From assembly GCA_027310665.1 (NCBI GenBank), contig DAIDAJ010000105.1, forward strand, positions 1-64,000: a DNA stretch of 64,000 nucleotides. The letters run 5' to 3'. Source of the DNA: Sideroxydans sp. Lineage in GTDB: Bacteria > Pseudomonadota > Gammaproteobacteria > Burkholderiales > Gallionellaceae. This document shows positions 1 through 64,000 of the stretch, in pieces. Under the pieces are notes generated by a model. That model made no database searches. It saw only the letters and a program-made list of their open reading frames with translations, and was not told where the DNA came from. A program made the position numbers and the translations under genes. Position 1 is the first letter of the stretch, and every line of letters starts with the position of its first letter.

Positions 1-183
1 CAGGATTGCATCGCGCTGGAAGACTCCAACAACGGCCTGCGCTCGGCACTGGCAGCCGGCATCAAGACCTACGTCACCACCAACCCCTACACGCACCGCC
101 AGGATTTCGCCGAAGCGGCGGCAGTGTTCGACGACTTGAGCGACCTCGCGAATTTCTACCGGGTCACCGGCCTGCGGATTTAG
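1..183 (+). CDS. HAD-family hydrolase, C-terminal part (5' truncated by window edge)
   Basis: Frame 1 reads QDCIALEDSNNGLRSALAAGIKTYVTTNPYTHRQDF...; 'EDSxxGxxAAxAAG' is the HAD motif IV region of CbbY/Gph-like phosphatases. Confidence 0.75.
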   Translation, partial: QDCIALEDSNNGLRSALAAGIKTYVTTNPYTHRQDFAEAAAVFDDLSDLANFYRVTGLRI

Positions 184-240
184 GTAGTTCGGGCTGTTTC
201 CTGCTAATCTTGCGGACAATTCAATTGTCCGCAACCCATC

Positions 241-1758
241 ATGCAAAGCTATTTGAAACGAATCCTGACCGCCCGCGTCTATGACGTGGCCATCGAGTCG
301 CCACTTGAACTTGCTCCCAGCCTCTCCGCGCGCATCGGCAACAACGTGCTGCTCAAACGCGAAGACATGCAGCCCGTGTTCTCGTTCAAGCTGCGCGGCG
401 CGTACAACAAGATGGCGCAGCTCACGCCGGAGCAGCTCAAACGCGGCGTGATCACCGCTTCGGCAGGCAACCATGCACAGGGCGTGGCGCTCAGCGCGCA
501 TCGCATGGGCTGCAAGGCGGTCATCGTGATGCCGACGACCACCCCGCAGGTCAAGATCGATGCGGTGCGCCATTTCGGCCAGCGCTCCGTCGAGATCGTG
601 CTGCATGGCGACAGCTACAACGACGCCTACGGACATGCGCTGGAACTGGAAAAGGAAAAGCAGCTTACCTTCGTGCACCCGTTCGACGACCCCGATGTGA
701 TCGCCGGGCAAGGCACCATCGGCATGGAGATACTGCGCCAGCATCAGGCCCCGATCCACGCCATCTTCTGCGCCATCGGAGGCGGCGGATTGATCGCCGG
801 CGTCGCGGCCTATGTCAAGCAGGTGCGCCCGGACATCAAGGTCATCGGGGTGCAGACTACCGATTCGGATGCCATGTACCGTTCGCTGAAAGCCAAAAAG
901 CGCGTGCAGCTGAGCGACGTCGGCCTGTTCGCGGATGGAACCGCAGTCAAGCTGGCAGGCGAAGAGACACTGCGCATCTGCAGGAAATACGTGGATGAGA
1001 TCGTGCTGGTGGATACCGATGCGGTGTGCGCGGCGATCAAGGACGTGTTCCAGGATACGCGCTCCATCCTTGAGCCTTCCGGCGCACTCGCGGTTGCCGG
1101 CGCCAAGCTCTACGCCAAGCGCGAACAGCTCAAAGGGGAAACGCTGGCCACCGTTTGCAGCGGCGCCAACATGAACTTCGACCGCCTGCGTTTCGTCGCC
1201 GAACGTGCGGAGATCGGCGAAAGGCGCGAAGCCATCCTCGCGGTCACCATCCCGGAAACGCCCGGCAGTTTCCGCAAATTCTGCTCATTGCTCGGCAAAC
1301 GCAACATCACCGAATTCAACTACCGCTATGCCGATCCAAAGGCTGCGCAGGTATTCGTCGGCATCCAGGTCAAGGACCAATCGGAAACAACCGATCTGGT
1401 AGACAGGCTGCAACGCAGCAAGCTGCCCACGCTCGACCTTTCCGATAACGAAATGGCCAAGTTGCACCTGCGCCACCTCGTTGGCGGCCACGCTCCCGAG
1501 GCCAAGAACGAGATCCTGTTCCGTTTCGAATTCCCGGAACGTCCGGGTGCACTGATGAACTTCCTCAACAGCATGGACCATAACTGGAACATCTCGCTGT
1601 TCCACTACCGCAATCACGGCGCGGATTACGGTCGCGTACTGGTCGGCATGCAGGTACCGCGCACCGACAAGAAGGCGCTCAAGACCTTCCTCGACACCTT
1701 GGGCTACCGTTACTGGGATGAAAGCGACAATCCGGCCTACCGGCTGTTCCTGGGGTGA
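241..1758 (+). CDS. ilvA: Threonine ammonia-lyase, biosynthetic (PLP fold II plus two ACT-like regulatory domains)
   Basis: 505 aa ORF; KREDMQPVFSFKLRGAYNKM PLP-Lys motif, C-terminal repeated ACT-like domains. Confidence 0.95.
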   Translation: MQSYLKRILTARVYDVAIESPLELAPSLSARIGNNVLLKREDMQPVFSFKLRGAYNKMAQLTPEQLKRGVITASAGNHAQGVALSAHRMGCKAVIVMPTTTPQVKIDAVRHFGQRSVEIVLHGDSYNDAYGHALELEKEKQLTFVHPFDDPDVIAGQGTIGMEILRQHQAPIHAIFCAIGGGGLIAGVAAYVKQVRPDIKVIGVQTTDSDAMYRSLKAKKRVQLSDVGLFADGTAVKLAGEETLRICRKYVDEIVLVDTDAVCAAIKDVFQDTRSILEPSGALAVAGAKLYAKREQLKGETLATVCSGANMNFDRLRFVAERAEIGERREAILAVTIPETPGSFRKFCSLLGKRNITEFNYRYADPKAAQVFVGIQVKDQSETTDLVDRLQRSKLPTLDLSDNEMAKLHLRHLVGGHAPEAKNEILFRFEFPERPGALMNFLNSMDHNWNISLFHYRNHGADYGRVLVGMQVPRTDKKALKTFLDTLGYRYWDESDNPAYRLFLG

Positions 1759-1764
1759 TTCCGG

Positions 1765-2067
1765 GTGAGCACGGACTCCTTCCGTGAATTCGCCCTGGAG
1801 CAACTCGCCGCTCTTGAAGGCCTGCGCTGCAAACGCATGTTTGGCGGCCATGGCCTTTATTCGGGCGGGGGGTTTTTCGGCATCCTGTTCGATGGCAAGC
1901 TGTATTTCAAGACGCATCCGGATACCTTGCCGGATTACCTGGCCGCTCAAGCCGCCACATTCGCCCCCTCAGAAAAACAGATTTTAAGGAATTACCGCGA
2001 AGTTCCCGTGGAGATACTAGAAGATGCCGTGCAATTAACGGCGTGGGCACGAAAGGCGGCACGATGA
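1765..2067 (+). CDS. TfoX/Sxy N-terminal domain family protein
   Basis: 100 aa, GTG start; LRCKRMFGGHGLYSGGGFFGILFDGKLYFKT is typical of the TfoX N-terminal domain. Confidence 0.8.
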   Translation: MSTDSFREFALEQLAALEGLRCKRMFGGHGLYSGGGFFGILFDGKLYFKTHPDTLPDYLAAQAATFAPSEKQILRNYREVPVEILEDAVQLTAWARKAAR

Positions 2068-2666
2068 TGGACATCCAAGCTAGGAAGCAGGCCCTCCGGC
2101 AAAGTATAATCGCCGCCCGCGAAAAGTTGCCCGCTGCCGAGCGCGTACGCCTGAGCCGTGCCGTTGTTGAATCTATCCGCGATCTGCCGGTCTACCGGCA
2201 GGCCCGGACAGTACTGGGTTATCTGAATTTCGGCGCAGAACTGGCAGCCGAACTGTGGGTACGGCAGGCATTGGCCGACGGCAAGCAAGTGTTGCTGCCG
2301 CGCGTGAACCGGGCCAGCAGGCATCTGGACTTGTATTTGGTGCAAGACCTGGACCATGACGTGGCGCCCGGTTCATGGGGTATACGTGAACCCGTTGCAG
2401 AGCGCTGTATAAAAGAAGAAGCGCCGGGAACGGTGGATTTCATCCTGTTACCCGGTGTCGCGTTCACCCGCGAGGGCGCACGTTTGGGATACGGCGGCGG
2501 CTTTTACGACAAGCTGCTGGCGCAGATGCCGCATCGGCCGGCTTTGGTCGCCGGGGCATTCGCACTGCAGGTGGTGCATGAGATTCCGCAGGAAAACACC
2601 GACCGCAAAATAGAGTGGCTGGTGACGGAAGCCGAAACAACACGTTGTAACTTTGGGAGAGAGTAA
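2064..2666 (+). CDS. 5-formyltetrahydrofolate cyclo-ligase
   Basis: LPGVAFTREGARLGYGGGFYDKLL motif; start probably ATG at 2064, not 2043. Confidence 0.9.
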   Translation: MMDIQARKQALRQSIIAAREKLPAAERVRLSRAVVESIRDLPVYRQARTVLGYLNFGAELAAELWVRQALADGKQVLLPRVNRASRHLDLYLVQDLDHDVAPGSWGIREPVAERCIKEEAPGTVDFILLPGVAFTREGARLGYGGGFYDKLLAQMPHRPALVAGAFALQVVHEIPQENTDRKIEWLVTEAETTRCNFGRE

Positions 2667-2668
2667 AG

Positions 2669-5335
2669 ATGGCAACGCAACAACCCGATATCGATCCGCA
2701 AGAAACCCAGGAGTGGCTGGACGCGCTCCAGTCCGTGCTGGAAAAGGAAGGTGCAGAACGCGCCCACTTCCTGATGGACCAATTGATCCATCATGCCCGC
2801 ATGGCCGGCGACGATATGCCGATCAGCGCAACCACACCCTATCTCAACACCATCCCGCTGGACAAGGAAGAACGTTCCGCCGGCAACATGGAACTGGAGC
2901 ACCGCATCCGCGCCTTGACGCGCTGGAATGCGATGGCCATCGTGATGAATGCCAACAAGACTTCTTCGGAACTGGGCGGGCACATCGCCAGTTTCGCGTC
3001 GGCAGCGACTTTGTACGACGTTGGCTTCAACCATTTCTTCCACGGCAAGACCGCCGATCACGGCGGCGACCTGGTGTATTTCCAGGGCCACTCCTCGCCC
3101 GGCATCTATGCCCGCGCCTATATCGAAGGCCGCATCAGCGAAGAGCAGATGTACAAGTTCCGCCAGGAAGTGGACGGTGGCGGCCTTCCTTCCTATCCGC
3201 ACCCCTGGCTGATGCCGAATTTCTGGCAATTCCCGACCGTATCCATGGGTCTCGGCCCGCTGATGGCCATTTATCAGGCGCGCTTCATGCGCTATCTGCA
3301 GCACCGCGAACTCGCCCCGACCGAGGGCCGCAAGGTGTGGGCTTTCCTCGGCGACGGCGAAACCGACGAACCCGAGTCGCTGGGCGCGATCTCGATGGCC
3401 GGGCGCGAACAGCTCGACAACCTGATCTTCGTCATCAACTGCAACCTGCAGCGCCTGGACGGCCCGGTGCGCGGCAACGGCAAGATCATCCAGGAACTGG
3501 AAGGGGTATTCCGCGGCGCAGGCTGGAACGTCATCAAGGTCATCTGGGGCCGCTGGTGGGACCGCCTGCTGGTCAAGGACAAGACCGGTTTGCTGCTGAA
3601 GCGCATGGAAGAAGTGGTCGACGGCGAATACCAGACCTACAAATCCAAGGACGGCGCGTATGTGCGCCAGCATTTCTTCGGCAAATATCCGGAATTGCTG
3701 GAACTCGTCGCCGACATGTCCGACGACGATATCTGGCGCCTGAACCGCGGCGGCCACGATCCGTTCAAGATGTTCGCGGCGTACGCGGCAGCCAGCAAGC
3801 ACAAGGGTCAACCGACCGTGATCCTGGCCAAGACGGTAAAGGGTTATGGCATGGGTGAATCGGGCGAAGCGCAGAACCCGACTCACCAGCAAAAAAAGAT
3901 GGGCGAGGAGGCGCTGCGCAAGTTCCGCGACCGTTTCAACATTCCGGTCACCGACGAACAATTGCCCAATTTGCCCTTCGTGCGCCCCGCGGAAGATAGC
4001 CAGGAGATGAAATACCTGCGCGAACGCGGCGCGGTTTTGGGCACCCTTCCGGCCCGCAGTCCGGTCACCGATGCGTTGCAGATCCCGGAATTGTCCGCTT
4101 TCGACGCCCTGCTGAAAGACAGCGAAGGCCGCGAATTCTCCACCACCATGGCCTTCGTGCGCATGCTCGGCGTGCTGGTGAAAGACAAGAACATCGGCAA
4201 GAAGATCGTGCCTATCGTCCCCGACGAATCACGCACTTTCGGCATGGAAGGCATGTTCCGCCAGCTCGGGATCTTCTCGCAGGTCGGCCAGCTGTACACG
4301 CCCGAGGACGCGGAACAGCTCATGTTCTACAAGGAATCGTCTTCCGGACAGATCCTGCAAGAGGGTATCAACGAAGCAGGCGGCATGGCCGACTGGATCG
4401 CCGCGGCCACTTCCTATGCGAACCATGGCACAGCGATGATCCCGTTCTACATCTACTACTCGATGTTCGGCTTCCAGCGCGTCGGCGACATGGCCTGGGC
4501 GGCAGGCGACCTGCGCGCGCGCGGCTTCCTCGTGGGCGGTACTGCAGGCCGTACCACGCTGAACGGCGAAGGCTTGCAGCATCAGGACGGCCACAGCCAC
4601 CTGATGGCAGCGACCATTCCCAACTGCGTATCGTACGACCCGACCTTCGCCTACGAGCTGGCCGTGATCGTGCATGACGGCATGCGCCGCATGTACCATA
4701 ACCAGGAAGACGTGTTCTATTACCTCACGGTGATGAACGAAAACTATACCCATCCGGCCATGCCCAAGGGTGCAGAAGAAGGCATCATCAAGGGCATGTA
4801 CAAATTCAGGAGTCAGGATACGGGATCCGGGAAGCAGAAAAATCCGAAGGTGCAACTGCTGGGCAGCGGCACAATATTGCGCGAAGTGATCGCGGCGGCC
4901 GAGTTGCTGGAGAAGGATTTCGGCGTTGCTTCCGACGTGTGGAGCGTGACCAGCTACAACGAATTGCGCCGTGAAGGCATCGACTGCGAACGCTGGAACA
5001 CGCTGCACCCGGAAGCCAAGCCGCGCGTCAGTTACGTCGAGCAATGCCTGGACGCCAGGATCCCGGTGATCTCGGCAACGGATTACATCCGTTCTTATTC
5101 CGACCAGATCCGTCCGTTCGTCAAGGCGCGCTACAAGACGCTGGGCACGGACGGTTTCGGCCGCTCGGATACGCGCAAGAAATTGCGCGGCTTCTTTGAA
5201 GTGGATCGCCACTACGTCGCCATCGCCGCATTGAAGGCGCTGGCGGACGAGGGCACGGTTCCCGCGAGCGAAGTGAGCAAGGCGATCAAGCTGTACAAGA
5301 TCAATCCGGACAAACCGAACCCGACGACGGTTTAA
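2669..5335 (+). CDS. aceE: Pyruvate dehydrogenase E1 component (homodimeric type)
   Basis: 888 aa; typical homodimeric E1 sequence (GDGETDEPESLGAI, GRTTLNGEGLQHQDGHSH). Confidence 0.97.
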   Translation: MATQQPDIDPQETQEWLDALQSVLEKEGAERAHFLMDQLIHHARMAGDDMPISATTPYLNTIPLDKEERSAGNMELEHRIRALTRWNAMAIVMNANKTSSELGGHIASFASAATLYDVGFNHFFHGKTADHGGDLVYFQGHSSPGIYARAYIEGRISEEQMYKFRQEVDGGGLPSYPHPWLMPNFWQFPTVSMGLGPLMAIYQARFMRYLQHRELAPTEGRKVWAFLGDGETDEPESLGAISMAGREQLDNLIFVINCNLQRLDGPVRGNGKIIQELEGVFRGAGWNVIKVIWGRWWDRLLVKDKTGLLLKRMEEVVDGEYQTYKSKDGAYVRQHFFGKYPELLELVADMSDDDIWRLNRGGHDPFKMFAAYAAASKHKGQPTVILAKTVKGYGMGESGEAQNPTHQQKKMGEEALRKFRDRFNIPVTDEQLPNLPFVRPAEDSQEMKYLRERGAVLGTLPARSPVTDALQIPELSAFDALLKDSEGREFSTTMAFVRMLGVLVKDKNIGKKIVPIVPDESRTFGMEGMFRQLGIFSQVGQLYTPEDAEQLMFYKESSSGQILQEGINEAGGMADWIAAATSYANHGTAMIPFYIYYSMFGFQRVGDMAWAAGDLRARGFLVGGTAGRTTLNGEGLQHQDGHSHLMAATIPNCVSYDPTFAYELAVIVHDGMRRMYHNQEDVFYYLTVMNENYTHPAMPKGAEEGIIKGMYKFRSQDTGSGKQKNPKVQLLGSGTILREVIAAAELLEKDFGVASDVWSVTSYNELRREGIDCERWNTLHPEAKPRVSYVEQCLDARIPVISATDYIRSYSDQIRPFVKARYKTLGTDGFGRSDTRKKLRGFFEVDRHYVAIAALKALADEGTVPASEVSKAIKLYKINPDKPNPTTV

Positions 5336-5350
5336 GGCAAGGGGAACAAC

Positions 5351-6640
5351 GTGGCCGAAATCAAGAATGTTTTAGTGCCGGACATAGGCAACTTCAAAGA
5401 AGTGAGCGTCATCGAAGTGTCGGTGAAGGTTGGCGACAAGGTAAACGCCGAGCAAGCCCTCATTTCGCTGGAAACCGACAAGGCAACCATCGATGTGCCC
5501 GCGCCGTTCGCAGGCGTGGTGAAGGATGTAAAAGTGAAGGCGGGCGACAAAGTGTCGGAAGGCACGTTGATCGTGACGATCGAGGCAAGTGGCGAAGCCG
5601 CAGCAACGGCGGCTCCGGCTGCGGCGGCACCCGTGCAGGCAGCCGCACCGGCCGCTCCTGTCGTACCCGCAACTCCGGCACCTGCCAAACCCTCGCCTGT
5701 CGCGGCAGCGATCCCGGCCGCCCCGATGATCGTCCCTGCGTCAGGTGGTGCCCACGCCAGCCCGTCCATCCGTCGCTTTGCGCGCGAACTGGGCGTGAAC
5801 CTGGCACAGGTGGGTGGCAGCGGCGAAAAGGGCCGCGTCACCAAAGACGACGTGCAGAACTTCGTCAAGAGATCGCTGGCCCAGCCGGCAGGCGGCAGTG
5901 GACTGCAAGTCCTGGAGATGCCCGCGGTGGATTTCGCAAAATACGGTGCGATAGAAACCAAGCCGCTGTCGCGCATCAAGAAGATCTCGGGCGCCAACCT
6001 GCACCGCAACTGGGTGACCATACCGCACGTGACCCAGTTCGAGGAAGCCGACATCAGCGAGATGGAGGCATTCCGCAAGGAACTGGGCGTGGAATACGCA
6101 AAGGAAAGCTTCAAGATCACCCCGCTCGCTTTCATGCTCAAGGCCTGCGCCATCACGCTCAAGCACTTCCCGGATTTCAATGCCTCACTGGACGCCAGCG
6201 GCGAAAACCTGGTCATGAAGAAATACATCCATATCGGCGTCGCCGTGGATACGCCGGACGGCCTGATGGTGCCCGTGATACGCGACGTGGACCAGAAAGG
6301 CATCGTGCAACTGGCGAAGGAACTGGGCGAAGTCAGCGCAAAGGCGCGCGAGAAGAAGATCACGGCCGCGGACATGCAGGGTGGATGCTTCACCATCTCC
6401 AGCCTGGGCGGCATCGGCGGCACTTCGTTCACGCCCATCATCAACGCGCCCGAAGTCGCCATCCTCGGTGTGTCGCGTTCCAGCATGAAACCGGTCTGGA
6501 AGGACGGCGAGTTCGTGCCGCGCCTGATGTTGCCGCTGTCGCTGTCCTACGATCACCGGGTGATCGACGGTGCGGCGGGAGCGCGTTTCACGACTTACCT
6601 GGCGCATGTGTTGTCTGACATGCGCAGGCTGGCGCTGTGA
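5351..6640 (+). CDS. aceF: Dihydrolipoamide acetyltransferase (PDH E2), one lipoyl domain
   Basis: Lipoyl motif [12 protein letters not shown], Ala/Pro linker, E3-binding domain, catalytic [12 protein letters not shown]. Confidence 0.96.
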
Positions 6641-6644
6641 TCCG

Positions 6645-7310
6645 GTGAGTACCTCTCCCATCGGCATCCTGGGCGGCACCTTCGATCCCATTCACAATGG
6701 GCATCTGCGTATCGCACAGGAGGCGCTGGAACAGTGCGGTATGGCGCAGGTGCGTTTCGTTCCCAGCGGCACTCCGCCGCATCGCCCGACGCCAAGTGCC
6801 CCGGCCAAATCGCGCTGGGAGATGGTGCGCCTGGCCCTGAACGGCCATTCCGATTTTCTGGTCGATGTACGCGAAGTGTTCCGCACCGATCCCTGCTACA
6901 CGGTGGATACGCTGGCGGGTTTGCGCGCCGAACTCGGCCCGCAACAGCCGCTGTGCCTGATTCTGGGCGGCGATGCCTTTTTGCAGCTGCATACCTGGCA
7001 CGAATGGAAACGCTTGTTCGAGCTGGCCCATATCGTGGTGTTGCAGCGTGCCGGCGGCCCGCCGCTGGGCAATGCGATGCTCAAGGCGGATGCCGCGTTA
7101 CAGGCCGAATATCAGACGCGCCTCGCCCCGGGTGCTGGTGCGTTGCACGAGACCCCCTGCGGGGCGATCTTCGTCGCCGACATGCCCGCGCTGGAAATCT
7201 CCTCCACCGACATCCGCCGCCGCTGTGCGGAAGGGAAAAGCGCCCGCTTCCTGGTGCCGGATGTCGTCACCAATTACATCAACACTCACGAACTGTACCG
7301 TCAATGCTAA
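6645..7310 (+). CDS. nadD: Nicotinate-nucleotide adenylyltransferase
   Basis: GILGGTFDPIHNGHLRIA nucleotidyltransferase motif and SSTDIRRR; GTG start at 6645 proposed. Confidence 0.95.
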   Translation: MSTSPIGILGGTFDPIHNGHLRIAQEALEQCGMAQVRFVPSGTPPHRPTPSAPAKSRWEMVRLALNGHSDFLVDVREVFRTDPCYTVDTLAGLRAELGPQQPLCLILGGDAFLQLHTWHEWKRLFELAHIVVLQRAGGPPLGNAMLKADAALQAEYQTRLAPGAGALHETPCGAIFVADMPALEISSTDIRRRCAEGKSARFLVPDVVTNYINTHELYRQC

Positions 7311-7657
7311 ATACTGAAGAAAAAACCCAAGCCGTCGTCTCCGCTCTGGAAGACGTCAAGGCGCTGGACATCACCGTCATCGACACCAGCAAGCTCAGCC
7401 CCCTGTTTGAGCGCATGGTGGTCGCCAGTGCGCAGTCCACGCGCCAAACCAAGGCGCTGGCGAGCAGCGTGGTGGTAAAGCTCAAAGCCCTGGGCGAAAC
7501 GGTCAACAGCACCGAAGGAGAAGACAGCGGCGAATGGGTGCTGGTCGATCTGGGCGAAGTGGTCGTGCATATCATGCAGCCCGCGGTGCGCGCCTACTAC
7601 AACCTCGAAGAACTGTGGAGCGCGCATCCCAAACAGCGCGCGATTTCAGGAAAATGA
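7304..7657 (+). CDS. rsfS: Ribosome silencing factor
   Basis: [52 protein letters not shown]; conserved nadD-rsfS-rlmH order. Confidence 0.93.
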
Positions 7658-8124
7658 AACTGTTGATCCTGGCGGTGGGCAATAAGATGCCCGCCTGGAT
7701 CACCGAAGGTTTCAACGAATACACCAAGCGCATGCCGCGCGAAGCGACGATCTCACTGATCGAAATCAAACCGGAACCCCGCAACAGCGGCAAGACCGCT
7801 ACACAGATCATGGAAGCCGAGGCGCAACGTATCCGCGCCGCCCTGCCCAACGGCGTCCTGTGCATCGCGCTCGACGAACACGGCGCAACTCCAACCACCA
7901 GACAGCTCGCGCAACAGATGCTGGACTGGATGCAGCAAGGCCATGATGTTGCGTTCGTCATCGGCGGCGCCGACGGATTGCACGAATCCGTCAAACAACT
8001 GGCCCGGCAGACGATGGCGCTCTCCGCACTCACACTGCCTCATGGCATGGTGCGCGTGTTGCTGGCCGAACAGCTTTATCGCGCACACAGCCTGCTGCAC
8101 AATCATCCTTACCATCGCGAATAG
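7654..8124 (+). CDS. rlmH: 23S rRNA (pseudouridine1915-N3)-methyltransferase
   Basis: [23 protein letters not shown]...[12 protein letters not shown]...[17 protein letters not shown]...HPYHRE. Confidence 0.95.
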
Positions 8125-8153
8125 CCCGGTTTTTTTGGGTTATCCTTGTCGCC

Positions 8154-8771
8154 ATGAGCAAACACCAGCGCATCTACCTCGCCTCGCAAAGCCCGCGCCG
8201 ACGGGAATTGCTCAAGCAGATCGGAATCCATTACGACATGCTGTTGTTGCGCAGCGATCCGCGGCGCAAGGTCGGCGTCGACGAAACGCCGCATGACGGC
8301 GAAGCGCCGCTGGATTATGTGCAGCGCGTATGCCACGACAAGGCACGTGCGGGGTGGGAAACGCTGATATTGCGCAATTTGCCGCTACTCCCGGTGCTGG
8401 CGGCGGATACCACAGTCACGCTCGAAGGAAGCATCATCGGCAAACCCGACGATAACGAGCACGCGGCGGAGATATTGCGCATGCTTTCCGGGACGCGGCA
8501 TCAGGTACTGACCGCGGTGGCGGTGGCATTCGAGGACCGTCTTGAAATGCGCCTGTCCACGACCGCCATCACCTTCGACACGCTGGGCGAGGAACGCATC
8601 CGCCGTTACCTGCTCACCGGCGAGGCGCACGACAAAGCGGGCGCCTATGGCATCCAGGGACACGCCGGCGCCTTCGTGAAGCACATCGAGGGCAGCTATA
8701 CCGGCGTGATGGGACTGCCGCTGTACGAGACGGTAGAATTGCTGAAACTATTCGGATACCCCGCACCATGA
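8154..8771 (+). CDS. Maf-family nucleoside triphosphate pyrophosphatase
   Basis: IYLASQSPRRRELLKQIG motif; neighbour of rlmH and rng. Confidence 0.93.
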   Translation: MSKHQRIYLASQSPRRRELLKQIGIHYDMLLLRSDPRRKVGVDETPHDGEAPLDYVQRVCHDKARAGWETLILRNLPLLPVLAADTTVTLEGSIIGKPDDNEHAAEILRMLSGTRHQVLTAVAVAFEDRLEMRLSTTAITFDTLGEERIRRYLLTGEAHDKAGAYGIQGHAGAFVKHIEGSYTGVMGLPLYETVELLKLFGYPAP

Positions 8772-10225
8772 CTGAAGAGATCTTGATCAATGTCACCCCG
8801 CAGGAAACGCGCGTCGCGGTGATGCAACAGGGAGTCGTGCAGGAGCTGCACATCGAACGGGGCAGCCAGCGCGGTCTGGTGAGCAACGTCTACGTCGGCA
8901 AAGTGAAACGGGTGTTGCCCGGCATGCAATCGGCCTTCATCGACATCGGCCTGGAACGGTCCGCCTTCCTGCATGTTGCCGACATCTGGGAGAACCGCGC
9001 CAGCGGAGAGGCCGCCGCAAAGCCGATCGAAAAGGTGTTGTTCGAGGGGCAGAGCCTGCTGGTACAGGTGATCAAGGATCCCATCGGCACCAAAGGTGCG
9101 CGTCTCTCCACGCAACTGAGCTTTGCGGGACGCATGCTGGTATTTCTGCCGCAGGAGGCGCATATCGGCGTGTCGCAGCGCATCGAGAACGAGGAGGAGC
9201 GCGAAGCCTTGCGTGCCCGGCTGCAACAGGTTCTGCCCGCCGATCACAAGGGCGGGTACATCATCCGCACCATGGCAGAATCGGCGACCGACAACGAATT
9301 GCGTGCCGACGTTGCTTACCTGGACAAGCTGTGGAGCACACTTCAATCGAAATCCCTGCGTATGGCGGCGCCAGAGTTGCTGTACAAGGAACTGGACATC
9401 AGCCTGCGCGTGTTGCGCGATTTCGTGGATGAAGAGACCGGACGCGTGCTCGTCGATTCCCGCGAGACGCATGAGCGCATGATGGCTTTCGCCGCCGACT
9501 ACATTGCCAACGCAGTGCCCAAGCTGGAGCACTATCTTGGAGCGCGCCCTCTGTTCGACATGTACAGCGTGGAAGAAGAGATCGAGCGCGCACTATCGCG
9601 CCGCGTGGACCTGAAATCGGGCGGCTACCTCATCATCGACCAGACCGAAGCCCTGACCACGGTCGACGTGAATACAGGCGGATTCGTCGGCGGACGCAAT
9701 TTCGACGACACCATCTTCAAGACCAACCTGGAAGCCGCGCAGGTCATCGCCCGGCAGCTGCGGCTGCGCAACCTGGGCGGGATCATCATCTGCGACTTCA
9801 TCGACATGGACACGACGGAGCACCGCGATGCCGTGCTGGAAGAATTCAAGAAGATGCTGGCGCACGACCACACTCGCATCAGCGTGAGCGGGTTCTCCTC
9901 GCTGGGCCTGGTGGAGATGACGCGCAAGCGCACCCGCGAAAGCCTGGCGCATGTGCTATGCGAGCCCTGCCCGACCTGCCAGGGACGCGGCGAAGTGAAG
10001 ACCGCCCAGACCGTGTGCTACGAGATCCTGCGGGAGATCGTGCGCGAAGCTCGCCAGTTCAACGCCCGCGAATACCGCATCCTCGGATCGCAACAGGTCA
10101 TCGACCTGTTCCTGGACGAGGAATCGCAAAGCCTCGCAATGCTTTCCGATTTCATCGGCAAGCCCGTCTCACTGCAGGTGGAGACGCTCTATTCGCAGGA
10201 ACAGTACGACGTCATCCTGTCGTAG
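8768..10225 (+). CDS. rng: Ribonuclease G
   Basis: 485 aa; S1-type N terminus, TVDVNTGGFVGGRNFDDTIFKTN, CPTCQGRG Zn-link. Confidence 0.95.
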   Translation: MTEEILINVTPQETRVAVMQQGVVQELHIERGSQRGLVSNVYVGKVKRVLPGMQSAFIDIGLERSAFLHVADIWENRASGEAAAKPIEKVLFEGQSLLVQVIKDPIGTKGARLSTQLSFAGRMLVFLPQEAHIGVSQRIENEEEREALRARLQQVLPADHKGGYIIRTMAESATDNELRADVAYLDKLWSTLQSKSLRMAAPELLYKELDISLRVLRDFVDEETGRVLVDSRETHERMMAFAADYIANAVPKLEHYLGARPLFDMYSVEEEIERALSRRVDLKSGGYLIIDQTEALTTVDVNTGGFVGGRNFDDTIFKTNLEAAQVIARQLRLRNLGGIIICDFIDMDTTEHRDAVLEEFKKMLAHDHTRISVSGFSSLGLVEMTRKRTRESLAHVLCEPCPTCQGRGEVKTAQTVCYEILREIVREARQFNAREYRILGSQQVIDLFLDEESQSLAMLSDFIGKPVSLQVETLYSQEQYDVILS

Positions 10226-10284
10226 GCTTGCACATCACACGTCGGGGAGAAGCCGTCGCTACCTCCCATTGCTTTGGCACCCGC

Positions 10285-11331
10285 CTATTTCCACAGGGGA
10301 CGGCCGGCCCGGTCCCTGATTTGCGCTTTCCAGAAATCGCGCACGCTTTGCATCGTTTCGGCCGGAATCAGAACGAACCCCAGATTCTGGGCGATCACGT
10401 TTCCCTTGCGAAAGGTCCAGTCGAAATACTTCAGTGCCTCCTCGGTGCCCGCTGCTTCCGCGGGGCTGCGGGAGATAACGATGTAGGTTGCAGTGGCGAG
10501 AGGCCAGCTCTCGGAGCCCGTCTGGTCGGTCAGCGACTGATTGAACCCGTTGGACGGGTTCCATTCTGCGCTCTTTGCCGCGGCCGCAAATGACGCCTGG
10601 TTCGGGCTGACATACTTTCCGTCACGATTGCGCATCTTCACGATCGCCAGATGCCTTTGTTGTACGACTGCCGGGTCGAGATAGCCGATGGAATTTGGCG
10701 TATTGCCGATTTTCTTTGCAAGGTTATCTCCGCCCTCCGCACCTTCGCCCACTTTCCAGGCCACCGCAGTTGCGGCACCCAGTGCGGCCTTCCATTCGCC
10801 GCTGACCTTGGACAAATAGTCGGTCAGGACAAAAGTGCTACCCGACTTGTCCGAGCGGTATAACACGTTGATCGCGTCGTCCGGCAGCACGAGCCCGGGG
10901 TTCAGCGCAACAATCGCGGGATCATTCCAGTGCCGGATCTTGCCAAGATAGATATCCGCCAGGGTTGTGCCGTCCAGCTGCAGCTGTCCGTCCCCTATCT
11001 TTTTGATATTCACCACGGGCACGATACCCCCGATCAAGACCGGAAACTGGATCAACCTGTCTCTTTCAAGCTCTTCGGGTGTCAACGGCTTGTCGCTCGC
11101 CCCGAAGTCGGCCTTTCCCGACGAGATCGCTTCGATGCCTTTGCCTGACCCCTGCGCAAAATAGGCCAGCGACGATCCGGTTTCTGCCTTGTACTGCTTG
11201 CCCCACTCCTGGTAAACCTGTTTGGGGAAAGTCGCTCCTACGCCGAAGATCACGCCCGCCTGTGCCTGGTTCAGCATCAGCGCCAACAAGAAAATTGTGC
11301 TCAAGCTGATCCACGCCTTATTTTTCTTCAT
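10285..11331 (-). CDS. PstS-like phosphate-binding periplasmic protein
   Basis: Signal peptide; GVGATFPKQVYQEWGKQYKAETGSSLAYFAQGSGKGIEAISSGKADFGASDKPLT; no pstCAB adjacent. Confidence 0.85.
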   Translation of the reverse strand: MKKNKAWISLSTIFLLALMLNQAQAGVIFGVGATFPKQVYQEWGKQYKAETGSSLAYFAQGSGKGIEAISSGKADFGASDKPLTPEELERDRLIQFPVLIGGIVPVVNIKKIGDGQLQLDGTTLADIYLGKIRHWNDPAIVALNPGLVLPDDAINVLYRSDKSGSTFVLTDYLSKVSGEWKAALGAATAVAWKVGEGAEGGDNLAKKIGNTPNSIGYLDPAVVQQRHLAIVKMRNRDGKYVSPNQASFAAAAKSAEWNPSNGFNQSLTDQTGSESWPLATATYIVISRSPAEAAGTEEALKYFDWTFRKGNVIAQNLGFVLIPAETMQSVRDFWKAQIRDRAGRPLWK

Positions 11332-11745
11332 CGATTTCTCCTTGATTTCAAGCACAAACGAGTCCCCACTTTTTTGCCAGCCATGCAGTTTCGCGGCGAA
11401 CATCGCCCTCACAGGCAGGAATACCGGGTTATTTCAGGGCGGGGAAAATGACGTGGAGGGATGCAGAATGCTGACGCAGGAGTTCTGCGATGTATCTGGC
11501 GATCCCGCTGTCATAGCGCCGAAGCCCCTTAGACCGGTAATTTTGCGTCCTGGTCTTTTGACCAGTTTGCCGTTTTCAGATTTTGTACAAAGCTTGTCGC
11601 CAAGCATGAAACTATTGTTACAGGTGCATGACAAGGCTACTGGTGAAACATATTTGCGTCAAGAATGGCGAAAACACGCAAACAGTGCCAACGGGGACAC
11701 CGATATGACCAACCGGGATCTTGCCGATTTTGCCTTGCCCAACCG

Positions 11746-11772
11746 AAAAGGCCGGCGACTAGCCGGCCTTTT
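11746..11772. terminator. Rho-independent-type terminator downstream of hupB
   Basis: aaaaggccggc-gacta-gccggcctttt hairpin, 11 bp stem. Confidence 0.7.
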
Positions 11773-11798
11773 TCCTAAACCATCGCTGGCCTGGATAA

Positions 11799-12083
11799 TT
11801 ACTTCTTAGCGCCGTTGACCGCAGCTTTCAGAGTGGCACCAGCCTTGAATGCGGGCTGCTTGGAAGCCTTGATCTTGATGGCAGCGCCAGTGGACGGGTT
11901 ACGGCCATTGCGAGCTGCACGCTTGCGGACCTCGAATGTTCCGAAGCCTACCAACGCAACGTTGTCGCCCTTCTTCAGAGTAGCGGTGATGATTTCAATC
12001 AGGGCAGCGATGTTGCGGTCGGCATCAGCCTTGCTGCTTTCTGTCTTGGTTGCCAGTGCGTCGATCAGTTCTTTACGGTTCAT
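11799..12083 (-). CDS. HU-family DNA-binding protein
   Basis: MNRKELIDALATKTESSKADADRNIAALIEIITATLKKGDNVALVGFGTFEVRKRAARNGRNPSTG. Confidence 0.95.
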   Translation of the reverse strand: MNRKELIDALATKTESSKADADRNIAALIEIITATLKKGDNVALVGFGTFEVRKRAARNGRNPSTGAAIKIKASKQPAFKAGATLKAAVNGAKK

Positions 12084-12242
12084 GCGTTTTTGCTCCTTGG
12101 TTGCGGTTGAAGTACCGGGGACGGATTGTTGAGGATATTTCACTCGTTGGCAAGTGGTTGGGCCCTCAATTTCTCGCGTCAGACCTTGATTCGCGGTTGC
12201 AGGCCCCGTTTGAAACCCGGACAGCAGCCGACTCAAGTCGCC

Positions 12243-12833
12243 CTATTCTACTATCTTGGCGATTTGCCGGTCCTCACATTGGGTCGAGTCCGTGTCATTG
12301 CGTTTCTCGGCCAGCTCGGCGATGGCGCTGAACCTGTCCACAAGGCCATTCTTCGCAAAATGGTCGATGATAAACAATGGGATCAGGGTGTCCGGCTCCC
12401 ATAGACCCTGGAACCTGAGCGTACTCCCATGAGGATTCGGCCGGATGCTCCAGCTTCCCTGAAACTCTTTCGAATCGCCGGACAGCTGCACAAAGGAGAT
12501 GCCCTCATAGGGGTCTTCCATATATTCCATGACCGAATGCAGGCGCACATGAAGAAACAGGACATGCTCGTCAGCCGTGCGTTCGACCCTTACCCTGTTT
12601 GCGGTTTCGCGGTAAGCGATGGATTCAACCACCCCCGGCAGACTCTTTGCCGCCTCATAATCGGTCAAATAGTTATAGGCTGCGCATTTCGTTAACGGGG
12701 TATCGAAACTGGCGATGAAGGTATAGAAGTCGCCGACCCTCCTGACGTCCACCTGCAATCCGGGGTATTGGGTATCCGGCCAGGCCGTCGTGCTGGTCAT
12801 CAATAGCCACCCGAACAATATTCGCTTCATCAT
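12243..12833 (-). CDS. SRPBCC/START-like secreted protein
   Basis: Signal peptide; polyketide-cyclase-like region with LQGxWxxxPxxxG-type sequence. Confidence 0.6.
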   Translation of the reverse strand: MMKRILFGWLLMTSTTAWPDTQYPGLQVDVRRVGDFYTFIASFDTPLTKCAAYNYLTDYEAAKSLPGVVESIAYRETANRVRVERTADEHVLFLHVRLHSVMEYMEDPYEGISFVQLSGDSKEFQGSWSIRPNPHGSTLRFQGLWEPDTLIPLFIIDHFAKNGLVDRFSAIAELAEKRNDTDSTQCEDRQIAKIVE

Positions 12834-12890
12834 GGATACCCTTATAGGGAATCTTTGTGACGCGAGCATGACATGGCGATTTTTGACGTA

Positions 12891-13175
12891 TCAGGCCAGC
12901 AAGTTCTCCGGCTCCATCTTGCTGCCCGTGATCGCAACGACCTTGTGGCGGGACTGCCCGCCTTGCTTGAGCTCGACCTGCCGCAGCGGAACGCCAAAGG
13001 ATTCGGCGATAAACTTCAGGAGCGCCTCGTTGGCGCGGCCTTCGACCGGCGGAGCAGCAAGACGGATCTTCAGGGCGTCGCCATGCAGATCCGCCACTTC
13101 AGTGCGCTTTGCGCCGGGCTGGACATGCAGGGTCAGGGTGAGCACGTCGCCGTTGCGGCGATACCATACGCTCAC
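12891..13175 (-). CDS. DUF167 (YggU) family protein
   Basis: LTLHVQPGAKRTEVADLHGDALKIRLAAPPVEGRANEALLKFIAESF; GTG start overlapping yggT stop. Confidence 0.9.
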   Translation of the reverse strand: MSVWYRRNGDVLTLTLHVQPGAKRTEVADLHGDALKIRLAAPPVEGRANEALLKFIAESFGVPLRQVELKQGGQSRHKVVAITGSKMEPENLLA

Positions 13176-13738
13176 AGCAATCTCATCACGGCCTGTTCCA
13201 GTCCGCCTATCGGCACGATGAGGATAAGCTGGCAGACAAGGAGCAGCACCAGCACGGAAAGATCGACGTTGCCGACCGGCGGGATGCGCCGCCGCAAAGG
13301 TTGCACGAAAGGACGGTTGACCGCGCCCAGCATCGGCGCAAGCGGCGTATGCGGATTGACCCAGGACAGGATCGCCTCCGTGATCAGCGAGGCCATGAGC
13401 AGGTAAAGGCTGATCTTCAGCAACTTGACTGCCGTCCACAGCAGCAATCCCGGCAGGTGGGAAGTCTCGAAGGCATAACCCTGCAGCCATAAGTAAGCGC
13501 AGAGATAGCAGAGTTCGACCAGGAACGCCAACAGCAGCGTTGCGGTATCCAGGCCCATGATCCTCGGAATGAAACGGCGCGCACGCAGAACGACAAAGTC
13601 CGTCAGCGCCATCAGGAATTCGCCTATGGGATTGCGCATCGGCGCCTGCAGCCAGACCGCATGGAAACGGAACAGCAGGATGGCCGCGAAGGGTTGCACC
13701 AGCGCGTCGTTCAGGAATGAAAGTGTCTCACCCAGCAT
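13172..13738 (-). CDS. YggT family membrane protein
   Basis: Two YGGT repeats (RPFVQPLRRRIPPVGNVDLSVLVLLLVCQ); conserved yggS-proC-yggT-yggU order. Confidence 0.9.
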   Translation of the reverse strand: MLGETLSFLNDALVQPFAAILLFRFHAVWLQAPMRNPIGEFLMALTDFVVLRARRFIPRIMGLDTATLLLAFLVELCYLCAYLWLQGYAFETSHLPGLLLWTAVKLLKISLYLLMASLITEAILSWVNPHTPLAPMLGAVNRPFVQPLRRRIPPVGNVDLSVLVLLLVCQLILIVPIGGLEQAVMRLL

Positions 13739-14550
13739 CAGGCGTCCTTTCCCAGCTCATCGCCCAATTCCCTGGAACGTGCCGCTGCCGCATGGATGGC
13801 TGCGACGATGTTCGCTTTCACCCGGTCTTTCTCCATGCTGAGCAACGCGCGCTCGGTCGTGCCCTTCCTGGAAGTGACGCGCTCGCGGAGGACGGCAACA
13901 TCCTCCTGGCTGCTTTCGGCCAGTTTGCTGGCGCCGAGGAACGTGTCCAGCACCAGCTGCCGCGCCTGGGCTTCGTCCAGCCCGAGTTCATAAGCTCCCT
14001 GCTGCATCGCTTCGATGAAATAGAAAACATAGGCCGGACCGCTGCCGGAAATTGCCGTCACCGCATCCAGCATCTCCTCGTCATCCACCCACAGTGTGCT
14101 GCCCACTGCCCCGAGAATCGACTCTGCACGATGACATTGCTCCGGCTTCACCGCAGGTGTCGCATACAATGCGGTGACGCCGCTGCGAATAAGTGCCGGC
14201 GTATTGGGCATGCAGCGCACGATGTTCTGCGACCCTATCCAGCGCGCCATGTCCTGCGTGCGGATACCCGCGGCGATGGAGAGGACAAGCTGTTCGTTCA
14301 GGATAGGCGCGAGCTGCACTGCGATTTCCTGCAACTGTTGCGGCTTGACCGCCAAGATCAATGTTTCGCCGTGCGCAACTGCCTCGGACAATTCCGTCGT
14401 CGCCCTGACCCCGAATTCGTTATGCAGCTCCGCGCACTTTTCCTTGTTCAACTCGACTACGTGCATCTTGGAAGGCGAATAGCCGCGCTTGATCAGTCCG
14501 CCGATCAATGCCTTTGCCATGTTGCCGCCGCCGATGAATGTAATTTTCAT
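13738..14550 (-). CDS. proC: Pyrroline-5-carboxylate reductase
   Basis: MKITFIGGGNMAKALIGGLIKRG...ITAISGSGPAYVFYFIEAM. Confidence 0.95.
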   Translation of the reverse strand: MKITFIGGGNMAKALIGGLIKRGYSPSKMHVVELNKEKCAELHNEFGVRATTELSEAVAHGETLILAVKPQQLQEIAVQLAPILNEQLVLSIAAGIRTQDMARWIGSQNIVRCMPNTPALIRSGVTALYATPAVKPEQCHRAESILGAVGSTLWVDDEEMLDAVTAISGSGPAYVFYFIEAMQQGAYELGLDEAQARQLVLDTFLGASKLAESSQEDVAVLRERVTSRKGTTERALLSMEKDRVKANIVAAIHAAAARSRELGDELGKDA

Positions 14551-15245
14551 TTGCTTTCTCCGTAATTTCTGGTGCCGAATATCGCCGTGCCGATCCGCAC
14601 GATGGTAGCACCCTCCTTGATGGCCGCGGGATAGTCGTGCGACATGCCCATCGACAGGGTATCCAGAGACATGCCCTGCGAGTTCATTTTTTCCAGCAAC
14701 ATCCGCATCCTTGCGAAAGGTACACGCTGCTCCATTTCGCCCGCCGCGGGAGCCGGTATCGTCATCAGTCCGCGCAACCTGATATGCGGCAAGTGCGCAA
14801 GCTGTTGTGCCAGAGGCAGCGCCTCTTCGGGTGCTACGCCGCTCTTGCTCTCTTCTTCGCTCGCGTTCACTTGCAGACAGATGTTCAGCGGGGGCAGATT
14901 TGCAGGTCGCTGTGCCGACAACCGCTCGGCGATCTTCAGCCTGTCCACGCTGTGCACCCACGCAAAGCGCTCGGCGATGGCGCGCGTCTTGTTGCTCTGG
15001 ATGGGGCCGATGAAATGCCACTCCAGCGGCAGATCGCGCAACGCGTCGATCTTCTCCAGTGCTTCCTGCAGGTAATTCTCGCCGAAAGCGGTCTGCCCGC
15101 AGTCGTACGCCTCGCGCACCGCCGTCGCCGGAAACGTCTTGCTGACGGCCAGCAAACTGATATCCGACACATTCCGGTGTGCCGCTCTGGCGGCTTGGGC
15201 AATGGCTTCGCGGGTCGCTTGCAAGTTGGAGAGGATTGCAGTCAT
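14547..15245 (-). CDS. YggS-family pyridoxal phosphate homeostasis protein
   Basis: LLAVSKTFPATAVREAYDCGQTAFGENYLQEALEKI...LEWHFIGPIQSNKTRAIAERFAWVHSVDR. Confidence 0.93.
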   Translation of the reverse strand: MTAILSNLQATREAIAQAARAAHRNVSDISLLAVSKTFPATAVREAYDCGQTAFGENYLQEALEKIDALRDLPLEWHFIGPIQSNKTRAIAERFAWVHSVDRLKIAERLSAQRPANLPPLNICLQVNASEEESKSGVAPEEALPLAQQLAHLPHIRLRGLMTIPAPAAGEMEQRVPFARMRMLLEKMNSQGMSLDTLSMGMSHDYPAAIKEGATIVRIGTAIFGTRNYGESK

Positions 15246-15297
15246 AATCGCCCGAGTCGTCGTGATCCGACGCAGTTTAATACACTCAGGATTATAT

Positions 15298-16341
15298 ATG
15301 GATATCACCGAACTGCTCGCCTTCGGCGTGAAGAACAAAGCTTCCGACTTGCATCTCTCCGCCGGCCTGCCACCGATGATCCGCGTGCACGGCGACATGC
15401 GCCGCATCAACCTGCCCCCGATGGATCACAAGGAAGTCCACGCCATGGTGTACGACATCATGAACGACGGGCAGCGCAAACATTACGAAGAGAACAGGGA
15501 AGTCGACTTCTCGTTCGAGGGGCCGAACCTGGCGCGTTTCCGCGTCAACGCCTTCATCCAGAACCGCGGCGCCGGTGCGGTGATGCGTACCATTCCTTCC
15601 AAGATACTCACGCTGGAAGACCTCAAATGCCCTCCGATCTTCAAGGACATCTCCGAATTCCCGCGCGGCATGGTGCTGGTGACCGGCCCGACCGGTTCCG
15701 GTAAATCGACCACGCTGGCGGCGATGGTGAACCACATCAACGAAAACGAGATGGGCCACATCCTGACCGTGGAAGACCCGATCGAATTCGTGCACGAATC
15801 GAAGAAGTCGCTGGTCAACCAGCGCGAAGTCGGCCCGCACACGCTGTCGTTCAACAACGCCCTGCGTTCCGCACTGCGCGAAGACCCGGACGTGATCCTC
15901 GTCGGCGAAATGCGCGACCTGGAAACCATCCGTCTCGCGATGACGGCAGCGGAAACCGGCCACCTTGTCTTCGGCACACTGCACACCAGCTCGGCAGCCA
16001 AGACCATCGACCGTATCATCGACGTGTTCCCGGCCGACGAAAAGGAAATGGTGCGCGCGATGTTGTCCGAATCGCTGCGTGCGGTGATCTCGCAGACACT
16101 GCTCAAGACCAAGGACGGCACGGGCCGCGTGGCGGCGCATGAGATCATGATCTGTACCCCGGCGATCCGCAACCTGATCCGCGAAGCCAAAGTGCCGCAG
16201 ATGTATTCCGCCATCCAGACCGGCGGCAACATCGGCATGCAGACGCTGGACCAATGCCTGAGCGATCTGGTGAAGCGCAACCAGGTGGCTTCGGCGGAAG
16301 CGCGCGGCAAAGCCGTGAACAAAGACCTGTTCCCGGGTTAA
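15298..16341 (+). CDS. pilT: Type IV pilus retraction ATPase PilT
   Basis: MDITELLAFGVKNKASDLHLSAGLPPMIR; Walker A GPTGSGKSTT; AIRNLIRE motif. Confidence 0.96.
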   Translation: MDITELLAFGVKNKASDLHLSAGLPPMIRVHGDMRRINLPPMDHKEVHAMVYDIMNDGQRKHYEENREVDFSFEGPNLARFRVNAFIQNRGAGAVMRTIPSKILTLEDLKCPPIFKDISEFPRGMVLVTGPTGSGKSTTLAAMVNHINENEMGHILTVEDPIEFVHESKKSLVNQREVGPHTLSFNNALRSALREDPDVILVGEMRDLETIRLAMTAAETGHLVFGTLHTSSAAKTIDRIIDVFPADEKEMVRAMLSESLRAVISQTLLKTKDGTGRVAAHEIMICTPAIRNLIREAKVPQMYSAIQTGGNIGMQTLDQCLSDLVKRNQVASAEARGKAVNKDLFPG

Positions 16342-16384
16342 CCCCCTACCAAATCAAGAACCATAGCTGCACCAGGAGTCCATC

Positions 16385-17521
16385 ATGGAAAGAGACCAGG
16401 CCACCGAACTTGTCCACAATCTTTTGCGCGGGATGGTTTCGCAAAAGGCATCCGACCTGTTCATCACCTCCGGCTTCCCGCCCGCGTTCAAGGTGGACGG
16501 AAAAATGACGCCGGTTTCCAGCCAGGCGCTGACATCGCAACACACCCAGGAACTGGCACGCAGCATCATGAACGACCGCCAGGCTGCGGAATTCGAGTCG
16601 ACCCACGAGTGCAATTTTGCGATCAGCCCGCCCGGCATCGGGCGCTTCCGCGTCAACGTGTTCATGCAACAGCAGCGTGTCGGCATGGTGCTGCGTACCA
16701 TCACCACCAGGATCCCCACTTTTCAGGAACTGGGGCTGCCGGATGTCCTGAAGGACGTGGTGATGACCAAACGCGGCTTGGTGATCCTGGTCGGCGGAAC
16801 CGGCTCCGGCAAGTCATCCTCGCTGGCTGCCATGCTGGGCCACCGCAACCACAACAGCTATGGCCACATCATCACCATCGAGGACCCGGTGGAATTCGTG
16901 CACGACCACGACAAGTGCATCGTCACCCACCGCGAGGTGGGCGTTGACACCGACAACTGGCATGCCGCGCTGAAGAACACCCTGCGTCAGGCGCCGGACG
17001 TCATCCTGATCGGCGAAATCCGCGACCGCGAGACCATGGAATACGCGGTAGCCTTCGCCGAAACCGGTCACCTGTGTATGGCCACATTGCACGCCAACAG
17101 CGCCAACCAGGCACTCGACCGCATCATCAACTTTTTCCCGGAAGAGCGGCGCGAACAATTGCTGATGGACCTGTCGCTCAACATCAAGGCGCTCATCTCG
17201 CAACGCCTGATCCCCAAGCGCGACGGCAAAGGCCGCGCTGCCGCCTTCGAGATCCTGCTCAACTCGCCGCTGATCGCCGACCTGATCTTCAAGGGCAACG
17301 TGCACGAGATCAAGGAAGTCATGTCCAGATCGCGCGAACTCGGCATGCAGACCTTCGACCAGGCGCTCTTCACACTGCATGAAGCCGGCGCCATCAGCTA
17401 CGAGGAAGCCCTCAAGAACGCCGACTCCGTGAACGACCTGCGCTTGAAGATCAAACTGGAAGGTCAGGCCACGAAGGACAGGGACGTGATGAGCGGGCTG
17501 GATAACCTGAGAATGACCTGA
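16385..17521 (+). CDS. pilU: PilT/PilU-type twitching ATPase, PilU
   Basis: Adjacent to pilT; KASDLFITSGFPPAFKVDGKM, GGTGSGKSSS. Confidence 0.92.
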   Translation: MERDQATELVHNLLRGMVSQKASDLFITSGFPPAFKVDGKMTPVSSQALTSQHTQELARSIMNDRQAAEFESTHECNFAISPPGIGRFRVNVFMQQQRVGMVLRTITTRIPTFQELGLPDVLKDVVMTKRGLVILVGGTGSGKSSSLAAMLGHRNHNSYGHIITIEDPVEFVHDHDKCIVTHREVGVDTDNWHAALKNTLRQAPDVILIGEIRDRETMEYAVAFAETGHLCMATLHANSANQALDRIINFFPEERREQLLMDLSLNIKALISQRLIPKRDGKGRAAAFEILLNSPLIADLIFKGNVHEIKEVMSRSRELGMQTFDQALFTLHEAGAISYEEALKNADSVNDLRLKIKLEGQATKDRDVMSGLDNLRMT

Positions 17522-17575
17522 AGCATTGCACCTGAATTTCCTGCCATTGGCCCGCCGTGCGCTGTGGCCGGCGAC

Positions 17576-18040
17576 CTACTGCCGAGTTGGGGATTTCAGC
17601 CGCTGCTCCAGCCAGGCATCCACCGACCATTTCCCGCGACTCAGTATCAGCAACACACCCAGCAATACCCCCCAGCAAAAGTGCTGGAACATTCCCGCCT
17701 CGCTCAAGCCGGAAGCATAGGAATAGGCAGCGACCGCATTGAGGATGAACAACCCCGCCGCTGCAAAGCGCCCGAACAATCCCAGTACCAGGAATACCGG
17801 CAATGCCAGTTCGCCACCGGCCGCCATGTACGCAGCGACATCGGGCGGAAGCAACGGCACCTGATAGACATCACTGAACAGGTACAGCGTGCTGTCCCAG
17901 TTCTGTATCTTGGTCAGGCCGGATTTGAGAAACACGTCCGCAAGGTATAGCCGTAGCGCGAAATCCAGCAGCGGCGCCAGATATTCCGGCCAGTGTGAGG
18001 CTGTGTAATAGAACCTCGTCAGGCGTGATAACAGTGTCAT
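17576..18040 (-). CDS. DoxX-family membrane protein (bufferin-operon type)
   Basis: LLDFALRLYLADVFLKSGLTKIQNWDSTLYLFSDVYQVPLLPPDVAAYMAAGGELALPVFLVLGLFGRFAA; overlaps upstream DUF2063 gene. Confidence 0.88.
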   Translation of the reverse strand: MTLLSRLTRFYYTASHWPEYLAPLLDFALRLYLADVFLKSGLTKIQNWDSTLYLFSDVYQVPLLPPDVAAYMAAGGELALPVFLVLGLFGRFAAAGLFILNAVAAYSYASGLSEAGMFQHFCWGVLLGVLLILSRGKWSVDAWLEQRLKSPTRQ

Positions 18041-18813
18041 GGTGTCTTCTCCAGATTGAAGTTCGCAAGAGTATTTTGTGCGACCAGCTTCAACAACGTG
18101 GCTTGCAAATCGAAATCCGGATAGTGCTCCAGCGTAGTAACCGTAGCATCGCCCAATCGCGCACCGGCCTGTATGCCCTGCAACCAAACGGCTTCGGCTT
18201 CCGTCAGTTCACTGACCTGGACAATGTCATCCTTGCGGCTGACCAGCGCATAACCGGGGCCACCATCCAGATCGATATGAAAGTCTTCAGATGCACCGGG
18301 CTGATGGGCGTGCCAGATGGCTGCTATCGGATAATGCGAGCGCACCACATGACAGGACGGATGGGTATGCAAGACCAGATCCGGATATCGCTCGGGCGGG
18401 ACTTGTGCGAGTGCATTCAGGTCCAGCACATCCCCATCATCCGCAAAATAGGCGACATGGCACGCCCACTCCAGCGCCGCCACATCCGGCAGGTAAACCA
18501 GTTCCTTTGCCGGCTCGAAGGTCGCGATGAAGCCTGCCAGCTCCAAACCGAAGTGATGCAGGTTCGCACTGCGGGAAGGATGTTGCTCGATGTACTGCCT
18601 GGCAAGGAAGCGGAAGAAATCGTCGCCAACGAGTTGCTTGATGACCGGATACGCGCCCGCCAGCGCATCATGCAGGTTGCCGCGATAATTGTTGCGATAG
18701 ACCCCGAGCGCGGTTTCAGCGGAATAATCGGCATAGGCCTGCCTTATCCGCGGAGACGGCATATGGCCATGCACGATGGCCTGTGCGAAATGACTCAGTT
18801 CGTCATGCAGCAT
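18037..18813 (-). CDS. DUF2063 / HvfC-BufC-like putative DNA-binding domain protein (likely MNIO partner)
   Basis: GVYRNNYRGNLHDALAGAYPVIKQLVGDDFFRFLARQYIEQHPSRSANLHHFG; overlaps DUF692 gene. Confidence 0.9.
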   Translation of the reverse strand: MLHDELSHFAQAIVHGHMPSPRIRQAYADYSAETALGVYRNNYRGNLHDALAGAYPVIKQLVGDDFFRFLARQYIEQHPSRSANLHHFGLELAGFIATFEPAKELVYLPDVAALEWACHVAYFADDGDVLDLNALAQVPPERYPDLVLHTHPSCHVVRSHYPIAAIWHAHQPGASEDFHIDLDGGPGYALVSRKDDIVQVSELTEAEAVWLQGIQAGARLGDATVTTLEHYPDFDLQATLLKLVAQNTLANFNLEKTP

Positions 18814-19648
18814 GACACTCCTCCACTGCCTCCAGGCGCTGCCGGGCTTTTGCCGCCTCGCCCATCAGCACGGCGAGTTCGGGGATGTCGGTATCCCATT
18901 CGATCAGCGTGGGGCGCGGACCGATATGCCGCAGCACGGACTCATACAAGTCCCACACCTCGGGATAGATCGGGTGGTCGTGCGTATCCACCAGACAGCC
19001 GTCGCGCATGCTGTAGCCGGCCAGGTGGTATTCCTTCACAGCTGCTGCAGGAATGGCCTTGATGAACGCGTCGGCATCCACGCCGAGATTGCGCGCGTTC
19101 ACATACAGGTTCTCCACATCGAACAGGATGCCGCAGCCAGTGCGCTTCGTTAATTCTGCGAGGAATTCACCCTCCGTCATTTCGCTACGGGAAAAGGACA
19201 GATAGCTGGAGAGGTTCTCCACCAGCAATTGGCGCTGCAATCTTTCCTGTACCTGATCCACGCGCCGGGCGACATGGTCCAGCGCTTCGCGGGTATACGG
19301 GAACGGCAGCAGGTCGTTGATCACCATGCCGTCCGCCGCACTCCAGCACAGATGCTCGGATACGGCAGCGGGTTGCACGTCGGCGCATAGCCGCGCCAGT
19401 GCTGACAAATGGCCTGCATCGAGCGGCGTCACGGACGCCAGGCCCAAGCCGACGCCATGCAGGCTGACGGGGTAATGTTCGCGCACCCTGAACAGGGTAT
19501 GCAGCGGCGCACCCCCGCCGAAGAAATTCTCGCTATGGACCTCGACCCAGCCCAGCGCGGGCAAGGTATCCAGGACCTCGCGGTAGTGAGGTGCCCGCAA
19601 GCCGATACCTGCGGCAGACGGCAATGTATTGGTTGCGGGCCCGTTCAT
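18803..19648 (-). CDS. DUF692 multinuclear non-heme iron oxidative enzyme (BufB/HvfB-like)
   Basis: GIGLRAPHYREVL...VEVHSENFF...SLHGVGLGL...SEHLCW...LVENLSSYLSF...VENLYVNARN...KEYHLAGY...DTHDHPIYPEVWDLY. Confidence 0.93.
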   Translation of the reverse strand: MNGPATNTLPSAAGIGLRAPHYREVLDTLPALGWVEVHSENFFGGGAPLHTLFRVREHYPVSLHGVGLGLASVTPLDAGHLSALARLCADVQPAAVSEHLCWSAADGMVINDLLPFPYTREALDHVARRVDQVQERLQRQLLVENLSSYLSFSRSEMTEGEFLAELTKRTGCGILFDVENLYVNARNLGVDADAFIKAIPAAAVKEYHLAGYSMRDGCLVDTHDHPIYPEVWDLYESVLRHIGPRPTLIEWDTDIPELAVLMGEAAKARQRLEAVEECHAA

Positions 19649-19911
19649 TACATCGCCTTCAGCATGCCGCCTGCGATCTTGTCGCAAGTGCCTTTGGGAA
19701 CGGCGACGAAGTCCATCGGGTCGTTGTTTTTGGTGGCCTGGCCTGCACAGGAGTGCGCGCTCTTGTTGCTGGAGCAATCGTTCTTGCCTGCCTTGGCGAT
19801 CCCGAAGCATTGTTCCATATCCATCTTCTTGTCTGCGGCACTCGCGGTACCTGCCAGACCGAGTGCCAACAGACCACCGATCGCCAACGTCAACATTTTC
19901 TGCTTTTCCAT
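19648..19911 (-). CDS. DUF2282 bufferin-type RiPP precursor with signal peptide and four Cys
   Basis: [87 protein letters not shown]; stop overlaps DUF692 start. Confidence 0.93.
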
Positions 19912-20021
19912 TTTGATACTCCTTTTGCGGGTTGATGAAATTGATTGATAACGCGTTTCCAACGATGTTCGGGCCGGATTCGAAATTCCGATACACAGCA
20001 TCCTTCCCTCGCACCGATTGA

Positions 20022-20047
20022 TTCGGACAGACCGGAATTTTGGTTAC
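20022..20047 (-). promoter_or_regulatory. Putative ECF (SigF-like) promoter of the bufferin operon, GTAACC-N16-CGAA on the minus strand
   Basis: Plus strand TTCG(20022-20025)-N16-GGTTAC(20042-20047); same architecture upstream of msrB. Confidence 0.7.
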
Positions 20048-20103
20048 ACGACCGATGAAAATATTTTCAAACGGATTTCAAATCGAACCAGTCAGCGTGA
20101 TGT

Positions 20104-20730
20104 TCACTGGTAAAGCGCGGGAAACTGCTTGCGCAATTGCGTCAGCTTGGGCATGTCGTTGAACACGATGTAGGGCTGGTAGGGATGCAAGGCCAGATAG
20201 TTCTGGTGATGCTCTTCTGCCGGATAGAACTGTCGCAGCGGCACCACTTGGGTGACGATGGGCGCGGGAAAAACATGCGCCGCCGTGAGCTTGCCGATAT
20301 AGCTTTGCGCGGCCTGCAGCTGTTCGGTGCTGGTGTAAAAGATCGCGGACCGATACTGGCTGCCGGTATCGGGACCTTGGCGGTTCAGCTCGGTCGGGTC
20401 GTGCGCCACGCCGAAGAACACCTGCAGCAATTGCCGGTAAGTCACCCGCGCCGGATCGAAGCGAACCTGCACCGATTCCGCGTGTCCTGTGTTGCCTTCG
20501 CTCACCATTTCATAGTGCGCGGTGGACGCGTCTCCGCCGGCATATCCGGACACGACGCCGGTCACGCCTTTGACATGCTTGAACACCGCGTCCACGCCCC
20601 AGAAACAGCCCCCCGCAAACACCGCCGTCTGTTCGGCGGGTGCTGCGTTCGCATTCGGCAGGGCTGCGAGGCCCAGCACGAGACAGAGGATGCAGGACAA
20701 ATGACGGCTGACGGGTTTGATGGATATCAT
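20104..20730 (-). CDS. msrA: Peptide-methionine (S)-S-oxide reductase, with signal peptide
   Basis: AVFAGGCFWGVDAVFKHVKGVTGVVSGYAGG; N-terminal hydrophobic signal. Confidence 0.95.
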   Translation of the reverse strand: MISIKPVSRHLSCILCLVLGLAALPNANAAPAEQTAVFAGGCFWGVDAVFKHVKGVTGVVSGYAGGDASTAHYEMVSEGNTGHAESVQVRFDPARVTYRQLLQVFFGVAHDPTELNRQGPDTGSQYRSAIFYTSTEQLQAAQSYIGKLTAAHVFPAPIVTQVVPLRQFYPAEEHHQNYLALHPYQPYIVFNDMPKLTQLRKQFPALYQ

Positions 20731-20748
20731 GATGAGACTCCTTTTGAT

Positions 20749-22446
20749 CTAGCCGAAGGTGAAGGCAAACGCCTCCGCATCGGCATCCAGAAATTCGATG
20801 CGGAAGGTCAGGTTCCTGATCTTTCCGCTTTGTCGCACGAGCTGGTACAGGCGTTGTTCCTGTATCACCCCATAGCCTTCGGCGTCGGTGTCGGCACCGT
20901 GATCCTTGCCGGGGGCTCTTCCATCCAGGGTGACCCTGAAACGCACCGGCTTGCCGCTGTGCGAGCCCAATACCAGATGCAGGTCACGTCCGCGATAGCG
21001 GTAACTGATGGCGCCCCGGCCCGGCTGCAACAGCGCGGATTCCGGGCTGACCAGCCACGTGCCGCTGAGCGCCCATTGATCCGTCTCAAGCACGCGCGGA
21101 ATGCTATAGCGCCCCGGCGTATCGCGCCTGATCGCCTCGGGTGATACAAAATTCTCCTGACGTTTGTAGCCGAGATACGTCTCCGGGGATCGATCCACAT
21201 CCATTGCGGCCGCAGTCGCACCTGTTCCCGCGACCTGCACCAGGTCATCGTTCAAGGCCACGTCCCGATTCGCCTCCTTGAGCAAGGACTGGATCATCAA
21301 CTCGGTTTCCTGATACGCGCCTTCGCCGAAATGCTGATGGCGTATGCGCCCCTGGGCGTCGATCAGGTAATGTGCGGGCCAGTATTCGTTCCGGAACGCA
21401 TTCCAGATCACGTAATCGTTGTCGATCGCCACGGGGTATTTCACGCCCAGTTCGCGCACGGCCTGTTCGACGTTGTGCAAGTCTTTCTCGAAAGCGAACT
21501 CCGGTGCGTGCACGCCGACGATGACCAGACCCTGGGCCCGATATTTTTCGTCCCATGCCTTGAGGTATGGCAAGGTGCGCAGGCAGTTGATGCAGGAATA
21601 GGTCCAGAAATCCACCAGCACCACTTTGCCGCGCAACGTTTCTTCGCTCAGCGCCGGTGAGTTCAGCCATTGCGTTGCGCCATTCAAAGAGGGTGCCATG
21701 CCTGCTGCCGCGACCTCTGGCGCATCGGAACGCGGCGCCAGATGTTCGATCAGATGTTGCTCGGCAACCGTGGTATTTGCCGAAGTGAATTGCGCCAGAA
21801 ATCGCGTATCCCAGCTTGATGCGATCACGACGATGCCCGCCACCACCGCGACACCCAGCACACGCCTCACCCATTCTTCGACGCCGAAGCTGCGTTTCAT
21901 CCAGCCGATCACGCGGCCGCTGGCCAGCAACGCCACACCCAGAGAGGTCGCCGCACCGGCGGCAAACACCAGCAGCAGCAATGCGCTGTGCAGATTCGCG
22001 CCGTTCAGTGCCGCGCCCGCCAGCACCAGGCCCAAGATAGGCCCGGCGCAGGGCGCCCACAGGAAGCCGACAGCCACGCCCAGCAGCAGCGAACCTTTGA
22101 TGCTGCCCTGACTGTCGGCGCGTTGTTGCAGGCGACCTCCCAACACGACGAAAGGACGCATCATCCGTTCCGACCATGACGGGAAGATCAGCGCCAAGCC
22201 CAGCAGCAACAACAGCAGCATCGCCGCGTAGCGCCCGTATTGGTTCACTTCGACCAGCCACGCGCCGCCCACCGCAGCCAGGCTGGCCAGCACGGTGAAG
22301 GTCGCCGCCATGCCGAGCAGGATCGGCAGGCCGGAACGACGGAACGATCGCTCCGAACGCGCGAACACGAAAGGCAGCACCGGCAGCACGCAAGGACTCA
22401 GAATGGTGAGCACGCCGCCAAGCCAGGCGAGCAAAAAAATTAGCAT
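20749..22446 (-). CDS. DipZ-like cytochrome c biogenesis/thiol-disulfide protein (CcdA membrane domain, thioredoxin-like domain, C-terminal DipZ domain)
   Basis: SPCVLPVLPFVFARS CcdA region; VLVDFWTYSCINCLRTLPYLKAW thioredoxin-like motif; GYKRQENFVSPEAIRRDTPG. Confidence 0.92.
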   Translation of the reverse strand: MLIFLLAWLGGVLTILSPCVLPVLPFVFARSERSFRRSGLPILLGMAATFTVLASLAAVGGAWLVEVNQYGRYAAMLLLLLLGLALIFPSWSERMMRPFVVLGGRLQQRADSQGSIKGSLLLGVAVGFLWAPCAGPILGLVLAGAALNGANLHSALLLLVFAAGAATSLGVALLASGRVIGWMKRSFGVEEWVRRVLGVAVVAGIVVIASSWDTRFLAQFTSANTTVAEQHLIEHLAPRSDAPEVAAAGMAPSLNGATQWLNSPALSEETLRGKVVLVDFWTYSCINCLRTLPYLKAWDEKYRAQGLVIVGVHAPEFAFEKDLHNVEQAVRELGVKYPVAIDNDYVIWNAFRNEYWPAHYLIDAQGRIRHQHFGEGAYQETELMIQSLLKEANRDVALNDDLVQVAGTGATAAAMDVDRSPETYLGYKRQENFVSPEAIRRDTPGRYSIPRVLETDQWALSGTWLVSPESALLQPGRGAISYRYRGRDLHLVLGSHSGKPVRFRVTLDGRAPGKDHGADTDAEGYGVIQEQRLYQLVRQSGKIRNLTFRIEFLDADAEAFAFTFG

Positions 22447-22497
22447 GATGATTGTTCCTCGTTACCGGTAATTGTTGAATTGTCCATCGTGGCACAG

Positions 22498-22577
22498 CCG
22501 TTCGTGGTGAGCTTGGGGCCATTCATGGTTCGACAAGGCCTTTAGTCCTGAGCGCAGTCGAAGGATCACCACGAACG
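22498..22577. repeat. Palindromic intergenic repeat, family 2
   Basis: gccgttcgtggtga ... tcaccacgaacggc terminal inverted repeats; internal CCATTCATGGTTCGACA is shared with 62178-62330. Confidence 0.75.
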
Positions 22578-22612
22578 GCGGCGTATTTGTTAACTCACCA
22601 AGTGGCCGGGAT

Positions 22613-23146
22613 TTATTTAGGTCTGGGCACGAAGCGCAGCGCCACGGTGTTCATGCAGTAGCGCAGCCCGGTCGGTGCGGGACCGTCGTCGAACACATGG
22701 CCCAGATGCGAATCGCACAGGGTGCAGCGCACTTCGATGCGCGTCATGCCGAACATGCGATCCGTGATGTTGCGCACGTTCTCCGCCGCGATGGGCTGCC
22801 AGAAGCTGGGCCAGCCGGTGCCGGAATCGTATTTGGTGGCGGCGTCGAACAGTGCGTTGTCGCAGCACACGCAGCGATACAAACCGGGTTCGTGCCTGTC
22901 GTAGCCGGGCTGGGAGAACGCCCGCTCCGTGCCCTGCTGGCGCGTCACTTCGTAGGCCAGCGGCGACAGGCGTTGTTTCCACTCGGCATCCTTGTTCACT
23001 TTGGTCAGGGTGGCCGGCCCGAGCAGCTTGCCATCATCGGAATACTGCATCACGGTCACCTTGTCCGCGGACGCTCCTGCATTGGAACGTGCCGAATACG
23101 TCAAAGCCATACCGGATAAAGCCATCAAGAATTGTCTGCGTTGCAT
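22613..23146 (-). CDS. msrB: Peptide-methionine (R)-S-oxide reductase, Tat-like signal
   Basis: N-terminal MQRRQFLMALSGMAL; CVCCDNALFDAATKYDSGTGWPSFWQPI...RYCMNTVALRFVPR. Confidence 0.95.
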   Translation of the reverse strand: MQRRQFLMALSGMALTYSARSNAGASADKVTVMQYSDDGKLLGPATLTKVNKDAEWKQRLSPLAYEVTRQQGTERAFSQPGYDRHEPGLYRCVCCDNALFDAATKYDSGTGWPSFWQPIAAENVRNITDRMFGMTRIEVRCTLCDSHLGHVFDDGPAPTGLRYCMNTVALRFVPRPK

Positions 23147-23222
23147 GATGTTGCCTCCTGTGCATTAGTCTCGTTCGATAGGAGAACCCAAACCAGTTAT
23201 GATTCATCCATTCGCACGTATA

Positions 23223-23248
23223 TTCGAAGCTGCCCGATAAATAGTTAC
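23223..23248 (-). promoter_or_regulatory. Putative ECF promoter of msrB, GTAACT-N16-CGAA on the minus strand
   Basis: Plus strand TTCG(23223-23226)-N16-AGTTAC(23243-23248), matching the bufferin-operon promoter. Confidence 0.6.
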
Positions 23249-23267
23249 AAAAATCTCCGGGATCCTC

Positions 23268-23807
23268 GTGACGGAACAAAACGACAATCTGGAAACATTG
23301 ATGCGGCGGTCACTGGCCGGGGATCAGCGCGCCTACGCCGCGCTGTTGCATGAGACCACACGCCTGTTGCGCCCGTTCCTTGCCAAGCGCCTGAGTATCG
23401 CCGGTGAAGTTGATGACCTGATGCAGGAGATTCTGCTCTCCATCCATAAAGCCCGCCATACCTACGACGGCAATCGCCCTTACAAGCCCTGGGTGTATGC
23501 CATCGCCAAGTTCCGCCTGCAGGATCATCTGCGCGTCCATTATTCCGACCAGTTGCGCCATGCCCTCGATTTCGATGAACTCGAAGAATATTTGCTCGAG
23601 CCTGTAACCGAATCGTTGATGTCGTACGAATCCATCAGCGGGGAAGTGGATAAACTCCCCGAGAAACAGGCGATGATCCTGCGCTTCCTGCACCAGGACG
23701 GTTACACCGCCAGGGAAGTGGCCGAGAAGACCGGCATGACCGAGTCTGCGGTCAAGGTCGCTGCGCACCGCGCCTACAAGGTATTGAGAAAGAAGCTGGA
23801 AAGATAA
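23268..23807 (+). CDS. ECF-type RNA polymerase sigma factor
   Basis: 179 aa, GTG start; DDLMQEILLSIHKARHTYDGNRPYKPWVYAIAKFRLQDHLR; region 4 TAREVAEKTGMTESAVKVAAHRAYKVLRKKL. Confidence 0.93.
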   Translation: MTEQNDNLETLMRRSLAGDQRAYAALLHETTRLLRPFLAKRLSIAGEVDDLMQEILLSIHKARHTYDGNRPYKPWVYAIAKFRLQDHLRVHYSDQLRHALDFDELEEYLLEPVTESLMSYESISGEVDKLPEKQAMILRFLHQDGYTAREVAEKTGMTESAVKVAAHRAYKVLRKKLER

Positions 23808-24442
23808 TGGCAAATATCGACGATCTCGTGACGACACTTGCGCAGGATGCGGCGGCGGTAAAGCCTGCGCCGCACCCGTTCTTGCTGTGCTTCCAATGGA
23901 TGGGCGCGGCGGCAGTCTACCTTGCGCTCGCGCTGGCGATCTCCGGACCGCGTCCGGACCTGCTCGATCGCTTCCACCAGACCTGGTTCGCCGCCGAGAT
24001 CGCCGCGCTGCTCGGCGTATTCATCGTCACCTCGCTCAGCACCGCCTTGCTGGCATTTCCCGACCTGCACCAGAAGCGCCGCCTGGCCTTCGCACCCGTC
24101 GCCGCTTTCGCGCTGTTCGTGGGTGTCATGTTCCTTGCCTGGCGGGCCGACAACCCGCCCTCGCCGTTGCCGGTACACAGCTTCGAGTGCACCCTCAGCA
24201 TCGCGCTGATGACGCTGCTGCCCGCGGCATGGGCGTTCTATTCCCTGCGCAGATTTGCCAGCACACACTACCGGCTCGCCGGCAGTACGGCCCTGCTCTC
24301 TGCTTTCAGCGTAGGGGCACTGTGGCTGCGGCTGCACGAAGATACGAACTCCATTGCGCATCTGGTCGAGTGGCACTACTTGCCCATGCTCGTCATCGGG
24401 CTGGCAGGGCTGTGGCTGGGGAAAGTGCTGTTGAAATGGTGA
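23807..24442 (+). CDS. DUF1109 (NrsF-like) integral-membrane anti-sigma factor
   Basis: Start overlaps sigma stop; six apparent TM segments, SFECTLSIALMTLLPAAWAFYSLRR and EWHYLPMLVIGLAGLWLG typical of DUF1109. Confidence 0.88.
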   Translation: MANIDDLVTTLAQDAAAVKPAPHPFLLCFQWMGAAAVYLALALAISGPRPDLLDRFHQTWFAAEIAALLGVFIVTSLSTALLAFPDLHQKRRLAFAPVAAFALFVGVMFLAWRADNPPSPLPVHSFECTLSIALMTLLPAAWAFYSLRRFASTHYRLAGSTALLSAFSVGALWLRLHEDTNSIAHLVEWHYLPMLVIGLAGLWLGKVLLKW

Positions 24443-24615
24443 GCGCCGGAATAGCCTGAATAGTCAGCGATTTGTGCCGCACATCGGGCCGCCATCCCCC
24501 AAAATCCCCATGGCCGGCAAAAAAACAACCTTTCAGGTGCATTTAGATTTGTCCAATGCCTTCCATACCTGTACATTGGGGGCTCAAGCTATATGGCTGG
24601 TGTGGTAATGACCCT

Positions 24616-24870
24616 ATGAAAGAAATCCTGCAATACCTGAAAGCTCATGGCGAACGGCTCGATACCGACATCGCCGAAGCGACAGGAATCTCGCTTGCCA
24701 AGGTGCGGCTCCATCTGTCGGAACTTGCAGCCAAAGGCGAGATCATGGTGTGCCACTCGACCAAGTTCGAAAAGGGCAAGAAAATCGAAGGTATCAGTTG
24801 CCGCCTGGCCGGGTTCATTCCTCCGGCAGCACCCGGCCGAAAATCGAAGTCGCAGCTGAAGTTGTCATAA
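24616..24870 (+). CDS. Small winged-helix transcriptional regulator (FaeA/ArsR-like)
   Basis: MKEILQYLKAHGERLDTDIAEATGISLAKVRLHLSELAAKGEIMVCHSTKFEKGKKIEG. Confidence 0.7.
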   Translation: MKEILQYLKAHGERLDTDIAEATGISLAKVRLHLSELAAKGEIMVCHSTKFEKGKKIEGISCRLAGFIPPAAPGRKSKSQLKLS

Positions 24871-25004
24871 TTCTCCGCACCGCCTTTCCCCGCAGTCATT
24901 ACTGCTCCAGCCTGTATGGTTTTCCGGCGTAGCGGTTCCTGCGACCGGTACATGCGCATGCGTGTCCTGATATAGTTATATCAACTCTCAGCAGGCCAGC
25001 AGCC

Positions 25005-25373
25005 ATGACCAGACATACCACTCCCGATCACGCACGGCTCGACCGCGTCGTCGCCGAAGCGCGCAAGCAGCGCGAACTGCGCGAGGCAGGATACCGCGAA
25101 CGGGCGCTCAAATTGTTTCCCTGGATCTGCGGGCGCTGCGGGCGCGAGTTTTCCGGCGCCCGACTGCGCGAACTGACCGTGCATCACAAAGACCACAACC
25201 ACGACAACAACCCGCTGGATGGAAGCAACTGGGAGTTGCTATGCCTGTACTGTCACGATAACGAGCACTCGCGCGTGATGGACGAGGTGGTCAGGGACAG
25301 GGGATCGGAGAATCACGGCACGGCCACCCATAATCCCTTCGCGGACCTCAAGTCGCTGCTGAACAAGAAGTAG
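25005..25373 (+). CDS. yajD: YajD-family HNH nuclease
   Basis: WICGRCGREFSGARLRELTVHHKDHNHDNNPLDGSNWELLCLYCHDNEH. Confidence 0.9.
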   Translation: MTRHTTPDHARLDRVVAEARKQRELREAGYRERALKLFPWICGRCGREFSGARLRELTVHHKDHNHDNNPLDGSNWELLCLYCHDNEHSRVMDEVVRDRGSENHGTATHNPFADLKSLLNKK

Positions 25374-25541
25374 ATTTCTTATAGTTGGCGCCTGCCTGTA
25401 TTTCGAACCACACGCCGAATTGCCGACAAAAACTTTTTCTTGCCAATGGCCTACGTATTTGCATCAGCAGTGCCGATAACTGCATCTCCATATAATCAGT
25501 GCATGTACCTTTACTTCCATTTCCGGCTGCTGAACTAGCTC

Positions 25542-27389
25542 ATGACCCCATCCCTGCTCACCAATGCCGAACTGTATCGCTGCGCATTTGAGGGGATGTG
25601 CGATCCTATCCTGCTGCTCAAGGACGGCCGTTTCGTGGACTGCAACGCCGCCACCCTGAAAATGCTCGGGGGCATCACAAAATCCCAGCTCATCGATCGC
25701 ACCCCCGGCGACATCTCGCCCGCATATCAACCCGATGGCCGCACCTCCGCCGATAAAGCCGAAGCAACGATCGCGATCGCCATGAGGGAGGGCTTCCACC
25801 GCTTCGAATGGATGCATGCGCGCGCCGACGGCTCGGAGTTCCTGGTCGAGATATCGCTGACACCGATCACGGTCGGCAGCGAGGTGGTCCTGCTCACGCT
25901 CTGGCGCGACATCACCGAACGCAAACAGGCCGAGAGGTTCGAACAGTTTCGCAGCCATGTGCTGGAACTGCTGGCCGGCGATCAACCGCTCCCCGTTATT
26001 CTTGAAGCCATCGTGCGGGGAGTGGAACAGCTTGATTCCGCCATGCTTTGCACTATCCTTTTGCTGGACAAAGATGGAAAACGCCTGAAAACGGGCGCAG
26101 CCCCGAGCCTGCCCGATTTCTACAACAGGGCCATCGAGAGCGTCGAGATAGGCGTCGGCGTGGGCTCCTGCGGAACGGCTGCCTTTACCGGCGAACGCGT
26201 CATCGTCGACGACATCGCAACGCATGCTTATTGGGCTCCCTTCACGGAACTGGCGGCCCAAGCCAAATTGGGAGCCTGCTGGTCCCAGCCTATCCGCAGC
26301 TCCACCGGCCAGGTCCTGGGCACCTTCGCCATCTATCATCATGAAGCCCACAGGCCTGCGGAATCCGACCTGCACCTGATCGAGCAGACTGCGCATCTCG
26401 CCAGCATCGCCATCGAGCGCAGCGTCGCAGCCGAAAAATTGCGCGACAGCGAGGCCCACTATCGCCTGCTCACGGAAGATGCGCTGGACGTGATCTGGAA
26501 GACCGACAGCGAACTGCGCATGACCTACATCAGCCCCGCGGATGAACGGCTCAGGGGCTACAGGGCGGATGAAGTGGTGGGCCATCATGTGTTTGAATTG
26601 TTCACCGACGAGGGGATCGCAACTGCCAAGGAGATCATGCGCCAGCGGAAGGCGATTGGATCACCGGCGGCCCAGGCGGATTTCATCAATTTCGAGGCAC
26701 AGCATCGCTGCAAGGACGGCAGGACCATCTGGGGGGAGATCTTTTCCACGGCCGTATTCGACGAACAGGGCGCGATCACCGGATATCACGGCATCACCCG
26801 GGAGATCAGCAAACGCAAGCAAATGGAAGAACAAGTGCGCCAGCTGGCGTTCCATGATTCGCTCACCAACCTGCCGAACCGTCGCCTGCTATACGACCGG
26901 CTGAAGCAGTCCATGGCCGCAAGCAAGCGCAGCGGCTGCCATAACGCGGTGATGTTCCTGGACCTGGACAACTTCAAGCCGCTGAACGACGCACACGGAC
27001 ACGAGGCGGGCGATCTGCTGCTGATCATCGCGGCGGATCGCCTGAAGAGATCGGTCCGCGAAATCGACACTGTTGCGCGCTTCGGCGGCGATGAGTTCGT
27101 TGTGGTGCTCAACGAACTGGATGCAGACAGGGCCGCCTCCACGGCACTGGCCGGCAACGTTGCCGAAAAGATCCGGGCCGCCTTGTCGGCGCCCTATCTG
27201 CTGACCATCAGCAAGGACGGGAAAACGGATATCGTGGTCGAGCATCGCTGCACGGTCAGCATCGGCGTGGTGGTGTTCATCAACCACGAAGTGAACCAGG
27301 ACGACATCCTGAAGTGGGCCGACGCGACGATGTATCTGGCCAAAGAGCAAGGACGCAACATGATCTGTTTCTTCGAGGGTGAAATCTGA
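25542..27389 (+). CDS. PAS-GAF-PAS-GGDEF sensor diguanylate cyclase
   Basis: PAS ... TERKQAE; GAF-like region; RFGGDEFVVVLNEL active GGDEF motif. Confidence 0.92.
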   Translation: MTPSLLTNAELYRCAFEGMCDPILLLKDGRFVDCNAATLKMLGGITKSQLIDRTPGDISPAYQPDGRTSADKAEATIAIAMREGFHRFEWMHARADGSEFLVEISLTPITVGSEVVLLTLWRDITERKQAERFEQFRSHVLELLAGDQPLPVILEAIVRGVEQLDSAMLCTILLLDKDGKRLKTGAAPSLPDFYNRAIESVEIGVGVGSCGTAAFTGERVIVDDIATHAYWAPFTELAAQAKLGACWSQPIRSSTGQVLGTFAIYHHEAHRPAESDLHLIEQTAHLASIAIERSVAAEKLRDSEAHYRLLTEDALDVIWKTDSELRMTYISPADERLRGYRADEVVGHHVFELFTDEGIATAKEIMRQRKAIGSPAAQADFINFEAQHRCKDGRTIWGEIFSTAVFDEQGAITGYHGITREISKRKQMEEQVRQLAFHDSLTNLPNRRLLYDRLKQSMAASKRSGCHNAVMFLDLDNFKPLNDAHGHEAGDLLLIIAADRLKRSVREIDTVARFGGDEFVVVLNELDADRAASTALAGNVAEKIRAALSAPYLLTISKDGKTDIVVEHRCTVSIGVVVFINHEVNQDDILKWADATMYLAKEQGRNMICFFEGEI

Positions 27390-27481
27390 GCGTCTGCGCT
27401 GCATTTTTTTACTTTGCATTTAAACTCGCCACACTGACGCCCATTCCGCGTTGACCCAACCTCAACCACAAGGACGAACCC

Positions 27482-28636
27482 ATGCAGAACTTCACCTTCC
27501 ATAACCCGACACGCATCCTCTTCGGCAAGGGCCGCATCGCCGACATTGCGCGCGAGATTCCGGCCGGTGCGCGCGTGCTGATCACCTACGGCAGCGGCAG
27601 CGTCGTCAGGACCGGCACGCTCGCCGAAGTGAAGGCAGCGCTCAAGGGCTATACGGTCTTCGAGTTTTCCGGCATCGAGCCCAACCCGACCTATGAAACA
27701 CTGATGCAGGCGGTCGAACTCGCGCGTCGCGAGAAGATCGATTTCCTGCTCGCCGTCGGCGGCGGTTCGGTGATCGACGGCACCAAATTCATTGCCGCCG
27801 CCGTTCCCTTTGCGGGCGATCCCTGGGACATCCTCGCCAAGCAGGCGAAGGTCAGGAGCGCGATCCCTTTCGGCTGCGTGCTCACGCTGTCCGCGACCGG
27901 CTCCGAGATGAACAACGGCGCCGTAGTGACGCGGCGCGCCAGCGACGACAAGCTGGTCTTTCTCAGCTCGCACGTCTTCCCGCGCTTTTCCGTACTCGAT
28001 CCAGTCAAGACCTTCACCCTGCCGCCGCGCCAGGTCGCCAACGGCGTGGTCGATGCCTTCGTGCATGTGATCGAGCAATACCTCACCTACCCGGTCGACG
28101 CCAAGGTGCAGGACCGCTTTGCCGAGGGACTGCTGCTGACGCTGATCGAAGAAGGGCCGAAGGCATTGCAGGAACCGGAGAATTATTCGGTGCGCGCCAA
28201 CCTGATGTGGACCGCGACGCTGGCACTCAACGGCCTGATCGGCGCCGGCGTGCCGCAGGATTGGGCGACCCACATGCTCGGGCACGAACTCACCGTTCTG
28301 CACGGACTCGATCACGCCCAGACCCTGGCCGTGATACTCCCCGCCATGCTGCAGATGAGGCGCGAAGAAAAGCGCGAGAAATTATTGCAGTATGCCGATC
28401 GAGTCTGGGGATTGCGCGAAGGCAACGCGGATACGCGCATCGACCAGGCCATCGAGCACACCCGCCGCTTCTTCGAATCGCTGCAGGTCCCGACGCGGCT
28501 CTCGGGCTACGGCATCAGCGCCGATGCCATCCCGGCACTGGTCGCCCAATTGCAGCGGCACGGCGCGGTTGCGCTGGGCGAACATCAGGATTTCGACATC
28601 CGGCGTTCGCAGCGAGTGTACGAACTGGCTGCCTGA
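27482..28636 (+). CDS. Iron-containing alcohol dehydrogenase (YqhD-like)
   Basis: NFTFHNPTRILFGKG; LAVGGGSVIDGTKFIA; AHMLGHELT-type metal site (THMLGHELTVLHGLDHAQTLAVILPAM). Confidence 0.92.
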   Translation: MQNFTFHNPTRILFGKGRIADIAREIPAGARVLITYGSGSVVRTGTLAEVKAALKGYTVFEFSGIEPNPTYETLMQAVELARREKIDFLLAVGGGSVIDGTKFIAAAVPFAGDPWDILAKQAKVRSAIPFGCVLTLSATGSEMNNGAVVTRRASDDKLVFLSSHVFPRFSVLDPVKTFTLPPRQVANGVVDAFVHVIEQYLTYPVDAKVQDRFAEGLLLTLIEEGPKALQEPENYSVRANLMWTATLALNGLIGAGVPQDWATHMLGHELTVLHGLDHAQTLAVILPAMLQMRREEKREKLLQYADRVWGLREGNADTRIDQAIEHTRRFFESLQVPTRLSGYGISADAIPALVAQLQRHGAVALGEHQDFDIRRSQRVYELAA

Positions 28637-28681
28637 ATCTATTGATCTTTCCGTAATCGGTGACACATGATTCTGCGAGCT

Positions 28682-28854
28682 ACCGTCATTCCGGCGCAGG
28701 CCGGAATCCAGGCAGTTGACATAGCCCCACGCAGTGGGACGACACCCTCAATATGGTTTTGTCCGCTACGCGGTATTATTTGACGGGCTGGATTCCGGCC
28801 TTCGCCGGAATGACGGAGTAACAGGTTTCGCATGTTGTCGCCAATTCTGGAAAC
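28682..28854. repeat. dRS3-like composite palindromic repeat, copy 1
   Basis: CGTCATTCCGGCGCAGGCCGGAATCCAG ... CCCCACGCAGTGGGAC ... GTCCGCTACGCGG ... CTGGATTCCGGCCTTCGCCGGAATGACG ... GTTGTCGCCAATTCTGGAAAC. Confidence 0.85.
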
Positions 28855-28855
28855 A

Positions 28856-29671
28856 TCAAGAATTCGGCACCGGCGCATATGGTTTGACCGCCTGTTCCGA
28901 CCACTCCCACAGGCGCTGCGCCAGTTCCTGATCAAGCCCCTGCACCGCTGCCGTCGCCGCGGTGCAATTGCTGAAATATCTTCCCGTCACTTTTTCCACT
29001 TCCGGTGAAGTCGCCAGACACACCGAAGTCCGCGCACCGCTCGCCGCCGAGTCCCCCTGCATGCTGAAAGCCGCATGTAACAGCTTGGTGCCGACCACGC
29101 CCGGATGCAGGCTGTTCGACGTGAGCCAGGGCGCGCGCCGCGCCAGTTCGTTCGCAAACAGCATGTTGGCCAGCTTGGAATCGGCATAAGCCTGGTAGCC
29201 GTCGAATTTTTTCCCGCCGCCCATGTCGTCAAGCGAGATATGCCCGTTCTTGTGCACCATCGAACTGACCGTGACCACGCGCGGTGCTTCCGACTTCCTC
29301 AGCAGCGGCAACAAAAGGTTGGTGAGCAGGAAATGCGCAAGATGATTCACCGCCAGCGTCATCTCGAAACCGTCGCGCGAGGTCTTGCGTTCGGTCATGT
29401 AAACCCCGGCATTGTTGATCAGAACATCCAGCCGCGGCAGGTGCGCGGACAGGTCCTGCGCCATCCGCGCCACGGCGGCCAGGTCGCCCAGATCGGCACA
29501 GGCTGTCTCCAATGGCGCATTGGGTGCAACGGCATGCACGGCATCCATGGCACTCCTCGCCTTCTTCTGGTTGCGCCCATGCAGCACCAGTTCATGTCCC
29601 TGCCGCGCCAGCGCCTTTGCGGTTTCCAGGCCGATGCCGTCGGTCGCTCCGGTGATGAGTATCGTCTTCAT
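28856..29671 (-). CDS. Short-chain dehydrogenase/reductase (retinol-dehydrogenase-like)
   Basis: MKTILITGATDGIGLETAKALARQGHELVLHGRN; NNAGVYM; YADSKLANMLFANEL. Confidence 0.9.
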   Translation of the reverse strand: MKTILITGATDGIGLETAKALARQGHELVLHGRNQKKARSAMDAVHAVAPNAPLETACADLGDLAAVARMAQDLSAHLPRLDVLINNAGVYMTERKTSRDGFEMTLAVNHLAHFLLTNLLLPLLRKSEAPRVVTVSSMVHKNGHISLDDMGGGKKFDGYQAYADSKLANMLFANELARRAPWLTSNSLHPGVVGTKLLHAAFSMQGDSAASGARTSVCLATSPEVEKVTGRYFSNCTAATAAVQGLDQELAQRLWEWSEQAVKPYAPVPNS

Positions 29672-29673
29672 GC

Positions 29674-29964
29674 TCAATTGATGATCTCGAAATTGGTGTA
29701 ATCGCCATCCGTCGGATCGATATCGACTCGGTCCACCTGCGCCAGTTGCGGGCCGCGCTGCGCCCAGCTCACGATCGCGTCGACCGCGCCGGGATCGCCG
29801 TGCACCACGGCCTCCACCGTCCCGTTGCTGCGGTTGCGCACCCAACCGAAGATCGCCAGACGCTCCGCCTCGTGTTGCATCGACTGGCGGAAAAACACGC
29901 CCTGCACGCGGCCATGGATCACAAGGTGCAATGTTTTCGAGTTGGAAGAAGACGGGTTGGCCAT
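29674..29964 (-). CDS. Acylphosphatase
   Basis: LHLVIHGRVQGVFFRQSMQHEAERLAIFGWVRNRSNGTVEAVVHGD. Confidence 0.92.
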   Translation of the reverse strand: MANPSSSNSKTLHLVIHGRVQGVFFRQSMQHEAERLAIFGWVRNRSNGTVEAVVHGDPGAVDAIVSWAQRGPQLAQVDRVDIDPTDGDYTNFEIIN

Positions 29965-30100
29965 ATCGGTGCTCCTGCAATTGGGTCATCCTAGCAGCCG
30001 GCGCAGGGAATTCAAACAGCATCGGAATCATGTATTGATAATCCCGCCCTGCAGGCGCATGCTTTGAATTCGTCAACGATGGCTTCCCGAGGAGCACATC

Positions 30101-31462
30101 ATGAACAAGGTTATTGCGCTGCTGTTGTCCGGCCTGTTCTTGATCGCCGGGACGTGTCTGGCTGCATCTGCACCTGTGGTGGTCGTGCTCAACGTGGACG
30201 GCGCCATCAGTCCCGGCACTGCCGACTATGTCGTGCGCGGACTCAAATCTGCCGCAGCGGAATCGGCCCGGTTGGTCGTACTGAAGATGGACACGCCGGG
30301 CGGCTTGGATACGTCCATGCGCCAGATCATCAAGCAGATCATCGCTTCGCCGGTTCCCGTTGTTGCGTTTGTCGCGCCCGACGGCGCGAGGGCAGCAAGT
30401 GCCGGAACCTACATCCTCTATGCCAGCCATATCGCCGCGATGGCGCCCGCCACCAACCTGGGCGCGGCCACGCCCGTCATGATAGGCATCGGCGGGCTGC
30501 CGGGGTCGGGCGATCAGGCGCAAAAGGATGACAAGGCGAAACCTGCGTCGGGTGTCGCAGCCGCACCGCTTTCCGCCATGGAACACAAACTGGTCAATGA
30601 TGCTTCCGCCTACATCCGCAGCCTGGCGCAGATGCGCGGCCGCAACGTCGAGTGGGCGGAACAGGCGGTGCGGCAAGCCGTGAGCCTGACCGCCGCGGAA
30701 GCGCTGAAGCTCAAAGTCATCGACGTGATCGCAGACGACGTGCCCGACTTGCTGCGCAAACTGGACGGACACAAAGTGAAGGTGCTGAACGAAGAGCGCA
30801 CGCTGAACGTGACCGGAGCCGCCATCGTCACGCTGGAGCCGGACTGGCGGAACCGCGTGCTGTCTGCCATCGCGGATCCGAGCCTTGCTTATTTGCTGAT
30901 GCTCGCTGGCGTCCTCGGGATCTTTTTCGAATTCTCCAATCCGGGTTTCATCCTGCCGGGCGTGATCGGCGCCATCTCGCTGCTGCTCGCGCTGTTCGCA
31001 TTCCAGGTGCTGCCGGTCAACTACGTCGGGCTGGTGCTCATCCTGCTCGGTATCGCCTTCATGACGGCCGAAGCGTTCGTGCCCAGCTTCGGGATACTCG
31101 GTATCGGCGGCATCGCCTCATTCGTGTTCGGCTCCGTGATGCTGATCGATACCGATGTTTCGGGATACGGCGTTCCGTGGTCAGTGATCTTGCCGGTGGC
31201 ATTCGCCAGCGCACTGTTCATCTTCTTTGCAGTCGGCATGGCGCTCAAGGCGCGTAACCGGCCTGTCGTGAGCGGCCGGGAGGAATTGATCGGAGGTATC
31301 GGCGTAGTGCTGGAAGACTTCGACGGCAAGGACGGCTGGGCGCGGGTGCACGGAGAACGCTGGCGCATCGCAAGCAAGCAGCCCTTGAGCCAAGGACAAC
31401 GCGTCAGGGTCGTGCAGATGAACGGACTGATCCTGGAGGTGGAACCGGAAAGACAGGCATGA
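30101..31462 (+). CDS. NfeD-family ClpP-class membrane serine protease
   Basis: Signal peptide; VLKMDTPGGLDTSMRQIIKQI; GARAASAGTYIL; C-terminal NfeD TM/OB region. Confidence 0.92.
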   Translation: MNKVIALLLSGLFLIAGTCLAASAPVVVVLNVDGAISPGTADYVVRGLKSAAAESARLVVLKMDTPGGLDTSMRQIIKQIIASPVPVVAFVAPDGARAASAGTYILYASHIAAMAPATNLGAATPVMIGIGGLPGSGDQAQKDDKAKPASGVAAAPLSAMEHKLVNDASAYIRSLAQMRGRNVEWAEQAVRQAVSLTAAEALKLKVIDVIADDVPDLLRKLDGHKVKVLNEERTLNVTGAAIVTLEPDWRNRVLSAIADPSLAYLLMLAGVLGIFFEFSNPGFILPGVIGAISLLLALFAFQVLPVNYVGLVLILLGIAFMTAEAFVPSFGILGIGGIASFVFGSVMLIDTDVSGYGVPWSVILPVAFASALFIFFAVGMALKARNRPVVSGREELIGGIGVVLEDFDGKDGWARVHGERWRIASKQPLSQGQRVRVVQMNGLILEVEPERQA

Positions 31463-31561
31463 ATGATCGAGTAAACACCGAACGAGTCCCCTCTCTCGAA
31501 GGGAGAGGGAGAAAGGCAGATTTAATCATTTTGTTTCTGATGCTTTGATAAGGAGAATGAC

Positions 31562-32320
31562 ATGGACCTGAATTTGAGTTTCGGCGTTGTTGTGTTGCTG
31601 ATCGCGTTATTGGCGTTCTCAAGCCTGAAGATCTTTCGCGAATATGAGCGCGGTGTCGTCTTCATGCTGGGGCGTTTCTGGAAGGTCAAGGGACCGGGGC
31701 TGATCGTGATCATTCCCGGCATCCAGCAAGTGGTCAGGGTCGATCTCCGGACGATCGTGCTCGAAGTGCCGACCCAGGATGTGATCTCGCGCGACAACGT
31801 GTCGGTGAAAGTCAGCGCGGTGGTGTATCTGCGCGTCGTAGACCCCCAGCGGGCGATCATCCAGGTCGAGAACTACCTCAATGCCACCAGCCAACTGGCG
31901 CAGACCATGTTGCGCTCTGTACTGGGCAAGCACCAGCTGGACGACATGCTGGCGGAGCGGGAGAAGCTGAACAAGGACATACAGGAAGCGCTGGATGCGC
32001 AGACCGATTCATGGGGGATCAAGGTCGCCAACGTCGAGATCAAGCAGGTCGACCTGACCGAATCCATGATACGGGCCATCGCCAGGCAGGCCGAAGCGGA
32101 ACGCGAACGGCGTGCGAAAGTCATCCATGCCGAGGGCGAATTGCAGGCTTCGGAGAAGTTGTATCAGGCTGCCAAGATACTGGCGCAGGAACCGCAGGCA
32201 ATCCAGTTGCGTTACCTGGAAACCCTGACGGTGATCGGCGCAGACAAGAACACGACCATCGTATTCCCGCTGCCGATGGATCTGGTGACCCCGTTCCTGA
32301 ACAAGGAAAAACTGAAATAA
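31562..32320 (+). CDS. Slipin/SPFH-domain (stomatin-like) protein
   Basis: IFREYERGVVFMLGRFWKVKGPGLIVIIPGIQQVVRVDLRTIVLEVPTQDVISRDNVSVKVSAVVYLRV; partner of the NfeD gene. Confidence 0.95.
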   Translation: MDLNLSFGVVVLLIALLAFSSLKIFREYERGVVFMLGRFWKVKGPGLIVIIPGIQQVVRVDLRTIVLEVPTQDVISRDNVSVKVSAVVYLRVVDPQRAIIQVENYLNATSQLAQTMLRSVLGKHQLDDMLAEREKLNKDIQEALDAQTDSWGIKVANVEIKQVDLTESMIRAIARQAEAERERRAKVIHAEGELQASEKLYQAAKILAQEPQAIQLRYLETLTVIGADKNTTIVFPLPMDLVTPFLNKEKLK

Positions 32321-32344
32321 GGCGGTGGGGCGCCCAAGCCTGTG

Positions 32345-33016
32345 CTATTGCCTGAACAGGTTCGCCTTGGGCAGCCAGAGCTTGCTTTCCTGGTCTTCCT
32401 CCGCGGCGACATAGATGCTGCTGCTGTCGGCCGGGCTGTAAAGCACAACCGCTTTCACGTCCCGTCTCCCTTTGTAGCATTTTGAAATGGCTTCTTCAAA
32501 TGACGAGACGCCCGCTTTCGCCCTGTATTTATCCAGCAGCAATTTATCGTCACCCTCGGCTGCGGGCTCGCCGGTCTTGCCGGATATCGTCGGAGCGACC
32601 TCCGCATACCGTGCCTGCTTGAACATCACGCCCAGCACAAGATTTGCATACTCGGAAAGTTCGCTGCTCTTGCACAGGTAGAACGGTTCCTGTTGCGTCG
32701 AGTAGGTGACCGCTTTCGTTCCTGCCGGACATTCGGAATCCCGGCAACTTGGCGAGATGGGTGAGACTGCCGCACTGGAGCCGGACGCCTGATCCGGGTT
32801 GGCCCCGTCATGCACAGCATTTTTTGACGACCACAGGTACACAAGAACCAGCAACAAAAGCAGAACGAGGAATCCGATTCCCGCGTACCTGAAACTCCCC
32901 TGCCCGGGACTCGCCTCTTCCTGCGTTGCACGGGGGTCTGCCTCGCCGCAATACGGGCAGGACCCGGCATTCGAGTCGATGATCTTCTTGCATCTTTTGC
33001 AGGTTATCAATGCCAT
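32345..33016 (-). CDS. Zinc-ribbon membrane-anchored hypothetical protein
   Basis: MALITCKRCKKIIDSNAGSCPYCGEADP Zn-ribbon followed by one TM helix. Confidence 0.65.
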   Translation of the reverse strand: MALITCKRCKKIIDSNAGSCPYCGEADPRATQEEASPGQGSFRYAGIGFLVLLLLLVLVYLWSSKNAVHDGANPDQASGSSAAVSPISPSCRDSECPAGTKAVTYSTQQEPFYLCKSSELSEYANLVLGVMFKQARYAEVAPTISGKTGEPAAEGDDKLLLDKYRAKAGVSSFEEAISKCYKGRRDVKAVVLYSPADSSSIYVAAEEDQESKLWLPKANLFRQ

Positions 33017-33402
33017 CACAATCACCCGGAGCAAACGGGTCCGAAATCCATCAGCAAAGTCTGTACACGGCTTTATAGCAAAACTTAAAGTCGCCGGTTT
33101 GAATAAATGCACGGATGGCATTGTTCAAATTTCTGTATCGGGCACAGGCCCGGTTGCCCACACAGGGGAAAAAGGAAGTCCGGTCCCGGCCAATGTTAAA
33201 ACACCGTTAAGGCGGATCAAAAAGTGCCGGTTTGTTGCGTAACATTTGGGCAAACGTGTCAACATTACTTCCCCTGAAAGCGTTTTGTGATTTGTCCTCG
33301 AGGGGAAAGTTGGCAGCGGGGCGCAGAAATTACCGAATGTGCTACATCCTGCATCGCGTGAGTTTGAAAATAGATAAAACTAATTACGAACATGGAGGAA
33401 CA

Positions 33403-33768
33403 ATGAAATCTATCACCGCAAGCCTGGCAGCAACCGCAGCAATCATGGTCTCGGGCAATACGCTCGCAGTGGATATGCCGCCGCTGGCAAAAGAACTCAA
33501 TTGCGTTGCCTGCCACGCGATCGACCACAAGGTAGTCGGCCCGGCATGGCGCGACGTGGCCAACAGGTACACGGGCAAGGGCGTCACCACCTATACCTAC
33601 AGGGGCAAAGAGTATCCCCTGATCGAAGGCCTGGTGATGAAAGTATCCAAGGGCGGTTCCGGCAACTGGGGTTCCATGCCCATGCCCGCGAATGACCTGG
33701 CCGGCGCCAAGAGAGCCAAGATCGAGGAGCTGGTAAGGTTCGAGCAAAGCCTGGCCACCAAGCCATAA
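33403..33768 (+). CDS. Class I cytochrome c (c551/c552-like), periplasmic
   Basis: Signal peptide; ELNCVACHAIDHKVVGPAWRDVANRY heme motif CVACH; distal Met in SMPMPAN. Confidence 0.9.
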   Translation: MKSITASLAATAAIMVSGNTLAVDMPPLAKELNCVACHAIDHKVVGPAWRDVANRYTGKGVTTYTYRGKEYPLIEGLVMKVSKGGSGNWGSMPMPANDLAGAKRAKIEELVRFEQSLATKP

Positions 33769-33791
33769 GCTTCGATGCGCGATGCCATGAG

Positions 33792-33815
33792 GAAAGCCGG
33801 CTGATCGCCGGCTTT
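33792..33815 (+). terminator. Probable terminator downstream of cytochrome c gene
   Basis: gaaagccggc-tgatc-gccggctttc hairpin just after the stop. Confidence 0.6.
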
Positions 33816-33968
33816 CCCGTTTCCGGTGCACCATTGCGGTGCCGTACGCAAGCGGGTTTGGCGTGTGCCTGACTCGGCAAATCGAGACTAGGGACATCTC
33901 CCTGCCCGCAGTCCGGTAAAATGCGCCCGGCGGCAACCCTACACATGCAATGAACCATCGATCGAACA

Positions 33969-35927
33969 ATGGCTACCTATAACGAAGCAAGTTTCAAAGT
34001 CTTACGCGGTCTCGAGCCGGTGCGGCAGCGTCCCGGCATGTACACCAACCTGGAATCCCCCAACCACATCATCGCCGAAGTCGTGGACAACGCCTGCGAC
34101 GAAGCGCTCGCCGGTTATGCCAGGAACATCTTCGTCACCGCGCACGCCGACGGTTCCGTGTCCGTGCAGGACGACGGCCGCGGCATCCCGGTCGGCATCC
34201 ACAAGGAAGAAGGCCGGTCGGTCGTCGAGGTCGCCTTCACCGTGCTGCACTCCGGCGGCAAGTTCGACAAGGAAAAGGGCGGCGCCTACCAGTTCGCGGG
34301 CGGTCTGCATGGCGTCGGCGTGGCCGTGACCAACGCGTTGTCCAGGAAAGTCGAAGTCACCGTGTACCGCGAAGGCGGCCAGCACGAGCTGCGCTTCGTC
34401 GACGGCGTCGCCGAGAAGCCGCTGGCCAAGGCGGCGAGCTGCCCCAAGAACCAGACCGGCACCATGGTGCGCGCCTGGCCCAACCCCAAATATTTCGACA
34501 GCCCCAACGTCAACCTCGCGCAGCTCGAACTCTCGCTGCGCTCGAAGGCCGTGCTGCTGCCCGGTGTCACCATCACGCTGAACCTGGAAAAGAGCGGCGA
34601 GACCAAGTCGTGGACCTACCCGGACGGCCTGCGCGGCTACCTCGCCGAAGCCTTGTCCGAATTCGAACTCGCCACGCCCATCCTGTTGCAGGAGAAATTC
34701 GCGCGCAAGGGCGACACCACCGGCTTTGCCGAAGGCGAAGGCGCGACCTGGGCGCTGACCTGGAGCGCCGAAGGCAACGTGGTGCGCGAGTCCTACGTCA
34801 ACCTGATCCCCACGCCCTCCGGCGGCACGCATGAAGCCGGCCTGCGCGACGGCGTGTTCAATTCGGTGAAATCGTTCGCCGAGATCCACAGCCTGTTGCC
34901 CAAAGGCGTGAAGCTGGTGCCGGAAGACGTGTTCTCGCGCCTCTCCTTCGTGCTCTCGGCCAAGGTGCTCGACCCGCAGTTCCAGGGGCAGACCAAGGAA
35001 AAACTCGTGTCGCGCGACGCGCTGCGGCTGGTCTCATCCATGATCAAGGACCCGCTCGACCTGTGGCTGAACGAGCACCTGGAACCGGCGAAAAAGATCG
35101 TCGAGCTGGCGATCCAGCAGGCGCAGGCGCGTTTGCGCTCCGCGCAGAAAGTGGAAAAGAAAAAAGGCTCCAGCGTAGCCGTGCTGCCGGGCAAGCTCAC
35201 CGATTGCAGCTCCAGCGATGCCTCGCGCACCGAACTGTTTCTGGTCGAGGGTGACTCCGCGGGCGGTTCCGCCAAGCAGGGCCGCGACAAGGAATTCCAG
35301 GCCGTGCTGCCCTTGCGCGGCAAGGTGCTGAACACTTTTGAAGTCGAGAAGGACCGCCTGTTCGCCAACAACGAGATACACGACATCGCCGTCGCCATCG
35401 GCGTCGATCCGCATGCGCCGACCGATACCGTCGACCTTTCCGGCCTGCGCTACAACGCCATCCTGATCATGGCCGATGCCGACGTGGACGGTTCGCACAT
35501 CTCCACGCTGCTGCTGACTTTGTTCTACCGCCATTTCTACCGCGTGGTGGAAGCAGGCAAGATCTACATCGCGCAACCGCCGCTGTTCCGCATCGACGTG
35601 CCCGCGCACGGCAAAAAACAGGCGAGCAAGATCTACGCGCTGAACGAGGCCGAGCTGACCGGCACCCTGGACAAGCTGCGCAAGGAAAAAGTGCGCGAAG
35701 GCAGCTGGTCCATCTCGCGCTTCAAAGGCCTGGGCGAGATGAGCCCCGAGCAGTTGTGGGACACCACACTGAATCCGGATACCAGACGGGCGCTGTGCGT
35801 GAAGGCGGATGCCGCTTCGTACAAGGCGACGATGGGGATATTCAACATGCTGATGGGCAAGCAGGAAGCGTCGACCCGCAGGGCGTGGCTGGAGTATCAC
35901 GGGAATGAGGTTGAGGTGGATATTTGA
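33969..35927 (+). CDS. parE: DNA topoisomerase IV subunit B
   Basis: GHKL ATPase (VVDNACDEALAGYA), ELFLVEGDSAGGSAKQGRD, Toprim DADVDGSHI. Confidence 0.95.
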   Translation: MATYNEASFKVLRGLEPVRQRPGMYTNLESPNHIIAEVVDNACDEALAGYARNIFVTAHADGSVSVQDDGRGIPVGIHKEEGRSVVEVAFTVLHSGGKFDKEKGGAYQFAGGLHGVGVAVTNALSRKVEVTVYREGGQHELRFVDGVAEKPLAKAASCPKNQTGTMVRAWPNPKYFDSPNVNLAQLELSLRSKAVLLPGVTITLNLEKSGETKSWTYPDGLRGYLAEALSEFELATPILLQEKFARKGDTTGFAEGEGATWALTWSAEGNVVRESYVNLIPTPSGGTHEAGLRDGVFNSVKSFAEIHSLLPKGVKLVPEDVFSRLSFVLSAKVLDPQFQGQTKEKLVSRDALRLVSSMIKDPLDLWLNEHLEPAKKIVELAIQQAQARLRSAQKVEKKKGSSVAVLPGKLTDCSSSDASRTELFLVEGDSAGGSAKQGRDKEFQAVLPLRGKVLNTFEVEKDRLFANNEIHDIAVAIGVDPHAPTDTVDLSGLRYNAILIMADADVDGSHISTLLLTLFYRHFYRVVEAGKIYIAQPPLFRIDVPAHGKKQASKIYALNEAELTGTLDKLRKEKVREGSWSISRFKGLGEMSPEQLWDTTLNPDTRRALCVKADAASYKATMGIFNMLMGKQEASTRRAWLEYHGNEVEVDI

Positions 35928-35930
35928 TAC

Positions 35931-36130
35931 AAGCCCCTCGCGCTTTGCATCCCTCGCCCGCGCGCGGGAGAGGGACCGAGGGTGAGGGATGGTGATCGAA
36001 GAGCTGCTCTTCAAACATAACAATATGTTGAGCACAGACCCTCATCCCCAGCCCTTACACCGGCAGGAGGTACGCCGGTGGGTACCCCGCTGCTATGCAG
36101 CGACCCTTCCGCAGTCCCGCCTGCGGGCGA
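35931..36130. repeat. REP-like palindromic sequences in the parE-parC intergenic region
   Basis: CCCTCGCCCGCGCGCGGGAGAGGG; CACCGGCAGGAGGTACGCCGGTG; GTCCCGCCTGCGGGCGAAGGGAG. Confidence 0.6.
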
Positions 36131-36183
36131 AGGGAGAAAACAGATAAGCGGCACTAACCAATATTTACGGCAAGAACAAAAGA

Positions 36184-38553
36184 ATGACAACGAACGAAAA
36201 CGAACCACAAGACACACCAGAAATCGAAGCCCCCGCCCCCGCTGAATCCAGCTCAGGTGGCAAGCGCGAATTCGCCCCGCTCGCCAAGCTCCCCGACAGC
36301 GACGAAGTGCTCATCGCCGACTACGCCGAGCGCGCCTATCTCGAATACGCCGTCTCCGTGGTCAAAGGCCGCGCCTTGCCCGAAGTCTGCGACGGACAAA
36401 AGCCCGTGCAGCGCCGTATCCTCTACTCGATGCGCCAGATGGGACTGACGCATGGCAACAAGCATGTGAAGTCGGCGCGGGTGGTGGGTGATGTGCTGGG
36501 TAAGTACCATCCGCATGGCGACTCTTCCGCGTATGAAGCGATGGTGCGGCTGGCGCAGGATTTTGCGATGCGCTATCCGCTGGTGGATGGCCAAGGCAAC
36601 TTTGGTTCGCGCGACGGCGACAACGCGGCGGCGATGCGTTACACCGAGGCGCGGCTCACGCCGATCGCCGATCTGCTGCTGTCCGAGCTGGACATGGGCA
36701 CGGTGGATTTCATTCCCAATTATGACGGCGCATTCCAGGAACCGGCGATGCTGCCTGCGCGCCTGCCGATGGTGTTGCTCAACGGCGCATCCGGCATTGC
36801 GGTGGGCATGGCGACCGAGATTCCTTCGCATAATCTGAAGGAAGTCGCCAAGGCCGCAGTCATGCTGGCGAAGAACCCAAATATCAAGGACGACAAGCTG
36901 CTGTCTTACGTCAGCGGGCCGGACTTCCCCGGCGGGGGACAGATCATTTCTTCCGATGCGGACATCCGCGATGCCTACACCACGGGACGCGGTTCGCTGA
37001 AGATGCGCGCACGCTGGACCATAGAACAATTGGCACGCGGCCAGTGGCAGGTGGTGGTGAGCGAATTCCCGCACGGCGTCTCGGCACAGAAGGTGCTGGA
37101 GGAGATCGACGAGCTGACCAACCCCAAGGTCAAGGCCAACAAGAAATCACTCACGCCGGAACAGACGCAGAACAAGCAGCTCATCCTCTCGGTGCTGGAT
37201 GCGGTGGCCGACGAATCGGACAAATCGCAAAAGATCCGTCTGGTATTGCAGCCCAAGTCATCGAAGCAGAGTCCGGACGACATGATGGCGGTGCTGCTCA
37301 CCCACACCAGCCTGCAGAACTCCGTGTCGGTCAACCTCACCATGATCGGCCTGGACGGACGCCCGCAGCAGAAGTCGCTGGCGCAGGTGTTGCGCGAGTG
37401 GGTCGAGTTCCGTTTGCGCACCGTCACGCGGCGTTGCGAGTATCGATTGGGCCAGGTCAACGACCGCCTGCACATCCTCGCCGGGCGCATGATCGTTTAC
37501 CTGAACATCGACGAAGTGATCGCGCTGATCCGCGGCTCGGATGCGCCCAAGGAAGATCTGATGGCGCGCTTTGAATTGTCCGAGCGGCAGGCCGAAGACA
37601 TCCTGGAGATCCGCCTGCGCCAATTGGCGCGCCTGGAAGGCATCAAGATCGAGAAAGAGATCAAGGCGCTGGAAACCGAACGCAAAGAACTGAAGAAGAT
37701 CCTTTCCAGCGAAGATGCGCTGCGCGAACTGGTGGTGAGCGAGATCGAAGCCGATGCCAAGACCTATGGCGACGAGCGCCGCACGCTGATCGAAGAAGCG
37801 CAGGTGACCAAGGTGACCGCGCAAGTGAGCGACGAACCCGTGACGGTGTTCATCTCGCAACGCTTCTGGGTGCGCACGCGCCAGGGACACGGCATCGACG
37901 CCAGCAGCATCGCCTTCAAGGACGGCGACAGCATCGCCGCCACCTATGAGGTGCGCACCACGGACCACTGCATCGTCATCTGCAGCAACGGCCGCGTGTG
38001 CAGCATCCCCGTCTCTGCGCTGCCCTCCGGCCGCGGCGACGGCGCACCGCTGGCCACCTTCATCGAACTTGCCCCCGGCGCGAAGATCGCGCACGCCTTC
38101 TGCGGCAAGACCGAAACCCCCGTGCTGATTTCCACCAGCGCCGGTTACGGCTTCCCCTGCTTCATCGGCGACATGGTGGGCCGCAACAAGGCGGGCAAAC
38201 AGTTCATCAGCGTGAAAGAAGACACTATCTTGCCGCCGGTCATCGTCACACCGACGCAAAACTCACTGGTCGCCGTGGTAAGCAAACAGAACCGGTTGCT
38301 GGTGTTCATGCTCTCGGAACTGAAGCTGCTGCAAGGCGGCGGCAAAGGCATGATGCTGATCGACCTGAAAGAAGGCGACGAGTTGACGGCTTGCACGGTT
38401 GTGAATCAACCGGCGGTGACGCTGTGCGGCACGGCGGGTAGCAAGGTGCAGCAGTTGAAGATTGGCGGGAAGGAACTGCAGACGTACTTTGGGGCGAGGG
38501 CCAGGGCCGGGAAGGTGGTGGAGACTAGGTTGAAGGGGTTGAGGTTTGAGTAA
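36184..38553 (+). CDS. parC: DNA topoisomerase IV subunit A
   Basis: [69 protein letters not shown]. Confidence 0.96.
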
Positions 38554-38627
38554 TACACGCTTCATGAATCTTCAAGCTACCATTTACAACTTCTGAAAGA
38601 AGGTTTACTCGCATCAGTCGGATTGAT

Positions 38628-38667
38628 GTGTAACCGTCCCTATAATAGTTGCTAGGGACGGTTACAC
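38628..38667. repeat. 15-bp perfect inverted repeat (REP-like hairpin)
   Basis: GTGTAACCGTCCCTA-taatagttgc-TAGGGACGGTTACAC. Confidence 0.85.
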
Positions 38668-38669
38668 GG

Positions 38670-38798
38670 TTAACTAAATAGCTTTAGTTGAACCGGCCAC
38701 GACCGAAAATGCTGGCAAACATGTTCCAGACGTCCAAAACGGAAACGCTGGTATGCCCGCACAAATACGGTCTTGGTTTTATAGAATGAATAATTCAT
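38670..38798 (-). CDS. Candidate small (42 aa) basic/aromatic protein
   Basis: MNYSFYKTKTVFVRAYQRFRFGRLEHVCQHFRSWPVQLKLFS with a GGAG ribosome-binding site (cttggagatagtaATG). Confidence 0.5.
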   Translation of the reverse strand: MNYSFYKTKTVFVRAYQRFRFGRLEHVCQHFRSWPVQLKLFS

Positions 38799-39037
38799 TA
38801 CTATCTCCAAGCCTTGATTGGAGGGCGTTTGGTTTGACTTTGACGTGTTACAAGCGTAGATTTCAGCCTGTCTTTCTAGACAAGTCAAAGGCTGCTAGGG
38901 ATGCCCTTAGCACCTAGACGGGTTGAAATTCATTGGCCTAATAAGGTCAAATGGGTTTTAGCCATTTTTGAGCCCTCCGTGACCGCGTACCATTGCGGAC
39001 TATGGTTCCTCTGCAGGAAAGGGTTGATGTACAAGAA

Positions 39038-39072
39038 ACGCCAATTGGGTGCAACCAATTGGCGTTTCGCTT
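39038..39072. terminator. Strong hairpin, probable terminator downstream of the 39075-39890 gene
   Basis: GAAACGCCAATTGG...CCAATTGGCGTTTC, 14 bp stem, immediately 3' of the minus-strand gene. Confidence 0.7.
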
Positions 39073-39074
39073 TC

Positions 39075-39890
39075 TTAGCTATGCTTGCCCTCATCATTTG
39101 TCGGGTAAAGAAATTGGATCGTATGCGTAAAGGCGGTTAGGAATCTCGTTTGTTCGGCAACTGTCCATGACGCTCCTTGTGAAGGAAGTTTTCGTAGCAA
39201 TCCTATAATTGCCGTATCAACGCCACTCGCCCCGCCATCTCCTACCACAACTGGAGATCTATTTTTTTCTTGCGTAACAGTATCAACCTTAGACTGATCA
39301 TTGTCCTGACTATTGGGCTGTGTAATAGGCCGCGCGTGTATTTGTGTGACGGTAGGCTTAATCAATTTTGATCTATCGCCGGTAGTCGAAAAAAATCCAG
39401 CCTGCTCCGCTGAATTCAGAAACACACGAACAGCTTGGGCGCTTCGATCGGGAAGAATTTTGTATTGGTGTAGAAACAAATTCTTAATTCCAACTTCTGC
39501 AGGAAGCTGAGAACCTCGAAAATGCTCATAGGCTTTAGCGAACAGCGGGACACCAAGAAAAGCTTCCACCCTAGCGGATACGGCATCCTCTGGCATTACG
39601 GGAGAAAGGATCGACTTGGCACGTTCAGTGACTGAGAAAGTGCTATCAGTGCTTTCTACAAACCCAAAATGCTTTGAGGCTGCTGATATGCGGGTCATGT
39701 ATGTTCCGCTATTTGTAGACTTATACCCCAGCCAATGTGCAAGCTGCTCAGGACTCGAAGTCCCCCCACCTTGAGTCATAATAACTTGGGCGACTGCCAA
39801 TGAAGCTGCGAGATCAAAATAAGGCGAAGTAATCCCTGAGCGCCTGATGTCGCCATCCTTTGTTTCTTTTACTGTCTTTATCTCTGCCAT
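39075..39890 (-). CDS. Hypothetical protein with apparent winged-helix region
   Basis: 271 aa, low GC relative to flanks, EQLAHWLGYKSTNSGTYMTRISAASKHFGFVE resembles wHTH; no family confidently recognised. Confidence 0.65.
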   Translation of the reverse strand: MAEIKTVKETKDGDIRRSGITSPYFDLAASLAVAQVIMTQGGGTSSPEQLAHWLGYKSTNSGTYMTRISAASKHFGFVESTDSTFSVTERAKSILSPVMPEDAVSARVEAFLGVPLFAKAYEHFRGSQLPAEVGIKNLFLHQYKILPDRSAQAVRVFLNSAEQAGFFSTTGDRSKLIKPTVTQIHARPITQPNSQDNDQSKVDTVTQEKNRSPVVVGDGGASGVDTAIIGLLRKLPSQGASWTVAEQTRFLTAFTHTIQFLYPTNDEGKHS

Positions 39891-40264
39891 TTTTCACCTC
39901 TGCGCGGTCGCATTACCATTCACAATTTCGAGCATGGTAATGCGTACTTCTATATATTTCAAGAGAAATATACCGCCAGTTACTATTCGCAGTTATAATA
40001 ATATTTATATTGATATAATTCAACACGATAGAGTATATAAACAATTACCAGTTCCAGTTAATCTCTAAATTTTACCGGTACCAGAATCGATTGGGTCACA
40101 GAATCGATGCAATTAAAAAAACAATCGAAAACAATCGGGGACAGACTGAGCTAGCCCGCCTTTCCCAGACAGTTCAATTCAGCACCACACAGTTGGCCTC
40201 TTCAAGCTAAAGCTAAAGGGGCCAGGCTCGGAATATTCTTAGCAACTAAATCCGTCAGCTTCTT

Positions 40265-40561
40265 TTAAAGTCCCGCATAGCCTGCCTCTTGCTGGCTGCG
40301 CAGGGCAAGGATGAAGACGGTGTCGACTTCGATGACGTAACGGTATAGAGCCACATAGCCGTGCGAGTGATGCCCGATCACCAGTTCTCGCTTGTCGTTA
40401 TTTGCGGGGCGACCAATCATGGGGTTGTACTCAAGCACGTTGAACGCCTCGATGATCTCCCGAATGCGCAAAGCCGGATTCTCGACCTGATATTGGGCAA
40501 GGTGATCGAGGATGCGATCAAAATCATCCCCTACTTCCGGCGCCAGTTCGATGCGCGACAT
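40265..40561 (-). CDS. RelE/ParE-superfamily toxin
   Basis: MSRIELAPEVGDDFDRILDHLAQYQVENPALRIREIIEAFNVLEYNPMIGRPANNDKRELVIGHHSHGYVALYRYV...VFILALRSQQEAGY. Confidence 0.85.
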   Translation of the reverse strand: MSRIELAPEVGDDFDRILDHLAQYQVENPALRIREIIEAFNVLEYNPMIGRPANNDKRELVIGHHSHGYVALYRYVIEVDTVFILALRSQQEAGYAGL

Positions 40562-40564
40562 TTT

Positions 40565-40709
40565 AAGGGAGCCTCTTAAAATTCAAAGTTCTAAGCAAGA
40601 CAAGGCGCGAGCAAAAAATTGCGACGCGGCATATGTGTGATATGTAAGGAGTAATTTTTTGTGAGCAACGCAGTATTGCGACGAAATTTGGATTTTTAGA
40701 GGTTCCCTT
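40565..40709. mobile_element. MITE-like element between antitoxin and toxin genes
   Basis: Imperfect terminal inverted repeats AAGGGAGCCTCTTAAAATTCAAA / AAGGGAACCTCTAAAAATCCAAA; internal aaaaaattgc...gtaatttttt. Confidence 0.7.
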
Positions 40710-40993
40710 CAGCGTGCCAGTTTGCGAGCAACCGGGCGTTTTACTTCTTTACCGGCAAGACGCTCTTCCAGATAGCCGCGCATTTCTTGCCAGGGAATCG
40801 TCTTTCCGGTGGCAACTATATGTGCATAACGATCTTCAGCTTCTGCATCGAAAGCGGCACGTTTATCTTCCTGCTCGGCCTTTTCCGCAATGGCATCAAG
40901 AATGAATCCGTGAGTTGTTGTGCCGGCGCGTTTCGCAGCCGCTGCAACACGAGCTTTCAGTTTTTCCGGCATGCGTATGGTGGTTGTGCTCAT
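40709..40993 (-). CDS. Ribbon-helix-helix antitoxin
   Basis: MSTTTIRMPEKLKARVAAAAKRAGTTTHGFILDAIAEKAEQEDKRAAFDAEAEDRY. Confidence 0.85.
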   Translation of the reverse strand: MSTTTIRMPEKLKARVAAAAKRAGTTTHGFILDAIAEKAEQEDKRAAFDAEAEDRYAHIVATGKTIPWQEMRGYLEERLAGKEVKRPVARKLAR

Positions 40994-41137
40994 GGCAGTC
41001 TCCAAGGATTGATGGAACGCGCTCACTGTAGCACAATGGTGCTACATCCAACAAATAGCGAATCGCGCCACTACAGCGCAAATCGATGGGGTCAGACTCC
41101 ATTGATACGCATTGATACGGAATCTGAATGTGCAAAA

Positions 41138-41166
41138 CAAGAAGCCCGGCATCGCCGGGCTTCTTG
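41138..41166. terminator. Hairpin terminator-like sequence
   Basis: caagaagcccggc-atc-gccgggcttcttg. Confidence 0.65.
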
Positions 41167-41202
41167 TTTGCTGCACACTACGCTGGCAGTCCAACCTTCC
41201 CT

Positions 41203-41568
41203 TCAAAGCATCATGCCGGCGGATACCTCGATGCGCTGGCCGTTTATCCAGTGTGTGCCATCCGACAACAGCGCTGCGACCACACCGCCCACGTCATCAG
41301 GCAGGCCGACCCGGCCTAGTGCAGTGGCGCCTGCGATATGCGCGTTTGTCTTTGAGTCGTCGCGCACGACACCGTCACCGAAGTCTGTTTCGATGGCGCA
41401 AGGTGCGATGGTGTTGACGACGATACCGCGTGCACCCAGTTCTTTGGCCATGTAGCGGGTGAGCACTTCGATGCCTGCCTTCATCGCGGCATAGGCGGCA
41501 TAGCCCGGGAAGGTAAAACGGGTGAGGCCGGAGGAGGTGTTAACGATGCGCCCGCCATCCCGGATCAA
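41203..41568 (-). pseudogene. C-terminal fragment of a short-chain dehydrogenase (copy A)
   Basis: RIVNTSSGLTRFTFPGYAAYAAMKAGIEVLTRYMAKELGARGIVVNTIAPCAIETDF...INGQRIEVSAGMML; no Rossmann N terminus upstream. Confidence 0.85.
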
Positions 41569-41705
41569 GGGCAGCAGCTTCTGCGTCAGAAGGGAATCAA
41601 ACGGGTCAGCATCGGAATATGTGCAGATACCAACTTCGTCAGCTTTCTTTCATGCCCCCGCCCCACATTTGCTAGAATCCCAGCAACAATTCCGTAAGGA
41701 GCAAC

Positions 41706-41915
41706 ATGATGAACATCGCAAATATGACTCGCACTGAGAAGCTCAGCATGATGGAAGCTTTGTGGGACGACCTGTCGCGCGACCCAGCAGGAATTGCATC
41801 ACCGGAATGGCACGAACAGGCACTTAATGAAGCCGAACGCGCGGTCGCCGATAACCAGGCTGGCTTTGTTTCCTGGGACGCCGCCAAGAAGACCCTGCGC
41901 AACAATAACTCATGA
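41706..41915 (+). CDS. Addiction-module antitoxin component (short acidic)
   Basis: MMNIANMTRTEKLSMMEALWDDLSRDPAGIASPEWHEQALNEAERAVADNQAGFVSWDAAKKTLRNNNS; overlaps next gene. Confidence 0.85.
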   Translation: MMNIANMTRTEKLSMMEALWDDLSRDPAGIASPEWHEQALNEAERAVADNQAGFVSWDAAKKTLRNNNS

Positions 41916-42208
41916 AGATCGAGATTCTGAGTATCGCGATGAGCGATATTCAGTTTGGTCAGCAGTTTTATGAACAGCAGCAGGAAGGGCTGGGCGCTTA
42001 CTTTCTGGATTCACTGTTTTCTGACATCGAAGCTCTGTTGCTTTATGCAGGTATTCACCAACAGTTTTTCGGTTACTACCGCGCGCTTTCGAAACGATTT
42101 CCCTACGCAATTTACTACCGGGTGAATGGGCAAACCATTCAAGTGTGGCGCATACTGGATTGCCGTCAAAGGCCCTCACGCATTGTGAGCGCATTGAAAG
42201 CAAACTAA
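41912..42208 (+). CDS. RelE/ParE-family toxin
   Basis: QFGQQFYEQQQEGLGAYFLDSLFSDIEALLLYAGIHQQFFGYYRALSKRFPYAIYYRVNGQTIQVWRILDCRQRPSRI. Confidence 0.88.
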   Translation: MKIEILSIAMSDIQFGQQFYEQQQEGLGAYFLDSLFSDIEALLLYAGIHQQFFGYYRALSKRFPYAIYYRVNGQTIQVWRILDCRQRPSRIVSALKAN

Positions 42209-42249
42209 ACGTTTTTCGCGTCACGCTACGCCATCAATCCCATCTTCAC

Positions 42250-42489
42250 TCACAGCATCATGCCACCGGATACCTCGATGCGCTGGCCGTTTATCCAGTG
42301 TGTGCCTTCCAACAACAGCGCAGCGACCGCACCGCCCACGTCATCAGGCAGGCCGACCCGGCCTAGTGCAGTGGCGCCTGCGATATGCGCGTTTGTCTTT
42401 GAGTCGTCGCGCACGACACCGCCACCGAAGTCTGTTTCGATGGCGCAAGGTGCGATGGTGTTGACGACGATGCCGCGTGCACCCAGTTC
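42250..42489 (-). pseudogene. Second fragment of the same short-chain dehydrogenase (copy B)
   Basis: Near-identical to 41203-41440; translated KELGARGIVVNTIAPCAIETDFGGGVVRDDSKTNAHIAGATALGRVGLPDDVGGAVAALLLEGTHWINGQRIEVSGGMML. Confidence 0.85.
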
Positions 42490-42736
42490 TTTAACTAAAG
42501 GGGCCAGGCTCGAAATACTCTCAGCAAGCAACTAACTTTGCGGTTCGTTTTTCCGCCACCCCCTGCACCACAATGATTGTGGCAAGCATATCCGCAAATC
42601 GCGTGCGATTATTCATTTAATTCGTTTATTTCGTTTATTGCGTTTACGACAACCCTGCGTTACCATGCGCATGTGCATATAGCTATGCATGGTCGTTGAG
42701 GAGCGGCCTCACTCATATATAAAACTCGGGAGAAGG

Positions 42737-43204
42737 ATGATGAGCAACAAGGCGCAAGGAAGTTTGCCTTTATTGCCAAGCGCAGTGGACATTGAATTAG
42801 CCAAAGAAAGTAGCCGTGCACTTTCTATGATCTTGGCAACCAAGGAAGAGGTTCAAAAAGTAACGATTCAAAGTGATGGAGAAAAGACGAAGGTTGAATT
42901 GCCGATGTCTGCATTTCGATTGTTCATTGATATTCTGGCTAATCTGTCACAAGGAAATGCAGTGCAGGTGGTTCCGGTGCATGCTGAAATCACTACACAG
43001 GAAGCAGCTGACCTGCTAATGGTTTCGCGGCCGTATTTCATCAAGCTGCTTGATGAAAACAAGATTCCATATCGAAAGGTTGGAACGCATCGGAGAATCC
43101 GATATAGCGATTTGTTGGACTTTAAAAACAATGAAGAGCAATTAAGAGAAGCCGCACTTGATGAACTTGCCGCACAAGCACAGAAACTAGGAATGGGTTA
43201 TTAA
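42737..43204 (+). CDS. Excisionase-like (HTH_17) DNA-binding protein, likely antitoxin
   Basis: EITTQEAADLLMVSRPYFIKLLDENKIPYRKVGTHRRIRYSDLLDFKNN; overlaps PIN gene. Confidence 0.88.
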   Translation: MMSNKAQGSLPLLPSAVDIELAKESSRALSMILATKEEVQKVTIQSDGEKTKVELPMSAFRLFIDILANLSQGNAVQVVPVHAEITTQEAADLLMVSRPYFIKLLDENKIPYRKVGTHRRIRYSDLLDFKNNEEQLREAALDELAAQAQKLGMGY

Positions 43205-43773
43205 TGAGCAGTTTCACAGTCGTGTATGACGCAAACGTTTTATATCCGGCACCCTTGCGGGATTTGCTGGTGCGTCTTGCAATGACTGGGTTATTCCGTG
43301 CTCGCTGGTCTGATCACATCCATGAAGAGTGGATGCGAAATGTACTAAAGAACCGGCCAGACCTTACTCATGCTCAACTTGAGAGAACCAGGCAACTCAT
43401 GGACAGTAACTGCCATGACTGTCTTGTTACCGGTTACGAGGCGCTTATTGAACATCTCAGGTTACCAGATGAGGGTGATCGCCATGTATTGGCCGCAGCC
43501 ATTCGATGTGGAGCTGACGCAATCATTACTTGCAATCTTAAAGACTTCCCCAATGAGGTACTGTCGCAGCATGGGATAGAAGCAATTCACCCGGATGACT
43601 TTGTAGTAAATAACTTCGATCTCAATGGGGCAAGGGTGTTAGAGGCTGTTCGCAAGCATCGTGCTTCCTTGAAAAATCCCGCAATGGATGTTGATACATT
43701 TCTTGATACCCTGTTAAAGCAGGGCTTGCCGCAGTCTGTAGAAATATTGAAAAACTATAAGGTGGCAATTTAG
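43204..43773 (+). CDS. PIN-domain ribonuclease toxin
   Basis: FTVVYDANVLYPAPLRDLLVRLAMTGLFRARWSDHIHEEW...GDRHVLAAAIRCGADAIITCNLKDFP. Confidence 0.9.
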   Translation: MSSFTVVYDANVLYPAPLRDLLVRLAMTGLFRARWSDHIHEEWMRNVLKNRPDLTHAQLERTRQLMDSNCHDCLVTGYEALIEHLRLPDEGDRHVLAAAIRCGADAIITCNLKDFPNEVLSQHGIEAIHPDDFVVNNFDLNGARVLEAVRKHRASLKNPAMDVDTFLDTLLKQGLPQSVEILKNYKVAI

Positions 43774-43860
43774 CGGTTAGCTCCGAGCCAGAGAAACGAT
43801 TGGAGTCAGCCACGTTTTCCTATTGCGCAGGCAACTATTCAAATTTGAGGAGAATTCTTG

Positions 43861-44274
43861 ATGAGCATTGCAATTGAGAATCTTGAATCAGCCCAACAGC
43901 GGGCGATGGCCGGCAGGCCTAAGGTCAGCGGTTTTCCTTACTTGGCCGAAACGCTTCGGCGTGCGGGCGTAACACGAAACATCTGGTCATTGCCTTCGTG
44001 CCAAAGCCTGTATCTGACCGAGAAAGGCCCTGTCGTTGTTCAAGGATCACCTCTGGTTACCGGCATGGCCGACGTGCCTCCATTCAGCCGCGAAGCTCTC
44101 ATCACTGCTTTGCGTACCGATCAGGCTGGGAACAGCACGTTTCCCGAGTTCCTGATGGCGACATGGAGAGCCGGTGTCGTTAAATACGATGTGGACTTCG
44201 CAGCGCGAACCTGCACTTATTATGGCGTTGGCGAAGAAAAATACCTTGAATCGTATCCTGCGGTTGAGGTATGA
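43861..44274 (+). CDS. DUF1398 family protein
   Basis: GFPYLAETLRRAGVTRNIWSLPSCQSLYLTEKGPVVVQGSPLVTGMADVPPFSREALITALRTDQAGNSTFPEFLMATWRAGVVKYDVDFAARTCTYYG. Confidence 0.8.
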   Translation: MSIAIENLESAQQRAMAGRPKVSGFPYLAETLRRAGVTRNIWSLPSCQSLYLTEKGPVVVQGSPLVTGMADVPPFSREALITALRTDQAGNSTFPEFLMATWRAGVVKYDVDFAARTCTYYGVGEEKYLESYPAVEV

Positions 44275-44280
44275 ACTGAG

Positions 44281-44307
44281 AAAAAGCCCGGCGATGCCGG
44301 GCTTTTT
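44281..44307 (+). terminator. Terminator downstream of the DUF1398 gene
   Basis: aaaaagcccggc-gat-gccgggcttttt. Confidence 0.8.
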
Positions 44308-44317
44308 GTTTTACGCT

Positions 44318-44396
44318 ACGCTGGCAATCCAACCTTCCCTTCAAAGCGTCATGCCACCGGATACCTCGATGCCCGTCTTCATCGCGGCATAGGCGG
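44318..44396 (-). pseudogene. Third, internally deleted fragment of the same short-chain dehydrogenase (copy C)
   Basis: caatccaaccttcccttcaaagcgtcatgccaccggatacctcgatgc joined to ccgtcttcatcgcggcataggcggca. Confidence 0.75.
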
Positions 44397-44445
44397 CAGA
44401 GCGAAACGAGTGATGCAGGTGAAAATTCTCCCTGCGCCGCGCCAA

Positions 44446-45303
44446 TCAGTGCAGGTGTGGTTTTTCGCCGCAGATGACCAGCGCCGACCAGTGGAGCCTT
44501 GCCTGTCCGTCGTTTGAGGTTTGCTGCACAAGTTCGTGCACCGTGCGCCGGATCTTCTCGCGCGTTGCTTCGTCTGCCTTGGCCAACCCGGCGACGACCG
44601 GGGCAGCGACCGAGGTCATGAAGTTCCAGTACTGATCCGGAGACTCGAACAGCAGATCCCCCGCGACTTCTGTTTCGGCGACGTTTTCGAGACCCACTTC
44701 GCGGTATGCGTCGGTCATGAGGCCCGGTGTCGCGCACCTGAACAGTCCCGGTGCGTCGCGCAGTGTGGGCGGCATCTCCACATTGGCGGCGATGGCGCCC
44801 ATGATGGTGGTAGCCCATGAATTCTTCTCGGGGGCGCCCCAAACTGCCGTGCAAATATGTGCTCCCGTGCGGGACACGCGCACCATTTCTCTGAGTCCGA
44901 GGTTTATGTCGGGAAAGAACATGAACCCGAAGCGGCACATGACGGCGTCAAAACTTTGATCCGCGAAAGGCAATTCACAGGCATCGCATTGCCTGGTAGC
45001 AACGTTGGCAAGCCCGCGATGCGCGGCATTTTCGTTGGCGACTTCGAGCATGCGTTCGGAGAGGTCTGTGAGGGTCACCTTTCCCCTGGGTGTGAGCTTT
45101 GCGGCAGACAATCCCGGTTCACCTGTGCCCGCAGCTATGTCGAGCACCTGGGACGTGTCCCGTAGTTTGGCGCTGCGAATGAGTTGCTCCCCGATCGGGG
45201 CCATCCAGTCCACCACGAACTTGTCCCACTGTTTCCAACCGGCGGAAAATCGGTCCCAGGTCTGGCGTTGCTGATCCCTGATTTGAATTAATTGTTGATT
45301 CAT
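44446..45303 (-). CDS. Class I SAM-dependent methyltransferase (UbiE/COQ5-like)
   Basis: VLDIAAGTGEPGLSAAKLTPRGKVTLTDLSERMLEVANENA...FDAVMCRFGFMFFPD. Confidence 0.88.
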   Translation of the reverse strand: MNQQLIQIRDQQRQTWDRFSAGWKQWDKFVVDWMAPIGEQLIRSAKLRDTSQVLDIAAGTGEPGLSAAKLTPRGKVTLTDLSERMLEVANENAAHRGLANVATRQCDACELPFADQSFDAVMCRFGFMFFPDINLGLREMVRVSRTGAHICTAVWGAPEKNSWATTIMGAIAANVEMPPTLRDAPGLFRCATPGLMTDAYREVGLENVAETEVAGDLLFESPDQYWNFMTSVAAPVVAGLAKADEATREKIRRTVHELVQQTSNDGQARLHWSALVICGEKPHLH

Positions 45304-45542
45304 GATCATCTCCTTCACTAAAGGGGTCTGAATCGCACTGCTATCCCGCATTCAAATCCCAACACGATTTAAGTTCGTCGACTCACATCAGAATGCGCAA
45401 GTAAGCATGGCACCTCTCCCCCATTTTGAAAAGACGGACCGTTGCCAACTACTGTCGTTTTTGCTCGGACCGAGCCGATGCGCGGTAGTTCACGTTATTG
45501 CGCTACTGAGAATAGGGGGATTTAGGAATCAAAGGGGTCGGA

Positions 45543-45748
45543 ACCGTTATTCCGGCGAAGGCCGGAATCCAGTTGATTATCAAAACCCCACGCAGTGGGA
45601 CAGCGCACCAGCTATGACTCTGTCCGCTGCGCGGAAATTTAGATCAAGCTGGATTCCGGCCTGATCGAAGGTCAGCCTGTCCTGAGTTTATCGAAGGGCC
45701 GGAATGACGAGGGAACACGTTTCGTGTGTTGTCGCCAACTATGGAAAC
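45543..45748. repeat. dRS3-like composite palindromic repeat, copy 2
   Basis: ATTCCGGCGAAGGCCGGAATCCAG ... CCCCACGCAGTGGGAC ... GTCCGCTGCGCGG ... CTGGATTCCGG ... GTGTGTTGTCGCCAACTATGGAAAC. Confidence 0.85.
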
Positions 45749-45941
45749 CTCAATTAAGACAGGGTGTATCTGGCGGGTCAGCGTAGTGATATTCCCGGTA
45801 CGGCCTGCTGCCAAAGCTGACGTTTGCGAGAGTGGTATTGTTGACAGTGACGGTCGGCCATATAACAATCATTTCCCGATTCGGCTCCCGCCGTCCCGTC
45901 CGACGACGGGATGCCCCTCGAGATTTGACGAGGAGGTCATC

Positions 45942-46310
45942 ATGCTTGATATCAACCACATTCTTAATGAACAGGCGAACGGCCGCTTTGACCCTGAAGG
46001 CCATATGTACGACCTTGAACATTGGTCTCCGCTCATCGCCAAGCAACTGGCGATTGACGAGGGGATCGGGGAGCTCACCGAGGCGCATTGGCACGTGATC
46101 CATGCGCTGCGCAACTTGTATCTGGAGCAGGGACGTTCGGAAAATACGCGCATCGTCATGCAAATGCTGGCGCAGGATTTTGTGGACGAAGGCGGGCGTC
46201 GCTACCTTTACGAGCTGTTCCCGAAAGGCCCTGTCAGCCAAGGGTCGCGTCTGGCGGGCGTGCCCGCCCCTCCCTATGCGAGCGATCCCTCGTTCGGCTG
46301 GGCCGGCTGA
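45942..46310 (+). CDS. DsrC/TusE-family protein lacking the conserved cysteines
   Basis: RFDPEGHMYDLEHWSPLIAKQLAIDEGIGELTEAHWHVIHALRNLYLEQGRSENTRIVMQML...RRYLYELFPKGPVSQGSRLAGVPAPPYASDPSFGWAG; no Cys in the ORF. Confidence 0.82.
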   Translation: MLDINHILNEQANGRFDPEGHMYDLEHWSPLIAKQLAIDEGIGELTEAHWHVIHALRNLYLEQGRSENTRIVMQMLAQDFVDEGGRRYLYELFPKGPVSQGSRLAGVPAPPYASDPSFGWAG

Positions 46311-46368
46311 GGATGCCACGCAGTTTTGTTGTGCTGTCGCAGTTTCTCATCAACGCAAGGAGAAGATC

Positions 46369-46599
46369 ATGAACACTGCAGATATGTTGATCTATGTGCA
46401 TCCCACGCTGGATGCGCAAAGCAGGAGCGCTCTGGAAAGAACTGTGGAGGGGCGTCTCGGGGTCGATTGCGCGCAATTCGACGCTCATACGCATCACCAT
46501 GCGATGATGGTCAAGTATGATCCCGATGCAATTCAAGGCATGCAGATATTGAACATGGTACGCAATACCGATCCTGCGGCGACGATGGTGGGGCTTTAG
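46369..46599 (+). CDS. Small hypothetical protein, possibly HMA-like ferredoxin fold without CXXC
   Basis: MNTADMLIYVHPTLDAQSRSALERTVEGRLGVDCAQFDAHTHHHAMMVKYDPDAIQGMQILNMVRNTDPAATMVGL; good spacing after the DsrC-like gene. Confidence 0.7.
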   Translation: MNTADMLIYVHPTLDAQSRSALERTVEGRLGVDCAQFDAHTHHHAMMVKYDPDAIQGMQILNMVRNTDPAATMVGL

Positions 46600-46655
46600 T
46601 TTCGGAAAAGAATACGGTTGCCGATTGGATGGTCGAACAAGCGGTCAAACGCCAG

Positions 46656-47402
46656 TCAATCTTCAACCCGGGTTGCCCCGCAGCACTTCTTGTATTTTCT
46701 TCCACTGCCGCAAGGACAAGGTGCATTGCGGCTTATTTTTGGAGCTTCGGTTGCCGAGGGTTTGCCGCTGGCGCCGTCTGCTGCACGGCGTTGCGGCGCC
46801 CAGAATTTGTATATCCAGCCGACGCTTGCCGGGATCTGTTTTGAAAGCTCTTCGCGCTGGGCCGGTGTCTTCACCAGTTCTTCTTCTGCCTCGGTGATCT
46901 CCGGCGCACCCAGCAGGTAGATCGGTCGCAATGCCACCGGGCCGTGCTTCGATTCAAACATGGCCTGCCAGCTGTTGCGCTGCATGTCGATGCCGGTCAT
47001 GAATCCGTGCGCCCACATCTCCCCGTCCATGTATTCATGCTCGTCGCCTTCGAAGACCTGCAGATCGAACACGGGTTCGAAATGCTCCGCGTCCTGATGC
47101 AGGCTCCAGATGATCGCGTTCATGTGGCGCGTGAGCAGGTCGGTGATCCTTGCTGCCTGGGCAGCGGATTCGAATCTCGGTGCGTCTGCCGCGGTCGGGC
47201 CCCACACGCGCGGGAGCCATTCTTCCGGCTTGGGCATGGCCGGACCGCAAGCGAGGGCAGTGAGGAAGCCATCCAGGCAATCCAGCAGCATGACTTCATT
47301 GGTCGTGGCGTCGGACATGAGGAAGCTGTCGAGCTCGTCCATTTCTTTTTCGGAGAGCGCGGGGGTGACTTCTTCTTCCTCGAAGGATTCTTGTTTTGGC
47401 AT
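46656..47402 (-). CDS. UPF0149 (YecA-like) protein with C-terminal SEC-C zinc motif
   Basis: LDGFLTALACGPAMPKPEEWLPRVWG; NAPCPCGSGRKYKKCCG. Confidence 0.92.
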   Translation of the reverse strand: MPKQESFEEEEVTPALSEKEMDELDSFLMSDATTNEVMLLDCLDGFLTALACGPAMPKPEEWLPRVWGPTAADAPRFESAAQAARITDLLTRHMNAIIWSLHQDAEHFEPVFDLQVFEGDEHEYMDGEMWAHGFMTGIDMQRNSWQAMFESKHGPVALRPIYLLGAPEITEAEEELVKTPAQREELSKQIPASVGWIYKFWAPQRRAADGASGKPSATEAPKISRNAPCPCGSGRKYKKCCGATRVED

Positions 47403-47409
47403 GATGCGG

Positions 47410-48081
47410 TTACTTCCCTTCCTGAACGATCAGGTACCTTGCCTTGAGCGAACGGTAAAGTTCATCGCGGACATTGACGGAATCCAGATCGGCCACTTCC
47501 AGCACTTCTACCAGGTGTTCGTTGTCCTCCCGGCCATCCCATATCTTGATGTACGTTCCGGCCTTGTAGCCGTGGTCCTGGCGGAACACGTTCAGCACGT
47601 TCTTGCCGACGTATTGCTTGAACAGGTCGTTCCATTCCATATCGCAGTCGTGCAGCAGCGACTCGAACAGCGCCAGGCTGGTGCGCTTGGCCGCGGCCAG
47701 GCCCACGAGCAGGTCGAGCTTATCCAGCAAGTTCAATTGCGCGAGCACGTAGGTTTGGTTATCGAACTGAACCGACTTCTGGTGAAGGCTGAGTTCACTC
47801 TGCATTTCCATCTTCGCCTGCGCGATATTGCCGAGTTTGCTCTGTATGGATGCAGACAGGATGAAGTGCCAGATATCGACCAGTTCCATGCGCAGTTGCG
47901 CCCAGTCGCATTCCTGCTTCTTCCACCATTTCCAGCCGTGGTGCTCGATGGCCTCGACGCCTTCGACCTGGATGGCGCGGTGCCAATTGTTGTTGGCCGC
48001 AATCCAGGCGGGGTTCACTTTGCTGTTCATGCCATCCTGCAGTTCGAGCATGGTAATGAGCTGGATTTCTGAAATCGTCAT
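47410..48081 (-). CDS. dUTPase-2 (dimeric dUTP diphosphatase) family protein
   Basis: MTISEIQLITMLELQDGMNSKVNPAWIAANNNWHRAIQVEGVEAIEHHGWKWWKK...ELVDIWHFILSA. Confidence 0.85.
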   Translation of the reverse strand: MTISEIQLITMLELQDGMNSKVNPAWIAANNNWHRAIQVEGVEAIEHHGWKWWKKQECDWAQLRMELVDIWHFILSASIQSKLGNIAQAKMEMQSELSLHQKSVQFDNQTYVLAQLNLLDKLDLLVGLAAAKRTSLALFESLLHDCDMEWNDLFKQYVGKNVLNVFRQDHGYKAGTYIKIWDGREDNEHLVEVLEVADLDSVNVRDELYRSLKARYLIVQEGK

Positions 48082-48181
48082 TGTTCTGGCCTTGGGTAAA
48101 ACAATCATTTTACAGCATGGCACCCCCTTCGATTTCTGCTGAATTCGGCGGCCTGCAGGGTTTTGCATTGACCGGCGTGCC

Positions 48182-48673
48182 ATGGCTGTGGATACTTCAA
48201 TTCACGCGACCACATTTTCTAAACTTATGACAAGCTTCTGGACGTGGCTCTCCATCATCGGTCTGTCGATGACGCCCAACCTGATACTGGGGCCATCGGC
48301 GGCGGTCGGCGTGGGCATCGCGGCACACTACGACCCGTCGGTCCTCCTGCCGGTGGTCGCGGTGGCGGGCTACATCGAGGGGCTCGTCGTCGCCTGGCTC
48401 GCCGGCGAGAGCACGCAGATCGGCTTCATCGGCCGGTGGGTTGCGCGGATGCGCACGCCGAGGAGCACGGCGCTGGCCGACAAGTGGGGAGTCTGGGGTG
48501 GCCTCACCATAGGCTGCGCCGTGGTCGGCCAGGAGCCTATCCTGGTGGCGCTGCGCTGGCTGGGCGTCGACATGCGCCGGATCTGGTTGCCGCTGGCATT
48601 CAGCAACGCGGTCTTCGCCGTCATCTACTACTGGGTCGTATTGTTCGGCTTCGACCAGGTCGCACACTTCTGA
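48182..48673 (+). CDS. Small multi-drug export-like (COG2426-type) membrane protein
   Basis: Hydrophobic helices; GPSAAVGVGIAAHYDPSVLLPVVAVAGYIEGLVVAWLAG. Confidence 0.6.
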   Translation: MAVDTSIHATTFSKLMTSFWTWLSIIGLSMTPNLILGPSAAVGVGIAAHYDPSVLLPVVAVAGYIEGLVVAWLAGESTQIGFIGRWVARMRTPRSTALADKWGVWGGLTIGCAVVGQEPILVALRWLGVDMRRIWLPLAFSNAVFAVIYYWVVLFGFDQVAHF

Positions 48674-48958
48674 GCTCACCCGGCGTTATCGATAAAGCAG
48701 ATCGGCATCAACTTGCTCGCAGTAAATTTCTCGCCAATTTTTGCGTCCCGTTTCCGGATGTCCGTCTTGCTCGCAAGCCAATAAGCAAGGCCATCTGCAC
48801 GGCTTTTTCCTGCCGCGCCAATCCGGCGCAAGGAATGTGAGCCAGCCTCGATTTCAACTGAAAATACATGGAAGGGAACCTTGTGGACGTTCCAACATCA
48901 GAGTTTCGGCAAATAGCGCCCTTATGCAAATCAACCAGATCAAATCGCAGGAACTAAT

Positions 48959-49723
48959 GTGGATATAACATTCGCCGGTCTCGGACTTCACGTAATCATT
49001 GCCGCATTCTTCGCCATACACGCCGTTCGCAACGGGCAACCGATCTATTGGCTGCTCATATTGTTCCTGTTTCCGCTGATGGGCAGCGTGGTTTATTTCT
49101 TCGCGATCTTCCTGCCGGGCTTTCGTCTTGATCACCGTGCCATGCGCGCCGTGACCGCAGCAGCCAAAGTACTCAACCCCCAGGGCGAGATGCGTGAAGC
49201 ACAGGCCGCCTTTGAAGAATTGCCGACGGCACAGAACCAGATACGTCTGGCGGAAGCCCAGTTCGAACTGGGCCTGTATGAAGAGGCAGCAAAGAACTAT
49301 GAAGCCTGCCTTACAGGGCCATTCTCGACTTCACTGGAGATCAGGTTCGGCGCCGCCCGCGCCTTTGTGGAGTGCCGGCGCTTTGCAGAGGCGATCGTGC
49401 ATCTTGAGGCGATTCAGGATATCGACCAGGCATTCCGCCGCGAGGCCGTTTCACTGCTGCTCGCCCGTTCATATGCCGGCGTGGGCAGGACTGCCGAGGC
49501 GCGTTCCAATTTCGAGTCGGCAGTGGATCGCTATGGAAGCTTTGAGGCCCGCGCGCAGTATGCCATTTGGGCGCTATCCGCAGGGGACACGGCTACCGCT
49601 GCAGAGCTTCAGGCCGAGATCGATCAAATGACAAAACGATGGAGTCCGCAAGCACGCGAGTTCAATGCGGCCACCATGCGGCGATTGAGTGTGGCGCTTG
49701 GATCGTCGGGGAAGCGTTCGTAA
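48959..49723 (+). CDS. Membrane-anchored TPR protein
   Basis: N-terminal two TM (PLDc_N-like YWLLILFLFPLMGSVVYFF), TPR-like repeats; GTG start. Confidence 0.75.
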   Translation: MDITFAGLGLHVIIAAFFAIHAVRNGQPIYWLLILFLFPLMGSVVYFFAIFLPGFRLDHRAMRAVTAAAKVLNPQGEMREAQAAFEELPTAQNQIRLAEAQFELGLYEEAAKNYEACLTGPFSTSLEIRFGAARAFVECRRFAEAIVHLEAIQDIDQAFRREAVSLLLARSYAGVGRTAEARSNFESAVDRYGSFEARAQYAIWALSAGDTATAAELQAEIDQMTKRWSPQAREFNAATMRRLSVALGSSGKRS

Positions 49724-49816
49724 ATGAATCAAGGAAATGCAGACAAAGTCCGTTCGCCCTGAGCCTGATGATACTACTAGCCATTTGAACATTCCCATCA
49801 TCCAGCCCGCCGTTTT

Positions 49817-50653
49817 TCACCGCCTCTTCACGATCACCAGCGCAATCCCTCCAAGTATCGCCACGGACGCCAGCACCAGACGCAGCGTCACCGCCTCGCC
49901 CAGGAACAGCACACCGCCGAGCGCGGCGATGACGGGCACGCTGAGTTGCACGGTGGAGGCGCTGGTGGCCTTGAGTGCAGGCAGCACCGAGTACCAGATG
50001 GAGTAGCCGATGCCGGAGGCCAGCGCGCCGGAGGCGACCGCGTAACCGATGCCGGCAGTGTCCAGCGAGACATTATTGATCGTGGCCAGGCTCACCGCCG
50101 CAGCCATGGGCACGGCGCGCAGGAAGTTGCCCGCCGTGATGCGCGTGGCATCGCCAGCTCCCTTGCCGCGCAACGAGTAGACGCCCCACGCGACGCCGGA
50201 CGCCAGCATGAGTACGGAGCCAACGAGTGGCGGCGCGGTGAGGCCCGGCAGCAGCAGGCCGACCAGCCCGACGAACGCGAGCGTCAGTCCGACGATCTGG
50301 CGGCCGTGCAGGCGTTCGCCCTTGCTGATGCCGTAGCCGATCATGGTCGCCTGCACTGCGCCGAACAGCAGCAATGCGCCCATCGCCGCAGGCAGGGTGA
50401 CATAGGCGTTGGAATACAGGATGGCGTAGACGAAGAGCGCCGCCGCGGAACGCCAGCTGCCCTTGCCGGTCTTGTGGCCTCGAAACAGCGTGACGAGCAG
50501 CCACATCGTTGCCGCGCCGGAGACAAGGCGGATGGTGGTGAAGCTGGCGGCATCGATGGCGGTGAGCTTGAGCGCCATGCGGCAGAACAGGGAGTTGCCG
50601 GCGAAGGCGATCATGGTGATCACGGTGAGGAGGATTATCCTGGTGCGCGACAT
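49817..50653 (-). CDS. EamA/DMT-family transporter
   Basis: 278 aa, ten TM pattern; FAGNSLFCRMALKLTAIDAASFTTIRLVSGA. Confidence 0.88.
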   Translation of the reverse strand: MSRTRIILLTVITMIAFAGNSLFCRMALKLTAIDAASFTTIRLVSGAATMWLLVTLFRGHKTGKGSWRSAAALFVYAILYSNAYVTLPAAMGALLLFGAVQATMIGYGISKGERLHGRQIVGLTLAFVGLVGLLLPGLTAPPLVGSVLMLASGVAWGVYSLRGKGAGDATRITAGNFLRAVPMAAAVSLATINNVSLDTAGIGYAVASGALASGIGYSIWYSVLPALKATSASTVQLSVPVIAALGGVLFLGEAVTLRLVLASVAILGGIALVIVKRR

Positions 50654-50834
50654 CGTGTTTATCCTTGGGTTTATCGAGTAGCCGGATTCTATCCGACTCT
50701 ACTCCGCAGGCGGTTCCGGCATTCACACCAGGAACCAAAGGAGCCCAATTCTGCAGCCGGCTTTATGGGTAACCGAATGGCCCAAAGGATCGGCTTCGCT
50801 ACTCATTGCAGCATGTAATCCAAGCCGTCGACCT

Positions 50835-52136
50835 TTACTTGCCCCGCCGCCAGAAAAGTCCCATGAGCGGTTTGACGCTGGTGCCGTGCAGAAGGATGGA
50901 GAGCGTGACGACGATCAGTGTCATTTGTATCAGTTGCAGCGACAGCGCTTCCGGCAAGCCGTTTTCAATCGCGTACATCAGGTAATAGAGCGGGCCGATC
51001 CCGCGCACGCCGAACCAGCCTGTCATGCCGCGTAGGCGCCACGTGGTGTTCGTGCCTAGCAGGCCGACGACGACGCTGACCGGGCGTGCGATCACGAACA
51101 GGAACAGCGCCAACCACACCGCTTCCCAGGTCCAGGAGTTCAGATAAAGCGATCCGCCGATCAATAGCACCAGCATCACTTCCGAGAGTCTCTCCAGGTG
51201 TTCCTTGAATACCAGGGACCCTTCGCTGACGGTTTCAGGCGGTTCCAATTCGGCTTGCGCCTTTCCGGCTGCGCGTGCGGACTGCTGGGTTCTGCTTCCG
51301 TCGAAGGCGACCTGCGCTGCTTTGGCGAGTTTCGATTCGGTCTGGCGCAGTGCGACGGCGGCAAAGAACACCGCCAGAAATCCCCAGCCGTTGACCAGCG
51401 TCGTCAGCCCGTATACGACGCCGATCAGACCCAGGCCGAGGAAATCGTCCATCAGTTCGTGTTTGTGCGGCTTGCTGCGCAGCTTCCAGCCCAGACGCGC
51501 GAGCGCCACACCCGCGACAATACCGATGGCGATGCCCGACAGGGTAGCCCATAACACATCCAGCAATAACCAGTTGATACCGTGATCGCCGATGTCATGC
51601 AGGCCCAGCATCCCCATCCCCAGCATCACGAACGGGAACGCGCTGCCGTCGTTCATGCCGGCCTCGCAGGTGATGGTGAAGCGCAATTGGTCGTGGTCTC
51701 CGGGATGACGGATCTGCACATCGGTTGCCAGCACCGGATCGGTCGGCGCAACGATCGCTCCCAGCAGCACGCCTGCGCCCAATGGCAGATCCAGCACATA
51801 CCAGGCAAAAGCGGCAACCGCCGCGACGGTGACGGTCATGGATATCGTCGCCAGCAGGATAGGCGCTCGCCAGCGGGCAAAAGTGAACGGCACGGGCATT
51901 TTGACGCCGGCAGAGAACAGGGAGATCAATACCGCGACTTCCGTCAACACTTCCAGCAGCGCGGATTCCTTGAGCGGGTTGAAATGAAACAGATTCAGCG
52001 CGGTCGGCCCGACCAGCACGCCCACCGCCAGGTAGATGATGGCGGAGGTGACCGCCGAACGTTTCAGGATGGAAGCGGTAAGGCCCATGAACAGCAATAG
52101 TCCGCCGACGAGCATGAACCATTGTGAGTCAGTCAT
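50835..52136 (-). CDS. Cation:proton antiporter (CPA1-type)
   Basis: LGAIVAPTDPVLATDVQIRHPGDHDQLRFTITCEAGMNDGSAFPFVMLGM. Confidence 0.92.
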   Translation of the reverse strand: MTDSQWFMLVGGLLLFMGLTASILKRSAVTSAIIYLAVGVLVGPTALNLFHFNPLKESALLEVLTEVAVLISLFSAGVKMPVPFTFARWRAPILLATISMTVTVAAVAAFAWYVLDLPLGAGVLLGAIVAPTDPVLATDVQIRHPGDHDQLRFTITCEAGMNDGSAFPFVMLGMGMLGLHDIGDHGINWLLLDVLWATLSGIAIGIVAGVALARLGWKLRSKPHKHELMDDFLGLGLIGVVYGLTTLVNGWGFLAVFFAAVALRQTESKLAKAAQVAFDGSRTQQSARAAGKAQAELEPPETVSEGSLVFKEHLERLSEVMLVLLIGGSLYLNSWTWEAVWLALFLFVIARPVSVVVGLLGTNTTWRLRGMTGWFGVRGIGPLYYLMYAIENGLPEALSLQLIQMTLIVVTLSILLHGTSVKPLMGLFWRRGK

Positions 52137-52176
52137 CGGTTCGTTCCGGATACATGAGTTGCAGCATTGATTAAAT

Positions 52177-52402
52177 CCAAATAGTTCATTAGACCGTCAT
52201 TCCGGCGAAGGCCGGAATCCAGTCACAAAGACATGCCGCGAGTGAGTGTGTTGTTGGGGCTTCAGCCCCTTACAACCACGGCCTACCTCTTGCGGGTGCG
52301 CGGACAAAACCATGATGTTGTCCCACTTTCGTGGGGATATTTTAATCATCTGGATTCCGGCCTTCGCCGGAATGACGCAGTTTTTGCTAATGGACTATTT
52401 GG
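52177..52402. repeat. dRS3-like composite palindromic repeat, copy 3, inside an outer 16-bp inverted repeat
   Basis: Outer CCAAATAGTTCATTAG / CTAATGGACTATTTGG; inner CGTCATTCCGGCGAAGGCCGGAATCCAG / CTGGATTCCGGCCTTCGCCGGAATGACG. Confidence 0.85.
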
Positions 52403-52468
52403 GTTAAACGTACATCGGCCAGACCGAGGGTCGGCCTGTCCCGAGCCTGATTAAACTACCGACTCCCT

Positions 52469-52921
52469 TCAGTGATCGCGGCCGCGGCCTTCGTCATTGC
52501 CTCTTCCTCTGCCGTGCCGGTCGTTCCCCTGGTTGCCACGGTCATCATCACGACGCTCGTTACGACCTCCATCATGGCGATCGCCATGCCGTTCCTGGTA
52601 ACGCGGAACGTATTCGCGCTTGTACCAGTTGTCCTTTACAAAAAAGACGCGTTCACCGCAGGCGTTGTATTCACCGCAGTGTCTGCTCCAATGTCTGACG
52701 TGGTTCGGAGGTACGCGCAGATAGATCGGCGGGCGCATCGGTCCCCGCTCGATGATCACCGGCTGGGCAAATATCAGTTGTGGCTGCGGGAAGTCGCCGA
52801 TGTCGATCCGGCCATAGAAGTCCGGCTGTCCAACGCTGACGGAGACGCCAACGTCGGCTGCGACGGCCGGAGTGGTCATGGTAAAAGCGGCGACCGCCGC
52901 GGCGATCAGAATACGTTTCAT
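52469..52921 (-). CDS. Secreted hypothetical protein with His/Arg/Gly/Asp-rich tail
   Basis: Signal peptide MKRILIAAAVAAFTMTTPAVAA; C-terminal HGDRHDGGRNERRDDDRGNQGNDRHGRGRGNDEGRGRDH. Confidence 0.75.
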   Translation of the reverse strand: MKRILIAAAVAAFTMTTPAVAADVGVSVSVGQPDFYGRIDIGDFPQPQLIFAQPVIIERGPMRPPIYLRVPPNHVRHWSRHCGEYNACGERVFFVKDNWYKREYVPRYQERHGDRHDGGRNERRDDDRGNQGNDRHGRGRGNDEGRGRDH

Positions 52922-53128
52922 GTTGAATCTCCTTAATGCGAGTTCAGGAAAGTTGAACAGTGCGCCCCGGAATGGCTACCCTGCGATTATGTACCTGCAG
53001 CCGAAAGCTTCCGTGCTGCAGCGCACATTCAAGGTTAAACGAGACCGCATTTACCGCGACCACAGGCAATGCCGGCGTGTCAGAATAGCGTGGCCCATCC
53101 AGTTTCCGCTTGCAGAGGAAAGATCGCC

Positions 53129-54571
53129 ATGACGCCAGCCACCTCCGAAACCGCAGTGCCCCAATCCCTCACCCTCAATCGGATGGAAGCCATCTTCGCC
53201 CAACAACGGGAAGCCTATGCCAGATCCCCGATGCCGACCCTGGACGAGCGCAGGCGGCATCTCTCGACGCTCAAAAGCCTGTTGCTGGAACACCGGTACT
53301 CCATTGCCGAAGCGATCAGCGCCGATTTCACGTCGCACTCGGTCGATGAGTCGCTCATGGCCGAGATCATGCCTGCACTGCATCACATCGACTATTCGCT
53401 GAAGCGCCTGCACCGCTGGATGAAGCCGGACAGCCGCAGCGTGGGCCTGCATTTCCTGCCCGCCAAAGCCCGCGTGATTTACCAGCCGCTGGGCGTGGTC
53501 GGCATCATCGTGCCGTTCAACTATCCCGTGAACCTTTCCATGGTGCCGCTGGTGACTGCGCTTGCGGCAGGCAACCGGGTGATACTCAAGATGTCGGAGC
53601 TGACGCCGAAGACTGCGGCACTGGTCGGGGAGATGCTGCGCAAGGGTTTTGCTGAAGACCACGTTGCCGTGGTGACCGGCGAAGCCGATGTTGGCGCCGC
53701 GTTCGCGAGGCTTCCGTTCGACCATCTGCTGTTCACCGGCTCCACGCATATCGGCAAACTGGTGATGCGCGCGGCGGCAGAGAACCTGACTCCGGTCACG
53801 CTGGAACTGGGCGGCAAATCGCCGGCCGTCATCGCCGACGACATTCCGCTGGAAGATGTCGTCGACCGCCTGTGTTTCGCCAAGTCGCTGAATGGCGGGC
53901 AGACCTGCGTGGCGCCCGATTACGTGCTGGTCCCGCGCGGCAAGCTCGACGCTTTCATCCGGCTTTACAAGGCCACGTTCAACAGGATGTATCCCACGAT
54001 CAACGGCAATGCGGATTACACCAGCGTGGTGAACGGGCGTGCCCATGAGTTGCTGCAGCATTGGCTGAAGGATGCAGCGGCGAAGGGCGCGCGGATAGAA
54101 AAGGTAAGCGATGAGGCCATCACCGACGGTACCTTCCGCATGCCCCTGCATCTGGTGACGCAGGTGACGGACGAGATGACGATCATGCAGAAGGAATTGT
54201 TCGGGCCGATACTGCCGGTCATTCCCTACGACGGCATGGACGAAGCGCTGGATTATGTGAACCGGCATCCGCGTCCGCTGGCACTGTACCTGTTCACGCA
54301 TGACCGGGCATTGCAGGACCACGTAGCGACCCAAACTCATTCCGGCTCGATGTGCATCAACGAAGCACTCATCCAGGTAGGCATCGACGACCTGCCTTTC
54401 GGCGGCATCGGCCATTCCGGCATCGGCCAGTACCACGGCCACGAGGGCTTCCTGACCATGTCCAAGGCGAAGGCCATCCTGAGCAAGGGCAGATTGAATT
54501 CGATGAAGTTCATGTACCCGCCCTATGGCGGGCCCATCCAGAAATTGCTGCTGAAGTGGCTGGTGCGCTGA
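53129..54571 (+). CDS. Coniferyl aldehyde dehydrogenase-like ALDH
   Basis: VTLELGGKSPAVIADDIPLEDVVDRLCFAKSLNGGQTCVAPDYVLVP; SGSMCINEALIQVGIDDLPFGGIGHSGIGQYHGHEGF. Confidence 0.93.
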   Translation: MTPATSETAVPQSLTLNRMEAIFAQQREAYARSPMPTLDERRRHLSTLKSLLLEHRYSIAEAISADFTSHSVDESLMAEIMPALHHIDYSLKRLHRWMKPDSRSVGLHFLPAKARVIYQPLGVVGIIVPFNYPVNLSMVPLVTALAAGNRVILKMSELTPKTAALVGEMLRKGFAEDHVAVVTGEADVGAAFARLPFDHLLFTGSTHIGKLVMRAAAENLTPVTLELGGKSPAVIADDIPLEDVVDRLCFAKSLNGGQTCVAPDYVLVPRGKLDAFIRLYKATFNRMYPTINGNADYTSVVNGRAHELLQHWLKDAAAKGARIEKVSDEAITDGTFRMPLHLVTQVTDEMTIMQKELFGPILPVIPYDGMDEALDYVNRHPRPLALYLFTHDRALQDHVATQTHSGSMCINEALIQVGIDDLPFGGIGHSGIGQYHGHEGFLTMSKAKAILSKGRLNSMKFMYPPYGGPIQKLLLKWLVR

Positions 54572-54623
54572 GCGGCAATAATTCAGGTATTCCGGTTTAC
54601 GGCTTCCTCGCCGCGCATCGGCG

Positions 54624-55100
54624 TCAACGCTGCCGCTGGTAGAGGCCGACCAGTTCGGTGTGGCTGATGATGTGGCCCTGCATCGCGGCTTCCAGTGCGG
54701 CCTTGGTGGGTGACTTCAGGTCCGGCAGCACGGTATCGAGCGCAAACAGTTTGTGGAAGTAGCGGTGATTCCCTATCGGCGGGCACGGGCCGCCGTAGCC
54801 GGTCTGCTGCCAGTCGTTTTTTCCCTGCAGCGTACCCGACGGGAGCACGGCGGCCACGATGCCTTCAGCGACACCATGTGTGTGAGAGGGAATGTTGTAC
54901 AACACCCAGTGCACCCAGGTCCTTTTTGGCGCTTTGGGATCGGGCGCATCCGGGTCGTCGACGATCAGGACCAGGCTCTTTGCGCTGGCGGGTACGCCGC
55001 TCCAGTTCAGCGGCGGCGAAACGTTCTGCCCGTCGCAGGTATGGCGTGCAGCGATCGCGCCGTTGTGCTGGAAGGATGTGGATGTGATGGTGAATGGCAT
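54624..55100 (-). CDS. YbhB/YbcL (PEBP, Raf-kinase-inhibitor-like) protein
   Basis: CDGQNVSPPLNWSGVPASAKSLVLIVDDPDAPDP...TWVHWVLYNIP...YGGPCPPIGNHRYFHKLFALD. Confidence 0.95.
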   Translation of the reverse strand: MPFTITSTSFQHNGAIAARHTCDGQNVSPPLNWSGVPASAKSLVLIVDDPDAPDPKAPKRTWVHWVLYNIPSHTHGVAEGIVAAVLPSGTLQGKNDWQQTGYGGPCPPIGNHRYFHKLFALDTVLPDLKSPTKAALEAAMQGHIISHTELVGLYQRQR

Positions 55101-55152
55101 CGTGGTCTCCTTGTCTGTGGTCAAGCCGGTCTCGCCGATATTGCCAGCGCTC

Positions 55153-55719
55153 TTATTTGACCAGTTTCGAGAGCTTCCTGAACGAGTCGGTACCGGCGAT
55201 CTTCAATAGCTGGAACACGACTGCCTCGGTACAGGTGGGCACGGCGCCGGCCAGCACCATGGCTTCCATCGCGGTCTGCTTGTTGTCGCTGCTGCGGCTC
55301 ATCACGGCATCCTTGACGAGGTGAACATCGAACTCTTCGTCCAGCAGATCGATGACGGTCTGCAGTACGCAGACATGGGTCTCCATGCCGGTGACGATGA
55401 CCTGCGTCCTGCCGCTGCCTTTCAGTTGATTGATGAACGCATCGTTGCCGCAGCAGCTGAACGTCATTTTTTCGAAGCCGGGGGCGGCGGGGGCTCTTTG
55501 CCTGAGCTCGCTTAATGTCGGCCCCAGCCCTTTGACATACTGCTCGGTGAAGATCACCGGAACCGCCAGCTCGTTCGCGCTTTCCAGCAGGATGCCGGTG
55601 TTCCTGGTCAGTTGCTGCAATGCACCCTGATCCATGGCGGCGCAGAGCTTTTCCTGCACATCGATGACGACCAGTGCGGCTTTTGCCGGGTCCAACAGGA
55701 ATGTGTTCCGGATAGTCAT
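55153..55719 (-). CDS. Isochorismatase-family hydrolase
   Basis: LVVIDVQEKLCAAM...VIVTGMETHVCVLQTVIDLL. Confidence 0.93.
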   Translation of the reverse strand: MTIRNTFLLDPAKAALVVIDVQEKLCAAMDQGALQQLTRNTGILLESANELAVPVIFTEQYVKGLGPTLSELRQRAPAAPGFEKMTFSCCGNDAFINQLKGSGRTQVIVTGMETHVCVLQTVIDLLDEEFDVHLVKDAVMSRSSDNKQTAMEAMVLAGAVPTCTEAVVFQLLKIAGTDSFRKLSKLVK

Positions 55720-55791
55720 GATCTCTCCTTTATCCAACGGGTTCCGAGCCGAAATTATGACTGATGGTGCGCGTCGTGATTTACGGAAACA

Positions 55792-56436
55792 TCAACAGTC
55801 GCTCGGCGCGAACTGCAGCGAACAGGACAGCACGCCTGCGACGAACAGGTTTTCGCTTTGCCCCAAATATGCACCGGGCATCAGTTTGAAACACACCAGG
55901 GTCGCGATCACCTTGCGGACTTTTTCTTGTGTCATCAGCTCCCAGGCAGCATCAAACTCATCCGGCTTGAATACCAGCTCAAGATCCAGTCTGCTCTGGC
56001 TTGGCAACTCGGTGACGGATATCCGGCCGATCTCTCCGCTGCCGGTTCCTTTTTGTGCCGCGATATAGCCTGAAGAACCGGAGGAAATATTGACTCTGGA
56101 AGTATCGACCGCCATGTGCGTCGTCAGGTAAGCAAAGAGCCGGTCTTCGAACTCCTTGTCGGAGACAACCTGGGTATCGTGCTTGCTCGAAGTGGCCAGG
56201 AACTCGAAATCGGCGCTCGGTTTGTTCTCGGTCAGCGATCGTACGGAAGCGATCTTTTCGCACGAAAGTCTCAGCGCCCTGGCTGACATCTGACTCGAAA
56301 TATCCTCGGATTTCCCCATGCTGTTGACGAGGAAGGAATCGAGTTCGAGTTCAAGTGCGACTTCAATCATTTGGGCAGCAGTCGATTTTGATCGACCTTC
56401 TCGGTAGGGATGACGGTTGGGCAGTGGAACTTCCAT
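55792..56436 (-). CDS. Hypothetical protein (start uncertain)
   Basis: 214 aa ORF with coherent composition; no family recognised. Confidence 0.55.
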   Translation of the reverse strand: MEVPLPNRHPYREGRSKSTAAQMIEVALELELDSFLVNSMGKSEDISSQMSARALRLSCEKIASVRSLTENKPSADFEFLATSSKHDTQVVSDKEFEDRLFAYLTTHMAVDTSRVNISSGSSGYIAAQKGTGSGEIGRISVTELPSQSRLDLELVFKPDEFDAAWELMTQEKVRKVIATLVCFKLMPGAYLGQSENLFVAGVLSCSLQFAPSDC

Positions 56437-56551
56437 ACTCCGAAGCTGCCCACTTGCAGTCGATTATTGCACACAGCGGGTATGCGGGGACCGGCTTTGT
56501 ACTGTTCGTTGTGCTCTATCCCAGTCCCGCGCAATCGATAGCGCGATGGCA

Positions 56552-56591
56552 ACAGGCCACGTTGTTCGCATGCGCGACAAACGTGGCCTGT
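56552..56591. terminator. Hairpin, possible bidirectional terminator
   Basis: ACAGGCCACGTT ... AACGTGGCCTGT, 12 bp stem between two minus-strand genes, T-containing tail on plus strand. Confidence 0.5.
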
Positions 56592-56635
56592 CTTTATTGC
56601 CGAACACCTGGTCAAAAGAAGCCGGGTTCCCGGAA

Positions 56636-57169
56636 TCACTTGAACATCGCGGCACCGACCTTGCAGACGACTTCGTCCTGGGAACCGGCTCCGCCCGAAC
56701 AACCGATCGCGCCGATCAGCTTGCCGTCTTCAACGAGAGGAATGCCCCCGCGCGAACCGATGGCGCCATCCAGCGTCGCCACATAGGGCATGTTGTTCAC
56801 CTGGATCGCGTTCTCGAATATCTTCGTTTCGCGGCGGAAGCTGGCAGCGGCGCGCGCCTTGTGCTCGGAGATCTGGATCGATGCCAGCTGGGCCCCGTCC
56901 ATGCGCTGGAAAGCCACCAGGTTGGCACCGGAGTCGACCACCGCGACATTCATCTTCCAGCCGCGCTTCTTCGCCTCCGCGACCGCGGCATTGATGGCTG
57001 CGGTCGCGCGCTCCAGCGAGATGGGGGCGCCATACGGTATATCGAAATTCATTTTTTCCGGAACGTTATCGAGCGGGTTTGCGGGCTTTGCATCCTCGGC
57101 GAAACAATCGACGGAAACAAGCAATGCCGGGCAAAGAACAACAGCAGCCAAAATTGATTTCAACGTCAT
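56636..57169 (-). CDS. GlcG/HbpS heme-binding family protein, secreted
   Basis: Signal peptide; AINAAVAEAKKRGWKMNVAVVDSGANLVAFQRMDGAQLASIQISEHKARAAASFRRETK. Confidence 0.9.
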   Translation of the reverse strand: MTLKSILAAVVLCPALLVSVDCFAEDAKPANPLDNVPEKMNFDIPYGAPISLERATAAINAAVAEAKKRGWKMNVAVVDSGANLVAFQRMDGAQLASIQISEHKARAAASFRRETKIFENAIQVNNMPYVATLDGAIGSRGGIPLVEDGKLIGAIGCSGGAGSQDEVVCKVGAAMFK

Positions 57170-57329
57170 GATGTCACTCTCCTGTCAGAAGTATCGATGT
57201 GCAACCTGTCTGGAATGGTCCGGTCCTGCATTTGTGAGCATCAGCCCGCATCCTTGCCGGCGAAAAAATCGGGCCGCGCGAGAACCGGCTGCATGCAGTA
57301 ACCGTTGTTCATTCTGACAGAATGCAAAA

Positions 57330-57362
57330 AATAAAAAACACCATTTTTATCATGGTGTTCAA
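57330..57362 (-). terminator. Intrinsic terminator on the minus strand with no obvious upstream gene
   Basis: Minus strand AACACCATgataaaaATGGTGTT followed by TTTTATTTTTT. Confidence 0.6.
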
Positions 57363-57735
57363 GGCGGACCTGTGCTCGCTTCCAGTCGCTCCGGAGAAAC
57401 GGGGCATGGACCGTGACTACCTGCCAGACACGCATCGCGTGCATCCTCCAATTTACGCTTCCCGTCCCGAGTTCCTCACGGAAAGCCCTCTGCAAAATCG
57501 CAATCATCCGTTAACTATTGATGGGAAAGAATTGTTTCGGGAAGCGAGGAACGTGCCCTCCGCTCGCGGTGTTTTTTCGACAAGTTAGGCGTACAAGTTA
57601 GCGCCATGTTTGTTACAAAACTGAAGTTGTCGATGTCCGGATTTAAGGCATAATCCGCGCGGCTCGAACAACATGTAACCTGAACCTGCATCATTCAGGC
57701 AACTATCAGATCACTAGATCACAAGTGACGGACCA

Positions 57736-60009
57736 TTGGAAAATAAGACAGCAATACAATCCGCCCAGCTGCGACAGCTGCTTTCTGTCAGCAAGGTTTC
57801 GCTGATCGCGAGCATATCTCTCGCTGCCATCCTCGCCTATATGCAGCGCACGGTGATTCCTCCCGCTTCGCTCCTGATCTGGTGTTCCCTCATGGTGGCG
57901 GCCTACCTCTTGCGGGCCGCCCTGGTCTATTTCCCCCAGCCCTCGCGGCTTAATCGCGGTGCCGGCGAGGCCCGGCTGGCGAGGTTTCGCCTCGGAGTGA
58001 TCGTCGCCGGTGCAGTATGGGGTTCGTCCGGTTTCCTGCTTTTCCCTGCCGAGCACCCGCAACACGTGATGTTCCTGATCTTCGTGCTGGCGGGAATGAC
58101 CGCCGGCGGCGTCGTTTCATTTTCGGCCGACCTGACCAGCGCAGTTGCGTTTGCCGCATTGCTCAGCCTGCCGATCGCGACCCGCCTGTTTGCGGAGGGA
58201 GACAGCTTGTCCGTGACGATGGGCGCGGCAGTGATGCTGTATCTCGGCTTCATGATCATGAGCATGCGGCGCATCAACCGGCACGTGAATGAAAATATCG
58301 CGTTGCGCATCGACGCCAGCGGGCGCGAGGAAAAAATGCGGGAAAGCGAGGAACGCTATCGCTTGCTGCTGAGCCATTTGCCCGTGGGCATTTTCCATTA
58401 CGACACCGATCTCGTCATCACCTACTGCAACGACCGCTGTGCCTCGATGCTGCGCAACTCCGTTGACTGCATCGTCGGGCTGGATATGAGGCTGGTCAGG
58501 GACCAAGCCAGCCTCCCCAGCCTGCGCAAGGCGCTGCAAGGCGAGATGGCGTATTACGAAGGCCATTATCAAGCCACCTACAGCGAAGCCGAAGCCTGGA
58601 TATACATGACTTGCGCGCCTTCCCGGAACGGAAACGGAAATATCGTGGGTGGTATCGCGATCGTCCAGGACGTCACCGAGCACAAGGTCGCGGAGGACAG
58701 GATCAACAATCTGGCGTTCTACGATCCCCTCACCAACCTGCCCAACCGGCGTCTGCTGCTGGACCGGCTGCAACAGGCACTGGCGACCAGCGCGCGCAGC
58801 GGCAGGGAAGGCGCGCTGCTGTTCATCGACTTGGACAATTTCAAGTCCCTAAACGACACGCTGGGCCACGACATGGGCGACCTGCTGCTGCAACAGGTCG
58901 CCCGACGTCTGGGTTCGTGTGTGCGCGAGGGCGATTCCGTGGCGCGTCTGGGCGGCGACGAGTTCGTGGTGATGCTGGAAGACCTGGGGCAACACGACCT
59001 TGAAGCGGCCGCCCAGACAGAAGCCGTCGGCGAGAAGATCCTTGCTGTGCTGGGCCAGCCTTACCTGCTTCTCACAAACGAATATCGCTGTACTCCCAGC
59101 ATCGGTGTGACCCTTTTCAACGGCCACAAGCTGGCAAAGGAAGAATTGCTGAAGCAGGCCGACATCGCGATGTACCAGGCCAAGAAAGCCGGACGCAACA
59201 CCGTGCGCTTCTTCGACCAGCAGATGCAGGACGCCGTCACCGCCCGCGTCCTGCTTGAAGACGAATTGCGCAAGGCGCTCGAGAATCAGCAATTCCGTTT
59301 GTATTACCAGATCCAGGTGGACGGATCGCACCGGCCATTGGGTGCGGAAGCGTTGATCCGCTGGATGCACCCCGAGCGCGGACTGGTGCCTCCCGACGAA
59401 TTCATCAGGGTGGCGGAAGAAACGGATCTGATACTGCCCATCGGGCAATGGGTGATGGATACGGCCTGCGCCCAGCTCAAGTCCTGGCAGCAGGATACGC
59501 TCACGCGCAACCTCGCATTGGCAGTGAACGTCAGCGCGAAGCAGTTTCACCAAGCGGATTTCGTCGCCCGGGTGCAGGCGACCGTGGAGCGCCACGCCAT
59601 CGCCCCGGTGCTGCTCAAGCTGGAGCTGACCGAAAGCATCCTGCTGGAGAAGATCGAAGACACGATCAGGACCATGCACGCATTGAAAGAGATCGGGGTC
59701 CAGTTCTCGCTGGATGACTTCGGCACCGGCTATTCGTCCCTGCAATACCTCAAGCAGCTGCCGCTCGACCAGATCAAGATAGACAGGTCGTTCGTGCGCG
59801 ATATCGCCTTCGACAGCGGCGACAGGGAGATCGTGGGCACCATCATCGCAATGGCACAAAACCTCGATCTGGATGTCATTGCCGAAGGTGTGGAGACGGA
59901 GGAGCAGCGACAGTTCCTTTTGGGCAACGGCTGCGCCCACTTTCAGGGCTACCTGTTCGGCAAGCCGGTCCCGGTCCGGGAATTCGAGGCGATGCTGGAA
60001 CGCGAGTAG
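57736..60009 (+). CDS. Membrane PAS-GGDEF-EAL protein
   Basis: N-terminal TM segments; RLGGDEFVVMLEDL; EAL domain GAEALIRWMHPE ... ELTESILLE ... DDFGTGYSSLQYL; TTG start as given by ORF track. Confidence 0.92.
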   Translation: MENKTAIQSAQLRQLLSVSKVSLIASISLAAILAYMQRTVIPPASLLIWCSLMVAAYLLRAALVYFPQPSRLNRGAGEARLARFRLGVIVAGAVWGSSGFLLFPAEHPQHVMFLIFVLAGMTAGGVVSFSADLTSAVAFAALLSLPIATRLFAEGDSLSVTMGAAVMLYLGFMIMSMRRINRHVNENIALRIDASGREEKMRESEERYRLLLSHLPVGIFHYDTDLVITYCNDRCASMLRNSVDCIVGLDMRLVRDQASLPSLRKALQGEMAYYEGHYQATYSEAEAWIYMTCAPSRNGNGNIVGGIAIVQDVTEHKVAEDRINNLAFYDPLTNLPNRRLLLDRLQQALATSARSGREGALLFIDLDNFKSLNDTLGHDMGDLLLQQVARRLGSCVREGDSVARLGGDEFVVMLEDLGQHDLEAAAQTEAVGEKILAVLGQPYLLLTNEYRCTPSIGVTLFNGHKLAKEELLKQADIAMYQAKKAGRNTVRFFDQQMQDAVTARVLLEDELRKALENQQFRLYYQIQVDGSHRPLGAEALIRWMHPERGLVPPDEFIRVAEETDLILPIGQWVMDTACAQLKSWQQDTLTRNLALAVNVSAKQFHQADFVARVQATVERHAIAPVLLKLELTESILLEKIEDTIRTMHALKEIGVQFSLDDFGTGYSSLQYLKQLPLDQIKIDRSFVRDIAFDSGDREIVGTIIAMAQNLDLDVIAEGVETEEQRQFLLGNGCAHFQGYLFGKPVPVREFEAMLERE

Positions 60010-60132
60010 GTGCCGGCACGGGAAAACCGGCGTATTGACGCGGCAAGCGCTCCGTTTTAGGCTTCGCCTGGGATGGAGGTTCGCGCAATCGACATCCTGC
60101 CGATGGTAAGCATGGTGATTAAGGAGACGATC

Positions 60133-60390
60133 ATGATCAGCAGAGAAGCCGTTATGCAAACCCTGAAATGCAGCCCGTACGAGTACCCGAGAATGCTTGA
60201 TGAGCGGTTTCCCCATGTACTGGAAAACATCCTCAAGCTCTGGAATTCACCCGACGCGGAACCCTATTTTGCCGACCTGTTGCAGCCCAATGGCCGCGGT
60301 GGCGGGAGGATGGATCGCGATGGCTTTCCGGAACAGGCCTGGGAAGAGATACTGCAGCTGAAGCTGCTTTACGATAAACCCCGCCACTGA
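60133..60390 (+). CDS. Small hypothetical protein
   Basis: MISREAVMQTLKCSPYEYPRMLDERFPHVLENILKLWNSPDAEPYFADLLQPNGRGGGRMDRDGFPEQAWEEILQLKLLYDKPRH, AAGGAG upstream. Confidence 0.7.
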   Translation: MISREAVMQTLKCSPYEYPRMLDERFPHVLENILKLWNSPDAEPYFADLLQPNGRGGGRMDRDGFPEQAWEEILQLKLLYDKPRH

Positions 60391-60499
60391 GGGCCGTTAC
60401 GCTCAGCTCGGGTTTGAGCCCCGGCCGCCCCGATCGCCGGGAAACCGGCAGGGCCGGGATGTTGCCCCCGTTCAAAACTCAGCTTTCCCACTGCGCCCG

Positions 60500-61645
60500 T
60501 CATTTCGGACGGTTGCTTCCCGCCACGATCTTGTACTCGAACAAGCGGCATTCGATGGCACCGTTATAAAGCGGTGTGCGCCTGGACGGCGTCAGCCGCA
60601 TCAGTTTGGCGATGCGCAAGTCGGCGGTGAACAGGTAGGCGCTCCAACCGCCGAACCGCTGTTTCAGCACATCGCCCAATTTCGGGTACAACTCCGCCAG
60701 CTCGTCTTCGTCGCCCATGCGCTCGCCGTAAGGCAGGTTCGTGACGAGGATGCCCTCCTTCTCCGGCGGAGATGCTTCCAGCGCGTTGCACTGCTTCAGA
60801 TCCACCGTCTCACGTATGCCGGCTTCTTCCAGGTTCTGGTGCGCGGCCTTGAGCGCATCGCCGTACAGGTCGCTGCCATAGATGGGCAGTTCGCTCACCG
60901 GCAGTTGCGCCGCAATGGCGGTCTCGCGCATCGCGGTCCAGGTCTTCGCATCGAAGTTCTTCAGTTTCTCAAAGGCGAAATGGCGCGCGATGCCGGGCTG
61001 GATATTGAGCGACATCTGCGCCGCTTCGATCAGAAAGGTGCCGCTGCCGCACATCGGGTCGAGCAGCGGGATGCCGGGCTTCCAGCCGCTCATCTTCAGG
61101 ATGCCGGCGGCAAGGTTCTCGCGCAGCGGAGCGATGTTGGTATGAATGCGCACGCCGCGCTTGTACAGCGCGTCGCCGGAGGTATCCAGGTACAGCGTGA
61201 ACTTCTCGCCCTCGAAGAAGGCGTGGATGCGCATGTCCGGGTCGAGCTTGGCGACACTGGGACGTGCGTTCTTCTCGGCACGGAACTTGTCGCACACCGC
61301 ATCCTTGATCTTGAGCGTGATGAATTCCAGGCTCTTGAGCGGACATTTGATGGCCGTGACTTTGACGAGGATGGTGTCGTTCACGTCGAACCAGCGCGCC
61401 CAGGGCAGATCGTATACGGTCTTGTAGACATCCTGCTCGTTGCGGAACGGCGTGGCATCCTTGACGCGCCACAGGATGCGCGAGGCGAGGCGGCTTTGCA
61501 GGTTGATGCGGTAGCACACCGGCCAATCACACTCGAACGCGATGCCGCCTTCGGTGGGATTCACATCGGTCGCACCGAACCCGGCGAGTTCATCGGCGAG
61601 GAGTTTTTCCAGTCCGCGCGGACAGGTGGCGAAAAAATTGGGCAT
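60500..61645 (-). CDS. THUMP-domain class I RNA methyltransferase (RlmL N-terminal-like)
   Basis: FFATCPRGLEKLLADELAGFGATDV; LLDPMCGSGTFLIEAA; LVTNLPYGERMGDEDELAELYPKLGD. Confidence 0.93.
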   Translation of the reverse strand: MPNFFATCPRGLEKLLADELAGFGATDVNPTEGGIAFECDWPVCYRINLQSRLASRILWRVKDATPFRNEQDVYKTVYDLPWARWFDVNDTILVKVTAIKCPLKSLEFITLKIKDAVCDKFRAEKNARPSVAKLDPDMRIHAFFEGEKFTLYLDTSGDALYKRGVRIHTNIAPLRENLAAGILKMSGWKPGIPLLDPMCGSGTFLIEAAQMSLNIQPGIARHFAFEKLKNFDAKTWTAMRETAIAAQLPVSELPIYGSDLYGDALKAAHQNLEEAGIRETVDLKQCNALEASPPEKEGILVTNLPYGERMGDEDELAELYPKLGDVLKQRFGGWSAYLFTADLRIAKLMRLTPSRRTPLYNGAIECRLFEYKIVAGSNRPK

Positions 61646-61737
61646 TCAAGAATCCGAAAAACATACATGCCACAGAGTACACAGAGACCACAGAGAAAAC
61701 CACTGCTTCAACTCTGTGTGCTCTGTGATCTCTGTGG

Positions 61738-62154
61738 CTAAAAGGGTTTTACAACAACCAGAATAACAATTGCCAGCAACGCAAAAACCGGCACTTCGTT
61801 AAAAAAACGGAACCAGACATGGCTCTTTGTGTTGCGATCCGCGGCGAACACTTTCACCAGATGGCCGCAATACAGATGGTAGGCGACGAGTCCGGCCACC
61901 AGCGCGACCTTGGCATGTATCCAGCCGCCATTGAATATGTCGCGATGGCCAAGCCACAGCCACAGCCCGGTAGCGACGGCGAGCAGGCCGATCGGCGTGA
62001 CGAACTTGTACAGCTTGCGTTCCATCAGCTTCAGGCGCTCGCGCACAGCCTGCTCTTCCGCCATCGCGTGATTGACGAAGATGCGCGGCAGGTAGAACAG
62101 CCCGGCGAACCAGCTGACCACAAAGAAGATATGAAAAGCCTTGAGCCACAACAT
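61738..62154 (-). CDS. CopD/HemJ-family membrane protein
   Basis: MLWLKAFHIFFVVSWFAGLFYLPRIFVNHA; WIHAKVALVAGLVAYHLYCGHL. Confidence 0.9.
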   Translation of the reverse strand: MLWLKAFHIFFVVSWFAGLFYLPRIFVNHAMAEEQAVRERLKLMERKLYKFVTPIGLLAVATGLWLWLGHRDIFNGGWIHAKVALVAGLVAYHLYCGHLVKVFAADRNTKSHVWFRFFNEVPVFALLAIVILVVVKPF

Positions 62155-62177
62155 GACGATTCCTCAAATTAAATCAT

Positions 62178-62330
62178 TCCGTTCGTCCTGAGCTTGTCGA
62201 AGGAACGGACGGTGCTTACAGCTGACTTGCGCAGAGCCATTCATGGTTCGACACGCTGATGGAACTACTAGCCATTCGACTAGGCTGTCAAAGTACGCCA
62301 GCCAAGTCGCTGGTTATCGCCACGAACGGA
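62178..62330. repeat. Palindromic intergenic repeat, family 2
   Basis: CCGTTCGTCCTGAGCTTGTCGAAGGAACGG ... CCATTCATGGTTCGACA ... CACGAACGGA. Confidence 0.7.
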
Positions 62331-62340
62331 CTGTTGACAA

Positions 62341-63126
62341 TCACCTCGACAATCTGCGCCGGAACAACACCAGCGAAACATAGAAAGCGACCAGCGTATA
62401 CGCCAGCAGCACGCCGATGTGCAGCAATGCCTGCGGCGGGATCGCGCCGCCCATCAATGGTCGCGCCAGATCTATCGCATGCGTCAGCGGCAAGACGCCG
62501 GCGACCACCTGCATGCTTTCCGGCAACTGGGTGACCGGAAAAAACACGCCGCATAGTAGCATCATCGGCGTAATGACCAGCGTGAAGTAGTACATGAAAA
62601 AGTCATAGGCGGGCGCCAGCGCGGTCATGATGAGACCCAGTGAGGCAAAGGCCAGACCGATCAGCAAGGCCAGCGGGATCATCCACAGCGACATGAGCGA
62701 ATGCGACAGGCCGAGCACCCAGATCACGGCCAGCACAGCCGCGCCGGACATCAGGCTCTTGGTGGCGGCCCACAGGATCTCGGACAGCACCACGTCATCC
62801 AGCGAGACCGGGGTATTGAGGATGGCCTCCCAGGTGCGCTGTTCGTGCATGCGCGCAAAACCGGAATACAATGCCTCGAAGCTGGCGCTGTTCATGGTGC
62901 TGTAGCACACGGTGCCGGCGGCGAGGAACGCCATGTAGGACATGCCACCCATGGTCGGCAGCAGACTCCCCAGCCCGTAACCCAGACCCAGCATGTAGAT
63001 CACCGGATCGGCCAGATGACCGAGGATGGAGGGAGCCGCGATCTTTTTCCACACCAGCCAGTGGCGCTGCCAGATAGGGAAGAAACGCAGGCTCAATTTC
63101 GGTAAAGCAAAATCGCGGTTGTTCAT
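62341..63126 (-). CDS. ABC-2 type transporter permease (NodJ-like)
   Basis: WLVWKKIAAPSILGHLADPVIYMLGLGYGLGSLLPTMGGMSYMAFLAAGTVCYSTMNSASFEALYSGFARM. Confidence 0.93.
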   Translation of the reverse strand: MNNRDFALPKLSLRFFPIWQRHWLVWKKIAAPSILGHLADPVIYMLGLGYGLGSLLPTMGGMSYMAFLAAGTVCYSTMNSASFEALYSGFARMHEQRTWEAILNTPVSLDDVVLSEILWAATKSLMSGAAVLAVIWVLGLSHSLMSLWMIPLALLIGLAFASLGLIMTALAPAYDFFMYYFTLVITPMMLLCGVFFPVTQLPESMQVVAGVLPLTHAIDLARPLMGGAIPPQALLHIGVLLAYTLVAFYVSLVLFRRRLSR

Positions 63127-63590
63127 TTCGTCCTGTCCTGTTCCACCGCCGCGAACGCGCGGTCCGGCGACACCACCCCGACACCGCGTTCATACACGCA
63201 GCCTTTGGAGGTGCCCTCCGCAGCGACACGATCCCCGGAGATGAAGGTGTGAGTCATGTAGAAGTATTTCTCGTCCCAGCGCAGCACTTCCAGTTTCACT
63301 TCGTAACGCTGGAAGATGTTCAGGGGTTTCTTGTAGGTCATGGTGTGCTCGGCGATGACCGGTATCCAGCCGCGCTTGAACATCGCTTTCAGCAGGCCGC
63401 TGCGCGCAAACACATCCACGCGGTTGAGGTCGCAAATGGTCAGGTAGCGGCCGTTGTTCATGTGGAAGTTGATGTCGATGTCGTTGGGCAACACGCGCAG
63501 CGTGAGCGAGCTCGTATAGTTCCCGTTGTCCAGCCGCTTCATGAAGAAGGAACGGATGATGACCCACAGCATGCGGAAGATCAGGTTCAT
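63123..63590 (-). CDS. Thioesterase-superfamily (4HBT-like) protein
   Basis: LRVLPNDIDINFHMNNGRYLTICDLNRVDVFARSGLL...PVIAEHTMTYKKPLNIFQRYEVKLEVLRWDEKYFYM. Confidence 0.88.
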   Translation of the reverse strand: MNLIFRMLWVIIRSFFMKRLDNGNYTSSLTLRVLPNDIDINFHMNNGRYLTICDLNRVDVFARSGLLKAMFKRGWIPVIAEHTMTYKKPLNIFQRYEVKLEVLRWDEKYFYMTHTFISGDRVAAEGTSKGCVYERGVGVVSPDRAFAAVEQDRTK

Positions 63591-64000
63591 TCACGCATCT
63601 CCCTGCCGGTCAGCTTGAGGAACACGTCTTCCAGATTCGCCGGACGGTGAAGATAGCGCAACGCGCTTTGTCCCTGCAGATGGGCAACCAGGGGCTGCGC
63701 ATCCTTTACGTAGCAGAATACCGACTCGCCGCTGACTTCGAAGCGTTGCGAATATCTGGCGGCATGTTCGCCCGCCCACTGCCCGGAAGTCTCGCCGAAC
63801 ACTTCCACCACTTGCGGCTCGATGTTCTGCTCGATCAGTTCGCGCGGCGTACCCTGGCTGATCAGCTTCCCGTTGTCCAGAACCGCGAGGCGATGGCACA
63901 GGCGTTCGGCTTCGTCCATGAAGTGTGTCGTGAGCAACAAGGTCTTGCCCTGCTGCGTGAGTTCGCGCAGCCGCTGCCAGATCAGGTGGCGCGCCTGCGG
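63587..64000 (-). CDS. ABC transporter ATP-binding protein (NodI-like), C-terminal part (truncated by window edge)
   Basis: PQARHLIWQRLRELTQQGKTLLLTTHFMDEAERLCHRLAVLDNGKLISQGTPRELIEQ. Confidence 0.92.
   Translation of the reverse strand, partial: PQARHLIWQRLRELTQQGKTLLLTTHFMDEAERLCHRLAVLDNGKLISQGTPRELIEQNIEPQVVEVFGETSGQWAGEHAARYSQRFEVSGESVFCYVKDAQPLVAHLQGQSALRYLHRPANLEDVFLKLTGREMRE

Follow-up and report, generated by a model that had tools for sequence, protein, structure and literature searches.

SigF-type promoter motifs common to a bufferin operon and a methionine-sulfoxide reductase operon, and a conserved SigF-type site within sigF, in a Sideroxydans locus

In the genome of Sideroxydans sp. 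(3.19 Mb), genes for an ECF sigma factor and a DUF1109 anti-sigma factor lie beside two operons, msrB-dipZ-msrA and DUF2282-DUF692-DUF2063-DoxX. A sequence-only reading of this DNA had listed these parts and proposed that they make up a single envelope response to copper or reactive oxidants. The question is whether both operons answer to this one sigma factor, and in which way the sigma factor and its antagonist would themselves be regulated. The locus was analysed within a window of 64,000 nucleotides and compared with the loci of its relatives.

Gene content and target promoters

The nine genes are intact open reading frames without internal stops. They fit the span 17576-24442 exactly or to a few codons, and their Pfam matches (Table 1) bear out the gene content as first read. 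The sigma factor has sigma-70 regions 2 and 4 only and is followed by the NrsF membrane protein, as in the SigF/ECF16 type. The bufferin precursor carries the four cysteines of the Buf1 family (PMC12452194), and together with the MNIO, DUF2063 and DoxX genes it forms a Buf1 cluster. DipZ comprises a CcdA-like membrane domain, a thioredoxin domain with CINC and the C-terminal Thioredoxin_10 domain of this carrier type; its PDB matches include DipZ of Mycobacterium tuberculosis (5cyy/2hyx, 8e-60) and CcdA (5vkv). Both Msr signals were judged by eye, that of MsrB being MQRRQFLMALSG. Overlaps join sigF and nrsF (TAATG), bufA and the MNIO gene, the MNIO and DUF2063 genes (11 nt), and the DUF2063 and DoxX genes. 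The comparison of neighbourhoods, which the sequence-only reading had suggested as a check, finds the identical nine-gene order in the relatives L113, L040, L058, L068 and L115, so the neighbourhood is not due to chance; SigF is 62-97% identical across relatives.

Table 1. Genes and SigF-type sites of the locus (window positions)
Feature	Position	Strand	Evidence and remarks
DoxX-family membrane protein	17576..18040	-	Pfam DoxX 1.9e-18; last gene of the bufferin operon; ATG overlaps DUF2063 stop
DUF2063 protein, partner of MNIO enzyme	18037..18813	-	Pfam 1.4e-23
MNIO (DUF692) RiPP-modifying enzyme	18803..19648	-	Pfam MbnB_TglH_ChrH 2.8e-104; PDB 3bww, 8hci, MbnB structures
BufA, Buf1-type bufferin precursor (DUF2282)	19648..19911	-	Pfam 7e-25; signal peptide, four Cys
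Predicted SigF-type promoter of bufferin operon, GTAACC-N16-CGAA	20022..20047	-	Exact match; 110 nt before bufA ATG; kept in relatives
MsrA, Sec-like signal	20104..20730	-	Pfam PMSR 1.7e-58
DipZ-type electron carrier	20749..22446	-	Pfam DsbD_TM, AhpC-TSA/Redoxin and Thioredoxin_10; PDB matches
MsrB, twin-arginine-like signal	22613..23146	-	Pfam SelR 2e-48; N-termini of relatives
Predicted SigF-type promoter of msrB-dipZ-msrA, GTAACT-N16-CGAA	23223..23248	-	Exact match; 76 nt before msrB ATG
ECF sigma factor, SigF/ECF16 type (sigF)	23268..23807	+	Pfam sigma-70 r2 and r4; linked NrsF
Intragenic SigF-type site TGTAACC-N17-CGAAT in sigF, codons 112-122	23603..23631	+	Putative nrsF promoter
NrsF anti-sigma factor (former DUF1109)	23807..24442	+	Pfam NrsF 2e-42; Cys128, Glu178

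The experimentally defined SigF/ECF16 promoter is TGTAAC-N17-CGAA, with (T/C)GTAAC-N17-CGAA as the ECF16 consensus (PMC8315932); in Caulobacter the same motif and regulon were demonstrated by 5'RACE, lacZ fusions and microarray (PMC3511200), and the regulon under copper by RNA-seq (PMC8224329). We scanned for GTAAC-N17-CGAA and found two exact matches in the window against 0.23 expected, one directly upstream of each operon and both conforming to the full consensus. The whole genome has 8 such sites, compared with 29 for the reversed pattern. Two of the six matches outside the locus were inspected: the first falls at the coding sequence of a glycosyltransferase, the second 144 nt ahead of a gene with a CCG domain; having neither the flanking T nor a T-rich spacer, both were taken as chance. 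When one mismatch is allowed, 10 sites are found in the window against 8.5 expected, hence that scan is uninformative. Across the loci of relatives (1.08 Mb), 63 sites stand upstream of msr, buf or methionine-rich-peptide genes at the N17 spacing, against 0-1 at each of twelve other spacings.

Could SigF control one operon only, the other match being fortuitous and the neighbourhood a sign of shared mobility? In L121 and L122 the bufferin operon does lie far from sigF, yet these distant operons carry the motif too, the count at the exact spacing far exceeds that at any other, and the NrsF-lacking relatives L131, L132 and L136 have no motif at their bufferin operons; we regard such a split as very improbable. 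Because spacing-exact SigF promoters are common to msrB and bufA, here and in relatives, it is strongly supported at the level of promoter sequence that the two operons form one response under SigF, much as the sequence-only reading had supposed.

A SigF-type site within sigF

A further SigF-type site, of which that reading had made no mention, lies inside the coding sequence of sigF, 176 nt before nrsF and oriented toward it, and TGTAACC-N17-CGAAT is a single match in the genome. Its GTAAC and CGAA boxes are 18 bases apart, against 17 in nearly all target promoters. Matches of this longer spacing might be dismissed as background, a view that was rejected when they proved to be one intragenic site. 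Of 54 dereplicated sigF genes (median nucleotide identity 0.72), 49 carry the site at this position, whereas 500 synonymous within-gene shuffles gave it in a mean of 2.8 and a maximum of 9. Codon 112 ends in T in 50/54 genes against 19.9 expected, whether it codes for Asp, Asn, Pro, Ala or His; Val113 is written GTA in 51/51, Tyr120 TAC in 51/51 and Glu121 GAA in 52/53. The spacer codons 116-119 vary, the constraint sitting on exactly the two boxes, and a T flanks the site on either side as in the target promoters. Elsewhere in sigF third positions vary, with a median entropy of 1.39 bits at four-fold sites, the sequences being related and not independent. Such conservation is selection on DNA; it is not evidence of what is selected for.

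The placement of the motif differs between clades defined by the cysteines of NrsF. With misassigned rows corrected by hand, the site is intragenic in about 54/57 and upstream of sigF in 0 for the one-cysteine clade, and intragenic in 0/48 and upstream in about 27/48 for the two-cysteine clade. In the Gallionellaceae loci L108 and L117 the intragenic site is lost, and sigF there ends a bufferin operon that would be SigF-driven.

An RNA element or a translation signal (coupling, an sRNA site), with an accidental likeness to a SigF promoter, might also conserve codons. Further third-base constraints at codons 125, 130, 172 and 174 indicate that not all constraint in sigF is promoter-like; against this, the pattern fits TGTAAC and CGAAT on exactly the two boxes and leaves the spacer free, is unique in the genome, and is missing from the sister clade, which often has the motif upstream of sigF. 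We judge this explanation to be quite improbable. Only a little less doubtful is that the sequence serves as a binding trap or roadblock, at which bound SigF-RNA polymerase slows read-through from sigF to nrsF or titrates SigF. Its spacing is off the optimum, and because of this extra base the site may be weak; the L065 bufferin operon, however, has before bufA only a site with the same longer spacer (3787, + strand), so that this spacing may be usable. Against a trap, both boxes and the flanking Ts are kept and point to nrsF, and two proven anti-sigma promoters within sigma genes are precedents (PMC3489674, PMC8595263).

Most likely, then, as judged from the site itself, it drives nrsF alone, as PrshA does from within Corynebacterium sigH: it has the consensus of its own sigma factor inside the sigma gene and faces the anti-sigma gene, albeit with a spacer one base longer. 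A separate sigma-region-4 protein from the internal transcript is not proposed, as no well-placed start with a ribosome-binding site was seen by eye.

NrsF cysteines, the slot beside sigF and the inducer

The anti-sigma factor reaches the Pfam family score, though it does not have both of the conserved cysteines, which are C131 and C181 in Caulobacter and C129 and C179 in Brucella. Alignments keep Cys128 in 55/55 sequences and place Glu178, 98% conserved, at the second position, making this NrsF a divergent subtype by its cysteine feature. The AlphaFold model consists of long helices (pLDDT 90), and a Foldseek search of it against PDB gave no match (best E 1.2); C128, H124, E178, H185 and H190 might conceivably make up a metal site.

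In relatives, the slot beside sigF holds a methionine-rich MXKDX peptide in 18/54 loci and a bufferin in 15/54. The two together were found in 0/54, which is new and is offered as a lead: Fisher's test gives 6e-4 ignoring kinship, but a kinship-corrected test, with only 3 supported pairs, was not significant, and one genome (L041, L122) has both. For these reasons strict mutual exclusion is kept as a lead only.

Regarding the inducer, copper or oxidants are a plausible trigger by homology, as related systems respond to copper in Caulobacter (PMC8224329) and to hypochlorite in Brucella (PMC8315932), although the NrsF of this locus is short of one of the two cysteines that both of those systems have. 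It is also conceivable, though unlikely, that the module answers hypochlorite or another oxidant only and that the bufferin, like the methionine-rich peptides, is sacrificed as a redox sink instead of chelating copper. The alternation of peptide and bufferin in the slot would suit this, as would the HOCl scavenging by homologous methionine-rich peptides (PMC8315932) and the MMMKK tails that end several of these bufferins. On the other hand, Caulobacter SigF responds to Cu, Cr and Cd but fails to respond to H2O2, tBOOH, paraquat or diamide (PMC3511200, PMC8224329), and the alternation has the weaknesses noted above.

Proposed mechanism and comparison with known systems

Taken as a whole, we consider it probable that the locus is an ECF16-type SigF/NrsF envelope-stress module driving msrB-dipZ-msrA, the bufferin operon and, intragenically, nrsF. 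SigF would be kept at the inner membrane by NrsF and set free once a metal or an oxidant is signalled in the periplasm. Free SigF would then transcribe msrB-dipZ-msrA, for methionine-sulfoxide repair in the periplasm, where the exported MsrA and MsrB may receive electrons that DipZ takes from thioredoxin in the cytoplasm; bufA-MNIO-DUF2063-doxX, leading to a putatively metal-chelating bufferin; and nrsF alone, from the promoter embedded in sigF. If sigF itself is transcribed from a promoter without the SigF motif, activation would raise the anti-sigma factor and not the sigma factor, so that the response turns itself off. For the one-cysteine clade (Gallionellaceae and scattered others), we lean slightly toward the view that the autoregulatory promoter has moved from the front of sigF into its coding sequence, so that a self-inducing switch has become a pulse generator, fed back via the anti-sigma factor only and coupled to a slot in which either a bufferin or a sacrificial peptide rich in methionine sits.

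A guess from neighbourhood has in this way become a regulon prediction at promoter level, for environmental iron-oxidiser relatives, which do not lend themselves readily to manipulation. The pairing of copper-peptide synthesis with methionine repair in the envelope, both under SigF, appears to reach far past Caulobacter. If true, the nrsF promoter within sigF would add another instance of the PrshA/rseA P3 design, one that is evolutionarily separate. The sister clade with the alternative arrangement makes it directly testable what a shift of one promoter does to the dynamics, and the alternation of bufferin and methionine-rich peptide does the same for the role of the bufferin as metal sink or redox sink.

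The combination had been thought notable in the sequence-only reading, but the joint bufferin/Msr regulon is already known from Caulobacter crescentus and is not new here. Its SigF-NrsF pair has an ECF16-type sigma factor, a membrane anti-sigma factor and the promoter GTAACC-N16-CGAA, and under induction by Cu, Cr and Cd SigF controls two DUF2282-DUF692 operons, of the DUF2282-DUF692-DUF2063(-DoxX) kind, alongside the periplasmic reductase MsrPQ (PMC3511200, PMC8224329). Three features, as read from the sequence, are new: MsrA, MsrB and a DipZ-type carrier stand in place of MsrPQ under SigF; NrsF has one cysteine and a near-invariant glutamate instead of two important cysteines; and the SigF-type site lies within sigF before nrsF, not upstream of sigF. 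The hypochlorite systems BcrS-AbcS of Brucella and SigF-NrsF of Azospira likewise adjoin periplasmic Msr genes and have the same promoter consensus, and methionine-rich peptides of their kind occur in relatives of this locus; they differ in that the effector is such a peptide with MsrQP, no bufferin being described, and in that the Brucella anti-sigma factor keeps two cysteines (PMC8315932). Buf1 clusters share the bufA(DUF2282)-MNIO-DUF2063-DoxX core, the four-cysteine precursor and, as already reported, associated sigma and NrsF genes, while the main text of that survey does not mention Msr (PMC12452194). In streptococcal surface repair (PMC3914529, PMC7034828), extracytoplasmic MsrA and MsrB are also fed by CcdA and a thioredoxin-like relay, but with fused MsrAB, a separate thioredoxin-like protein and other regulation, against separate MsrA and MsrB and a fused DipZ here. 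Finally, sigH-rshA of Corynebacterium glutamicum, with PrshA inside sigH (PMC3489674), and Escherichia coli, with rseA P3 inside rpoE besides a retained upstream sigmaE promoter (PMC8595263), serve the anti-sigma gene by its own sigma factor from within the sigma gene; they belong to unrelated ECF/anti-sigma families, and what is experimentally proven there is predicted for sigF-nrsF.

The locus and its SigF-type promoter motifs

The nine genes of this locus are as the sequence-only reading had described them, and each was confirmed by Pfam. The genome (3.19 Mb, 127 contigs) has Sideroxydans and Gallionella MAGs as its nearest named relatives, which would put it in Gallionellaceae. Between msrB and dipZ lies a 14-nt perfect inverted repeat (GCCGTTCGTGGTGA, 22497-22579), and since CCGTTCGTGGTGAGC is present in 13 copies genome-wide, compared with none of the reversed control, it is a dispersed repeat inside the operon. 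Directly past the bufferin operon, two adjoining PilT/PilU-like twitching ATPase genes are found (15139-17521).

Features of the locus in the window
Feature	Position	Strand	Evidence or remark
doxX	17576-18040	-	Pfam
DUF2063	18037-18813	-	Pfam
MNIO	18803-19648	-	Pfam; matches DUF692/MbnB structures
bufA	19648-19911	-	Pfam; product with four Buf1 cysteines
SigF-type motif	20022-20047		exact match, directly upstream of bufA
msrA	20104-20730	-	Pfam
dipZ	20749-22446	-	Pfam; structure matches to M. tuberculosis DipZ and to CcdA
msrB	22613-23146	-	Pfam
SigF-type motif	23223-23248		exact match, directly upstream of msrB
sigF	23268-23807	+	Pfam
TGTAACC-N17-CGAAT (= GTAAC-N18-CGAA)	23603-23631		within sigF, 176 nt before nrsF ATG
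nrsF	23807-24442	+	Pfam

The target promoter, denoted here as GTAAC-N17-CGAA, is the same as that written GTAACC-N16-CGAA in Caulobacter (PMC3511200) and as the ECF16 consensus that the Brucella study gives, (T/C)GTAAC-N17-CGAA (PMC8315932). Exact copies number 2 in the window (0.23 expected) and 8 genome-wide, where the reversed control gives 29. The relatives were sampled as 39 NrsF loci from genome contigs plus further loci, and spacers were counted after GTAACY, so that spacer 16 denotes the target promoter and spacer 17 the intragenic pattern described below. In 1.08 Mb of these loci, genes for Msr, BufA or methionine-rich peptides are preceded by 63 copies, while each of twelve other spacings gives 0-1.

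Comparison of NrsF-linked neighbourhoods, which had been proposed as a check, found the nine-gene architecture again in five relatives' loci (L113, L040, L058, L068 and L115) and rearranged in L108, L109, L066 and L065. The motif is still present where the bufferin operon is distant from sigF (L121, L122), and is absent before the bufferin operons of L131, L132 and L136, relatives without detected NrsF. The correspondence is not strict: no exact copy precedes bufA in L068, the copy in L065 has the longer spacer (spacer 17), the second bufferin operon of L133 lacks the motif although the genome has NrsF, and L130 carries it before its bufferin operon, yet no NrsF was found in this 64%-complete genome.

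Other genes of relatives also lie behind the motif: a gene for a prokaryotic cytochrome b561, transcribed divergently from msrB (L041:7217-7872, +), possibly a further envelope redox target; a catalase-family gene near sigF with a likely signal sequence (L076:13711-14879, +); in Nitrosomonas/Nitrotoga relatives, after nrsF, a gene for an exported protein of ~225 aa (L059:10680-11514, L060:8086, L063:6185, all +), which in L059 has no Pfam match; and a gene for a small Phe/Asp-rich exported protein, also without Pfam match (L057:5839-6156, -).

A SigF-type site inside sigF

The spacing control on relatives' loci uncovered a second motif cluster, inside sigF. In the window this site is the single match of TGTAACC-N17-CGAAT in the whole genome, codes for V-T-E-x4-Y-E, and is flanked on either side by the same T as in target promoters. 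Dereplication at 93% nucleotide identity left 54 sigF genes, with a median pairwise identity of 0.72; 49 of them carry the site, while 500 rounds of within-gene synonymous shuffling gave a mean of 2.8 genes and a maximum of 9. Val113, the most biased codon of sigF, is GTA in 51/51, Tyr120 is TAC in 51/51, Glu121 is GAA in 52/53, and the base ahead of GTA is T in 50/54, though the amino acid there varies; the four spacer codons 116-119 are variable. These fixed or near-fixed codons and the T ahead of GTA show selection on DNA at the site. Third-base constraints are also seen at codons 125, 130, 172 and 174 (z 7.7 to 9.5), the ones close to the 3' end of the gene possibly being connected with nrsF translation.

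The presence of the site follows clade membership. By an automatic rule, with a few misassigned rows corrected by reading, it occurs in about 54 of 57 sigF genes in the clade whose NrsF has Cys128 only, none of which has the motif directly upstream of sigF; in the clade with both cysteines, it occurs in 0/48, and about 27/48 have the canonical motif just upstream. The site is missing from L108 and L117, in each of which sigF is the last gene of a SigF-driven bufferin operon.

The best reading of these sequence patterns is an anti-sigma promoter within the sigma gene, which the one extra spacer base suggests would be weaker. Such arrangements have been shown for PrshA, a promoter inside C. glutamicum sigH that serves rshA alone while sigH itself is transcribed from housekeeping promoters (PMC3489674), and for the E. 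coli rseA P3 promoter within rpoE (PMC8595263); for this locus we infer one. Released SigF would then boost Msr repair, bufferin and NrsF without boosting itself, which would give a self-limiting pulse.

NrsF subtype and methionine-rich peptides

NrsF of Caulobacter and Brucella has two important cysteines (Brucella: PMC8315932). The clade of this locus keeps the first, Cys128, invariant in 55 aligned sequences, whereas glutamate is found at the second position (E178, 98%), with S182, H185 and W-H-Y-L-P-M conserved after it; a sensor needing both cysteines is therefore excluded for this clade. In distant relatives, among them L127, L128 and L129, the second cysteine lies within an LHCPE motif. 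For the one-cysteine clade, a Cys/His/Glu metal site is possible. The AlphaFold model of NrsF is confident (pLDDT 90), and no relative was found among solved structures.

In 18/54 loci sigF adjoins the gene for a short exported peptide in which MSKDAM-like units recur, with the motif in front of most of these genes, and bufA is present in 15/54; the two occur together in 0/54. On the SigF+NrsF tree both labels switch repeatedly (9 and 8 changes), but the number of independent pairs does not suffice for a test, and the alternation is taken as a lead. Several BufA C-termini in L040, L058, L068 and L121 bear a methionine-rich tail (e.g. GDMMMKKAM), resembling the peptides found in bufferin's place elsewhere.

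Relation to known SigF systems

A single envelope response joining sigma factor, bufferin and Msr, a combination which the sequence-only reading called notable, is right in kind, given the motif before both bufA and msrB, but was already known in Caulobacter. There, the regulon defined by sigF mutation and 5'RACE comprises yedY and two DUF2282-DUF692-DUF2063 operons (PMC3511200), the core copper response by RNA-seq includes sigF-nrsF, both operons and MsrPQ, and the sigF mutant is copper-sensitive (PMC8224329). Genes for NrsF and sigma factors have been reported next to Buf1 clusters (PMC12452194), and under HOCl the same sigma type governs MsrQP and a methionine-rich peptide in Brucella (PMC8315932). 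The interpretation of the sequence-only reading is partly supported and was largely known before; what is added is the embedded site, the NrsF subtype, the methionine-rich-peptide alternation and the Msr-DipZ substitution, by which the window locus is a variant with MsrB-DipZ-MsrA where Caulobacter has MsrPQ.
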